64,000 nt of DNA, taken from assembly GCF_933775445.1 (NCBI RefSeq), contig NC_065872.1, positions 19,902,001 through 19,966,000 on the forward strand, read 5' to 3'. Under the pieces are notes generated by a model, which searched no databases, was not told the DNA's origin, and worked only from the letters and a program-made list of their open reading frames with translations. This DNA comes from Argentina anserina. Lineage: Eukaryota; Streptophyta; Magnoliopsida; Rosales; Rosaceae. Made by a program: the position numbers and the translations under genes. Numbering within the stretch: position 1 is the stretch's first letter; each line of letters opens with the position of its first letter. Shown here piece after piece: positions 1 through 64,000 of this stretch.

Positions 1-452
1 TGATTCATGTACTCCATATCCAACTTGATGTAGGAAACCAAATCCAATAGGGAGACACATATGGGCTGCACGGCATCTCTCCATGTTCAACTAGGAATAG
101 CTAGGCCGGCCTCTTCTTCTCCTTCTTCAACTCAGACATGATTTCCTTGTCTCACTAGGAATGAATCACGACATCACTACTTCCTTTCCAAATATGATTT
201 GTCTTTCCTGAAAAGAAATCGACGATTAAGGAATAGGAAAGAATGAAAATAGGAAAGTAGAGTCCTAGTCGAGTAAGGAAATCTCGCTCAATAAGGATTT
301 CTGACACTTGGCACAATTTCATCATCAATTCATCTAATTCCGTCATAGCTCTACTAAAACACACAAATATCAAAAACAACTAAATAAGAAGTAACAAAGC
401 ATAAGAATATGGCATATATACATTAAGAACGTCACACTTCGTACTCCTATCA
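1..452 (-). mobile_element. Athila-type LTR, 5' part, truncated by window edge
   Basis: Reverse-complement match to the LTRs at 1,019-2,650 and 10,248-11,821. It covers the LTR start (minus-strand TGATAGGAGTACGAAGTGTG, written ctcctatca at 444-452) through the promoter region. The rest of this LTR, and any internal region, lies left of the window, so solo LTR versus full element cannot be decided. Its right end abuts reverse transcriptase coding sequence at 453, so it inserted into the older chromovirus relic. Orientation is opposite to the complete Athila element 566 bp away. Confidence 0.9.
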
Positions 453-888
453 CCCCGGTCTTATTCCAAAAGAAGAAGGACGGATCTCTACGCATGTGCA
501 TCGACTATAGCGCGCTAAACAAGATCACGGTAAAGAACAAGTACCATATCCCTCTCATTGCTGATCTCTTTGATCAATTGGGTCATACACGCTACTTCTC
601 AAAGTTATACCTTCGTTCGGGGTACTACCAAGTGCGCGTTGCAGAGGGAGATGAGCCGAAGACCGCATGCATCACAAGGTATGGATCTTATGAATTCTTG
701 GTCATGCCTTTCGGTCTAACCAATGCACCGGCGACATTTTGCACTTTGACGAACAAGTTATTCCACCCCTACCTTGATTAGTTTGTGGTCGTCTACTTTG
801 ACGACATAGTGTTGTATAGCAAGCCCATGCAGGAGCATGTGGAGCACTTGCGGGAAGTGCTTAAGGTTTTGCAAAACTTAAGCAAAAT
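453..888 (+). pseudogene. Chromovirus (Ty3/Gypsy) reverse transcriptase fragment
   Basis: Plus-strand translation shows the central RT region: a KKKDG/MCIDY block, the LRSGYYQVR block, [12 protein letters not shown] and, after an in-frame stop at 779-781 (probably CAG to TAG), the catalytic block VVVYFDDIVLYS. The frame is otherwise open from about 453 to 880. The wording resembles CRM/Reina-type chromoviruses rather than Athila, but the clade is not firm. RNase H and integrase are missing: the RT runs directly into LTR-like DNA near 886, so a deletion joins pol to LTR. Non-functional. Confidence 0.85.
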
Positions 889-1018
889 TTTACCTTGAGC
901 ATTCTAGACGGATCCGGAATATGGCGGAACTCTTTGGAAGATCCTAGAAGGCGTTAGAAGTCTCAAGAAGACTTGGGACTTTTTCGGACATCTCTAGAAC
1001 CTTGGAGAGATTAGTAGA
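889..1018 (+). repeat. Chromovirus LTR, left part
   Basis: Rich in tctagaa/ctctagaa words like the segment at 11,827-12,050. The two were one continuous stretch before the Athila insertion. Positions 1,014-1,018 (gtaga) are the left target-site duplication of that element. Confidence 0.6.
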
Positions 1019-2650
1019 TGATAGGAGCACAAAGTGTGACGTTCTTAATGTATATATGCCATATTCTTATACTTTGTTATTTAGTTGTTTAGATTCATAT
1101 TTGTCATTTGTATGTTCTAAGGAGAGCTGGAGAGGTAAGATTGTGAAGTAACGCCTCAATAGAAGATTCTCCGGAGCTTTAAGAGATAGAGCTATTTCAA
1201 ATTTAGATGAATTGATGATGAAATTGTGCTAAGTGTTAGAACTCCTTATTGAGCTAGGATTCCTTACTCGACTATGACTCTACTTTCCTATTTTCATTCT
1301 TTCCTATTCCTTAATCGACGAATTCTTTTCAGGAAAGACAAATCATATTTGGAAAGGAAGAAGAGATGTCAAGATGCATTCCTAGTGAGACAAGGAAATC
1401 ATATCTGAGTTGAAGAAAGAGAAGAGGAGGCCGGCCTAGCTACCCCTAGTTGGACCAAGAGATGATGTCGTGCAGCCCTTATTGTGATATCCCTATTAGA
1501 CTTGGTTTCCTACATCAAGTTGGATATGGAGTACATGAATCAAATCCATAACAAAGAGGATTTCAGCTTCCCAATTGGATTCTATATCCTAAGTAGGACG
1601 GCAAGAGGCTTCAATAAACTCCTATATATAGAGGCTCGGCCTCTCCATTCAAGCATCATCAACCTTGCACACAAACACAAGCCTAGCTCTGCCGAATTCA
1701 TCCCTCACCCTTCCAAGAAATCCTAAAACCGATTCCATCATTCCTCACCAATCAATAGCCTTCAAGCACGCTTGTGAAGAAGGTTTCATCCCATACAAGT
1801 CATGGCTATACTTGTGGATTGCTTGATTTATAAAGTGTAACCATGATTCACTCTTTGTTGCAATTCGGTTTTGGTTTTGTTCTTGTTCTTGGATGAGCTT
1901 GCGATTTGTGTAGTGTAATCTTGTTTCAATTTTGTCTATGAAATAGCTACTTGATTCAATTTATATAAAGGATTCGAATTTATGTTTTGGTTTTATGAAG
2001 TTTCTGTTTTGGTTTCTGCCGAGTTTCATTCATGATCAATTTTGATTTCTAAGTGTTATGACTATGCTCGTAGCATGATATTTAGGTTGTTGGATTAAAG
2101 ACTTATGCTAAGAACATGTTTACTCTTTTATATGTGATTTTCAAATTGCATGGTTGTTGGTTAAGTAGGTGACATACTTGATGAATTCAATGTGCATGGC
2201 TTTGGAATTACATGAATAAAGATGAACATGTTAGATTTCGATTATGGCTGCTTGGTATTGAATCGAATGTGTTAAGTGTCTATGTGTTTAGGTTACTGCT
2301 TAGAACCCTAATTGCATGATCCATCCTTAGTTGTCCAATAGATGGTCTCAGCATGATTCAAAAGGAAGTCATAGAACTTGTTTCGATTTCTCTATGTGAA
2401 TTATTTGGTGATTATTTATGTGTTGGTTGGTTGATCACATGTATATATTAGCTTAGGTTTTATTTACTGTTTTTATAACTCAATCCGAAACCTATATATC
2501 AAATCTTTTATATCTTTATGAATTCGTGTTAAGTGTTGTGATCCTAAGCCCTGGCTGGATCCCCAGTTTGTGAACGATACCCTCTTGCTTTATACGACTA
2601 ATGATGTGTACATGGTTAAATATTGATGTCGAGTAATCGAGCATTCATCA
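1019..2650 (+). repeat. Athila 5' LTR (1,632 bp)
   Basis: Begins TGATAGGAGC and ends CATTCATCA. Nearly colinear with the 3' LTR. It contains an extra segment of about 58 bp near 1,133-1,192 that is missing downstream. A TATA box (ctcctatatatagagg, about 1,619-1,634) marks the likely Pol II promoter, and the primer binding site follows two bases after the LTR. Confidence 0.95.
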
Positions 2651-2652
2651 AA

Positions 2653-2670
2653 TGGCGCCGTTGCCAGGGA
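2653..2670 (+). promoter_or_regulatory. Primer binding site, tRNA-Asp type
   Basis: TGGCGCCGTTGCCAGGGA is complementary to the 3' end of plant tRNA-Asp (CCCCGGCAACGGCGCCA) apart from one mismatch. Use of tRNA-Asp is usual for Athila elements. It lies two bases after the 5' LTR. Confidence 0.9.
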
Positions 2671-3423
2671 TCCATAAGAGATGGATCCCTAACTTTTAAT
2701 TGTGAATTCATTGTTTATATTGTATATTTGTATATTCTTATCTTGTTTCGTTGTACATATAGTAAATATATCTTAGGTTGTTGTTTTGGTGCTTGAGTGA
2801 ATGATTGTTGTAGGTTGTAAATCGAACAGAATAGGTAAAGTCCCTTTTGTTAATATTAGCCTTAACCCTTTATGTTAGCTCTCGGTTTTGCATGAGGTCG
2901 AGGGCGGCTTTTATTAACATTTGGAGATTTGTCTAACACACAAGGTTAAGTCCAGCTGAGTAAGGGGCACGCTCTCTTATTACTCTGGTGAATGGGACCA
3001 AAATTGGATCTCAGAGAACTACTGACTGACATACATCTCGGTGATGGAGTCGATAGGGAGCTCGCTCTCCGTAGTTCAACAAATGAGTCCTACCATGTTC
3101 ACTATCTCTGATTGAGCTACAAGGCCTGCTGAAACAAAGACTTGATCTTGTGTCTAGGCATCCATACTTAGGCCGCACGTCCACCTTGGTTTACAACTTA
3201 GAATCAATCGATCGTTCAATCATTGAAATGGCAAAAAGAACTTGTGAATTGTATGAACTTTTGTAAACATAAATAACTAACTCTTTGTAAACTTGACAAC
3301 ATAGTTGGCATGTCCCTCCCCATAAGTGTGCGTGTGTATGACTAAGGGAAGGCACTATTTTTATGTGTTGATTGTGTATTCTTCAATGCTAACTTTTTAA
3401 CTTTTGTATAACAGGTACTATGC
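2671..3423 (+). other. Athila 5' leader, non-coding
   Basis: Untranslated leader between primer binding site and gag. No open frame of note. The gag frame opens after the acceptor-like sequence taacaggtactatgc at 3,409-3,423; whether splicing occurs here is unknown. Confidence 0.6.
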
Positions 3424-4647
3424 ATGTCCGAAATATCTAAGAGAACACAAGAGCTCAAAGATCGAATTCAAGCACTTAGAGATTTAAACAACTCTTTCAC
3501 AAGTGGACCTTTAAATTTCGAAACATCTCCAAGCAATTCAATCTTAAACTCTTCACCTAGATCAGAAGAAGAGGAGGATCTTTCCTTCCCCTTCATCTTC
3601 AATTCAGACTTAGACACAATTGCGGACCGTGACATAATTCATGTTGGTGCTCCAATGGCACTTAAGAATGCATTCATTCCCACCACCCGTGACTCACCTT
3701 CATGCATTGCTTTCACTCCACCTGATGAAGCTAACTTCTCCATTCTGGTTCAATTGCTTGGGCAGCTGCCTAAGTACTCTGGTTCTTCAATGGAAGACCC
3801 TAATGTTCACCTTAGGGAGTTCTTGGACATTTGCAAGCTCCAATCAATTCATCATCTTTCTCAAGAAGGCTTGAGGTTGCTTTTGTTTCCATTTACCCTT
3901 AAGGATGATGCTAAACGTTGGTTGTACTCTTTGCCTGCTGGAATCATCACCACATGGGACGAAATGACTAGGAGGTTTTTGAAGCAATTCTTCCCTGCTC
4001 AACTCACAAAAAGACTTAGGAGGGAGATTCAAAACTTCACTCAAAAGGATGGTGATTCACTCTATGAGGCATGGGAGGAATTCCAAGAACTACAAAGGAA
4101 GTGCCCTCACCATGGTATTTCGTTGGATGACTTGGTGCAATTCTTCTATGAAGGACTCGACACCACCAATAAGAGCATGGTGGATTCGGCATGTGGCTGC
4201 ACATTCATTAACACGACCGGTCAAGAAGCTTACACCTTGATTGATGACTTGGCCGACAACAATCGCCAATTTAGTTCCAAGGAAAAGAGAGGAAGCAAGA
4301 GCCGTGGGGTGTATGATGTTGATGCAAGAAATCAGATGGCTACTTTAGAAAGGAAGCTTGACGTTCTAGTCAAGGCATTCAATGGTTCGAGCATCAACAA
4401 TCAAGCATGTGGTATTTGTTCTTTCAAAGATCACACGACTGAAAATTGTCCAAATGGTGCAATAACTGAAGAAGAGTTGAACTTTATGGGGCAACAAAGG
4501 CCTAGGTACGATCCCTACTCAAACACATACAACCCTGGACTTAGAGATCATCCAAATTTTCGTTGGAGCAACAATGCTCAACCATCCAATGCTCAAGGTC
4601 AAGGACCTCATCCTTCAGGTTTGTTTGTGAGGCCTCAGGTACCTTAA
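3424..4647 (+). pseudogene. gag: Athila gag
   Basis: Open frame of 407 codons. Residues about 110-270 form the retrotransposon gag (capsid) domain, with the WLYSLP and FFPAQ blocks and a YEAWEEF stretch. A CX2CX4HX4C zinc knuckle (CGICSFKDHTTENC) is near residue 337, as expected of a nucleocapsid. The frame ends at a TAA (4,645-4,647), but similarity continues in the same frame to about 4,970, so the stop is a mutation within a longer gag-pol frame. It would package element RNA in cytoplasmic particles. Start at 3,424 is the first ATG of the frame after the leader. Confidence 0.9.
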
Positions 4648-5693
4648 GGTTTTGTTCCCTTCCCTAGTAGATTTGCAAAGCAAAAAAAGGATGACTCTGA
4701 TCAAGCCATGCTCGACACTTTCAAGAAAGTGGAAGTGAACATGCCTCTTATTGAATGCATACAACAAAATCCTAGGTATGCTAAGTTCTTGAAAGAATTA
4801 TGCACCAATAAGAGGATGACTCGAGAGAAGGAGGTTGTCACAATGAGTGAGACGGTTTCTGCCGTGCTCCAAAGGAAGCTACCACCAAAGCTTAAGGATC
4901 CAGGGAGTTTTTCTATCCCTTGTACAATCGGAAACATGACATTTGAAAAGATAATGCTAGACTTAATGTAATGTCGTATTATATCTATGAGGACCTAGGT
5001 CTAGGTGATTTAAAACGTGACAATGTTGTGATTCGATTGGCTGATTGTTCCAACAAAGTCCCTTTGGGCTATGTTGAAGATGTTCTTGTGCAGGTTTCGA
5101 GCTTAATTTTCCCTGCAGACTTCTATGTCATTGACATGGAGCCAACGGAGGCAGATGACAAGGAGGTCCCTATCTTGTTGGGCCGACCCTTCATGAGGAC
5201 TGCAAGAACAAAAATTGATGTGTTTAGTGGATCACTCACCTTTGAGTTCGATGGTGAAGTGATTAGCTTCAACATCTTTGAAGCTATGAGGTATCCTCTT
5301 TTGGAGTTAAGTGATTGTTTTTCAGTTGACATTCTTGATTCCCTTGCAGATAACTATCTAGATACCTTGGCACATGACGAGTTGGCACTCACCATTGCCC
5401 AAGGGGCCGGATTTACAAGTGATGGTTCTAACATTTCGGAGTTAGAAGCTAACAATTCTGTGCCATCCTTCATTCTTGAGAACGTAACCTCTCTTAAGGT
5501 TGCACGTGAGGTAAGCTATGTCTCTCCTAGTCCAATTCTCTTAACTACTAACAAGAATCTTCCTTCTGTGGTGCAAGCTCCGAAGCTCGATCTTAAGGTT
5601 CTTCCGGACCACTTGAAGTATGCATTCTTGGGAGATGAGGATACATTGCCCGTGATCATTTCATCTGCACTCAATGAGGAACAAGATTAGACA
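4648..5693 (+). pseudogene. Athila protease region
   Basis: Two pieces: frame 1 from about 4,648 to 4,971, then frame 3 from 4,971 to 5,690. The aspartic protease active site (family D-S/T-G, in Athila often DLGA) should fall at the frame change near 4,960-4,972, which reads gacttaatgtaatgtcg and is destroyed. Downstream blocks VILLGRPF-like (ILLGRPFMRTA) and FEFDGEVISFN are typical of the Athila protease C-terminal half. A TAG at 5,688-5,690 separates it from reverse transcriptase in the same frame. Inactive. Confidence 0.85.
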
Positions 5694-7361
5694 TTGATTG
5701 AGGTGTTGAAGAGGCACAAGACGGCAATAGGATGGACCTTAGCCGACATCAAAGGAATCAGCCCTACCATGTGTGTGCACCGAATCTTGCTTGAAGATGG
5801 TGCCAAACCAACCAAGGAAGGTCAGAGACGCCTTCACCCACCAATGACGCAAGTTGTAAAGGATGAAATCACTAAGTTGCATGATTGTGGCGTGATCTAC
5901 CCCATCTCGGATAGTAGGTGGATCTCTCCCATTCAAGTTGTGCCAAAGAAGCCAGGAATCACGCTGGTGAAGAACAAAGAGAACGAGTTGGTGCCTCATT
6001 GGACAGTGACCGGTTATTGAGTGTGTATCGACTATAGGAAGCTCAATGCGACAACAAGGAAGGATCACATGCCATTGCCATTCATTGATCAAATGCTTGA
6101 GAGGTTAGCTGGTCATTCTTTCTATTTTTTCCTTGATGGATATAGTGGATACAACCAAATTAGTGTTGCGGAAGAAGATCAAGAGAAGACTACGTTCACA
6201 TGCCCTTTTGGTACGTTTGCTTATCGTCGCATGCCTTTTGATTTATGCAACGCTCCAGGTACGTTTCAACGTTGTATGTATCACATTTTCTCTGAGTATA
6301 TTGGTTCTAAAATTGAAGTTTTCATGGATGATTTTTCTGTCTATGGTGAAGATTTTGAAACTTGCCTAGAGAATGTTGAACTTGTGCTTAAACGTTGTGA
6401 AGAAACTAACTTGGTTTTGAATTGGGAAAAATGTCATTTTATGGTCACACAAGGCATTGTCTTAGGCCATATTGTTTCATTTAGAGGAATTGAGGTTGAT
6501 AAGTCTAAAATAGATCTTGTTCGTCACTTACCCCTCCCCACAAGTGTGAGGGATGTTCGATCGTTTCTTGGACATGCAGGTTTCTATCGTAGGTTTATCA
6601 AGGACATTTCCAAGATTGCGAGACCAATGAGTTCATTGCTTCAAAAGGACGTTCCCTTTCACTTTGATGATGATTGCAAGCTTGCATTTGAGACTTTGAA
6701 GAAGCTCTTAACTTCGGGACCTATCATGGCACCGCCGGATTGGTCCTTGCCATTTGAATTGATGTGTGATGCCTCCGACTATGTAGTTGGAGCCGTGCTA
6801 GGGCAGAGGAAGGACAAGCAGCCCTACGTCATCTACTATGCCTCACGAACGCTCAATGATGCTCAACAAAACTATACCACAACTGAAAAAGAACTTCTTG
6901 CCGTGATCTTTGCTCTAGATAAGTTTCGTTCTTACTTACTTCAATCTAAAGTTATTGTTTACACTGACCATGCAACTTTGAAGTATTTAATGACAAAGAA
7001 GGATGCCAAACCAAGATTGATTCGATGGATTCTTCTACTTCAAGAGTTCGATCTTGAGATCAAGGACAAGAAGGGAAGTGACAATGTTGTGGCATATCAC
7101 TTGAGTCGTTTGGTGAGAGATGCCGAGCCCATGGCCATCCAAGAGAGCTTTCCGGATGAGCAACTCTTTCGAGTTGAGGTAAGTGAGCCATGGTATGCAG
7201 ATATTGTAAATTATCTTGTTTCTAAGCAATTTCCGGATACTTTATCGCATGCTCAAAAGAATAGACTCAAGGCATTAGCTAAGTATTATGTTTGGGATGA
7301 ACCATACTTGTGGAAACATTGTGTTGATCAAATCATTTGGAGGTGTGTCCCTGGACATTAA
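5694..7361 (+). pseudogene. Athila reverse transcriptase / RNase H
   Basis: In frame through a TGA at 6,018-6,020 that sits where the RT consensus has Arg before VCIDYRKLN (CGA to TGA is likely). RT blocks: PKKPGIT upstream, [20 protein letters not shown], the catalytic [10 protein letters not shown] (aspartates at about 6,325-6,332), and LGHIVS. RNase H follows, with [12 protein letters not shown], the [11 protein letters not shown] glutamate block, [10 protein letters not shown] and a degraded final block AYHLSRL (family usually ADHLSRL). These convert genomic RNA to cDNA. The frame is lost after about 7,361. Confidence 0.93.
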
Positions 7362-8485
7362 CATCATTCTATACTTACTTTTTGCCATTCTGAATCTTGT
7401 GGAGGACATTTTGGTTCATGTAGGACTTCCCTTAAGGTGTTTGAATGTGGTTTCTTTGGCCTACGATTTTCAAAGATGCATATCATTTTTGCATGACTTG
7501 TGATAGATGCCAACGCATGGGAAACTTAAGATCTAGAGATCAAATGCCTATGACACCGATTATATATGTTGAAATATTTGATTGTTGGGGTATTGATTTC
7601 ATGGGACCTTTTCCTAGCTCTAATGGTTTCTTGTACATACTCGTTTGTGTTGACTATGTTTCGAAATGGGTGGAAGCAGAAGCCACCCGGACTAATGATT
7701 CTCGAGTTGTTGAAGATTTCCTTTGTTCTAACATTTTCTCTAGGTTTGGTATGCCGAGAGTTATCATTAGTGATGGAGGATCTCACTTTTGCAACCGGAC
7801 CGTTGAGGCGTTGTTGAAGAAGTATGGAATCAAGCATAAGGTTGCTACGCCTTATCACCCCCAAACAAGTGGACAAGTGGAGCTATCTAAACGTGAGATC
7901 AAGAATATTTTGGAGAAGTCTGTTGGACCATCACGCAAGGATTGGTCTCAACGATTGGATGATGCTCTTTGGGCCTATAGGACGGCATACAAGACTCCTC
8001 TTGGCATGTCACCATTTCGATTAGTCTATGGCAAGGCGTGCCATCTTTCTGTGGAGCTTGAACATCGTGCATGGTGGGCTGTGAAGAATTTTAACATGGA
8101 CATTGATGAGGCCGGATTGCATAGGAAGTTACAATTGCATGAGCTTGAAGAAATTAGGAATGAGGCCTATGATTCGGCAATGGTTTACAAGGAGAAGACT
8201 AAGACATTCCATGACCGCATGATTAGGAAGAAACACTTTGTCGTTGGGCAGAAAGTTCTTTTGTTTAATTCTCGACTTAGATTGTTTCCGGGCAAGCTCC
8301 GTTCTAGGTGGCTTGGACCGTTTTTTGTTACTAATATTTTTCCTTCTGGTGCAATTCAGATCAAAAGTATTGTGCATGGGAAGGAATTCACGGTCAATGG
8401 ACATCGCTTGAAGCCGTACTATGACAATTTCGTGGAGCATAACGTGGAGGAGACGTCTCTCCTTGATCCTACGGCAAGCAAGTGA
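7362..8485 (+). pseudogene. Athila integrase
   Basis: The zinc-binding N-terminus is split by a frame change (7,362-7,445); CDRCQRMGN, in the main frame, is its C-terminal half. The catalytic core from about 7,565 shows all three acidic residues: D in [10 protein letters not shown] in IISDGGSHF and E in [12 protein letters not shown], the D,D-35-E arrangement. A C-terminal part with LGPFFV and the stop at 8,483-8,485 follows. No chromodomain is seen, as expected for Athila. Start at 7,445 is only the first ATG of the intact frame. Confidence 0.9.
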
Positions 8486-10247
8486 TGCTTTGGACATAGT
8501 CTAGGCTATAGACTCTAAACTTAAGCCAATGAAGGAGCCATCAACGAGTGTTTGCATTTTCTTATCCCTTATCTCTTTTAAATTTTTGTTGCTTATCATA
8601 TTGTACATTGAGGGCAATGTAAGTTTTAAGTGTGGGGTGGGGTATACATCATTCGTTGAATTCTATTCTTAGATGCATATGTGTTTCGATTTTGTTGTTT
8701 TGATTTTTGATTTTAAGTTGTTTTTGTTTTGAGTCCTAGGTATGCCTTTAACTGTCTAGGATGAGTTGATCTTTGAATTTATGGTTGATAGATGATCATG
8801 ATATTGAATTGAACTTCATTGTTATTTGATGGTTAATCGATGTGTAGATTTTGTACGAACATGTAGTAGATGAGGATTTTGAAACTTAGGTACAGAATGA
8901 GCATGTTCTTTACTTTTTTTGATTCATGTAACCTATGTGAGTTTCGAGCCATATATATGTGCCTTTCTTTGGAGAGTTTTATCTATCATTTCTTGGCTTT
9001 ATAACCTCATTATTTATTTTGATCAATTCATATGTCATAGAATTGCAATGAACTAGAGAATGCTAGAACTTACTTTGTGAAACTTGCGAAGCTTTATGTC
9101 ATAATATACTCTGATTTTGAAAAGGAATGTTGGATCTTTTTAGGATTTCCACCACTTTAAGCCAAAAAGCCGTATATCCCTATTTGGGACACCTTAGTGT
9201 TAACCCCTTTGAGCCTACGTTAAGCCTTTTCTTTCATTACCAACATGTTATATCCTTGCTTAGTATAGTTATATCTCTACCTTGTCTTTGAGGCTTGGCA
9301 GAGCCGATTCGTGGACGTTAATATGGAGTGATGATTTGATTCAAGTGTGGGGTTATGCTATTGTATGTATGTTATGCCGTGAAAAGAGTATGAAAAAGAA
9401 AAAAAAATTGATAGATGCCGTGTGAAAAGAAGAAGAAAAAAATATATGCACGGAAAAGAAAGAAAAAATATGAAAAGAAAAAATGAAAAGATTGAATGAA
9501 AAGATCACGACATACATGTTGTATATGTGAATTTGGAGTTGTGATGTATTTGTTGAAGGCTCAATAATGTTATACTTTAGCTTCTGTTCGTTTTCACAAT
9601 GTTTAAAGTGAAGGATGGGTCCAACATGATGATATTTGGCCCTCGTTTTATGGAGTATGGCGACATAAGGTGGATGTTTTGCTCTGCTAAGTCTTGAGGA
9701 TGACCTTTGTGATTCCTTTACTCTGAAAAATATATCCATGCCGAGCCTAAGCCTACCTTTTTCTAAAGATCCGCATGATTCTTAAAATGAGTAGCTCTTG
9801 AATTGTGGAGTTTATTTCATGAGTAAGCATATGGTTTCGGATCATTTGTGCATATGATTGGTATCTTTCATGAGGTTTTCGATTTCACTATGTTTATAAC
9901 TCTTGTGTGTGAAAAGCTTTTAAGCATATGCCATGTTCTTGAGAGAAAAGATTTGGAGTACATATCCCTTGTAAGTTGAATTTGAACATGTCGAGCTTAA
10001 TTTCACCTTTGTTTATGCCATGTCTTACTTGTTAAACGAAATCTCATGTTTATTAACCATTGAATTCATCTTATCTATTTCGATGGAGTGTTATTCTTGA
10101 TGCTATGAGTTTGAAGATCTCTTAGACAAAATGTTGAAGGCATTAGTATGTGTGTCGTTAGTTCTGTTGCTTTCGTTTTCGTTTTCTGTTTTGATTTCCC
10201 TTTTTAGTGTTTGCTAAGGGACTACCAAAGTCTAAGTCTGGGGTTGT
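8486..10247 (+). other. Athila 3' non-coding region; no env-like gene
   Basis: 1.76 kb between integrase and 3' LTR, the place where many Athila elements carry an envelope-like gene. No sense-strand frame longer than about 60 codons exists. A purine-rich tract (9,388-9,500, aaagaaaaaa-like) lies midway. The sequence just before the LTR (aagtctggggttgt) is a weak polypurine tract. Confidence 0.75.
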
Positions 10248-11821
10248 TGATAGGAGCACAAAGTGTGACGTTCTTAATGTATATATGCCCTATTCTTATG
10301 CTTTGTTAATTCTTATTTAGTTGTTTTAGGTTCATATTTGTCATTTGTATGTTCTAAGGAGAGCTATTTCGAATTTAGATGAATTGATGATGAAATTGTG
10401 CTAAGTGTTAGAACTCCTTATTGAGCTAGGATTCCTTACTCGACTATGACTCTACTTTCCTATTTTCATTCTTTCATATTCCTTAATCGACGAATTCTTT
10501 TCAGGAAAGACAAATCATATTTGTTAAGGAAGAAGAGATGTCGAGATGCGTTCCTAGTTGAACAAGGAAATCATATCCGAGTTGAAGAAGGAGAAGAGGA
10601 GGCCGGCCTAGCTACCCCTAGTTGGACCAAGAGATGATGCCGTGCAGCCCTTATTGTGATCTCCCTATTAGACTTGGTTTCCTACATCAAGTTGGATATG
10701 GAGTACATGAATCAAATCCATAACAAAGAGGATTTCAACTTCCCAATTGGATTCTATCTCCTAAGTAGGACGGCAAGAGGCTTCAATAAACTCCTATATA
10801 TAGAGGCTCGGCCTCCCCATTCAAGCATCATCAACCTTGCACACAAACACAAGCCTAGCTCTGCCGAATTCATCCCTCACCCTTCCAAGAAATCCTAAAA
10901 CCGATTCCATCATTCCTCACCAATCAATAGCCTCCAAGCACGCTTGTGAAGAAGGTTTCATCCCATAGAAGTCACGGCTATACTTGTGGATTGCTTGATT
11001 TATAAAGTGTAACCATGATTCACTCTTTGTTGCAATTCGGTTTTGGTTTTGTTCTTGTTCTTGGATGAGCTTGCGATTTGTGTAGTGTAATCTTGTTTCA
11101 ATTTTGTCTATGAAATAGCTACTTGATTCAATTTATATAAAGGATTCGAATTTATGTTTTGGTTTTATGAAGTTTCTGTTTTGGTTTCTGCGGAGTTTCA
11201 TTCATGATCAATTTTGATTTCTAAGTATTATGACTATGCTTGTAGCATGATATTTAGGTTGTTGGATTAAAGACTTATGCTAAGAACATGTTTACTCTTT
11301 TATATGTGATTTTCGAATTGCATGGTTGTTGGGTAAGTAGGTGACATACTTGATGAATTCAATGTGCATTGCTTTGGAAATACATGAATAAAGATGAACA
11401 TGTTAGATTTCGATTATGGCTGCTTGGTATTGATCGAATGTGTTAAGTGTCTATGTGTTTAGGTTACTGCTTAGAACCCTAATTGCATGATCCATCCTTA
11501 GTTGTCCAATAGATGGTCTCGGCATGATTCAAAAGGAAGTCATAGAACTTGTTTCGATTTCTCTATGTGAATTGTTTGGTGATTGTTTATGTGTTGGTTG
11601 GTTAATCACATGTATATATTAGCTTAGGTTTTATTTACTGTTTTTATAACTCAATCCGAAACCTATATATCAAACCTTTTATATCTTTATGAATTCGTGT
11701 TAAGTGTTGTGATCCTAAGCCCTGGCTGGATCCCCGGTTTGTGAACGATACCCTCTTGCTTTATACTACTAATGATGTGTACAGGGTTAATTATTGATGT
11801 CAAGTAATCGAGCATCCATCA
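10248..11821 (+). repeat. Athila 3' LTR (1,574 bp)
   Basis: Starts TGATAGGAGC, ends CATCCATCA, followed by the TSD gtaga. It matches the 5' LTR along its length with scattered substitutions and lacks about 58 bp near 10,365 (between two agagct words). The TATA box is at about 10,792-10,807. Open frames of 60-80 codons inside it are chance. Confidence 0.95.
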
Positions 11822-11826
11822 GTAGA

Positions 11827-12199
11827 ACTAGACTACTCCAAAATTCTCTAGAACACTTAAGGATGATCTTAGAGTCATATAGACTTGTGTAGACTTATGG
11901 AGAGTTCTCTAGAATTCTCTACATTGTACATAGTCCTAGAATTCTCTAGAACTAATGAGGTAGGATGAGGATGCCTATAAATAGTAAGGCACCCCTCTCA
12001 TTTCATCCATCAAGCAAGAAGCAAGCAATCAAGCTATCAAGCATACTTGTAAGTTTTCTTGTTCAATATAAGTTCTCTTTCGAGATATTCTCTTGCCTTT
12101 CAATTGTTCTAGCAGGGCGTTTGCGAGAGTAAGGCTGACTTAGCATAAGGGAGTTGCTAAGGCCGCACGAGTTTCATAGCAAAAGAGTAAGCTCGTGAC
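11827..12199 (+). repeat. Chromovirus LTR, right part
   Basis: Continuation of the LTR interrupted at 1,018. Repeated ctctagaa words precede a TATA-like box (cctataaatagtaagg, 11,971-11,986), then a leader-like stretch with caagcaagaagcaagcaa. The likely LTR end is the ca near 12,199. Boundaries approximate. Confidence 0.6.
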
Positions 12200-13237
12200 A
12201 GTATGCATAGGGGCATTTATCTTCTCAGAGAACTCAGTAGGCAAGATATTAGAAGTTGAACAATGTAAGATAGTGCAGACAGTACGTAGGTCGATCAATT
12301 TTCAATAAAGTGCATGTAAAGGTCAAAATTAATCTTCTAGTGCATTCATAGAGGGTCTCAGAAGTGAAACAACTGGACATTTTTTATCATCAGCGATTAA
12401 ATATCATATCACTGTTGCAAATAGTACGTAACTGTCCTGACCATCCGTGGGATTCTGTATATTTAATAGTTATACATCCTATTTAACTAACCATCCATAT
12501 ATAGTTGTAAACATCAATATTGCTCCCTACTAAACTCCTATGAGACTAAAATCGATCTATTGTTTGAAATGATTAAGCAGGAAACCTGAAGCTATAAAAA
12601 TTGTTTTGCAGCAGTAAGCTATAGCAGGTAAATTCTATCATCTTTTGTTTTTTGCTAATGGAGCCGTAGTGACAAGAAGTTAAAAGCTATCATGCTATTA
12701 TACTTCTTTAGTTCTATGATAGACTGATATGATATGTTGAGGCTCTAATAGCAACTACACCTCCATTTCCTAACAGCTACTTGAAACCCGAGGCTCTTAT
12801 ATATAATTAACAAGGCTACAGATATTTTTACGCAGACCATGTTTTGAGACAAACTCGTTCTAATTCTCGACAATGCAGGAATGAAACTGTAAATAGAGCA
12901 GTGTTTGCTAAAAGTTATAAAACTCCTCAAGCTTTCTGACCGTTTTAGCGATATTCTATGATTTCTATCAGTGTTCCAGGCTTTGGAAACTTCAAGTGCT
13001 AGTATAATCATCTAAAATTTTCATTACGAAAACAACACGAAGCCATATTCAACCAGCCAAGGCATGTATCTTTATATCAGAACGAAAAGTAAAAAGAATT
13101 GTACAGTAGATAATACTTCAATCGTGATTGATATCGAAACTGGTGGTCAGTAAAATAATATAAACTAGAATTGAAATACCTGACGAGTCAAACAAGTGGC
13201 ATGTGAATCATGAACCAAAAGGACTTCAAACCTTAGG
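12200..13237. other. No gene recognised
   Basis: AT-rich DNA downstream of the OMA1-like pseudogene's stop. The segment 12,548-12,611 resembles 16,528-16,592 (both contain an atcnatctaytgtttgaa word and a gaarcctgaag-like word), so part is an old duplication of sequence in that locus. No convincing coding frame. Confidence 0.5.
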
Positions 13238-13532
13238 CTAATGTAGGACTACTTGGTTGCTGCTGATTCGGCTAGCTGTAGAGATTAATATTTTGAGGTA
13301 AGAGGAAGGTCCGGACACTGCACTTGTAGCTCTTACATCACGATAAATATCCAGTGCCTCTTTCATGACATTAGTCGCCAACATTTCTGTTCTTTTCTTT
13401 GTATAATCACTCAAAACAGAACCTCCACCATCGATTCTGGCCTTCTTCTCATGCACAATTAGAGCCACCCATGGATCGTAACCAGCAGAGGCCATCAATA
13501 TCATCCCAATGTGATCCGCATCCAATTGCGAC
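13238..13532 (-). pseudogene. OMA1-like pseudogene, last exon
   Basis: After an AG acceptor (13,533-13,534) it encodes SQLDADHIGMILMASAGYDP, corresponding to the conserved E/D-ADxIG zinc-ligand helix and ASAGYDP block of M48 peptidases, then a degraded linker, MKEALDIYRDV and a tail to the stop at 13,238. The ligand position reads D rather than E (LDAD versus the usual LEAD/MEAD). Confidence 0.85.
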
Positions 13533-13856
13533 CTAATCAAAAGGGACATGACCACGTATTTGAATAGTGAAAATAATAAATCCAAGTTGGTAATCACTCA
13601 AAACTGGGAGAAGAGTCGGAAGACATTGGAAGAGCATTATTATAAACACATCCAAGAGAACCTATATATAAAAAAATTTATGGGATGATCACAGTTCAAA
13701 GCTTAATGATTGACATTTTTATCATTGTTCATAAGCTTCTACTCATACATCAAACATATCAAATTTATAGAAATTATGTACCACCACCACAACGATTTCA
13801 TGTCTCGAGTGCATCAATGAGAAGGGAACATAATATTTTTTTAAAGATTTCCAGGC

Positions 13857-15426
13857 TGATGAATGCTCGATTACTCAACATCAATATTTAACCCTGTAAG
13901 CATCGTTAGTAGTATAAAGCAAGAGGGTATCATTCACAAACCGGGGATCCAGCCAGGGCTTAGGATCACATCAATTAACACGAATTCATAAAGATAATAA
14001 AATATTTGATATATATGATTGGATTGAGATATAAAAACAGTAAATAAAACCTAAACTAATATATACATGTGATCAACCAACCAACACATAAACAATCACC
14101 AAAACAATTCATACAAAGCTAACGAATATCAAGTTCTAGTTCTCCTTTAAGAATCATGCCGACACACTATCATGAATAACTAAGGTTGGATCATGCAATT
14201 AGGGTCCTAAGCAGTAACCTAAACACATAGACACTTAACACATTCGATTCATTCCAAGCGGTTCTAATCGAAATCTAACATACTTATCCTACCATGTAAT
14301 TCCAAAGCCACGCATATTGAATTCATTAAGTATGTCACATACTTAACCCCCAATCATGCAATTTCGAAAATCACATAGAAAAGATAAACATATTCATGGC
14401 ATAAGTCATAAATCCAACAACCTAAATATCATGCTACAAGCGTATACATAACATAAAGATACTTTCGAAATCACACAAGAATAGATCACGGCAGAAACCA
14501 AAATCATAGAACTAAAAACCTAAAATCGCAACTTTATATAATTTGAAACAAGTAACTATCTCATAGACAAAATCGAAACAAGTTTACTCTACACAAATCG
14601 CATGCTCATCCAAGAACAAGAAAAACCAAAAACCCGAAATAGACATAGAGAGAATCATGGTTACACTTTATAAATCAAGCGATCTCACAAAGTATAGCCG
14701 TGGCTTCTAGGGGAATGGAACCTCGTCACAAGCGTGCTTCGAAGCTATAGATTGGTGAGGAATGATGGAATCGGTTTTAGGATTTCCTGGAAGGGTGAAA
14801 GATGAATTCGGCAGAGCTAGGCTTGTGTTTGTGTGTAAGGTTGATGATGATCTGAATGGGGAGGCCGAGCCTCTATATATAGGAGTTTAGGAAGCCATCT
14901 TGCCGTCCCATAAGGAGATAGAAACCAATTGGAAAACTGAAATCTTCTTTGTTATGGATTTTGATTCATGTACTCCATATCCAACTTGATGTAGGAAACC
15001 AAGTCCAATAGGGAGATCACTTAAGGGCTGCACGGCATCATCTCTTGGTCCAACTAGGAATACTAGGTCGGCCTCTTCTTCTCCTTCTTCAACTCGGATA
15101 TGATTTCCTTGTTCAACTAGGAACGCATCTCGACATCTCTTCTTCCTTAACAAATATGATTTGTCTTTCCTGAAAAAAATTCGACGATTAAGGAATAGGA
15201 AATAATGAAAATAGGAAAGTAGAATCATAGTCGAGTAAGGAATCCTAGCTCAATAAGGAGTTCTAACACTTAGCACAATTTCATCATCAATTCATCTAAA
15301 TTCGAAATAGCTCTCCTTAGAATATAGAAATGACAAATATGAACCTAAAACAACTAAATAAGAAGTAACAAAGCATAAGAATAGGGCATATATACATTAA
15401 GAACGTCACACTTTGTGCTCCTATCA
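13857..15426 (-). mobile_element. Solo Athila LTR
   Basis: 1,570 bp, reverse-complement match to the Athila LTRs at 1,019 and 10,248, complete from TGATAGGAGC to CATTCATCA. Flanked by a perfect 5-bp TSD caggc (13,852-13,856 and 15,427-15,431). No internal region, so it arose by LTR-LTR recombination. It lies in an intron of the OMA1-like pseudogene. Confidence 0.95.
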
Positions 15427-15605
15427 CAGGCCAAGGGCTGTGGCACAATTCTAAATATCCAATAAGTATCATGCAATTGTTGTTACTTATAGAAAAGTAT
15501 ATCCAATGATCAGCGAGATATTGTATGTTCAATTGGTCATACATCATATTATCAACTACGTATCTTATGTAGTAATGATTCTTATTTCAAATGCTTAGAA
15601 CATCT

Positions 15606-16516
15606 TGTAGAACGAGAATCTGAAAACAAATAAGAGTGCAGACACGTGTACAAATAAAATGTAATTTATTGATAATCAAGCGCGGGGTTACAATGTTTGT
15701 GAACTCCTCTGATTCTATCTCCTTATGTAACTTGGCTCAAGGGTGACGTGCACTTGATCTTGAGAATTTGAGTTTGATTTGGATTTGGATTTGATGAAGA
15801 ACGATCGATTTGGTGGCTTGATGATTCTTCGTGGACTTGAGTTTGGATTTGGATTTGATGAAGAACGAGCGATTGGTAGCTTGATGATTCTTCGTGGACT
15901 TGAGTTTGGATTTGGATTTGATGAAGAACGAGCGATTTAGTAACTTGATGATTCTTCGTGGACTTGAGTTTGGATTTGGATTTAATGAAGAACAAGCGAT
16001 TTGGTAGCTTGATGATTCTTCGTGGACTTGGGAGACTTCGAGATTTCTCGAGAGTGATCTTGCTCAAGTGATTTTCTCTCTTCTTCCCCAATGTAAAAAA
16101 TCCTCCCTCTCTTTATGTTAGAAGGGGTATTTATAGTGTCAAGGCTTCTATTTTATAGAATATTTTAATGACACTAAAATAATAATATTTCTTTAATTGT
16201 ATAATTAAATCCATATGTATTTTCTGATTAATTTAAAATTAGTTATGAGAAAAACTAAATTAAAACAGATTCAAATAATTGATTTAATTATAACCGTAAA
16301 GAATTTTATTAATTTAATCAAATATCCGATTACCATTTCGATCGTCAATGACATTCAATTTCCAATTAAAGTCGAATCACGTAGCTTCGATTACGATCAT
16401 CGGTTTATGTACTGACTTTGTTTACTTTTGGGCAATGTGTGCAATTTTGTCAGGTTGTTGGTCGATTTAATCATTTAATGAAGATGGTTTACTTCATTAA
16501 ATTTCTTGTGTCTACA
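15606..16516 (-). mobile_element. Solo Copia-type LTR
   Basis: 911 bp. On the minus strand it starts TGTAGACACAAG and ends CGTTCTACA, with near-identical flanks catct (15,601-15,605) and catat (16,517-16,521) as TSD. A TATA-like tatttatagtg lies at 16,129-16,139. It contains the four-unit minisatellite listed separately. Assignment to Copia rests on general LTR appearance only. Confidence 0.75.
15766..16024 (-). repeat. Four tandem units of about 64 bp
   Basis: Repeat of tttggatttggatttgatga followed by a gcttgatgattcttcgtgg word, four times with a few substitutions and small indels, the first unit most degenerate. It lies inside the solo LTR, downstream of its promoter in LTR orientation. 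It gives a repetitive 122-codon frame that is not a real gene. Confidence 0.85.
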
Positions 16517-16953
16517 CATATGAATAATATCAATCTACTGTTTGAATTGATTAACTAGGGAATCTGAAGTTGTAAAAGCTGTTTTTCGTAGATTCCAGAA
16601 ACTGAGGTAAACCCCTAGCTCAGTTCGGAGGGAAAGGAGCAGTGATCAAAAGCTACTAAATTGAGCAGCTAGCTACTATAGTTACACATACATAGCCGTT
16701 GTTCTTTATACACACTTTGATTTAACCTAGTTAGTTGCTTCTATATGTTGTAAGACATAATCATTCTTCGATTGCTCAAAACAATGCAGCAAACTATAAT
16801 CAATAAAAGTGTTTGGCCAAAGGCTATACCTTCAAGTCCAAGCATACCAATCCAAACACCTCACTACAAGTTGAAAAGTAACCGACAGTAAGAAGAGATG
16901 GACTCTTACATTATAGACCTTAAGTAGTAAGTACATGATCAGCAGTAACATAC

Positions 16954-17122
16954 CTCTGGTGGGAAGGCACGACCATTAAGTAGGTGGACAAGACAGTTGC
17001 GAAATATGGGATAATTCCAAGGGGAACAAACTGATAAAGAACCAGTTGCAGTAAAGCCCGGAAAGAAAACAGGAGGATATCTCTGGCAATTTCATAATAC
17101 AATCGAGCAACAATATGCCAAC
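16954..17122 (-). pseudogene. OMA1-like pseudogene, middle exon
   Basis: Acceptor AG at 17,123-17,124, donor GT at 16,952-16,953. Translates to WHIVARLYYEIARD, then LVLYQFVPLGI and VVPSHQR. This is the second half of the catalytic helix region (family VGHxVAR) and the hydrophobic stretch after it. Reading GGH.VAR at the start needs one extra base, so a deletion broke the frame. The last codon is split (AG/G), matching the next exon. Confidence 0.8.
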
Positions 17123-17212
17123 CTACAAGACAGAGGACAAGTTTCAGCATCTTCCAACAACATAAAAATTGCTCTTTTGATTACTCATTATACTACAACA
17201 TTCCTTCATTAC

Positions 17213-17239
17213 CTGACAAGCAATTTCCACAGCTATCTC
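17213..17239 (-). pseudogene. OMA1-like pseudogene, rest of split exon
   Basis: Minus-strand gagatagctgtggaaattgc... continues the TDAEI frame as EIAVEIACQ and ends at a GT donor (17,211-17,212). Its first five bases (plus-strand 17,235-17,239, atctc) duplicate 27,025-27,029. In active relatives this place carries HE of the zinc motif; here it is CQ. Confidence 0.8.
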
Positions 17240-19511
17240 TATAACGACCCTAAAGTTTCGAGTATAAAAACTCAAAATTTCAAGTCGTTAAACACCAAAA
17301 CAATCTCAACGAATCGAAATCATTTTAAATGCACAGCGAATCATCACTGAGTTCTCAATACAATTCAGAAAAACCAATTATTACAAACCAAATTTATAAT
17401 TCAGCATTACATAAAATGGGAATGTAATAATCCTCACAATCTCTCACAAAACTCACCAATAAGTCCTCACAAATTCTCACACACAATTCTGAAATGAAAA
17501 CCACACCACAAGCAGGATAATAAATAACTTCGAGACTCCGGAGTCGTATCTCAATCTCCACTAGTCAACACCTGCAGAATTATCCCCTACACCATCGAAT
17601 TGGTGCACCAGGATTGTAAACACAAATCCGGTAAGCTTATAGCACGTATGAGTAAAATGAAAATATAATTCGCATATCAATATATACGAAAAAATCACAA
17701 ATCAACAAATATAAATGCCCTCATGAGTCAATGGATGGCCCATCTGGTTATCCCAAAAATATATGAAATGAAAGTGCTCATGAGAAATTGGGCAACCCTT
17801 CTGGTTACCCAAAAACATTTATAATACGGGTACTAATGAACGCTGGTACACATCTGTTACCCCTCACGTAGTACACCACCGATATTGGGTAACCACCCCC
17901 TACCCAACATCCAAAACAATATGAGTATTCATGACCCGATAACCACCTGTTACCTCACATGCAGTACTCCGGCAGACAGACTAGAGCTCTAACTGTATCG
18001 TAACTTTCGCCCGGCCAAAGGCTAGGTTCCGACTTGCCAAACACGTACAATAATCTCACATCATATTGTACAAAATTCAAGTCCGAAGACAAATCAACAT
18101 TATAACAATTTCCATGTTAAAATCACGTACAATAATCACACCTCATATTGTACAAATCAAAACCACGTGTTTTATATATAATCTCGTCATCAAAATGACA
18201 TCATCACGATAAAATCATAATAGTATATTATATAGCAAACTATATATATTTGTACTTATTTACCATTTATACAATATACATATATAATCCACTATATACT
18301 ATACATGTCATATTTCATAAACACGTCCGAAGACAAAACTTTTTTAACAACCACCATGTTAATATTATGTACAATAATCACACCTCATATTGTACGAATT
18401 AAATCACATGCTCAATATATAATTCTCGTCATCGAAATGACCAATTCCAATGAATTCATAACAGTATATAATATAGCGAACGATATATATATATGTACTT
18501 ATTACCATTTATACAATATATATATATATATATATAATCTATTATATCTATACGTGTCATAATTCAATATTAAAAGCTCTTGCAAAAATCTTGAATCTCC
18601 GCAAGGGTAGATTCGTAAATATGTGAGATTTTACTCACCTTATCAACTCGGGCGTAATTCCACAATTTCCGAAGAGAGTCCCTTTCCTTGATTTATCGAT
18701 CACCTTGAAAAGATAAGAAAAGAATTTAGAAACGTTTCGTAAACCTTTAAATGCCGAAACAGTAATAATCGGTTACTGTTAAGCAATTTCCGGTTTTACG
18801 AATTTACTGTTCACTGAGTACTATTGATTGTGTACTATTCACATTTACTATTCACGTATTACTGTACAAATACACATCCAATACGCATCTTTGTACGAGT
18901 ACATACTGTCTACGTATTTCTGTACGTATAAATATTATTCAAATGTACGTACTGTCTCTGTAAATATTAATTACCGAATTACCCTTCCAAAATTACTTTT
19001 TACCTTTACTAAAATTAATTTACATTTACCGTACGTAAATAAAATTTACATTTACCGTACGTAAATCACATTTTTACATTTACCGTACGTAAAAGAGAGA
19101 GAAGAGATAAAGAAAAGAGGGAGGCGGAGAGAATGAGGAGAGAGAGAGAGTTTCAATTTTGGAAACCCTAACTGATAAAAATCTCTTTATATACTAGTTT
19201 CCAAAATCGGAAACAACTTCTATCGTTAATAACTTTTACGTACAACTTCTGATTAGAACGTGTCACATATCCACGAACTCGTATTGACGAGCCCTACAAC
19301 TTTCGTGAAGGAAGTTTTCGCAACCGAGCGACGGAATAAAAGTCGATATATACGTTGCGGAAAAGTAACGTCTTTCTAATTTAAACGTTCCGAGAGCGTT
19401 TCCGTTTCCGTTTTGTAAGGTCGCAACCAATCAAATTCTTTTTAATTAAATTTCACAACTTGAAAGAATTCAAATCAAACTAAATATTATTTGAATTTTA
19501 GGGTTATTACA
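17240..19511 (-). repeat. Chromovirus 3' LTR (2,272 bp)
   Basis: Ends in ggttattaca at 19,511. The other end reads TATAACG instead of TGTAACG, a point change in the terminal TG. Compared with the other LTR it has about 160 bp extra near 17,597-17,760 and lacks about 690 bp of GC-rich sequence at about 19,093. Three tandem tacatttaccgtacgtaaa units lie at 19,020-19,092. Confidence 0.93.
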
Positions 19512-19526
19512 ATCTACCCCCCTTAA
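19512..19526 (-). promoter_or_regulatory. Polypurine tract of chromovirus
   Basis: Minus-strand ttaaggggggtagat directly precedes the 3' LTR start, the position that primes plus-strand DNA synthesis. Confidence 0.8.
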
Positions 19527-19551
19527 AGGAATTTCGTCCCGAAATTCAAAC

Positions 19552-20085
19552 TCACTCTACAAACAACTGTGGGTATTTGGTCATCATGTCCGACTCTAGC
19601 TCCTAAGATGCATCACCCACATCGTGGTAACTGCACAATACCTTGACTAGCTCAACTTCTTTCCTCCGAAGCTTCTTTGTGGATCTATCCAGAATACGAA
19701 CCGGCTCAACAACAAATGTGGCATTTTCCTTCACTTCAATGGTGCTATGATCGATCACATGTGACTCATCTGGTACATACTTCCTCAGCATGGAAATGTG
19801 GAAAACGTTGTGAACGCCGGACATGCTAGTAGGCAAGGCTAGTCGGTATGCTAGTTCGCCCACCTTCTCAAGTATCTCAAAGGGCCCAACGTACCTCGGA
19901 GCCAACTTTCCCTTCTTGCCAAATCTCACTACACCCCTCATAGGTGAAACTTTCAAAAACACGTGATCACCGATCTCAAATTCCACATGTCTCCTCTTCA
20001 AGTCTGCATAGCTCTTCTGCCTACTCTGGGCGGTCCGGATTCTATCCCGTATGATCGAGATCTTCTCCGTGGTTTCCTGAACCAC
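19552..20085 (-). pseudogene. Chromovirus integrase C-terminus and chromodomain-like tail
   Basis: Continues the integrase frame after a TAG at 20,085. Blocks LKRRHVEFEIGDHVFLKVSP, GPFEIL and VFHISMLRKY form the integrase C-terminal domain. PVRILDRSTKKLRRKEV and VLCSYHDVGDA resemble the chromodomain-like end of Tekay/Del elements, proposed to guide integration to chromatin. A TAG at 19,603-19,605 falls where the family has Trp (WELE), after which ELESDMMTKYPQLF continues to a TGA at 19,552. Confidence 0.88.
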
Positions 20086-21909
20086 CTATGGACCCATCAG
20101 TGCCTCATCACCAACTTCGGCCCAACAGATCGGTGATCGACATGGTCTACCATAAAGAGCCTCATAAGGTGCCATGCCAATACTAGAATGGTAGCTGTTG
20201 TTGTAGGCAAACTCAATCAATCTCAAATGATCTTCCCATCTACCCTTGAAATCCAGCACACATGCTCTCAACATGTCTTCCATCACCTGATTCACCCTTT
20301 CCGTCTGTCCATCCGTCTGAGGGTGAAAAGCTGTACTCATATCCAAGGTAGTGCCCATTGCCTTCTGCAAACCACCCCAGAACTTCGATGTGAAACGTGC
20401 ATCTCGATCAGAAACAATAGAAACTGGAGCTCCATGAAGTCTCACTACCTCATCCACATATAGTTTCCCTAGCACGTCCACTGAGTACTTCATCGACACT
20501 AGAAGAAAATGTGCCGACTTCGTCAACCGATCGACAATCACCCATATGGCATCATGACCCTTCTTCGATCTAGGCAATCCAGTCACAAAATCAATAGATA
20601 TCTGCTCCCACTTCCAAAGAGGAATAGTCAGTGGTTTCAACATGCCAGCTGGTCGTTGATGTTCTGCTTTCACTTGCTGACACGTAAGGCACTTCGATAC
20701 AAACTCTGCTACATCTTTCTTCATACCGTTCCACCAGAATTGCCTGCATAGGTCCTTATACATCTTGGTGTTCCCTGGAGGAACGGTATAACGTGATCGA
20801 TGTGCCGTATGAAGGACCTCCTCCCGAAGATCATCACAATCTGGGACACACAATCTTGTCCCAAACCTCAACCCTCCATTGGGTCCAACTCTCCACTCAG
20901 AAGGGCACTCATCAAGCGTATCAACTACGAGATCTGCCAACTTAGCTTGTGAGAGTCTATCCCGCGCCTGACCTTGTATGATCCTCGTGATCAATGTGGG
21001 TTGCACCGTGACACTACCAAGAAAGACCCTTGGTTCTCCTCCCGATGGTACCAAATCAAACTCCGATGCAGTTTTGAGCATGAACCATTCCTGGACCATA
21101 AGTGAAGCCACCACAGCTCTCGGTTTCCTGCTCAATGCATCGGCCACCACATTTGCCTTCCCCGGGTGGTACTCTAATGTGAAGTCATAGTCCTTGAGGA
21201 GTTCCATCCATCTCCTCTGCCTCATATTCAGCTCCTTCTGTGAGAACAAGTACTTCAAACTCTTATGATCTGAAAAGAGTTGAAACTTCTCACCATACAA
21301 GTAATGTCTCCAAATCTTCAGGGCAAACACAAGTGCCGCAAGCTCTAGGTCATGTGTAGGGTAATTCTTTTCATGAATCTTCAACTGTCTCGAGCCATAA
21401 GCAACAACTCTTCCATGCTGCATCAACACACAACCCAAACCTTGGAGTGAAGCATCACTGTAAATGACATAGCCACCACCACTTGAAGGAATCGTCAACA
21501 CTGGAGATATGGTCAGACTGGTCTTTAGTTTGTTGAATGCTTCCTCACATGCATCCGTCCACACGAACGGAGTATCTTTCTTGGTCAACTTGGTCAATGA
21601 AGATGCAATACTAGAAAACCCCTCGATAAACCTCCTGTAGTAACCTGCCAAACTGAGGAAACTACGAATCTCTGTAGGGTTCTTTGGACGACTCCAATTC
21701 TTTACTGCCTCTACCTTTGACGGGTCCACTAATACTCCATCTTTTGAGACAACATGACCAAGGAATTTGACCTCTTCTTTCCAGAACTCACACTTCTCTA
21801 GCTTGGCATACAATCTCGCCTCCTTCAAGGTCTGCAACACTGTTCTCAGATGCACGACATGTTCTTCTTGTATCTTGGAGTATATCAGAATGTCATCCAC
21901 AAACACCAC
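20086..21909 (-). pseudogene. Chromovirus RT (part), RNase H and integrase
   Basis: 607-codon frame. It opens with the RT catalytic block [10 protein letters not shown], then [13 protein letters not shown]. RNase H shows [36 protein letters not shown] and ADALSRK. Integrase has a HHCC-type zinc region ([10 protein letters not shown]... CLTCQQVK) and the D,D-35-E core: D in [11 protein letters not shown] in [10 protein letters not shown] in DGQTERVNQ. The beginning of RT lies in another frame (21,885-22,586) because of a small deletion near 21,915. Confidence 0.95.
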
Positions 21910-22586
21910 GACAAACTCACCAAGTATGGGCTAAATACTTGGTTCATCAAACTCATAAAGACAGCTGGTGCATTCGTTAGACCAAATGGCATGACAACAA
22001 ACTCATAATGTCCATACCGGGTCCTGAAGGCTGTCTTCGATATATCTTCTTCCTTCACCCTGAGCTGATGATAACCGGATCTCAAGTCAATCTTAGAGAA
22101 CACCGTAGCACCTTTGAGTTGATCGAACAAGTCATCAATCCTAGGTAAGGGGTACATATTCTTGATGGTCACCTTGTTCAGTTCCCTGTAGTCCACACAC
22201 AACCGCAGAGAACCATCTTTCTTTTTCACAAACAAAACCGGTGCTCCCCAAGGTGAAACAATAGGTCGAATGAACCCTTGCTCCAATAGCTCATTGATCT
22301 GCACCTTCAATTCCTTAAGTTCGTTTTTCCCCATTCTATAGGGCGCCTTTGACACAGGTGCCGTACCAGGTACTACATCAATGCAGAAATCAACTACCCT
22401 TCGAGGAGGTAGCCCTGGTATCTCTTGGAACACCTGACTAAACTCAGATACTACCACCATGTCTGCAATAGTTTCCTTCTGATCCACCGACTCCACATGT
22501 GCCAGAACTCCTGATCTCATGGCATTATCTGACTTGAGGCAACGATAACGAAACACTGGCTCCCCAGGTCTATGAAAGGACACCAC
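21885..22586 (-). pseudogene. Chromovirus reverse transcriptase, first half
   Basis: Encodes the pol linker (FQEIPGLPP, the canonical lead into Gypsy RT), then [22 protein letters not shown] and [12 protein letters not shown]. After FSPYL the frame shifts (ttggtgag lacks bases) into the catalytic FVDD block of the next piece. The upstream end overlaps gag-protease at another shift near 22,580. Confidence 0.95.
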
Positions 22587-23958
22587 ATGTCAAAACAAGC
22601 AATCACTGCATGCTGCGACCTCAGCCAATCAATCCCCAAGATCACATCATAGGTGTGATCCGGAATCACAATCAACGAAGCAGAGAACTCTCTACTCCCA
22701 ATCACAATCGGATAAGCTTTGCAGATTGTCTCTAACTCAAGTGACACTCCAAGGGGCGAAGTGACACATAAGGCATTCCCAAGAGATGTAGGAATCAATC
22801 CTAGCATCTCTACTACTGATCTAGCAATAAATGAATGCGATGCTCCTGTATCAAATAGTACTCTAGCAAGGTAGTCAAAAAGTGATAATGTACCTTCCAC
22901 CCCTGTGTCTAGCTGACCCACTGCGAACACTCTAGCTTGGCCCACTGGTAGCTGTCTCTGCGGCCGTTCCTGTCTACCCTGAAGAGGTCGGATACAATCT
23001 CGAGCTATGTGTCCCACTTGCCCGCACCAGTGGCAGCCTGCTCTCTTCGGTTTCGGACATGCTGAGGCGTAATGTCCCATCTCGTTGCAGCCATAACACC
23101 TCACCGCTGCCAATGGTCTGACTGGTGCAGCCCTGATAGCTAGGGGTGTTGCCCTTGCCGGAACCTGATAGTGGGGTCTTGGCCTCTTCCATGACCTACC
23201 CGTCGGCCCTGAGTGCTCGCTGCCTGAACAGATTGCCTTGCCTTTTCCCTTTGCATCCCTACTCCCCACATCTCCTGCTCGAATATTATTTGCCTGTTCC
23301 AAGCTCATGGCACTTCCAAATATCAACTCCTTTGTAGTCAGACAAAGCACTAATATCATGGTCATGTACTCATGTTTCATCCCTCGTAGATATTTCTGAG
23401 CTAAAGAGGTCGCACCCATAGGCCTGACATACCGGTACAGCTGCGTAAAACGAGCCTCATACTCTCTAACAGTCATGTCTCCCTGTACCAGAGCCAGAAA
23501 CGCAAGCTCTAAGTTCTCCTGTACTGAGGTTGGAAAGTACTTCTCTCGGAAAATGGTAGTGAAACCTCTCCATGTGAATGTAGACACATCCACTGTCTGT
23601 CTTATGCTCTTCAACCAGTCGAGAGCATCACCTTTTAGAAAGAATGTAGCTATCTTTCTCTTCTCAATCTCTGTGCACTCTATCATCTCAAATAAGTCTC
23701 CATACCCTCGATCCAATGGTCAGCTACCATATGATCTAGTCCTCCATGAAAGGTCGGTGCTGACAGTGCACTAATATCCTTGATCAGCTTCAACACTCGA
23801 CCGTCATCTCTAACCGCAATAGCTGGCTCAACCTGCTCTTCCTGTGGAGCAGCCTCCTCATAAAGGTTCTCCACGTTGCGGACTCGGCCTGCGGCCCTAC
23901 CTCGACCTCGGCCTCTCGCCCGTCTTCGGCCCTATCCTCGGTCCTTATTTGAGTTCAT
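22517..23958 (-). pseudogene. gag: Chromovirus gag-protease
   Basis: ATG at 23,956-23,958 follows the leader; an arginine/glycine-rich N-terminus has a stop near 23,933. The capsid domain includes FHGGLDHMVADHWI (first frame) and, after a frameshift near 23,700, FFLKGDALDWLKS and FREKYFP. Two CX2CX4HX4C knuckles are clear: CYGCNEMGHYASAC and CHWCGQVGHIARDC. The protease active site reads VLFDTGASHSF and looks intact; VILGIDWL is its flap-side block. The frame then breaks near 22,580. Confidence 0.92.
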
Positions 23959-24231
23959 CACCTTCAGACAATGAAACACTTAGTCAAAACTTGTGAAGTC
24001 TCGAATTCAATCAAAACATATTCAATAGATATCAACATGAAATTTCAAAATGAGATGAATCATCGAAGTATCATCACAATACTCCCTAGAGGACCAAACC
24101 ATAAGGTATGGCTCCTAATCACTCTCGCGTACCCGACGACATATCAATACCGAGAAGCATGTGATGGGTGCCCCCCTGTAGTCAGATCATGTCTCCCGGA
24201 TGATATTGATAATCGCCAAAAACGCACTTAG

Positions 24232-24243
24232 GCTCTGATACCA
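24232..24243 (-). promoter_or_regulatory. Primer binding site, initiator tRNA-Met
   Basis: Minus-strand TGGTATCAGAGC, the standard initiator-tRNA-Met primer site, two bases inside the right-hand LTR (24,246). Confidence 0.95.
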
Positions 24244-24245
24244 AC

Positions 24246-27024
24246 TGTAACGACCCTCAAAATTCGAGCATAAAAACTCAAAATTTCAAGTCGTTAAACA
24301 CCAAAACAATATCAACGAATCGAAATCATTTTAAATGCACAGCGAATCATCACTGAGTTCTCAATACAACTCAGAAAAACCAATTATTACAAACCAAATT
24401 ATAATTGAGCATTACATAAAATGAGAATGTAATAATCCTCACAATCTCTCACAAAACTGACCAATAAGTCCTCACAAATTCTCACACACAATTCTGAAAT
24501 GAAAACCACACCACAAGCAGGATAATGAATAACTTCGAGACTCCGGAGTCGTCTCTCAATCTCCACTAGTCAACACCTGCAGAATTATCCCCTACACCAT
24601 CGAATTGAAATGAAAGTGCTCATGAGAAATCGGGCAACCCTTCTGGTTACCCAAAAACATTTATAATACGGGTACTAATGAACGCTGGTACACATCTGTT
24701 ACCCCTCACGTAGTACACCACCAATATTGGGTAACCACCCGCTACTCAACATCCAAAACAATATGAGTACTCATGACCCGATAACCATCCGTTACCTCAC
24801 ATGCAGTACTCCGGCAAACAGACTAGAGCTCTAACTGTATCGTAACTTTCGCCCGGCCAAATGCTAGGTTCCGACTTGCCAAACACGTACAATAATCTCA
24901 CATCATATTGTACAAAATTCAAGTCCGAAGACAAATCAACATTATAACAATTTCCATGTTAAAATCACGTACAATAATCACACCTCATATTGTACAAATC
25001 AAAACCACGTGTTTTATATATAATCTCGTCATCAAAATGAAATCATCACGATAAAATCATAACAGTATATTATATAGAAAACTATATATATTTGTACTTA
25101 TTTACCATTTATACAATATATATATATAATCCACTATATACTATACATGTCATATTTCATAAACACGTCCGAAGACAAAACGTTTTTAACCAACACCATG
25201 TTAATATTATGTACAATAATCACACCTCATATTATTCGAATTAAATCACATGCTCAATATATAATTCTCGACATCGAAATGACCAATTCCAATGAATTCA
25301 TAACAGTTTATAATATAACGAACGATATATATATATATATATGTACTTATTACCATTTATATAATATATATATATATAATCTATTATATCGTATACGTGT
25401 CATAATTCAATATTAAAAGCTCTTGCAAAAATCTTGAATCTCTGCAAGGGTAGAATCGTAAATATGTGAGATTTTACTCACCTTATCAACTCGGGCGTAA
25501 TTCCACAATTTCCGAAGATAGTCCCTTTCCTTGATTTATCGATGACCTTGAAAAGTAAGAAAAGAATTTAAAAACGTTTCGTAGACCTTTAAATGCCGAA
25601 ACAGTAATAATCGGTTACTGTTCAGCAATTTCCGGTTTTACGAACTTACTTTTCACTGATTACTATTGACTGTGTACGATTCACATTTACTATTCACGTA
25701 TTACTGTACAAATACACATCCAATACTCATCTCTGTACGAGTACATACTGTCTACGTATTTCTGTACGTATAAATACTATTCAAATGTACGTACTGTCTC
25801 ATTAAATATTAATTACCGAATTACCCTTCCAAAATTACTTTTTACCTTTACTAAAATTAATTTACATTTACCGTACGTAAATCACATTTTTACATTGACC
25901 GTACGTAAATAAAATTACAAAATTACCCTTTCGGAAACACTGTTTTTGGCAGGCCGCGCGTGGTGCTCACGCGCCACTCACTGTGGCAGTGCGTGGGGCC
26001 TACGCGCCGAGCCCAAAACCGGCGCGTAGCACGCCACCGCCGCCCCAAAACCAATCCTTTCCTTTCCCCTTTCCTCTCCACGGCCTCACGCCGCCTCTAG
26101 ACCCCTCCACGCTCCCACACGCGCCGCCTAAGGCGGCGGTAACCTCCCTCTCCCCACCTCCTCCAATCTGTCTCCAATCAATCAAAATCCAACAACAAAC
26201 ACACACAATCCATCACTTACATCCAACCATACCTCGATTTGAAGTTACAAACCCCTATCTTGCATCGGAGAAGCTCGGATTCGTCGGCGATGTTCAATCT
26301 CTAGGGATGAACTTGAATCGACGCGATTTGGCCCCAAATCAGATGGCAGAGGGTGCGAAGGGTGAGGATCGACGTCGTGATGCCCTCCTCCGAGCCCTTG
26401 CGTCGCCAGAGATCGAGTGGCGGTGAGTTGCAGAGGCTTAGTGGCGTCGCGTAGGCCTCACGGTGGCGCGGAAAGTGACGTCGTGCTCGGGGTTTGGAGA
26501 GGAGAGCCGTGCGGTGCTCCTCGGCTAGGCGGTGAAGACCACGTCTCCTTGTGAAGGGAGATCGGTGGTGAGGCCGAGAGGAAGAGGGAGAGAGCTCGGG
26601 GAGAAAGAGAGAGAAGAGAGAAAGAAAAGAGGGAGGCGGAGAGAATGAGGAGAGAGAGAGAGTTTCCAATTTTGGAAACCCTAACTGATAAAAATCTCTT
26701 TATATACTAGTTTCCAAAATCGGAAACAACTTCTATCGTTAATAACTTTTACGTAAAACGTCTGATTAGAACGTGTCACATATCCACGAACTCGTATCGA
26801 CGAGCCCTACAACATTCGTGAAGGAAGTTTTCGCAACCGAGCGACGAAGTAAAAGTCAATATATACGTTGCGGAAAAGTAACGTCTTTCTAATTTAAACG
26901 TTCCGAGAGCGTTTCCGTTTCCGTTTCGTAAGGTCGCAACCAATCAAATTCTTTTTAATTAAATTTCACAACTTGAAAGAATTCAAATCAAACTAAATAT
27001 TGTTTGAATTTTAGGGTTATTACA
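24246..27024 (-). repeat. Chromovirus 5' LTR (2,779 bp)
   Basis: Runs from ggttattaca at 27,024 down to TGTAACG at 24,246. Matches the 3' LTR except for two large indels. It alone carries the GC-rich 25,910-26,603 block, with repeated acgcgcc words and a proline-rich chance frame (25,983-26,426, plus strand). The minus-strand tatatactagt-like TATA region at about 26,699-26,711 may be the promoter. Confidence 0.93.
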
Positions 27025-27029
27025 ATCTC

Positions 27030-27485
27030 GGCATCAGTTTGTCAATGAATCAGCATCCCACTAAACACGGTAATGTTGCCGGGCGGAACGGAGACGCCAT
27101 GGATAGAATACGTGTCATGTTTTGGGGTATCCACCACATAAGTATGCCAATTAACACCAACCAAATGCGAAACATGAGTATGAGTTTGTTTGTGTAAGCT
27201 TGTATTCAACGCCTTGATTATATTATTGGCAATGCGACTAACCCTCTCACTGTCCCGGTGTGTACTTGGAAGCTTCACCTTCAACATTTTCTCCTCGACA
27301 AACTCAGATAACCTGTCCTCCATCGTCTTCTTCACAACCCCAGGCGGCAGCACAAGTAACACATGCCGGCGATTGGTGTACAGCACAGTCACTGAAGTCC
27401 CTACCTTCTCCGCGAACAGACTTAAACACTTGATTTCCCACCCAAAGAGAAATAGGAGTAAACCAAAACCATGCCATGGTTCCAT
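27030..27485 (-). pseudogene. OMA1-like pseudogene, 5' exon part
   Basis: Encodes the region before the catalytic helix. Recognisable blocks are YTNRRH near the start, SERVSRIANNIIKAL, WHTYVVDTPK and VPPGNITVFSGMLIH, which match the family's domain leading up to the HExxH helix. A TGA follows SGMLIH where the family has an aromatic residue, then QTDAEI resumes in the same frame until the retrotransposon at 27,024. The ATG at 27,483-27,485 may not be the original start. Confidence 0.8.
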
Positions 27486-27634
27486 TCAACGAATTGCAGA
27501 CTATCCACCGCGTGAGACGATCTCAACTGTGTCTTCTGGTACTTATTGTCTGTGGCTAATTTAGAGGAGGCCAAAGGTGAACAAGCAGGCTTGGGGTAGT
27601 AGCCTCTCGAAATGGACTCTGCTAGGGTTAGGAT
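27486..27634 (-). other. Possible 5' end of OMA1-like pseudogene
   Basis: Minus-strand frame is open over much of this stretch but without an obvious conserved domain, as expected of a targeting peptide. It is cut at 27,634 by an LTR, so the original start and promoter are lost. Low certainty. Confidence 0.35.
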
Positions 27635-28550
27635 TGTAATACCCCGAATTTTCGGGTTTAATTCGTATAATTATTGTAGATTATTAAGCTTGGTAATTGG
27701 AGTAAAATCGCATTTTTTCGCCTTCGCGTCATCATCTTGCGAAACGAAATTGATTTCGGAATTTTAAGTTTAAAAAACGATACGTTTTCTATGGCTCAAG
27801 AGTCGACTTTTATTATGTCACTTATCTCTGACAATTTCCTTCACATAAGTTGTAGAGCTCATCGATACGATCTCTTGGAAACACGGCACACCTTAATCGG
27901 ATGTCGTATGTGAAAGTTATTATCAACGGAAGTTGGTTTCCGATTTTTGAAGGCTATAAAGGACTTTTTTTTGGAAACATGGAGCGAATTGAAGGTATGG
28001 TTACGATCTCCACCATGTGATCTACGTTTTCAATGTTGGGAGTTTGCTGATTTAAGAGGTTTGGGCGGAGGTGATGGTGGCGCGCGTGCCGCCATCTGTG
28101 GCGGTGCGTGGGAGTAAATGACGGCGGCAGGGCTAGGCAATTGACCTAGGACGGTGTAGGAGGAGAAATGGAGGGGTTTTGGGGGCTGCGTGTGAGTTCA
28201 CGCACGCTTTTTTGGGCGGCGCGTCAACCCCACTCGTGGCTACTATGGGCGGAGCGTGAGCGCCACGTGTGACTGCAGGAGGGTGGCGCGTGAGCCCACG
28301 CGCGGCCGTTTGCGGAAGCGCGTGAACAGTGTTTTCGTGAACAGTGTTTCAGCTGTAATGAGTCATCACCAGTGATTTTATGTATCGTTTTCTAAGCACG
28401 TTGTTATGTTATTAGGTGACCGACTAAACGAGTGAGGGAATGATCCTCAGTGTTGTTGAAGTTGCACGCTGAAAATAAGGTGAGTAAATTTCACTATGAC
28501 AAGTTTACCCTTGGCGGTGACTCGTATTTATGATTTCTTAAAAAAAGAGT
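27635..28550 (+). repeat. Gypsy LTR relic, plus strand
   Basis: Begins TGTAATACCCCGAATTTTCG, a typical Gypsy LTR start, at the end of the OMA1-like pseudogene. Contains a GC-rich block at about 28,075-28,345 with repeated gcgcgtgagc-like words, similar in style to the block in the 5' LTR at 25,945-26,040. The right end near 28,550 abuts another LTR. No TSD found. Confidence 0.65.
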
Positions 28551-28554
28551 GGAC

Positions 28555-30131
28555 TGTGACATCTATATAATATAGCATATATACATTTTATATATAGAAA
28601 ACCACTAACCAGGAATGTACCAGCTCACCCTACCTGATATAGCAGTGCCAAAGTCTGCGTCTCAAGTCTTGCTCCGCGTAGAATCACGTCCCTCAAGCTC
28701 ATCTCGTACCTAAACAATAACAAAAAAGGGAAAATAAGGTCCATGACGTTTTTAGTTCATTTAGTAATTGAACGTCGGTTCGACTAGTTTGACAACCCGA
28801 GTCGAGTTCTCGGGATGATTTTTCTAAAGATGTGTGTGAGTTTTGATTGTTATGTATTCGCATCTTAGACTCAAGACGCGAATAACATATTATCGATGAA
28901 GGTTACATTATTCTTCCGACACTTAATTTCTTACGTTTACAAGTTCCTTTGTTTCTAAACTAGGCGGGAATGGAGTTTAACTTTTACCTAAAAATTATTT
29001 GATAAAGGTTATTCATTACCTTAGTAACAACTACCATATATTTTACCTAAATATAAAAGTAAAACAGCCTAGGTAAAAGGGTTATTTACTAAATCTGTGA
29101 AAGTAAAACAAGATAATTGAATTTCTACTGTCGGGTAAAATAATAAACAGTTAAAGGGTAAATTCACCGCGGTAAAAACCAAGAAATTTACCATGTCGGC
29201 TCTAATGGGGTTTTCCGGCCACAGCTCCTCCCAAACTCAACCAAATGCGACATGCAAATATACTACAAGCAACAGAATGAAATTCCCAACACAACCACAT
29301 CAAAATCAAAAGGATTTAAGCTCGTTTGGTACCTCAACCAAGAGATGCAGTGATTTCTGTCGCCTCCGAGCTCCGACACCACAGTTCCGAGGTATTGGGA
29401 ATCCCTTCTCACCTCTGTGACTCTTCTACATCTGCTGCAAGCTCCCAGATAAGCCCAAAGCTTCAAAACGATTGCTGAATATGAAGGATTCTCTCGCCGG
29501 AGTTCAGAGACCAATGATTTTGAAATGATGAGTTAATGTTCTAAAACTTAGAAAAACAGTGGATCGACTGGGCAATGAAGAATAGATTAGGATTTTTACC
29601 AAGAAGAAGCCCACGGGGTGACCGAAGTTTGAGAGTTCGGCAATGGCTCCTCATGGCTTCAAAACTCAGATTTGCCAGAAGTAGGTTGCATGTTGGTTAT
29701 GTTGACACCGTCGGAGAGATGAGAGGGAGAGGGTCACGCCGGTGGTGATCTTGTGGCGAGATGTTGCCGGACGGCGACGGTGCGGCCTGCAGAAGGTGGC
29801 GATAGTGCCTTTGTTTTCAAACAGAGGAGAGAGAGAATGATGAGGTGAGGGAGAGAGAAAAGGGAGAGAGAGAGAGAAATGAGATGCGTTTTGGGCTGAG
29901 GCAAAGGTTGGGCTTTCCCTTTAAAGGAAAACCAATGGCCCAGATTGTATGATGAAAATCAAGGGCTGAGATTAAATCGTGGGAAAGACATTTTCTGCAA
30001 ACGCTCCCGCGTTCGTGACGATGCATAGTTTAATACAAAAATATTAAACTACATTTTTGACATCTCAGAAAAATGTTGGTTAGCATGAAAATTATGCCAG
30101 AAAGATAAAGAAATTTTTCCAGGGGCACACA
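28555..30131 (-). repeat. Gypsy LTR relic, minus strand
   Basis: Minus-strand start TGTGTGCCCCTGG at 30,131. Its first 130 bp match 32,836-32,967, and 28,620-28,715 matches 32,150-32,245, so both are copies of one LTR family. The left end near 28,555 (tgtgacatctatata) is approximate. Flanked on the right by Copia sequence and with no internal region, so probably a solo LTR. Confidence 0.65.
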
Positions 30132-30900
30132 ATATTGCATCCCACGCAGAAACTAGAAACGTAGTGCACATAGGGAACTGTATATTCAACATCAATCCCA
30201 AGGGATATGCAATAATCATCATATGATTCTGATGTAAACTCTTTAGTACTATCAAGCCTTATATATTTTATGGGATAATTTGATTGGTGAACCGTGAATT
30301 TCATGATCAGTGTGAGAGTTTAGCAGCAGCAGCATTTCTTGTGGACAATAGTGTAACATATGATCACTATGTTAATGCATCAACCAAAATTATTCAAGTG
30401 GTCCTCATTTTGGTTGGATATGTCAACTAATTTCCCTTGCATTCTGTGCGGAAGAAGGTAGAGTATATATTGGTCTTTGCATATGATGGTTTAGTAATTT
30501 TCGACATTTATAACGAGCAATTTTAACATAATTTGAAAGTAATAGAAAAACCCTTATTCATAAGGGGATACTCGTGTAATGGGATGAGAATGACATATCA
30601 CATTTATACATGGTAGTCCCAAACATGGATGTCAGAAAAATAATTTGCTCGAACAAATTAGCTTCTAGCTAATGAATTTATATTAGTCCAATGTATGCTT
30701 CTAGTAATACACTTAGTGTTATGCAAAGAGAATTCACTCATTTTCTTTAGTAGTTTCAGTGTGATAACCGTTGGTTCGAATATCCTTAATACTTAATAAC
30801 GTTCTTCTGAAACGTAAAGATATTAGGTCTCCTTAATGGCAAGTTCACTACCATTAGACAACATAAGGGGGGGGTCTTTTTATGATATAGTTGTCATAGA
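30132..30900 (-). pseudogene. Copia integrase relic
   Basis: Minus-strand 30,110-30,304 encodes YPIKYIRLDSTKEFTSESYDDYC and GIDVEYTVPYVH-like words, the end of the Copia integrase core (family IKSIRLDNAGEF, the second catalytic Asp region). The remainder to about 30,900 is AT-rich and probably from the same element but unrecognisable. Interrupted on its left by the Gypsy LTR. The right boundary is a guess. Confidence 0.6.
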
Positions 30901-31925
30901 GGTATGAGTAGAAACATTTCCCACATAATATGTCTACTCATTTATTTAATTCAATAGATCACATGCATATATAATATATCAAATTAAATATATTCGAAGA
31001 TAACCATATCGTAACCTTTATATTAGGTTTATAATAAAACTAGCGCATTATGAAGCGACTATATGAAGGAAAATTCTCGGGATCGATCGATACCATCCGA
31101 TATGATCGATCAATATATTTAGTGACCCTGTAAAAATTTCATCCAATTCGGACATCGTTGGACCGTCGGAATTTCCGTAAATCGAAAACACCACTAATAT
31201 GCCCGAAGGGAAGACCTATTACAAATATGCGAACGCCGAAAACCGTTTACATGTCTGAAATCACCTAATTTTTGTTACCTATTGTGAGCGGTCGCACTGA
31301 AGAAATCTATTTGGCAAAGCCCCGGTCAATGAGGTTTTATTATGTGAAAACGCCTCTTTTTTGGTTGACCGTAGGTACGGACGGTCAAATCATGTTCAAA
31401 ACGGATGAAATTTTTACAAGGTCCCTAAATATATATATTATCACATCTATTGTTTCGAAATTAGAATTTATTTGTGACGTTTTTAGGATGTTTTCTAATA
31501 ATTCTTTTATTATTTCAAACCCTTAAATTAGAGTATTATATATATTTTTCTAATACAAGCTCGCAAGGCCCGACCCGTAAAAGTTGGCGATCGCCTAAGT
31601 GTTAACTAATGTCTCATGTGAGTCGTTATTGATACTTATTCGCTGAGAATATGGAACATTAATAAAATTGTTGATTAGAGAATTCAATTTTTAGAGTGAC
31701 GGTACAAAAAGAAGCGACGGAAAATAGAGATCGAAGGAAGAGGGAGGAGAGAGGAGTTATATGGACTGGTTTTGCGGAATGAAGTAAACTTTTACTATAG
31801 CGCTAAACTAAGGATTGAGGATTTAGAAAGAGAGGGTCATAAGTTTTTTTTGTCTGAGAGATGAGAGAGACCGCAAGATTGATTAGATTAATTAGGTTTA
31901 TGCTCGCTTTAGTTTTACTTTTTTA
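30901..31925. other. Intergenic relics with a 56-bp inverted repeat
   Basis: No coding content recognised. The arms 31,111-31,167 and 31,379-31,435 are inverted copies at roughly 80% identity, both with the word gtaaaaatttcatcc. Flanking sequence is unassigned AT-rich DNA. Confidence 0.5.
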
Positions 31926-32150
31926 AAAAATAAAAAAAAGTAAAAATATACCAAAACGATGACGTTGACCGTTGACTTCGGGTTATTTGGGTCGATTCGG
32001 TTTTGTTCGGTTTATGAGGGACTAAACCCAAAACCCAACCCAAACATAATCGGTTCGGTTCGGTTTTTTTATTTTTAGTTCGGTTTTTTCTGATTCGGTT
32101 TGAGTTCGGATATGTTTTTTTCGGTTTTCGAGTCTCCATGTCCACCCCTA
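31926..32150. repeat. cggttcgg-rich segment, possible DNA-transposon end
   Basis: Repeated ttcggttt/cggttcgg words finishing in catgtccacccctagg. Such CCGAACC-rich subterminal repeats with an AGGGGTGGACATG-type end are seen in plant hAT-like non-autonomous elements. The other end and TSD were not found, so the class is uncertain. Confidence 0.4.
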
Positions 32151-32614
32151 GGCTCACCCTACATGATATAGCAGCGCCGAAGTCCGCGCCCCAAGTCTCG
32201 CTCCTCGTGCTCCGCGTAGAATCGCGTCCGACAAGCAAGTCTCATAGCTTCAAGCTCCACGGAGGCGAAAAACAAGAAAAGAGGAAGAGTTTGGAGATTT
32301 ATTTCTAAGGATTCGTAGTGAGATGAGTTCATAAATGGGGTAGAGGTGTCGATAATTACCATAGGTAAGATTGGATCGTCGGAGCTCGAAATCTCTCTGG
32401 AATCCTCAAGAGCACACCGGTTGTCCACCTCTTGATTCGTTGGTAATCAATCTCAAATATCACATGCAAGATATGGGTTTTGTAGAGAATGAAGAAATAA
32501 ATCGAATGGAGGTGGTCTCATGGCCTGGGTCGGCCAGAAGGCGGCGCTAGGCGGCGAAGAAGCCGCGTCAATGGGGTGAGCTGCGTTGCAGCAGAGATGG
32601 AGAGAGAAAGGGAT

Positions 32615-32654
<40 letters not shown>

Positions 32655-32967
32655 GTGTGGGTGTGTATTGTAGTTGGGTATAAATATAGGTTGATCTGAC
32701 GGTCTAGATCAATTCGTTCACATGGACGATCAAGATGTAAAAACATAAAATAGGAAATTCTTAAAATACGTTTAAAAAAAGTTAACTTCTTAATTGCGTA
32801 GAAAATTAACCGAGCGTTGGAACAATATTACGTGAATACTCCCGCGTTCGTGACGATGCGTAGTTTAATACGAAAATATTAAACTATATTTTTTTGACAT
32901 CTCAGAAAAATATCGGTTAGCGCAACAATTGTGCCGTAAAGATAAATAAATTTTCTGGGGGCTCACA
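32151..32967 (-). repeat. Gypsy 3' LTR relic
   Basis: Second copy of the family at 28,555-30,131. Minus-strand start TGTGAGCCCCCAG at 32,967, with a polypurine tract (minus aaagggggtagag) at 32,968-32,980 immediately outside, so this was a 3' LTR. Contains a GA microsatellite at 32,612-32,650. Confidence 0.7.
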
Positions 32968-33250
32968 CTCTACCCCCTTTAAAAAATTTCATCCTCGAAA
33001 TTACCTAAGTGTTAGAAACGATGTGGATCTGCCTCTTGCATAACGGTCTAAAGTTTACAAGTGGCCTCATTGCGGCTCTGACGTTCTCACTGTAACTTCA
33101 CTACGGACATTAAGCGGTTCCGTAGTTTCTTGATATCTCAGTCTAGAATGCAAATCGGTTGCTTCTCGTAGGTAGCATTACTCTGAAGCTGTAGACCTGT
33201 CCAAGCTATGTACTGGGGCGTGTCGGGCGGACTTTTCTCAACTGGGAAAC
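32968..33250 (-). pseudogene. Decayed end of Gypsy pol next to 3' LTR
   Basis: Layout (polypurine tract, a ttcatcctcgaaatt-type stretch, then pol-like DNA with gtggcctcattg) parallels 19,512-19,620 of the intact chromovirus. No frame survives. Confidence 0.45.
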
Positions 33251-35079
33251 GTGAAAGACATTATGTATATGTTATAACTGTGGCAAAAATACCTTGGTGC
33301 CAACTTTCCTTAAACTCAAAAATAGTTAACTCCCATGCACATTTACTTTCAAGTTTATTAACTTGTTTATTTCATGCATACATTGAGTTATTGATAAGTA
33401 TTTATGTCTTGGTGTAAGATTATATTTTTTTAAGTATTTAGATATTGTCTTAATTACTAAACTTGTGATATTCTATTGACGTTATTGAGTTAGAGGTGTG
33501 AAGCCGGGTGATTAGTACTACCCCGTGCTTAAGTGAATTACTGGTAAAATTGTTTTGTGCTTTGTGAGTTAGTCTTGGGCCATAGTCTCTACATATAGTG
33601 CACTATTATACTCATACTCATACGAGAATTGACCTTGAGTATACATACTTTGGTGTTGGCCTCGGTAGGGCTGAGGTTTATCCGTGTTTTGGGTAAACAT
33701 GAACCCTAACATGTGACTTTGTGATTAATTTCTAGTTTTCTTGAAAATTCACATAATTGATTGAATATCTTGATGTTGATATGTATATCTATATGCATAA
33801 GTAAGAATTCGTGTGACCAAATACACCTGGTTCTTGGTACATTTTACTTGGTTGTTCATATTTGAATTTCTCATTAGCCAAATTATTATAAGAATATATT
33901 ATGTACTTACTGGGTCTGTGTTACTCATGATGCTACACAATCTTATTTTCAGGTAATGAGTAGATGCTTGGGGAATGAGACGAATCTACTAATTCGGAAA
34001 CCATATTTCCATATAATTCGGAAACCATATTTCCATATAATAGTGATCTTAGATTTGGGGGTGTGACACTAGCGGGTAGATTAATTTTGAAGTTCGCTAG
34101 AGTTGAAGATATTCAAATGCAAAAACTGATCTACAATACTAGGGTTGATTAATGGTACATGTTCTTTTGTTTATCATAGATGGTCAGTTTTCAATCAATT
34201 CTAAACTCTTGGTCAAAAATCAATTTAAGAGTCAAATAATGGTTATTTATCAAAATCTCTCACCAACCACTCTGCACAACTTATGCCACTTATACAAAGC
34301 GAATTTACCAAACACTCAACAACTTTACTTATCAGTAACTTATTCTAAGAAATTAATATAAAATCAGTTTCTCTTATAGAAAAATTCATATAAGTCCACC
34401 TTTCACCATAGTCCCCCAAAGAAGGGCACCCTCATTTTTTGTCACTTAAGTCTACTCTTCTACACCATACTCAAATTAAATCTCATATCTATTACAGTTT
34501 TAAGTCTCATGGTAATCAAAGCAACTAAACGAAAAATAAATAAATTGTAAGTTAAACATGGTACCTATAGCCTGGGAACTCGGGGATGGACTCAATGCCT
34601 CACTGATGCTAAGGAGAGTCGGTAAGCCTCTGAACTAGACATTTGAAAACAAAAGGCCCAGGGGTAAGTATTTAAAACGTTAGAGTGAATAGACAAAAAT
34701 AAATTATTGAATCAATAAAAATAACTTTAATATTTACCCAAAAATATCAATCAGAAAAGAAAACTTATGGGTTGTGTTCTCATATAAAATGTACGTTACT
34801 AAACAGAGTGGTCTAGCCCTGCTAGACAAAAATAAAATAAGAAGATATTTAGAAAATATAATCATTCTAGAACGTAAAGGTCTAGCCCCACTAGCTCAAG
34901 TAAAACAACACTGAAGTAATTATAAGAACTGGACTAGCCTCGCTAGTTAAATAAATGAAATAAGTGTGGACTAGTCCCGCTAGTCTAGAAAAAATAATCA
35001 AGCCATACAATGTGTCCCTCAGGCAAAATAAGTACTTCCATACTCCCGAAATAGTCACGTCACGTTAACGGAGAGAGTA
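33251..35079. other. Unassigned repeat relics
   Basis: No gene recognised. Contains a perfect-looking 24-bp tandem duplication (33,991-34,014 and 34,015-34,038). A possible LTR terminus gggggtgtgaca lies at 34,057-34,068. Four spaced ctagyccyrctag-type words lie at about 34,812-34,985. Confidence 0.5.
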
Positions 35080-35301
35080 ACGGGCTCCCAGAGGCCCTCA
35101 CGGTTTTATTTTCGGGAGCTCAGGAGCAACTTCCCAGTAGGTCACCCATCATGGGATTACTCTGGGCCAAGAAAGCTTGACTTCAGAGTACTGAACTCAT
35201 CGAAACCAGTGAGCCCCCAAAAGGCATTGTCTTAGATGGAGGTGGGCATGTACATATAATGCATATCACCCTCTCTCCGTTTTCCGTTGTGGGATATTAC
35301 A
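35080..35301 (-). repeat. Cassandra LTR copy 1, truncated
   Basis: LTR start at 35,301 is intact; the U5 end (about 55 bp with the GGGATGTGACA terminus) is missing at the left. Its 5S box C (ATGGGTGACCTACTGGGAAGT) is the best preserved in the array. An internal segment with a mutated primer site (35,302-35,374) follows. Confidence 0.9.
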
Positions 35302-35374
35302 ACCCTCCCATCTCAAGAGTCCGACATCTTCATTGGCACACTCGCACCACAAGGCAGAGTGGCTCTAATACCGT

Positions 35375-35944
35375 TTGACAGACTCCGCCCAAAATTCTTA
35401 GGTAAGTCCAACGGAGATCATCCCAAATGAAGTTTTACGAAAGTTGTAGTATAACCTCCCTTTTTAATGAACAACCCTTTTCTAATCAAGCGGTAATACT
35501 TTTTTTTAATTATCTATAACCAAACAAAACTCACATCCTTATTTCCATAATCATAACAGCTCCCAATTCCATCATAACTGTAATAATCAAAATCACTAAA
35601 CTTATCAACCAGAAAACTTGAAAGTACCTTCAAGAGTTCTTACAATCTTTCTTCAGAAGGACAAAAGTATTACCGGCAAGATAATAAACCAAGATAGATA
35701 ATTGATAGGTTGAAATCAAATTCTAAAGTCAACACCCCATTTCAGCAAACCAAAATATAGCTAAATCATTCATATCGATATAGCTCAAATCTAGACTCGC
35801 ATGCAAGTATCCAACACCCAATTGCCCAAACTCACATTGAATCAAAAACAACGAAAGCTATCAATCATCGATTTGAAATCACCCAGTACTCTCAAAACAC
35901 AAACTAGAAAGCAACCTGATCCGAGGGGTGAACCAGGCTCTCAT
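35375..35944 (-). repeat. Spacer A, first copy of non-Cassandra segment
   Basis: About 570 bp repeated at 37,332-37,939 and in part at 38,723-39,010. Shared words include tctaatcaagcggtaata and catccttatttccataatca. On the minus strand its end reads GGGTTCTGTCA-like and joins directly to the Cassandra primer site (AATGGTATCAGAG). Its start carries a second primer-site-like word TTGGTATGAGAGCC right after the U6 segment. It lacks about 40 bp present in spacer B near 35,645. Origin unknown. Confidence 0.8.
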
Positions 35945-36031
35945 ACCAATTCTAGATTTATGTGTGTCATTCTTGCGCATGGGTCATGCTAATCTTCTAT
36001 GTATCATTCCAATTTTATCGGATGTCCCCGA
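35945..36031 (-). ncRNA. U6 snRNA-derived segment, copy A (pseudogene)
   Basis: Minus strand matches plant U6 from about nt 7 to nt 92: GGGGACATCCGATAAAATTGG, GAAGATTAGCATG (with the conserved AGC) and TGCGCAAG are clear. The 5' terminal stem (GUCCCU) is missing and the catalytic ACAGAGA box reads ACATAGA, so it is not a working snRNA. It is joined upstream to the end of Cassandra LTR copy 2 (GTGACAATTGGG) and downstream to a TTGGTATGAGAGCC word. More diverged than copy B. Confidence 0.9.
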
Positions 36032-36037
36032 CCCAAT

Positions 36038-36303
36038 TGTCACATCCCGAGACCAGCTCCATCCTAATACGATATTGTTTTCTTTGGGCGCTCTCCCAGA
36101 GGCCCTCACCTTGTTTCTAGGAGCTCACGAGGAACTTCCTAGTAGGTCACCTATCTTGGGATTGTTGTGGGCCAAGCAAGCTTAACTTCAGAGTTCCCAA
36201 ATCATTGAAGCCAATAAGCCCCTAAAAGGCCTCGTGTTAGATGGAGGTGGGCATGTACATATAAGACACATCACTCCTCCGTTGGCTGATGTCGGATATT
36301 ACA
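36038..36303 (-). repeat. Cassandra LTR copy 2
   Basis: 266 bp, complete termini. Its U5 end joins the U6-derived segment rather than a normal primer site. The USE-like word near the start is mutated (CCGACATCAG). Confidence 0.95.
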
Positions 36304-36378
36304 ATCGACCCCTCTCAGGAGTTCGACGTCCTTGTCGGCACACTTGCACCACATGGCAGAGTGACTTTGATACTAAAT
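36304..36378 (-). repeat. Cassandra internal segment
   Basis: 75 bp between LTR copies 2 and 3. The primer site is degraded (minus TAGTATCAAAGT); the polypurine tract CTGAGAGGGGTCGAT is intact. Confidence 0.9.
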
Positions 36379-36583
36379 TGTCACATCCCGGGACCGGCTC
36401 CGCCATAACACGATATTATCCGCTTTTGGCACTCTCCCAAAGTGCTCTATACAAGGGTAGAATCAATTAGGCCCTCACGACATGAGTAACTTCCCAATAG
36501 GTCACCCATCTTGGGATTGCTCTTGGCCAAACAATCTTAGCTACACATCACCCCCTCTATGTTGGCCGATGTGAGATATTACA
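36379..36583 (-). repeat. Cassandra LTR copy 3, internally deleted
   Basis: 205 bp. Termini present; about 100 bp upstream of the 5S box A is missing (cttagct joined to acacatcac), and about 30 bp of unrelated sequence replaces part of the U5 side near 36,440. Confidence 0.9.
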
Positions 36584-36658
36584 ATCCACCCCTCTAAAGA
36601 GTTTGACGTCCTCGTCGGCACACTCGCACCACACGGCAGAGTAGCTCTGATACCAAAT
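36584..36658 (-). repeat. Cassandra internal segment
   Basis: 75 bp with intact primer site TGGTATCAGAGC (plus-strand gctctgatacca at 36,644-36,655). Confidence 0.92.
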
Positions 36659-36926
36659 TGTCACATCCCAGGACCGGCTCCGCCGTAACACGATATTGTC
36701 TGCTTTAGATACTCTCCTAGAGGCCTAGGGTTTTGTTTCTGGGAGATCACAAGCAACTTCCCAGTAGGTCACCTATCATAGGATTGCTTTGGACCAACCA
36801 AGCTTAACTTCGGAATTCCCAACTCATCGAAGCCAGTGAGTCCCAAAATGCCTCGTGTTAGATGCAGGTGAGCATGTACATATAATACACATCACCCCTC
36901 TCTGTTGGTTGATGTGGGATATTACC
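36659..36926 (-). repeat. Cassandra LTR copy 4
   Basis: 268 bp. The USE-like word has one mismatch (TCCCACATCA). The terminal TGTAAT is changed to GGTAAT. Confidence 0.93.
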
Positions 36927-37001
36927 ATCTACCCCTGTTAGGAGTCCGACGTCTTCGTCAGCACACTCGCACCACACGGCAAGGTAGATCTGATACCAAA
37001 T
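36927..37001 (-). repeat. Cassandra internal segment
   Basis: 75 bp. Primer site TGGTATCAGATC (one change). Polypurine tract degraded. Confidence 0.9.
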
Positions 37002-37257
37002 TATCACATCCTGGGAACTACTCCGCCATAACACAATATTGTCCATTTTAGGCGCTCTACCAGAGGCCCTCACGGTTTTGTTTCTTGGAGCTCACGAGCA
37101 ACTTCCCAGTAGCTCAACCATCCTATGATTGTTCTGGGCCAAGCAAGCTTAACTTTGGAGTTCCCAACTCATCGAAGCCAGTGAGCCCCTAAAAGGCCTC
37201 GTGTTAGATGAAGGTAGACATATCACTCCCTCTCCGTTGGCCGAAGTGGATATTATA
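37002..37257 (-). repeat. Cassandra LTR copy 5
   Basis: 256 bp. Both termini carry point changes (GTGATA and TATAAT). An 11-12 bp loss lies near the TATA region. Confidence 0.92.
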
Positions 37258-37331
37258 ATCCACCACTCTCAAGAGTTCGACGTCCTCGTCAGGACACTCG
37301 CACCACATGGCAGAGTGCCTCTGATACCATT
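37258..37331 (-). repeat. Cassandra internal segment, joined to spacer B
   Basis: Primer site TGGTATCAGAGG near its end; beyond it lies spacer B (GTTCTGTCA) instead of a Cassandra LTR. Confidence 0.88.
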
Positions 37332-37939
37332 TGACAGAACCCACTCCAAATTCTTAGGTAAGTCCTGCGAGGATCATCCCAAAGGAACTTTTACGAAAAT
37401 TTTAGTATCACATCACTTTTTAATGAACAACCTTTTTTCTAATCAAGCGGTAATATTTTTTTTTTCATCTATAACCAAACAATACTCACATCCTTATTTC
37501 CATAATCATAACATTCCTCAATTCCATCATAACTGTAATCATCAAAATCAGTCAACTTATCAATCACAAAACCCGAAAGTACTTTCAAGAGTTCTTACCG
37601 GAAAAGCCTTATATTATAGCTTGAAATCATAAAAACAATAATCTTTCTGCAGAAGGACAAAAGTATTAGTGGCAAGATATAAACCAAGATAGATAATTGA
37701 TAGATTGAATTCAGATTTTAAAGTCAAGACCCCATTTCAACAAACCAAAATATAGCTAAATCATTCATACCGATATAGCTCAACTCCAAACTCGCATGCA
37801 GGTATCCAACACCCAATCGCTCAAACTCCGATTGAACAAAAAACAATGAAAGCTATCAATCATCGATTTGAAATCACCTAGTACTCCTAAAACACAAACT
37901 AGAAAGCAACTTGATCCGAAGGGTGAACCAGGCTCTCAT
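37332..37939 (-). repeat. Spacer B, second copy of non-Cassandra segment
   Basis: Longest of the three spacer copies and closest to full length. On the minus strand: TTGGTATGAGAGCC word, an AT-rich 430 bp, ctgcag-type acceptor-like sequence near 37,649, then GGTAAGAACTC (donor-like) near 37,590, and GGGTTCTGTCA at its end. It matches spacer A over its whole length. Confidence 0.8.
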
Positions 37940-38026
37940 ACCAATTCTAGATTTTTGCGTGTCATCCTTGCGCATGGGCCATGCTAATCTTCTTTGTATT
38001 GTTCCAATTTTATCGGATGTCCCCGA
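37940..38026 (-). ncRNA. U6 snRNA-derived segment, copy B (pseudogene)
   Basis: Minus strand matches plant U6 from about nt 7 to nt 92 with few changes: GGGGACATCCGATAAAATTGG, GAAGATTAGCATGG, GCGCAAGGATGACACGC. The 5' terminal hexamer is gone and ACAGAGA reads ACAAAGA. At the 3' side U6 homology runs through AAATC.AGAA.TGGT, and TGGT is also the start of the primer-site-like word TGGTATGAGAGCC. The upstream neighbour is the Cassandra LTR end (GTGACAATTTGG). Confidence 0.93.
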
Positions 38027-38032
38027 CCAAAT

Positions 38033-38300
38033 TGTCACATCCTGGGACCGGTTCTGCCCTAACACGATATTATCTGCTTTGGGCGCTCTCCCATAGGCCC
38101 TCAGGTTTTGTTTCTAGGAGCTCACGAGCAACTTCCAAGTAGATCACCTATCTTGGGATTGCTCTGGGCCAAGCAAGCTTAACTTCAGAGTTCCCAACTC
38201 ATCGAAGCCAGTAAGCCCCCAAAAGGCCTCGTGTTAGATGGAGGTGGGCATATACATAGAAGGCACATCCCTCTTCCGTTGGCCGATGTGGGATATTACA
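38033..38300 (-). repeat. Cassandra LTR copy 6, with intact USE
   Basis: 268 bp, complete termini. Minus strand contains the plant snRNA upstream element TCCCACATCG (38,284-38,293), then 25 nt, then TATGTATATG (38,249-38,258). Its 5S-like part covers about 38,115-38,233. Its U5 end joins the U6-derived segment (copy B). Confidence 0.95.
38115..38233 (-). ncRNA. 5S rRNA-like sequence in Cassandra LTR
   Basis: Best-positioned example of the 5S-like stretch found in every LTR copy of the array. Box A (AGTTAAGCTTGCTTGG) is almost identical to plant 5S; box C is recognisable (AGGTGATCTACTTGGAAGT) but changed in this copy. In Cassandra it is described as a Pol III-transcribable 5S RNA. Not a genomic 5S gene: the 5' 40 nt do not match. 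Confidence 0.85.
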
Positions 38301-38375
38301 ATCCACCCCTCTCAGGAGTCTGACATCCTTCTCGGCACACTTGCACCACATGGCAGAGTGACTCTGATACTAAAT
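38301..38375 (-). repeat. Cassandra internal segment
   Basis: 75 bp. Primer site TAGTATCAGAGT (two changes). Confidence 0.9.
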
Positions 38376-38647
38376 TGTCACATCCCACGACCGGCTCCGC
38401 CGTAACACGATATTGTCCGCTCTGAGCGCTCTCCCAAATACCCTCATGGTTTTGTTTCTGGGAGCTCACGAGTAACTTTTCAATAGGTCACCTATCCTGG
38501 GATTGCTCTTGGCCAAGCAAGCTTAACTTCGGAGTTTCGAACTTATCAAAGCCAGTGAGCCCTCAAAAGGCCTCGTGCTAGATGAAGGTGGGCAGGTACA
38601 TATAAGACACATCACCCCCTCTCCGTTGGCCGATGAGTGATATTACA
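38376..38647 (-). repeat. Cassandra LTR copy 7
   Basis: 272 bp, both termini intact; the USE-like word is mutated (TCACTCATCGG). It begins the array in transcription direction. Confidence 0.93.
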
Positions 38648-38722
38648 ATTCACCTCTCTCAGGAGTCTGACGTCTTCATCGGCACACTCACACCACACGA
38701 TAGAGTAGCTCTGATACCATTT
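38648..38722 (-). repeat. Cassandra internal segment, joined to spacer C
   Basis: Primer site TGGTATCAGAGC intact; beyond it lies spacer C (GGGTTCTATCA) rather than an LTR. Confidence 0.88.
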
Positions 38723-39010
38723 TGATAGAACCCGCCATAAATTCGGAGGTAAGTCTTGCGGGGATCATCCCAAAGGAAGTTTTACAATAACCTCCCTCGC
38801 TAATGAACTACCCTTTTCTAATCAAGCGGTAATACTTTTTTTAATTCCATCTATAACCAAACTAAACTCACATCCTTATTTCCCTAATCATAACCGCCCC
38901 CAATTCTATCATAACTGTAATCATCAAAATCACTCAACTTATCAACCACAAAACCCAAAAGTACCTACAAGAGTTCTTACCAGAGAAGCCTTATATTGCA
39001 GCTTGAAATT
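38723..39010 (-). repeat. Spacer C, partial third copy
   Basis: Matches the 3' half (minus orientation) of spacers A and B up to gccttatattgcagcttgaaat, then diverges into unique sequence. On the minus strand the unique part runs as an open frame (38,942-39,184) through a GGTAAGAACTC donor-like site, so spacer C may be closest to the original source locus. Confidence 0.7.
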
Positions 39011-39417
39011 AGAATCAATAGGAAGGAGTGATACAACTCGCCAAAAATGCCCAATGCCAAACTCGAACAAAACCCCACATGTTGGTTGGCGTATTAATGG
39101 CCAGGCTCTCCAGGAGCCCCTCATCAAACTAATCCGGAATATTCTTTCATCTTTTTGATTCTCATTGCATCCCGTCACCACCACAAATTGATAGAGAAGG
39201 AAAAGAGGTTATGAACGCCACCAATTTGCCCCCAAGGCCTGGCCGGAGGACAGAGGATGTGTCGCGCCTCGTTGTTTTAGTACCGCTCGACACTGAGGTC
39301 TGGTTCCGTTCATATCCCCTCTCTCTCTTTTTCTTCTCATTCTAACTCAAACCTTTTATAATCTTGAATCAAATCGTCGGTTTAAAATATCGAATGGTCT
39401 AGATGAAACCAACATAA
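39011..39417. other. Unique sequence beside array; no gene recognised
   Basis: Includes the start of an 80-codon minus frame (ATG at 39,184) with no domain I recognise and a CT-rich stretch at 39,317-39,340. Confidence 0.4.
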
Positions 39418-40500
39418 AACATGCCGATTTGCACCTCAAACTTGGTCTTAATTTTCAATTTGCACCTCGAACTTGCATTTGAGTCAATTTACCTCCTAAA
39501 ATTGGTAAAAATTGCCGATTTATACACTGAACTTGCATTTGAGTCAATTTACCTCCTAAACTTGGTAAAAATTACCGATTTGTACCCTATCCGTTAAATT
39601 TAATGTTTTCAATCCAATTTTAAGTCACATGTCATGCATTTAAGGGGCAGTATTGTCATTATATATTTATTCATATTTAATAATGAAATAAATTAATAAA
39701 ATTACTTAAGAGGAACACTTGCTACAATGTTTGTTTTTTCGAAACATGTTATTGATTTATATATTTATTATTTTATGTGATATGGTATGTTAAAAGATAT
39801 TAGAAAAATATAAATAAATAAATACATTGAAAATTCAAAATCAATGTGTGTTCCGAGAGAATTACTATTCTACCATTGTGTGTGTCTTAGTCTTATTAGG
39901 TTTCATGTTAGAGATAGATTCGCATCTCTGTAATAGATTAGGACTCTGAATCCTACGAGATTGTGGTTATGTAATGCCTATATATTGGCCTCATTATCAA
40001 TCAATAAATGATTACGTTCTGTTCTATTACGTCGTTATTAATTCTCATTTTGTTTCTCCTCCAACAATGTGTACATATAAAAATATATTTATACACAACA
40101 CACTATATTTGAATTGGTGGGTATGTTGAATATATAATTCAAAATAGGGTTTAGTATATAGAAAAAAATGTAAATAAATAATTTGATTAACAAAATAATC
40201 CTTATTTTAAAGAATATTTTTATTTGTTTTTAAGAAAAATATAAATAGAAAATGACAACATTACCCCTCATGTGCATGACATATGATGCAAAATTGGATA
40301 TAAACAGTTAAAGTTAATGGATGGGGTGCAAATCGGTAATTTTTACCAAATTTAGGAGGTAAATTGACTCAAATACAAGTTCGGGGAGTAAATCGGCAAT
40401 TTTTACCAAGTTTAGGAGGTAAATTGACTCAAATACAAGTTCGGGGTGCAAATTGACAATTTCAGCCAAATTTGAGGTGTATTTTGGCAATTTTGCCTTA
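39418..40500. mobile_element. Long inverted-repeat element
   Basis: Left arm about 39,418-39,610 and right arm about 40,300-40,500 are inverted copies. Within each arm, words such as tttgagtcaatttacctcct and aattgccgattt occur twice at about 60-bp spacing. The AT-rich centre holds a solo Copia LTR. Foldback or MULE-like non-autonomous element; TSD not identified, so class unassigned. Confidence 0.65.
39849..40066 (+). mobile_element. Solo Copia LTR
   Basis: 218 bp from TGTTCCGAGAG to CTCCTCCAACA, with a perfect 5-bp TSD atgtg (39,844-39,848 and 40,067-40,071). TATA-like tatatattgg lies at 39,980-39,989. Related to the LTRs at 44,514 and 48,273 (shared rattaggactctgaatccta-type core). Nested inside the inverted-repeat element. 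Confidence 0.92.
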
Positions 40501-41101
40501 TCTATTCAATTCAATATAGTTCGAGGGTATATGTGCAGTACCCCATTATCACATACATCCAAATAGCTAATTGACATTATAGGGGAAGTTTTAATTTCAC
40601 CTCTCATCTCAATACTAATTGTACATATATGCACATATTTATTTATGATTTAATTACTTTGAAAATTATCGGGGTATTACAATGTACATGCTAGCAACAC
40701 CATCATCTTAATGTATGGCATAAAAATATTGTATCATGAAAATCCGGAAGTCCCATTCCAAATATATATTTTGTCTATACCTCATTGATTCCAAAAGAAT
40801 AACCGGGTTGATAGGACTTAGTTGAGAAGAAGAAAATAACCTAATATAATATCAAATGCGGTTCCCAACTATATAGAATAAATATGACTCCCAGAAATCT
40901 CATTTCCAACTCAACATTTAAAATCTCAACAACAAATATTTTCCAAGGAATTAATGGCACCAAAATAAACATGCATGCATTTTCTTAAAAAATAAATGTC
41001 TACTCACAGTAACTTATTATGCCGGGGGCCGGTCCGAAGTCTCCCCAACTCGAGTCTCCAAACATCCTATTTAAGAGGCATCTCTAGGATTAAATTCTAT
41101 A
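40501..41101. other. No gene recognised
   Basis: AT-rich intergenic DNA without a coding frame of note. Confidence 0.5.
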
Positions 41102-41109
41102 ACTCGGGA

Positions 41110-41794
41110 CAGGGCCGACCCAAAGTATTAGAGGGTCCGGTGCGAAATAAAATCGGACTCTTTATATTTATAAAAAAATAAATAATAATATAATTAATGT
41201 TATAAAGAAAATTGCATTTATGCTTCATGTAAACGTAACTTGCATATATTTTAACATGTAAATGTAATTAAGTAAGATTTATGGTAATCCAAAGCTTAAC
41301 TAGTTCAATAAGGAAAAATTAACTATCTTCTTGCATTTTAAAGAATAAATGGAAATTGAAGCAATTTTGGGAAGATCCAAATCGTAACTAGTACAATAAG
41401 GAAAAATTAACAATTACAAATTAGTTATAAAAGGAAGGATTTAAAAAAACTGAAAGGAAGGATTTTAGACTGGGAGAGATAAGGGGAAACTGAATAGGTT
41501 TTATTGAAGAAAAAAAATGGAAAACCCAGTAAATAAGGAATGAGTAGAAAGAAAAAAAAAATAAAAAAACTAGCAGAGCCTGGCCTCAAAGCCACGACCT
41601 CTCACTGTGCTAAATATCAAAACACGTAGTAACCACCCCGTCAACTGTTAACATTGTAATAGCTGGGTAATGTTAAATATATATATATATACAAACATTT
41701 TATATATTTTATACCAAAAATAAAATTTTGGGCCCTTACCGGCCGGAGGGCCTTGTGCGGCCGCACCACCTTGACCGCACCAGGGCCGGCTCTG
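41110..41794. mobile_element. Non-autonomous hAT element
   Basis: Ends CAGGGCCGACC and (inverted) CAGAGCCGGCC, with a perfect 8-bp TSD actcggga (41,102-41,109 and 41,795-41,802). An 8-bp TSD and CAGRGCCG-type termini are hAT signatures. 685 bp, no transposase frame, AT-rich centre. Confidence 0.9.
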
Positions 41795-41802
41795 ACTCGG
41801 GA

Positions 41803-42663
41803 TAATTAACAAGGAAACATAAACGTCCTCACACACCCAAAATCATTCTAAGTGCAACAAAAAATCTTTCAACTTCACCAACGATTTCTGTACATACACT
41901 TTCCAAAATAATCTAAGATAATAAAATTGAGAGTTCCCTAATTAACAAATCGAGAACTCAACTCCTTAATCAATTAATTTGGGGATATAATTGCATAATC
42001 TACCCAACAAATCTTCCTAAAAAATTTCCTACACCATTCTCGACCATCAAACGATTTAAAACACCATCGAAAATGCCTCTAGTACAGCGGCAGCCGCCCC
42101 TGGCACCCCCGGTAGTGGTGGCTGGCTGCCCCTAGTACTCCTACCACCACCAATAGCTACCAAATTTCACCACCACAACCTAAACAAAATTTCTAACAAA
42201 TTTCTCAACTACATCAACATCCAATTGTCAGCCTAAACAATTCAATTTACGAAGAACACAAAATTGGCACTATTCACAAACCCTAGGATTAGAATTTTTT
42301 GACTCGAGCACTTACACTTTGATTTGGTTTAATTCCTTTTGTGGGAATATTGATGGGACTGAGACAAGCAAAACCCCCCTAAGGAATTCGGGCTAGGGTG
42401 GCCGGAGGAAGAAATTCTGACCAAAAGAGCGATATGACGGTGGCAGAGCTTCTAAGTGACACTGCTCCGTGGCACGATAGGGTTGGCCACTAACCCAAAA
42501 ATGACGAGCGTCGAATCCGCTTCTGATCAAGACAGGTGTGCCGGTTTAGTATAGCTAGATGGTGGCGGTGCGGTGGGTTGAATCTGCTGAGGTCAAGCTC
42601 GGGCGAAAATCTGCATATCCTTTCTTCTTCTTTTTTCTTTCCTTTCTCTTTCTTTCTCCGAAA

Positions 42664-42708
<45 letters not shown>

Positions 42709-42949
42709 ACCCTCACGGAAATAGTAATTGTCTGAATCGGTTTTACTCCGATAAGCTTTGTTTACGACTAACCCAAAGTTTACGAGTTCAAACAGAATTT
42801 CCGTATTCTAACCAACGCCAAAAAACTTAAAATTCAGATTACAGTAGAAATCGTACTTAGGCTTAAATAGAATTAAATGCGACAAAAAGACTCGGATCGT
42901 AACCATTGCAGTACCTAAAATACCCTCATCTCTCCCAAATCAAATTTGA

Positions 42950-42981
<32 letters not shown>

Positions 42982-43028
42982 ACCGACGTCGATCATCCTC
43001 GAGTCACCAACTGCAACTCTTCTTCTTG
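41803..43028. other. Unassigned repeats with microsatellites
   Basis: Contains a TA microsatellite (42,666-42,706), a CT microsatellite (42,951-42,980) and GC-rich stretches, possibly LTR relics. No gene recognised. Confidence 0.5.
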
Positions 43029-43218
43029 TTCACACCTTCACGCTCGTCAGCAATGTAGACAACGATTGCGTTGACAATGGGCTGACACTTTGTAATGTCA
43101 CTAGCAAGATCCATGCCGCCCCTAAGTTCGACAACCGCTCCTTCTCCTCCGGCGACAAGGACTTCAAGATCATGGATGCCGATGACGAAACCTCAACATT
43201 GACGGTGACACACATGCT
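43029..43218 (+). other. Short open frame, unknown
   Basis: Plus-strand frame of about 60 codons without an ATG at its beginning, reading TFTLVSNVDNDCVDNG early and FDNRSFSSGDKDFKIMDADD later, ending at TGA. The composition looks protein-like, but I recognise no family. May be a gene fragment captured by a repeat. Confidence 0.3.
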
Positions 43219-44513
43219 CTGATCTCCTCCTCCGCCAGGTTATCACCGCCACTTTCCCCTACCTCCAGTTCTGTCTCTACTTCTACTACAACCCGATGAG
43301 GGTTGGCGTCATCAGTCGGTGACAGTGCTAGGTAGAGATAAATCCGAATTTGACGTCGTCGACAAATCAGAATTTAACGTCGTCGACAAATCACAATTGA
43401 TGAAGATGTCGATGATTTTAGCCTTGACAAGTGGGATTGACTGTTAGAGCATACAAAGTCTTCACCTCCTCCTTCTCCTCTTCCTACGTTTCTCAGATCT
43501 CAATGCGACACTGTAGCTTTCTATTTCGGATGTAGTAGCTTTTTTTCACTTGTGTAGTAGATTTTCGTGACTAGTGTAGTAGCTATTGTTACTAATCGGT
43601 ATCTTTTTTACACTGGTGTAGTAGATTTCGGTTACTTGTGTAGTAGCTTTGTGAGATAAAAGAGTTGTTTGTGACAAGTAGCTTTTGTTTTACTCGGTGT
43701 AGTACCTTTTATCTATATTGGCAACAAATTTTGGCTGAAGGTGTGGTAGCCTTTGTTTGTATTGACACTAGATATTTAGGTCTCTATTAGTATCTTTTCA
43801 ATTCATTGAAAATATTATTTTTTCAACGTTGTAATAGACTAATAGTATCGTTTCAATTCATTGATGTAGCTTTTTAACGTTGAGATAGTATATTTTCAGC
43901 ACATCGTTAAGAAAGTCACTATAGTATCTTTTGTTGCTTGTGCCACTGTCTTTTGTTGTTGTTGGTAGTCACTTTGTTTGACATTGATAGTGATGATGAT
44001 AGTAGCTATAACTTTGTATGATATAAGCTATGTTTGCTATTGGAAATCACTTTTGATGACAATGATAATAGTCTTAGCACGGTAGTAGTAACAGCTTGGT
44101 AATAGCTTTATTTCTCATTGATAGTAACTTTGGTAGACAGACACAATAGCTTTTGTGTGGCTCAATAGTAGCTTATGAGACCTCGTTGGAGGTTACTGGA
44201 AATCTCATCGTAGTAACTTTTACGTACTGTTGGCGATAGTACCTTTTGGTGCTCTTGTGACTATCTTTTTGACATCTCCAGAATCTGTTAGTCACTTAAG
44301 AGTTTCCTAGAGCCGGCCGAAAGTCGTCAGGGTCTCGCCGGAGACCTAAACAAGGAAGAGAGAATGTTTTAGTGTCTTTAGAACTCTAGTAGCAGTCTGT
44401 AAATTTCTTTTCATTTTATTGCCTAAAATGAAACTCCTTTTATAACAAAATGGTTTTTATGTGGGAAACAATATTTAGGTGTCCTTAAAAAATATGAATT
44501 ATAAATTAGTTTT
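43219..44513. repeat. Degenerate tagtagctttt repeats
   Basis: From about 43,510 to 44,260 words such as gtagtagctttt, tagtatctttt and tagtaactttt recur every 20-60 bp, some 20 times. No coding frame survives. Confidence 0.6.
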
Positions 44514-44697
44514 TGTTTCAGGATGAAATAATTGTGTATTATTGAATGATATGAGGGCCTATATATAAGCATTACAAAACCACAATCCCGTAGGATTCAG
44601 AGTCCTAATCTATTACGGAGATACTATTCTATCTCCTAACAGGAAACCTATTAGGCTAAGACACACATAAGAGTAGAATAATAATTTTCCCGGAACA
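44514..44697 (-). repeat. Copia 3' LTR (184 bp)
   Basis: Minus strand TGTTCCGGGAAAA to CATCCTGAAACA; same length as the 5' LTR and nearly identical. Confidence 0.92.
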
Positions 44698-45097
44698 CTC
44701 CCCCTTGTGTCGCATGCCTAGGTTACATGGTGCACACATCGTTGCCTCGGTAAAAACCTTGTCAAGCAAAATAAAAACCTCTTGGGTAAAAACAAAAGCT
44801 TGATCGAAGGGAAAAAGAGCACAACGCACCATCTACATTTGATAGCATCATGTGAGCTAGACTCCCCCTGAAGTCTACGAAATAACTCCCCCTGATTAGT
44901 GCCATAATCAAGTTGTACAAAGAACAATGTATACAACGTTCATTACATGCTTCTCAAACGTAGTCTTGGGCTAATGATTAATCATGAATCTAGCCGCACA
45001 TCCTTAGATCATCCATGCTATAATTAGCCAAACTTAGATCTTAGGAAACAAGATTGCATAACAACTCAAAACAAGAGTTTGCAATGAAAATCAGATT

Positions 45098-45485
45098 CTC
45101 GGATAGAATGACCTTCACTCACTTAAACGGCCATAACTTCTTCGTCAAAATAGATATCAGCAAACCGTAAAATGTTCTGGAAAGTAGACACCCGTGGCTT
45201 TCCAGTGACATAAGGTTCACAACCTCATCCGATCGGAGCAATTCACAATGCTCTGTCGAAGTTGACTGACTTGCAAATTTCCGGACAGAACTGTCCTACT
45301 TTGCTAAAACGGCCATAACTCACTCAATATGATAGCTATGAACGAATGGTTGGTGTCCCTGGAAAGTAGACACACAGACCTTTCCAACGGTACCAATTTC
45401 ACCATATTTCATCGAGCAAGCTGTCTTGTAGTATCGTTGAAGTTGACCTACGAAACTGGACAGATTCTGATTTGTCACATTCAAT
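45098..45485. repeat. Two diverged direct repeats of about 190 bp
   Basis: Units start with aacggccataact at about 45,130 and 45,308 and share ctggaaagtagacac, a cctttcca-type word and gttgac words in the same order. They lie near the 3' end of the Copia internal region. Confidence 0.65.
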
Positions 45486-47540
45486 GTGTCTTTCACAAAA
45501 GAATGGGTTAATGGACCAATGAAGGACTGATTTTGGTCCACAACGGAACCGTACGCATCCTCTATGCTACCAGTGTCGACTGCTACACCAAGGCGTACGT
45601 TGATGTTGCTGGAGCTGCTGGCGGCGTTGGTGTGGATAGGATTTATGTTGGTTCACTAAGTGTAGAACTAAACCCATGTCAAAGAAGCAATGCAAGTCCA
45701 ATGACAATGCATAGGCGCATAGTTAATCACGTCATAATGAAAGCAATAGTGTCCCAACAACACTAACATGTATGAATGTATAGCTCATTGAATCTCTTCA
45801 TCATCTATACTTAGACGGAATAGAGAATCAAGAATTAGCTTCATATGAACACATATGGGTATGAGTTCTTGCAACCGATTGTAGTACGTTCTCTCGAACG
45901 TCGCAATCTGATTACATAAGCTCTCCGTGGTCTGGAGACATTTAAAGTCCCTCGGGCACTCTCATATCTGCGTCAAGATCCCTTTACAGATATTCTATGA
46001 CCACTATCATATGCTGCAAATCAGTTTTCATGGACACTACTACTGATCAAGTAGCGGAAAGCAATTATGTCCATAACGAGAGAATATAACGCATCGTAGT
46101 CAATACTAGGATAATGAGACAATCTTCGCACCATAAGTCCTGCATATATCGCATGACTTCATCTTTCTCATTACACTTACGAACAACGACCAACATAACA
46201 AGTCTAGTTCAGCATGTATTGATTCTTTCCACTTCGGTCAAGTTGCTCATCGTTGATGCTTTACAACAGAATAAGAGCATAAGCGAATACATCATCAATC
46301 ATGGGAGATCAATCCATTAAATACACGCGCGCGCTGTATATGATCAATTTGTGAGATTTCTATTCTTCTCTAACATCAACAAAAGGAGTCTGTAGCGTCC
46401 CACAAAAACTTAGTTGATACACATGTTTAGAGAATATCTCTTGATGATGGGCGAAATACTTGTGCCTACGCATCTCGCTTCTTTATGGTTTTGATTCCAG
46501 AGAATAATGGTCTCCCCCTCATCTAGGCAGGAGCCAAGACCGAAGCTATGACCCTTACTAGTCCATCTTTGCGTTTGCCGCCCTTGTTTTGTGGTGCAAT
46601 ACTACGGGCGCCGACAACACCACAGCGTACGATGGTGCCATCGCCGGCTTCCTTCCCACTGTCAGGGATGGTGCCAACGGTGCTAGGACCAGGTCATATG
46701 AAATTCTCTCATATTCTGAGAGTTCCAACCTTACCGGCACATTACAGCATTTATGTGCGATCTCGTCACTTTCGCAATATCGGTAAAGTCATTGAGCATC
46801 AAATTTTTGACTTTTTGGAGGTAGATAATGCGTTGCACATTTGCTCACTTTGAGTAGTACGGGATCTTAATGAGACATAGTGCCACACCACGTCAATTCC
46901 TGGCGTTAAAACCGGAATGAGAGCATTCCATATCTCCCCCTAACGACGGGAAGTATGTCTCATCAAAGTGACCGTCTGCTAATATCGCAAGATAGAGATC
47001 AACGGTTATAGATTGGAAATAGCGGACAAGTGTTGGTGATTCATAAATCATAACCAACCAGAATACTTAATCGTTTCAAGTAGACCCATTGAGATAACTA
47101 CAATAGAGGTACATAAACAACTTCAACTAAATAGGCGTTTAATGAAAAGAATATTGGAATCGTATCCAGTAACCATCTGGTACGCACTAAACGCTTGGCA
47201 AGTTGTGGGTCTGAAACGAATAAGTGTCGTTGCATGCAACATCATTACATAACCCCATGCAAAAATCGGCAGGTTAGTACCCATAACCAAGTCCGAGCTC
47301 TGCTAGATCGTACAGTGAATGAACATGAGGAATAATATGTTCAACGACGATCCCAGTAGATATGCACAATGAAATCATCAAAGTCGTGGAGGTGAACTCT
47401 CCAATGGTATCCAATCAAATAGATTTGAGAGCATGGGAAGGGTGGTGAGCCCTTAGGATGATGATCATAGCTAAAAACTTTAGTGAATGCAGCGTTTCTT
47501 GTGGAAAGCAAAGCGACGTGTGACCAACGCGTCGGTGCTC

Positions 47541-47912
47541 TTAACCTATACCATAAAAATACCGAAAAATGTCCGCATTCGGTTGGATAGGGTCCACTAA
47601 TGTCACCTTAAATATTTCGTAAGAATGGAATGTTCTCGGTTGGAGCCTTAGCAAATAAGGACTTCCTTGAAATCTAGCAAAAGAACAAGCTTTGCAAAAT
47701 GAGCGATGGGCATTAGAGATTACCATGGAGGCATTAGAAAACACGGGAGACATCACAAGCTCCTGTAAAGGATGGGATGCCGTCACCGATGGCCTAAGTG
47801 CCATGGAGCCGCCGAGAAGGGCAGACTCGGCCTCACCGTGCATGGCACGGATAGGCACGACCTCACCGTGTGGAGCACGGGTGAGGTGGTCCTCCAATCG
47901 CTTCGTGAACAT
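47541..47912 (-). pseudogene. Copia GAG-pre-integrase / integrase relic
   Basis: Minus frame with CKACSFARFQGSPY, then EIFKVTLVDPIQPNADIFRYF, which correspond to the end of the Copia zinc-binding region and the start of the integrase core (family GDICGPIxPxxGxFRYF). The first catalytic Asp reads in VDPIQP. The N-terminal 60 residues look unrelated. Confidence 0.6.
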
Positions 47913-48272
47913 GAAAAATAGATGATAATGTGAATTTCAAAAAACTCAAATCATCATATCTTGTTCAAAATGACCAAAAAACGATCATGTCAAAACCGAG
48001 GAGACAGCAAAACCGAACCCATGATTCAAAGAATCTTGAGTTGCTTATAGCTACTGCTGCAGACAAGCAAAGCTATGTCTGCAGGCTAACAAAACTACTG
48101 TCTAAGCTTGAAAAAGCTATTGTCAATGAAATCTGACAGATTTATTCCTCTCCATTCTTACGCCGACGGGAAGATGCCGGAGGCCGGAGACGACGGCGGT
48201 CGGCGGCGGAGAAGATAAAAAAATTTCTAGGGCTCTAAAAATTCAGGGTTTTAGAGCAACGTGCTGATAACG

Positions 48273-48456
48273 TGTTTCAGGATGATATAATTGTGTATTA
48301 TTGAATGATATGGGGGCCTATATATAGGCATTATAAAACCACAATCCCGTAGGATTCGAAGTCATAATCTATTACGGAGATACTAATCTATCTCCTAACA
48401 GGAAACCTATTAGGCTCAGACACACATAAGAGTAGAATAGTAATTTTTCCGGAACA
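48273..48456 (-). repeat. Copia 5' LTR (184 bp)
   Basis: Mirror of the 3' LTR. Its outer end (48,456) is the boundary with the stromal processing peptidase upstream region. Confidence 0.92.
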
Positions 48457-48759
48457 ATTTTATGTATAATTTGCTATTTTTTTATAAACCACAGTTGCGT
48501 CAAACACATATCATGGGCAAAGCGTCAGCGTGCTAATTATATAGCCGCGCCATGACTCCGGGTTTGGGTCGGCCAAGAAAATATACAAATGGGAAGAAAG
48601 AAAAAAGGAAAGATAAAAAAAAAAAAGAAATAAAAACGTTATGAGTGAAAGAGGTCGGTCGTTAGTATAACCAACGCTGTAGCGCTACCTCTTCCCTATT
48701 CTTCTTCTCAATCTCCGTACAAGTCCGCCATCACTGCCTGCTTCTGTTCTCATCATAGC
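48457..48759 (+). promoter_or_regulatory. Promoter and first 5' UTR exon of SPP
   Basis: About 300 bp between the Copia LTR and a consensus donor (agcGTAAGT, GT at 48,760-48,761). A CT-rich leader (about 48,690-48,750) is typical of plant 5' UTRs. An acceptor ACAG at 49,312-49,315 just before the ATG suggests a 5' UTR intron of about 555 bp. The exact transcription start cannot be read. Confidence 0.6.
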
Positions 48760-49316
48760 GTAAGTATATCTATTTCGAATTTCGATAACAAATTGGGGGA
48801 AAATTTTTAGGGTTTAAACCCTGCTTTATTAGACGTAATTAATTTTTTGGATTCTTGTTACTTATTTTACATCAATTCAATCCTCAGTGATGAATATATG
48901 AATTAGATGATGCCTTAGTTCTTGGCGTTGTATTGTTTGTTTCTTCGTCTAAATCTTAGTTGAATTGATAGTTTAGTTGAATTCTGTAATCTATTGAATC
49001 TTTTGGACTTTGAACGGAATCAGGGGAGTTGATGATTCTGTGTTCAATCACTACTTCCATATTACTCTGTGTTCTTCATTGCTAAGTTACGATGCCGAAA
49101 GCCCGAAACCGCAGTTTAGTGATTCTATGAATTTTGAGACTTTGTATGCAAAGATTTATCATATTCTTTTTGTCAATATTGGAAAATAGAACTTTTTATA
49201 TTTTTATTAGTAAATTTCTTCTTCGAAAGACTACGAAATGATATATCCCTATTCGTTGTAAGTAGCAGACTTTGTAGGTCGCTAATACTTGATGTTTTAA
49301 TACGTCTGTGGACAGC

Positions 49317-52300
49317 ATGGCAGCGATAAGTTCTTTGGTGGGAAGTGTTCCCCAAATCATTCCGTCGTCGAAAATATGCAGAGATGATGGTTATTCAAGA
49401 AGGCGGGCGAAGAATTCTGTGGTCTCCATTCGCGGCTCTCGTCTACCCCTCTTTTCTTCTCAGACCAGGTATTTTGTTCTATGCCACTAGTTTTGAACCT
49501 AATGGATTATTTTATCCCTGCTGATTTGGTTAGCCCTTGACTAATTAGACAAGTAACTATGTATACTTATAGATGATTTCAATCATAAAAATATTTGTAT
49601 TTTAAATAAGAAAATGAAATTGACTAAAACTTGAACATAACTTAACTCGTATATATTGCAAATCAAATAAGTTCATATTCCTAGCCTGCAGTGTTGTGTT
49701 GACTTGAATATAGCGCACAACCCATTTATGGAAATTTAATAATTACTTTGTGCTATGTAATAATGTGTATCACTTAATTGTTAATTTTCTATTATATAAT
49801 ACCATTGGTATGACTGAGAAATTTCATTATTTTCTGGGCATTTTTGTGGATGAAAGAAGTCTGCTTGATGTTGGTCCCGGTAGATCAAGTTTACTAAGAA
49901 AGAAGAGTAGTAGTTGGGAACAGCGTATCTCCATATTTGGAGAGCCTTTGATTGGAGCATCTTTTCCACAAAAGTATAACAGCATTTCTAGCTCCTTTTG
50001 CAAAAGTAGATGCTCTTCCTGGCAAAATAGAAGCCGTCATCGCCTCAGGATGTCCACACCAAGTGCCTTTCCTGACAGAACTTCTTTCAGTTTATCCAAC
50101 CGTAAACTTGAGAAGGCTTTTGTAAGTGATAAACCCAACTTTACTTCTATTGGAATTTTTCAAATCCAACATCTTTGTACAGTTTGGAATGGATTGGCTC
50201 TAATTTCTCTTCCTCTGGGCTGTAGAAATATTCACCACAGGAATTGTTGCAATTTTTTGAAATGTTGCTCACTGATTGACCTAAATTATATTCTCTTACA
50301 TTATATGGTTTTTCCTTGTCGCTTTTCTTTCACACAGATGTTGTAGGTTGATTGGAAATGGTTTATTTAGACTCCCTTGATACAATATAATGTGAATACT
50401 AAATGCCTTGTGTTTCCCATTTTTTATTTGACCATATACATATATTGATATATTTTTAAGGTTTTAATTAGAAACATTACTGTACTCTGTACTACTAGTC
50501 ATGCTTCAAGACATTTCCTGATTATACTGATCCATATATTTTTAGGTGAAGGATGTTCATATTCCATTTGCAACTGTTGGGCCAGATGAGCCACATGCAG
50601 CAAGTACATCCTGGCCAGGTGGTATTCTTGAGAAACAGGAGCCAGATTTAGTATATTCTGGAGTAGAACAAACAGAGGTAGAGGCATTTCTAAGCTCTGA
50701 ACTTCCATCTCATCCAAAGCTGTATCGAGGACAACTAAAAAATGGGCTGCGCTATCTGATTTTACCAAATAAAGTTCCGCCAACGAGGTTCGGCCTCTCT
50801 AAGAGCACATCTTATTGGCTTATATTTCTCTTATTATGTTGAAAGATATTGTTTAGGTTTTTTTTTTTTAACTCATACATATATTTTTACAAAGAACACA
50901 TTTGTTGGAGTTTTAGGTTTGAAGCACACATGGAAGTGCATGTTGGATCAATTGATGAGGAAGAGGTTGAGCAGGGGATTGCACATATGATTGAACATGT
51001 TGCTTTCCTTGGAAGTAAGAAACGCGAGAAACTTCTTGGGACAGGGGCTCGATCCAATGCTTACACCGATTTCCATCATACAGTGTTTCATATTCATTCG
51101 CCAAGTAGTACAAAGGTTTCTCCCTTCACATTATGCTTACTGGTTGGATATGATTTTTAATTTTTGAATTTAGTTCTGATATTTTTATATTACTTAAGTC
51201 AACACCAAAGTTAATTAATACATGGAATATTTAGTCATTCTGGGTATGATGGGCTAAACATAATGCTTACATTCATTAATATGAGCGAATTTATGAATTT
51301 TTCTTGTTAAACGACTCTAATATTTTGAAAAGAAAAAAAAATTGGAAAGAAAGAAAGACTTGAAACATCATGTCCTTAACAGAAGAGAGATTTATAATAC
51401 CAAGAGTCATGTACACTTTGATATGAAAGGAGAAATTGTAAAATCAATAATCATGATTGGTGAAGGTCATGAAAGGAGCAGATAGGTAGAAGCTGAGAAT
51501 TTTTAGGGAGGCTTGGCGGAGCTGGGTGTATGTAATAGGGTGTTAATGTTTTCCTTTCAAGTAAATTTTCATGATAATAAGGAAAAGGGCCCTTGTCTGC
51601 CTAGTGGGCTTCTGGTCAAATTAAATTAAATACTATCTTTCCTCCATTTTCTAGTCCGGTTGTAGTTCCTTCTGTTTTATTTCCTGTAGCTTACTTAGAA
51701 ATTCTTGTTTCTTGTTTCTGGTTACCTCTTGCAATGAAAGCCTTTTTTTTATTTTCCAGAAAGGTAACAAAAAAGTAATTAAGATTATCACAATCTAGTA
51801 TCTTATAAATATATTGACAACAATATGTTGCTTTACAGGATTCTGATGAAGATCTCCTTCCCAATGTGCTGGATGCCTTGAATGAGGTAATAGTGATCAA
51901 TTGTCTGTTATGAATGCACTACATGCTTAGTATGGACTCATTCTAGTCTTTCAATCTAAAACTTATATATTTTTTTTTTGAGAAGATCTAAAACTTATAT
52001 TTTTACCTTACATATTATTATTTATATATTTTTGAAAAAAAAAGATATTAGGAGGTTTGTAGTTTTAAGGTCTCATTTGCTTCTGCTTCATGCATGCTAC
52101 AGATTGCTTTTCACCCGAAATTCCTTTCTTCTCGTGTTGAGAAGGAACGACGGGCTATACTTTCAGAACTACAGATGATGAATACAATAGATTATCGCGT
52201 TGACTGCCAGGTTTGGACTAGGGAGGTTGATTATATATTAACTTGTTATTGAATTTGTACTTCCAAGCATCATCTGAACTTGTGCATGGTTTCATCTGGA

Positions 52301-55300
52301 GCACAGTTATTACAACACCTGCACTCTGAAAACAAGCTAAGCAGAAGGTTCCCGATTGGATTAGAGGAGCAGATTAAGAAGTGGGATGTAGATAAAGTGC
52401 GGAAATTTCATGAGCGATGGTACTTCCCTGCAAATGCAACCTTATACATTGTTGGGGACATTGAAAACATCTCAAAAACAATTTATCAAATTGAGGTATC
52501 CAAGACTTCATCCTTTATCATGGATAGTAATTAATGATTCACTTCTAGAGTCATGGACAGACTAATTTTTACTGCAGGCTGTCTTTGGACAAACTGGTCA
52601 AGAAAATGGGTCTGCTCCTACGCCTAGTGCGTTTGGTGCAATGGCTAGTTTCCTTGTCCCGAAGCTTTCAGCTGGCCTGACTGGAAACTTTCCCACTGAA
52701 AGATTGTCTGATTCCATTGATCAAACAAAATTCCTTAAAAAGGAAAAGCACTCTGTCCGTCCACCTGTGAAGCATAATTGGTCTCTGCCTGGAAGTAGTA
52801 TGGATTTGAAGCCTCCACAGATTTTTCAGCATGAATTGATACAAAATTTCTCATTTAATATGTTCTGCAAGGTACAAGGCACAAGGCACTGTAGAGTTTT
52901 TCCACTTATGTACTAATTAAGTTGTGTATCTATTGAATCTTGAGCATTTTCAGTCTGACATAATTCTTAACTAATATGTTTATTGATTTGTGATCACAAA
53001 ATTTTACTGGTATTCCACACACCGTCTTCTAAGCATGTACTGTGGAACTATTGCAGATTCCTGTGAACAGGGTTCAAACTTATGGTGATTTGCGAAATGT
53101 TCTAATGAAGAGAATATTTCTTTCTGCTTTGCATTTCCGAATTAATACAAGATACAAGGTCCACTTTTAGACTCACCAAATTTTCAGTTTTGTACCATGG
53201 CAAAAGTTGCTACTTTGCCGGATTCCTTTTATGTTCTATATTTGAGTATCTTCATGATACTTCATGCACTGACTTAGATAATATTTGAAAATTTCAGAGT
53301 TCAAATCCACCATTTACTTCAATTGAATTGGATCATAGTGACTCTGGAAGGGAAGGATGCACAGTTACTACTCTTACTGTAACTTCTGAACCCAAGAACT
53401 GGCAAACTGCAATAAGAGTTGCTGTTCATGAGGTTTGCGTTTCTGTCTTGCACTACTCTGGAATTGAAAAACTTGTTTATGGGTTTTTATTGTAGTACGC
53501 ATGCTATCAATACTGAGAAGTTCTGTACTGCCAATAGATGGGACCTTGACAATATTGCAACATTTACAAAGTCAACCTTCATTTTATCTCAAAAAGAAAA
53601 AAAAATTTGACCATGGAACATAACTCTTCACCTTTTATGCTTATTTTTATATATATCCCCTTATCTCACAGCAATGAATCAACAACATATTTGATTTCCT
53701 TTTGTTTTTTTTTTCTGTTATGAAACTAAGAATAATGAATGACCACTTAGACGTCTTGGTCTACAAGCTGTAAACAGTGTATACTGTGTTCCCTAAATTT
53801 TTTTTTCTTTGTTGTTCTGTGTAGGTTAGAAGGCTGAAAGAGTTCGGTGTTACTGAGGGTGAATTGACACGTTATATAGATGCTCTATTAAAAGACAGTG
53901 AGCATCTAGCGGCTATGATAGATAATGTATCTTCAGTTGATAATTTGGATTTCATTATGGAGAGTGATGCACTGGGCCACACTGTAATGGATCAGAGACA
54001 AGGGCATGACAGTCTGGTTGCTGTTGCTGGAACTGTTACTCTTGAGGAGGTAATAATTAATCATTCATTATTTGTTAGTGTCACTTGGTATTGTAATTTA
54101 AGTGTGTGCATATATATATATTATAAAAACCAGATATGAGAACATGTAGACTGTTTGTATTTTGATTGTACAGAGCACATAATATGTTCCGGGCTGTACA
54201 ATTTAGATGATGATGCAATTTAGAGGGTCTGAGGCTTGTAATGGATAATGTAGTTTCATTGTTTTTTTGCTCCTGAAAATTGGATAAACAACTAAGTTGA
54301 TTTTTTGAAGCAAATATATTGTTTTTTATTCTTTAAAATGAAGTCCCAAAATATTGTCTAATCCTTGAACTTTATATTTATTAAATTTTCAGTTATTTTG
54401 TTTTTTTTTCATTTTTCTAATTTTTTTGTAATTGTGTAGGTTAATTCTATTGGTGCCAAGGTGTTGGAATTTGTTGCTGATTTTGGAAAGCCTACAGCAC
54501 CCCTTCCTGCAGCAATTGTTGCTTGTGTTCCAAAAAAAGTGCATGTTGATGGAAAGGATGAAACTGAGTTCACCATTTCCCCTGATGAGATTACAGCTGC
54601 TACGAGAGCTGGATTGGAGGACCACATCGAACCTGAGCCAGAGGTGTTGTTCCTTATAAACTTGGCCTGCTTCCTCCCTTAACTTCGTTGTTTGGATATC
54701 TCTGGAAAGTTCTTCCTGACTACATTGTTTTCTGGTCTTCTGTTTTTGTTTGTGCAGCTTGAGGTCCCAAAAGAATTGATATCTTCATCGCATTTACAGG
54801 ATTTAAGGCAGGAACGCATGCCATCCTTCATCACCTGTAGTCCAGAAACAAGTATGACAAGAATTTATGACAAGGAAACAGGGATCACTAGAGCTCGTCT
54901 TTCAAATGGGATTTCTGTAAACTACAAGGTATCTCTTGCTTATGTTTTACTTGGACTTGGTCGTATACTTGTTTTTTAGTTTCTCTTCTATTGAATAAAG
55001 TTTCAGCGCTCATCACTGTATAAGAAGATTGAATTATATGAATATGTGGAAGGATGATGTAGCTTGATCACATCACGTCATACATTATTGTGGGCTATAT
55101 TAGCAGTGGTGTAGCTGAGATTGATTGTCATTTAAAACTTCAGATGCCATGCCCCAGCTATATTTTCTCTAATTTGTGTGCTTACCAATGCAGCAAACTC
55201 GCTGCTTAGGAACTAGGATCTACAAGCTCTTAAGATTTAAGGAGTTAAACACTTACAGATTTTAGGAATTATGATTCACTCCCAGGTTTCTCACCTTTAT

Positions 55301-55741
55301 TAGGCTACACACCCTAGTTAAGGCTTCACACCGATCCCATCACAGGAGAACTCAGAAGCATCTGATAATTCTCTCTGTTTTTTTTTTTGAAACGAAGATA
55401 ACTCTTAATTAATAAAACATGATACAGTAATTTGGCGCTTGCACTTATACTAGAGCATATAACTGACAAACTAGTGTTAAAGACTCATTAGGACTCTTGA
55501 AGGAAATCTTAAAACTTCTAAACTGAAATAACACTTTAAAAAGACACAAAGCAGAAACTTGAAAGAACACAAATGTTAGAGACTTATAGAATCAGACTTA
55601 GCTTCCAAGCTGCTGAAATCATAACGAGAGCAATTAATCAAGCCCCTGGAAAGAGAATGATTAGATAAACTCTATCCATTTCTTTTGCACATAAGCCTTT
55701 AATGGTTTGACTGTGATGTCCTCAGCACTTACTTCCACGGT

Positions 55742-55773
<32 letters not shown>

Positions 55774-58700
55774 GAGTAATAGCTACTAACACTTATTCAT
55801 GTGTTTCTTTTATGACTTAATCAAAGATTTCAAAAAGTGAGGCTCGGGGAGGTGTGATGAGGCTTATAGTTGGGGGTGGACGGGCAACTGAAAGTTCTCA
55901 ATCAAAAGGTTCTGTTGTTGTGGGTGTACGTACTCTTAGCGAGGGAGGTCGTGTTGGCAACTTTTCAAGGGAGCAGGTATGCTATTACTCTCTTATTCCC
56001 CTTTGTAAATTCTTTTTTATAGTGCTGCTCAATATAGGAGATTCTATTTATTGTGAGCCGTGTTACAATGTTTTACATACAGCTTCAATTGATCCCACTG
56101 TTTTGGGTCAAGGAGTTTTTTTTCCTTTGGGTTTTGGCTTTAGTGTCTTCTTGTTTTGTTATATGTTGATCAACTCCTTTCTTCAAGAAGCAAACTTGTG
56201 TTCCTTATAGGGGAAAGAAAACCTACCCCGCAAATTATTTTTAATTCCAGTATTCTATAGTATTCGATGTGTCTTGTACTGATGATGTTCAATTATTCAT
56301 TGAAGCCAACTTACATTACACTGATTACAGTAATTGCAAGAATAGACATGGCTTAGTAATGATAGGAGAACCTGGTGAATATACTTAGATTATTTTATAT
56401 GGTATTGTATAATAATTTTTTAAATAAGTATACGTAGCTGCGCTTAGCTCATTTTGAGATCGTTACATATACATGCATGATTGTTCTCAGGTAGAACTGT
56501 TCTGTGTGAATCACTTGATTAATTGCTCATTGGAGTCAACAGAGGAATTTATTTCTATGGAATTCCGTTTCACTTTAAGAGATAATGGGATGCGTGCCGC
56601 TTTCCAATTGCTTCACATGGTACTTGAGGTAATCCGATGGTGACTTTTAGTCTTTGTCCTAACTTTTGGATTTTGTGGGTTCATTTCTTGTTATTTATGT
56701 CCGCATGTTTGGTCCATGTCTTGTACAAGTCATCTCCAATTTATAGGCATGCATTATAAAGTATTATAAAGTATAAATTCTAGGACAGATGATTGACAGT
56801 AATGGTTGCTGACTTGCAGCACAGTGTATGGCTCGATGATGCATTCGATAGAGCAAGACAATTATATTTTTCGTATTACCGCTCCATCCCCAAAAGTTTG
56901 GAGCGCTCAACTGCTCACAAACTCATGTTGGCAATGTTGGATGGGGATGAGCGTTTTGTAGAACCTACACCATCGTCCTTACAAAATTTAACTTTGCAAT
57001 CTGTTAAGGATGCAGTGATGAACCAATTTGTTGGCAATAACATGGAGGTGTGCTTTATCCCACCTGCTGATTTTTTTTTCTGCCAAATAATAAACATTCA
57101 TTCATATAAGCTGTATGCATGTGTTTAGGTAAGTATTGTTGGGGACTTCACTGAGGAGGAAATCGAGTCGTGTATTCTTGATTACTTGGGAACAGTACAG
57201 TCAGCAAAAAATTCTGATATTGAGCAGAAGTATGATCCGGTTGTGTTTCGAGCATCTTCTGATTTGCAGTCTCAAGAAGTGAGTAGTTATAGATAATAGA
57301 TCTATTTGGATGATTGAATGCTTATAATGGTTTTGATGATTACATGTCTATAAATGTTGGACCTATGCTTACAGTTTTTTTGCCTCCAAACAGGTGTTCT
57401 TGAAAGATACAGATGAGAGAGCATGTGCATATATTGCAGGTCCCGCACCAAATCGTTGGGGTTTTACTGTTGACGGTAAAGACCTGTTTGAGTCTATTAC
57501 TGATATCTCTTCTAGTGATGGTGAGTTGCATTGAAATTGGAATTAGATATCAAATTTTATCTTTTTGGGATGTACTTTATGTGGTGAGGAATGGATTTTT
57601 TGAGCTCGATTTTGTCAAATTGCAGATGCGCAGCTGAAATCTGAAGAGCTAGTTGTGGAGACTCAGCATAGTCAAATTGATCTACAAAGAAAACTCCGTG
57701 GTCACCGGCTTTTCTTTGGCATTACAATGGGGCTCCTAGCTGAGATTATAAATTCCAGGTATGTCTTTTCCTGGGAAGTACAGAATTATCTGTCTTTGTT
57801 CTTCCGTATTCATTATCTGCTTTCTCTGTAATAGTGACCAAAATTGTCTTTTTTTCCCACTCTATGAGTCTTCCCTGGGAGGTTTTCTGATTTCTTTACA
57901 GCCATTTTGTAGCAACCACAACTTTATCTGAACATGAATGTTGGAGGTTCTGTTTAGTACCGAGACAGTGATATTTGTTCATCTCTTAAAGCCTCTGTTT
58001 CTAATGTAATAGGTTCTATTTTTCTGTTCCATTTAGTTAGACTGGAAAGCTCTTTTAGGTTGAGAGATAGGACTATTGGAGGCTTGTTAATCAAATTTGG
58101 TTTGGTGAGGAATGGATTTTTTGAGCTCGCTTTGTCTGATGACACTCTACGTGATTAGATTTGAGGGCTATGATGAGTCCCGCATCAAGACAACCTTACG
58201 TGTCATAAAATGTCTTAACATGCATTTTGCATTTGAATCACCGATCTCTAGTTATCTGAGTTTGTGATAGTGTTACCTTTTATTTACGTTTATTGTCAGT
58301 AATGTAATGTAACATGCTCGTTGCAGACTCTTTACTATGGTCAGAGATTCGCTTGGCTTGACATATGATGTGTCGTTCGAGTTAAACCTTTTTGATAGGC
58401 TGAATCTCGGATGGTATGTCATATCTGTAACATCAACTCCTGGCAAGGTGCGTTATTTAGATTTATATTGAGCCAAACTATATTCGGTTATTCCAGTCTC
58501 ATAGGTTTACCTGTAATATCAGGTTCACAAAGCAGTTGATGCCTGCAAGAATGTCCTTAGAGGTTTGCATAGCAACAAGATTTCCCAAAGGGAGCTGGAC
58601 AGGGTTAATTTCTTCTCTTTTGCTTTACCCTTCCAATTTCTTCTTCTTCTTTTTTGTTTTTTTGTTTTTGTTTTTGTTTTTTTGTTTTTTAAAAACAAAA

Positions 58701-59567
58701 AAGAAACAAAGAAAAAGATAAATATTCTCATGACCTCTTCACTAACTACTTGTTTATACTGAAATTGTAGGCAAAACGGACACTTCTGATGAGACATGAA
58801 GCTGAGATCAAGTCAAATGGCTACTGGCTTGGGCTTTTAGCTCACTTGCAAGCTTCTTCTGTTCCAAGGAAGGTAAAGTAGAAATTTCTCAAGCATCCCC
58901 TCCACTTTATTTATAGACTACAGTTAGACTCACAGAAAATAAACTTGGATAGATGTTTTACCCTTTGTAAAAAAATTCTGGTGTAAACTCAATTCATCAC
59001 TGCTGAAATGTTTACTTTGAAACCATTGTAAGTAATTGCAGTTTGAGGTACTCAGTGTGTGCTATTTCAGGATATTTCTTGCATCAAAGATCTTACTACT
59101 TTGTATGAAATTGCTGCTATTGAAGACGTATACTTTGCATATGATCAATTGAGAATAGATGACAATTCTTTATACTCGTGTGTTGGAATTGCCGGGGCTC
59201 AAGCTGGTGATGAAATAACTGGTAAGGACATATGTGCTGCATTGAACTTTTTTCACTCTGCATACACGGTGAAATTCATTAAGATACAGTGGATTTTGGG
59301 ATATATATTGACTTAAACTAGTTGGAGTGGTTTTGAGACCTTGTAAAAGTATCGCCCGTTTTTGTCTTTCTGGAAACTGGCTTAATTTTTTCAAGTTATC
59401 TTTTATTATGTCTGCTTCTGCCTCATCATTTTGTGTTGTACTTTCTTTTTTATCTGATCACCCTATACTGTGCTGCTTCTTTAGAAGTTGAAGAACCAGA
59501 AGGTGGCTTACCAGGTGTTTTCCCTGTTGGGCGGGGGTTATCTACGATGACACGGCCTATGACATGA
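49317..59567 (+). CDS. SPP: Stromal processing peptidase, chloroplastic (M16 zinc metallopeptidase), 24 coding exons
   Basis: Exons: 49317-49468, 49857-50121, 50546-50787, 50917-51115, 51839-51886, 52103-52210, 52307-52495, 52578-52871, 53057-53158, 53298-53432, 53825-54049, 54440-54643, 54758-54928, 55827-55976, 56491-56628, 56820-57047, 57129-57278, 57394-57520, 57626-57758, 58327-58447, 58523-58603, 58771-58872, 59071-59221, 59485-59567. All introns are GT-AG; the sum, 3,798 nt, gives 1,265 aa, the length I recall for Arabidopsis SPP. The Ser/Arg-rich N-terminus acts as a transit peptide. The inverted zinc motif HMIEH is at residues 243-247 and the third ligand fits E324 in EKERRAILSE, 76 residues on. 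A second M16-like half follows (about residues 800-1,240). The enzyme cleaves transit peptides from precursors in the stroma. The first ATG after the 5' UTR acceptor is used. Weakest call: exon 2 acceptor (49,857, or 49,860 without changing phase). No defects seen. Confidence 0.97.
54929..55826 (+). other. SPP intron 13 (largest intron, 898 bp) with TA microsatellite
   Basis: Between exons 13 and 14. Holds a TA run at 55,743-55,768 and a t-run/gaaacgaagataactc stretch near 55,380 that may be a small insertion. No coding content. Confidence 0.85.
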
Positions 59568-60794
59568 TCTTAGGTTATACGTGCCATCTCACATATAGTC
59601 AAAGACGTATCTAGCATTAAGGTATCACACGACGCTCTAAAATTTATATCCCTTTTAATAACTGTTGATACAGCTTTCTCAATATCATCTTCCTTTAAGT
59701 TATCTTTTAGTAACTGCCTCTATACTTTCTGCATTAAATGCATTTATATGATGGGTTCCAGTCAGTTCATCTATATTCTATGAATGAAAAGGTTCTTGAA
59801 ACGAAAACAACGAGATTCATACCATTTCAACGATTATATAATCAGTGTCAGGATATTTGTTTAGAGTATGCTGGTCAGGACAATTTCAAATCCTTGGTTG
59901 ATTGCAGTAAATGACCATGTTCATGAAATTTCTATGCTAAGATGTTTATATTACTTTGATCGTTGTATGATTCGTATAAGTTATGAAGCATAAAAGCTGT
60001 AGTTACTTGGACGAGATTTGATTAATTATCACAGGTGTACAGACTTCCACATTTGTAAAAAGGTCCAGAGGGGAGAAGTGAAGACCATATAAAATGCTAA
60101 AGGTGGTTGCCAAAGTTGTGGCTGAACAGATTAGAGTACACACCATAGTCATGCCATTAGACAGGCTCCTGCGTATGATTTCCAGGGGAGCAGTTGGGAA
60201 CCATTGATGCCTACTCAGATGCCGAGTTCATAAGTGAGATAGAAAACGGTAACATCATTGTCTTGTCCATAATTACGGGGTATATCAGACTTTCAGAGTG
60301 CCCAAGCCACTTATTCTTTGATATTGTAAATACATGAGCCTCGTCAGTTCTCCAAATTTTGCCTTATGCCGTCAATACTAGGCCAATCCGGAGGCCTAGC
60401 CTTTTTCTATTGATATACTAGATTCTCATGTTCATGCCGTGATGTGGTTTAAATTTGCATCTCTATATGATTGTGTTTTTTTTTTCGTTTTTTTTATAGC
60501 ATATTAAAGAACCAGGCAGGACTGACGCAACTAGTCAGTATCTAATTGGATTACTCGTCTGAAAACTTGCGGTGAGCTTTTTAATGTAAAGTCGTGAATA
60601 TGGATCCTCAATTATGGGAGTTGATTACGAAGCAATTGTTACCTGTCTGGGTTGTTTTGGCTTTAGTACATCTAGATTTCTATTAGAAGTGTTTAAAATG
60701 AGAAAAGTAGAACCAGAAAGCAAGAACTAGATCAACATTTTTTTTTTGGACGAGTGAATTAGATCAACATGAGGCAGAAGTTTTCAGTTGTTTG
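59568..60794 (+). other. SPP 3' UTR and downstream region
   Basis: The 3' UTR begins after TGA at 59,565-59,567. No single clear polyadenylation signal can be chosen. A T-rich run is at 60,475-60,500. No further gene recognised before the LINE. Confidence 0.5.
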
Positions 60795-60806
60795 TTAATG
60801 GTTATC

Positions 60807-62091
60807 TTTCTTGTTGCTTGGCGTCACTCTTGTAAACCTAAAGAGGAAGGAGGCTTGGAGTTACGTGATCTATTTGAGGCTAATCGTGCTCTTCTAATAA
60901 AGAGATGTTGAGAGATGATCTCTTCTTTCTCTCCGGCCTCTATTTTGTTTAGAGCTCGTTTTTTAAAAGATGATTTCTAACCTATAAAGTCTTACAAGAG
61001 ATCTCCAGTCTGGTTGGGTCTCAAAAAAGTTTGGCCAATGTTGTTAAATTCTTTGCATTTGAGTGTTGGTGATGGTAAGAGGATATTTTTTTTGCAAGAT
61101 AATTGGTTGGGTGAGCCTCTTGCTACTAGTGTTGGAGTAAGTGGCTATATTCCACTTCATGTTAATGTGAATGATGTTATTGTTGATTCTCATTGGGTTC
61201 TCCCAGTAGATTTTATTTTTTCATTCTCTCAAGCAGCATAAAAAATTGAGCGCATTGCTCTGTCTGAGGAAAAGGCACATCTGATTCTCATTTATGGCCG
61301 CACTCCTCCTGAAGAATTCTGACAGTAAAATAAGTTTTTGTTTTTTCTTAAATCATAGTGAGCATAAGATTGGGGTAAAGTAATTTGGAGTAAAGGCTCT
61401 TCATGGGCGTTTGCTAACTGATGATGCTTTACAACGGCGAAATTTTTCACTTCCATCTCGTTGCTCCTTTTGTGGTAATCATGGGGAATCAGATACACAT
61501 CTTCTTTTGCGTTGTTTTGAAATTGTGGCTTTATGGAAATCAGTCTGTCTTTCTATTTTCTCATTCATTCTCGCCTTGGGGTACCCTTGATGAAGTGTTT
61601 AACGGTGTTGGTGTTTCAGCGTTCCCCAAACCTAAACGTCAACTTTGGTTTCTAGTCTCCTATAATATAATTTGGTTTATTTGAATCACTAGGAATCTGG
61701 TGCGTTTCGAATGTAAGATTTTTAATATGTTGGAAGCCCAACGTCATCTTTTAGAATTGTTCAGGGAGTCTGCTCTACATTCTTTTCATCATTACAAGAA
61801 GCATCACGATATGTCTATTTTGTCTATTCTTGGTATCTCACAACTGTCTGCCAATGCTACCAGTTTCATCGCGTCTTTTAATTAATGGTTTCTTGTCTGA
61901 AGATTTGCTATTTGCTAGAGGTTTTTATATCTATGGTTTTGTATGGGTGGGTGTACACATGTCAGTTTGAACTTTTGTTTTTCCTCTATAATGGAGCTTA
62001 TAAGACATAAGAGATTAGGTTCTTTTGTTCCCTTCTTTGTTAGTTTTATTTCAATAAATTAAAGGCCATTTACTATAGTAATAAAAAAAAA
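60807..62091 (+). mobile_element. 5'-truncated L1-type LINE
   Basis: Flanked by a perfect 12-bp TSD ttaatggttatc (60,795-60,806 and 62,092-62,103); ends in ataaaaaaaaa. Internal plus-strand pieces in several frames: LKKVWPMLLNSL with DGKRIFFLQDNWLG (61,014-61,241) and the reverse-transcriptase zinc-binding domain CSFCGNHGESDTHLLLRC (61,459-61,512), both from the end of LINE ORF2. Stops and shifts throughout; inactive. Confidence 0.93.
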
Positions 62092-62103
62092 TTAATGGTT
62101 ATC

Positions 62104-64000
62104 CCACTTACCCGTTCTGTCACAAGAAAAAAATATTTATATAGAAACCACCAATTTCTTATGGTCATTGTCTACAAACTTGGACAAGCGACTCCCGTCA
62201 TCGGAAAAGAAAAAAAAACTTAAGTTTAAGTGACTGACATTTTGCCATTGGCATTTCTGTAAACTACAAAATTCTGTTTTTGTAGTTTATATTAATCTTC
62301 GAGAATAGAAATAAATCTTTGGTAAACTTGAGTATGATTACAAGAATTAAGAAGAGACTATCACCTAATTAGCACCAGTCGCAATTCTTTAAATTTCTAT
62401 ACTGTGGCATCACTGCATCAGCACGAGAAAGAATTCCAACCAAGTAATTAGCTTCACAACCTAACCAACTGGAAATCCATACCTACATATTGATTGAGGT
62501 GTCCAAGAACAACTGATACAGCTAGTACACCGACAAATCTAACTGATAATCTCTAAGACTATGAAAATGTCCAATACAAACTTAGGGATCGTGTGTCGAA
62601 ATGTGACTGATCCAACTATTTCATATATGGAAAACAAAATCATAAACTGGATACCCTCCAAAACATATTGTCTGCATAGCTTCCCTTCCATATTCTTATA
62701 TATATTTGATTCTAAAAGTCACCCAACCTTCCTCAGAACAATGTAGAACCAGAATGTGGTAGGTTGCAGGTTTTAGATGATAAGGTTTCCTCAGATATTG
62801 GCCATTGGATGGAGCATTCATTATATCAAGCCCGGAAGGGAATCGAAAACACAAAACCCTTTTTGGAAATTCATCATCATCCTAATGGAAAGTGATGGTT
62901 TATAAATATGTGGCTGGAGACAATAAGAGAAGTGTATAGGTTAATGGGGGTGTTACAGAATATTCATATATCAGCTGCATCATCATTATCATCCTAATAC
63001 AAACTGCCGTCTGTAAAATTTGTCTGGTCTCCTCTCATTTTCTGATGTGTTGGCAACATATATGAGCAAACACACTCATCGAATGGGCCACTGACCACTA
63101 TATACCCTTTAGTTTTGGACCCAGCAGCAATTCAAAGTCTACAACACCTAAACCGCGTAGTTAAGTATTGATCGAAGAATTAAGCTTTGCCCTAACTAGC
63201 TAGCTAGCTTCCAATTTGACCTTCACAATGAAAGAGCTAGTCTATCTGTATGCATGTGTCACATATGATGTTGATATATATTCTAAATTATATATTTGAA
63301 AGGGATCGAAGCTAGAAAAGTAACCATTTCTTCCACCAAACTCGAAAGCGATGTATCTGCGCAACTTGGACAGTTCTATGCGCTGATTATTGTCACATTC
63401 CAATTAAAATGTTATTGCAGCTAGTTATATATACTAGCGGTCTCGCATCACATCTAAGAATAATATTTCCCACAACAATCTACGATATATAAGATGAAGT
63501 ATGATGAAATATTGTGAACTATATAATAACTCTTATCAGGGAAGCATATGTTCCACTATTCCAGAGGGGTATTTTCTTGTTCTACTAATTTCCAAAGTCA
63601 GAAAACATAATAATCAATAATTGGTAATGTAACTCCATGATTAAGTAGAAGATATGAAATCAATCCTCGACTCCAACAAGCATGAGTTTTGATCCAACGA
63701 ACTCGTTTGAGTCGATCTAATTGATACAGATGAGGAAAATGTTTAATCATTGACATATATTATCAGTAAGCATTGCATCATCTATTCATCTTGTTAATAG
63801 TGGTGAGTTGGTTAGATCATACTTAGTGCAAAGGTAGGGTTATAATATATACAACCCTAGCTATAAACCTTCTCCACTATCACGTACTGTGACAAGTGTA
63901 ATTAAACGATGGGTAATTTATGATCTGAAATCAGTTTTGGCATGTACTATTGATGCATGAGAGCATCCCATTACTGGCTTGAAAGTATAAAGTAGTTCCT
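62104..64000. other. No gene recognised
   Basis: AT-rich intergenic DNA. A small inverted repeat around ctacaaaattctg/tttttgtag lies at about 62,264-62,288 and a ctagctagctag run at 63,197-63,208. The few 60-codon frames have no recognisable content. Confidence 0.5.

What the first reader, a model, noticed from the sequence alone, without database searches (positions are those of the whole stretch)
37940..38300. U6 snRNA sequence fused to a Cassandra LTR at the primer-binding-site junction
Seen: on the minus strand a complete Cassandra LTR (38,033-38,300) ends GTGACAATTTGG and continues directly as TCGGGGACATCCGATAAAATT, U6 from about nt 7. The U6 part runs to about nt 92 (AGAATTGGT) and then becomes the primer-site-like TGGTATGAGAGCC. 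So U6 replaces or precedes the primer site, with TGG/TGGT shared at both joints. Known: U6 chimeras form by template switching during human L1 retrotransposition. Inference: reverse transcriptase switched between Cassandra RNA and U6 RNA at the PBS, giving a 5S-plus-U6 chimeric retroelement. I know of no description of this for Cassandra, but cannot search.
Basis: partly seen in the sequence, partly recalled or inferred. Interest (0 to 1): 0.88.

Follow-up and report, generated by a model that had tools for sequence, protein, structure and literature searches.

The report
U6 RNA copy between two retrotransposons
In a plant genome, a decayed copy of a splicing RNA (U6) sits where pieces of two unrelated retrotransposons were joined at the spot where copying of such elements begins, a rare footprint that probably dates from faulty reverse transcription and was later duplicated in place, with no sign that it jumps as a unit.

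Summary
On the minus strand a complete Cassandra LTR (38,033-38,300) runs into U6 nt 7-93 (38,026-37,940; Rfam 75.9 bits), which runs into a tRNA-Met-type primer-binding site (PBS). A diverged second copy lies at 36,303-35,644. So it is a three-way joint, Cassandra | U6 | X, with both breaks at PBS edges. A genome-wide exact pattern matches only these two joints; they are tandem duplicates of one event (90% identical), so a mobile 5S-plus-U6 element is not supported. A second, older U6-X fusion lies on C6: inverted U6 nt 44-100 beside X, cut in or near its PBS. Best explanation (0.5): template switching or mis-priming during LTR-element reverse transcription, since a 3'-ACCA end at a PBS can pair with UGGU in U6. 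A U6 retrocopy landing in an existing Cassandra-X recombinant is not excluded: 8 of 27 non-intact U6 loci here have flanking repeats scoring 7 or more, but these two score 5 and 6, within chance. New variant of a known kind.

The parts
38033..38300 (-). Cassandra LTR directly 5' of the U6 joint (copy A), 268 bp, TGTAATATCCCACATCGG...GATGTGACA
   Evidence: 5S-derived part at 38193-38123, 79% to the genome's 5S gene
38027..38032 (-). ATTTGG: Cassandra spacer plus the first bases of its primer-binding site, then broken
   Evidence: other LTR ends read ATTTGGTATCAGAG or close variants
37940..38026 (-). U6 snRNA pseudogene, nt 7-93 by alignment, sense to the elements (copy A)
37932..37943 (-). primer-binding site of element X (TGGTATGAGAGC, one mismatch to the tRNA-Met type); shares TGGT with the U6 match
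37624..37939 (-). first ~320 bp of the interior of LTR element X (82% to C7:506491-506817)
36038..36303 (-). Cassandra LTR 5' of the U6 joint (copy B)
35945..36031 (-). U6 snRNA pseudogene, nt 7-93 (copy B)
35644..35948 (-). X primer-binding site and start of interior (copy B)
35085..38647 (-). Cassandra tandem array: seven full or partial LTRs with PBS and short interiors
37336..37620 (-). sequence Y (copy A), joined directly to the PBS edge of a Cassandra interior; copies at 38727-38997 and 35392-35643; no match to this part elsewhere in the genome

Best explanation
One old event joined three sequences of different origin at primer-binding-site edges: the LTR of the 5S-bearing TRIM Cassandra, U6 snRNA, and the interior of an unrelated LTR retrotransposon X. 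Inferred mechanism: inside a retrotransposon particle that also held U6 RNA, minus-strand DNA (or the tRNA primer) whose 3' end at the PBS reads ...ACCA paired with UGGU near the 3' end of U6. Reverse transcriptase copied U6 back to about nt 7-8 and then switched to Cassandra RNA at its U5/PBS edge. (Ligation of U6 to the element RNA before copying, discussed for LINE chimeras, would leave the same product.) The product was fixed, decayed, and later copied with the Cassandra array by DNA-level tandem duplication. Shown: the three parts, the positions of both joints, one locus with tandem duplication, decay of U6. Inferred: that the joining happened during reverse transcription, and in what order.
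For: Both breaks fall at a PBS edge, one in each of two unrelated elements. The break in X lies within a base or two of where full-length minus-strand DNA ends (established retroelement biology, recalled), and TGGT is shared by U6 and the PBS. The genome has 2,378 exact PBS 12-mers (reversed control 5) and 4,065 with up to one mismatch (control 305); 10 bp either side of their 5' edge is about 0.03% of the genome, so 26 independent non-intact U6 loci would meet one about 0.009 times (my arithmetic). X was found at three loci (all candidates scored); two carry U6 where X is cut at or near its PBS, sense on C1 and inverted on C6, and the third, C7, has its own LTR there and no U6. U6 copies A and B share 3 changes and have 3 and 5 of their own, so U6 entered nearly intact before the duplication. 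From papers: U6 is enriched over U1/U2 in retroviral particles (PMC3185662, passage; PMC4997597 table); host RNAs can be patched into retroviral recombinants through microhomology (PMC4997597, passages); template switching is argued to make complex LTR elements in grasses (PMC1950507, abstract and one section).
Against: Only one event of this exact form was found (an exact pattern, so diverged joints would be missed). No flanking duplication of a whole composite insertion could be defined, because the array is rearranged. The repeats TTGGT (copy A) and AATTGG (copy B) at the two U6 edges could be a weak target-site duplication (scores 5 and 6; reached by 209 and 69 of 700 control pairs). U6 retroposition with flanking repeats happens in this genome (8 of 27 loci score >=7). 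The U6-to-Cassandra joint has at most one base of overlap. No paper on U6 in plant retrotransposon particles turned up in the searches made. On C6 the 12 bp between U6 and the solid X homology keep only traces of the PBS (10 of 20 positions against C7), and the PBS scan did not flag that locus.
Confidence: 0.5

Rival explanations
1. Two steps: Cassandra and X first recombined at their shared PBS (as DNA or during reverse transcription); later a U6 retrocopy, truncated at both ends, was inserted into that PBS by target-primed reverse transcription or break repair, leaving a 5-7 bp duplication (TTTGGT ... AATTGGT).
For: 8 of 27 non-intact U6 loci in this genome have flanking repeats scoring >=7, against 22 of 700 control pairs. 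In L096 and L097 the repeat overlaps U6 itself, as if the broken target had primed inside U6, just as ACCA/UGGU would here. PBS-edge joints are visible elsewhere in the array (Y joined to the PBS of a Cassandra interior at 38719, 37329, 35373).
Against: The repeats at these two copies are within chance (scores 5 and 6). The site hit is exactly the PBS edge. No Cassandra-X joint without U6 is among the X places found (all candidates scored, 40 of 70 scored). The C6 U6-X fusion would be a second coincidence.
Confidence: 0.33
2. DNA-level rearrangement only: a pre-existing U6 pseudogene was brought between Cassandra and X pieces by end joining or unequal exchange in a rearranging tandem array.
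For: The locus is a rearranged tandem array. The X|Y joint is absent from copy C and so was probably made by the tandem duplication, with ATTTC shared at the break. Partial LTRs are present.
Against: It requires breaks at both U6 edges that by chance coincide with PBS edges of two different element families.
Confidence: 0.13
3. A mobile chimeric 5S-plus-U6 element that spread as a family.
For: None beyond the structure itself.
Against: Two copies found, in tandem at one locus.
Confidence: 0.02

Closest known systems
U6/LINE-1 chimeric insertions (mammals)
   Same: U6 in sense at the 5' side of a retroelement piece, explained by template switching or RNA ligation (PMC13174262, abstract and passages)
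   Different: There U6 is consistently full-length, the partner is a LINE, and target-site duplications flank the insertion; here U6 is trimmed at both ends and lies between two LTR elements at PBS edges
Template-switch complex LTR retrotransposons of grasses (Sabot and Schulman)
   Same: Fusion of LTR-element RNAs proposed to occur during reverse transcription (PMC1950507, abstract and section 4)
   Different: Those fuse similar elements through R regions and keep flanking duplications; here the families are unrelated, the joint is the PBS, and a host snRNA lies in between
Host-RNA patches in retroviral recombinants (e.g. 7SL)
   Same: An abundant packaged host RNA used as a third template between non-homologous ends (PMC4997597, passages)
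   Different: Retroviruses and 7SL, one an experimental recombinant; here a plant LTR element and U6, seen as a genomic footprint
TRIMp3 elements Cassandra, Helenus, Ajax
   Same: LTR elements bearing a small-RNA-gene sequence (PMC10886601, abstract and discussion)
   Different: There the small-RNA sequence is inside the LTR and spreads as a family; here U6 is outside the LTR and was found at one locus
Cassandra tandem arrays (Kalendar et al. 2020)
   Same: LTR-interior-LTR arrays (PMC7215508, abstract and passages)
   Different: No foreign snRNA: 'snRNA' and 'chimer' occur 0 times in that paper's main text

Membership tests
Cassandra TRIM | 5S rRNA-derived sequence in the LTR | tested here: met
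   7 matches to the genome's own 5S gene, 77-83% over 53-71 nt, one in each of the 7 array LTRs or LTR parts; Rfam 5S model not reached at E<=0.1
Cassandra TRIM | short LTRs and a methionine PBS after the LTR | tested here: met
   LTR 268 bp; ATTTGGTATCAGAG or close variants after most array LTR ends; Cassandras carry a methionine PBS, Rosaceae median element 665 bp (PMC10853983, passages)
Cassandra TRIM | Cassandra interior downstream of this particular LTR | tested here: not met
   U6, then the interior of X, follows LTR 38033-38300
U6 snRNA gene (functional) | intact ACAGAGA box and full length | tested here: not met
   nt 39 changed in both copies, nt 1-6 and the 3' end missing
LINE-type U6 retrocopy | target-site duplication beyond chance | tested here: inconclusive
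   scores 5 and 6, where 209 and 69 of 700 controls reach as much
U6/LINE chimera | partner is a LINE | tested here: not met
   partner X has two LTRs on C7 and a PBS
mobile chimeric element | independent dispersed insertions with the same joints | tested here: not met
   2 tandem copies found
reverse-transcription template-switch product | composite flanked by one target-site duplication | not testable with these tools
   outer boundaries lost in the rearranged array; no relatives' genomes available

The most novel reading that the evidence does not exclude
The PBS end of LTR-retrotransposon cDNA is a recurrent capture point for U6 RNA in plants: particles of the X family carried U6, and on two independent occasions (C1 sense, C6 inverted) cDNA ending at the PBS was joined to U6 before integration or repair. 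Natural U6-PBS joints would then be a fossil record of snRNA packaging by plant LTR elements.
Probability: 0.25. Interest if true: 0.65.

Novelty: new variant of a known kind. Interest (0 to 1): 0.42.

Why it matters
If the joints arose during reverse transcription, they show that a plant LTR element had U6 RNA within reach of its reverse transcriptase, as animal retroviruses do, and that the PBS end of its cDNA can pick up host RNA. That would give a searchable footprint (snRNA directly abutting TGGTATCAGAGC) for host-RNA packaging in plants. If it is only a U6 retrocopy that fell on a recombinant PBS, it is a curiosity.

Tried and rejected
A mobile 5S-plus-U6 family: rejected for this genome, two tandem copies found. 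Assembly error: unlikely, since both copies show the same joints at 90% identity. Sequence Y as the LTR of X: suggested by its place before a PBS and by the order of the array, but Y is not similar to the C7 LTR (alignment score 406, shuffled mean 440) and its part next to the PBS occurs nowhere else (the first 88 bases of that query, further upstream, recur twice on C5 at 80-81%), so left open. X's LTR to the left of the inverted U6 on C6: not found (the best match of that flank to the C7 stretch is 41 bp at 78%, E 0.002, outside the C7 LTR; C6 flank against C7 LTR 364, shuffled mean 407). Literature searches: 'Cassandra, U6 snRNA, retrotransposon' (1 irrelevant paper); 'terminal-repeat retrotransposons in miniature, 5S rRNA, Cassandra' (5); 'U6 snRNA, template switching, LTR retrotransposon, plant' (2); 'U6 snRNA, chimeric, retropseudogene' (6); 'U6 snRNA, primer binding site, LTR, packaged' (6); 'snRNA, TRIM, LTR retrotransposon, small RNA gene-derived', 3 of 4 terms (397, 10 listed); 'U6 snRNA, retroposition, plants, pseudogenes, target site duplication' (1); 'spliceosomal RNA, LTR retrotransposon, chimeric, tRNA primer', 3 of 4 terms (25, 10 listed). 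No title or abstract start listed there reports U6 at a PBS of a plant LTR element; most subscription journals and all preprints are outside that library.

Limits of the genome searches: one search scored 48 of 27,286 candidates, 40 of 73, 40 of 70; searches scored all theirs. Very common words are skipped, so counts are lower bounds.

Full report
What is there. The window lies in a 237-Mb genome (G000, contig C1:19902001-19966000). Seven large contigs of 24-37 Mb were met, which from recall fits a strawberry-like karyotype; no tool names the species. On the minus strand, 38,647-35,085 is a Cassandra tandem array with seven full or partial LTRs. Each carries a stretch within nt ~38-110 of the genome's own 5S gene at 77-83%, although Rfam's 5S model reports nothing there at E<=0.1. 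LTR 38,300-38,033 ends GATGTGACA, is followed by ATTTGG, and then, instead of TATCAGAGCC, by U6 from nt 7. U6 runs to nt 93 in the alignment and passes into TGGTATGAGAGCC. The same is found at 36,303-35,937. Rfam gives 75.9 and 66.6 bits for U6 (cut-off 44).

What follows the PBS. A search of the genome with U6 end, PBS and downstream sequence (15 of 15 candidates scored) found, besides U6 copies and the window itself, one place on C7 (82% from the PBS on, 506,491-506,817) and one on C6 (69%, 35,247,977-35,248,247). On C7 the PBS is preceded by an 862-bp sequence, TGTGAGCC...GGTGTGACA, that recurs about 3.7 kb further on (85% over 901 aligned positions), so C7 holds an LTR retrotransposon. I call it X. 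In C7:502200-506420 no closed reading frame exceeds 140 codons from stop to stop. It carries no U6 at its PBS. So the joint in the window is between three unrelated things: Cassandra LTR, U6, and X cut at its PBS.

How the joints look. X on C7 reads ACTTGGTATCAG at the PBS edge; the window reads GAATTGGTATGAG. If TTGGT belongs to X, U6 ends near nt 88 without the A89T change that both copies would otherwise need. TGGT is common to U6 (nt 90-93) and to the PBS. At the other joint Cassandra keeps ATTTGG, with one T that may belong to either side. An exact, slightly degenerate pattern for the U6 3' part followed within 30 bases by a PBS matches only the two window copies (reversed control 0); more diverged joints would escape it.

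One event, then duplication. Copies A and B are 90.3% identical over 659 aligned positions. Their U6 parts share 3 differences from the intact gene and have 3 and 5 of their own, including different changes at nt 39 in the ACAGAGA box. The X|Y joint found in A (and shortened in B) is absent from copy C at ~39,020, where Y continues upstream into other sequence; I infer that this joint was made by tandem duplication of an older order Y-PBS-Cassandra-...-Cassandra LTR-U6-PBS-X. The U6 fusion is therefore most simply one event, copied in place.

A second U6-X fusion. On C6 the X homology starts at L031:1499 (L031:1381-2000 position 119), and an inverted U6 fragment (nt 44-100, 85%) ends 12 bp before it; cmscan also sees it (20.4 bits, below the cut-off of 44; E 0.0088). 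Lined up with C7 without gaps, the break falls inside the PBS; the bases between keep only traces of it (10 of 20 positions). No similarity to the C7 LTR was found on the far side of U6. Orientation and U6 end points differ from C1, so I take it as an independent, older event. Opposite orientation is what twin priming gives in LINE chimeras (PMC13174262, passage), so a LINE-type enzyme is possible there.

How unusual. Two searches list 34 U6-like places: 27 by Rfam (capped at 48 scored candidates) and 28 by DNA, 21 in common. Seven are intact and identical; I examined the flanks of the other 27, with about 65-100 bp on either side for six of them (L096-L101) and 150 bp for the rest. A PBS-like site with up to 2 mismatches was flagged at four: the two window copies at the U6 edge, and two 2-mismatch sites beside L009 and L020 that are not at a recognised element. 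C6 (L031) was not flagged. The genome has 2,378 exact TGGTATCAGAGC sites against 5 for the reversed pattern, and 4,065 against 305 with up to one mismatch (the X PBS of the window is of the one-mismatch kind). Counting the tandem pair once, 26 loci falling at random within 10 bp of a 5' PBS edge are expected about 0.009 times (my arithmetic).

Against my reading. Of the 27 loci, 8 have flanking direct repeats scoring >=7 (L010, L014, L015, L019, L022, L096, L097, L100), against 22 of 700 control pairs, so U6 is retroposed here with target-site duplications, some overlapping U6 itself (L096, L097). The window copies score 5 and 6, reached by 209 and 69 of 700 controls: they neither show nor exclude a short duplication. 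The two-step rival (Cassandra-X recombination at the PBS, then U6 inserted there) therefore stays open at about one third. Its weakness is that no Cassandra-X joint without U6 is among the X places found and that U6 would have had to hit the PBS edge exactly, with a second such coincidence on C6.

What is known. U6 chimeras with LINE-1 are well described in mammals (PMC13174262, abstract and passages). U6 is enriched in retroviral particles (PMC3185662, passage; PMC4997597, passages and table). Template switching has been argued for complex LTR elements of grasses (PMC1950507, abstract and section 4). Small-RNA-bearing TRIMs are known with 5S or tRNA sequences inside the LTR (PMC10886601, abstract and discussion). 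A U6-at-PBS joint between two LTR families did not turn up in the searches listed under Tried and rejected. It is a new variant of known chimera formation, not a new kind of element.

Noticed in passing
L096 (C2:28074678), L097 (C5:27318099), L099 (C3:1619394), L100 (C2:22175103): Short U6 5' fragments ending at nt 36-44. Flanking repeats score 11, 12, 6 and 9 (6 is within chance); in L096 and L097 the repeat overlaps the U6 end, as if the target DNA had primed inside U6 near GATACAGAG.
   Followed up: partly
L010 (C4:17948144-17948246): U6 nt 8-95 at 97% with an 8-bp flanking repeat CAGGCGGG, lying in what looks like coding sequence (a C2-domain gene by eye, recalled, not tested).
   Followed up: no
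L056 (C3:30006532-30006896): Cassandra LTR running into an inverted Cassandra LTR with the break inside the PBS (ATTTGGTATC|CCTCGTGTTAG), another PBS-centred joint.
   Followed up: partly
window 38719, 37329, 35373 (minus strand): A Cassandra interior whose 5' LTR is replaced, at the PBS edge, by a sequence (Y) not found elsewhere in the genome.
   Followed up: partly
L006 (C6:15435153-15435255): U6 identical to the other intact copies, but with TCCCACATCG only 12 bp before its start and no TATA-like box between, unlike L002, where ACATCG lies about 55-60 bp upstream with a tcatatatgc box between. The Cassandra LTR start (TATCCCACATCGG) carries the same motif, which resembles the plant snRNA upstream element (recalled).
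   Followed up: no
window 39417-39692 and 40219-40494: Inverted repeat with 276-nt arms, 82% complementary, 526 nt apart, next to the array; possibly an old DNA transposon or MITE pair.
   Followed up: no
window 4012-4118: Plant snoRNA R71 (Rfam RF00097, 58 bits) on the minus strand.
   Followed up: no
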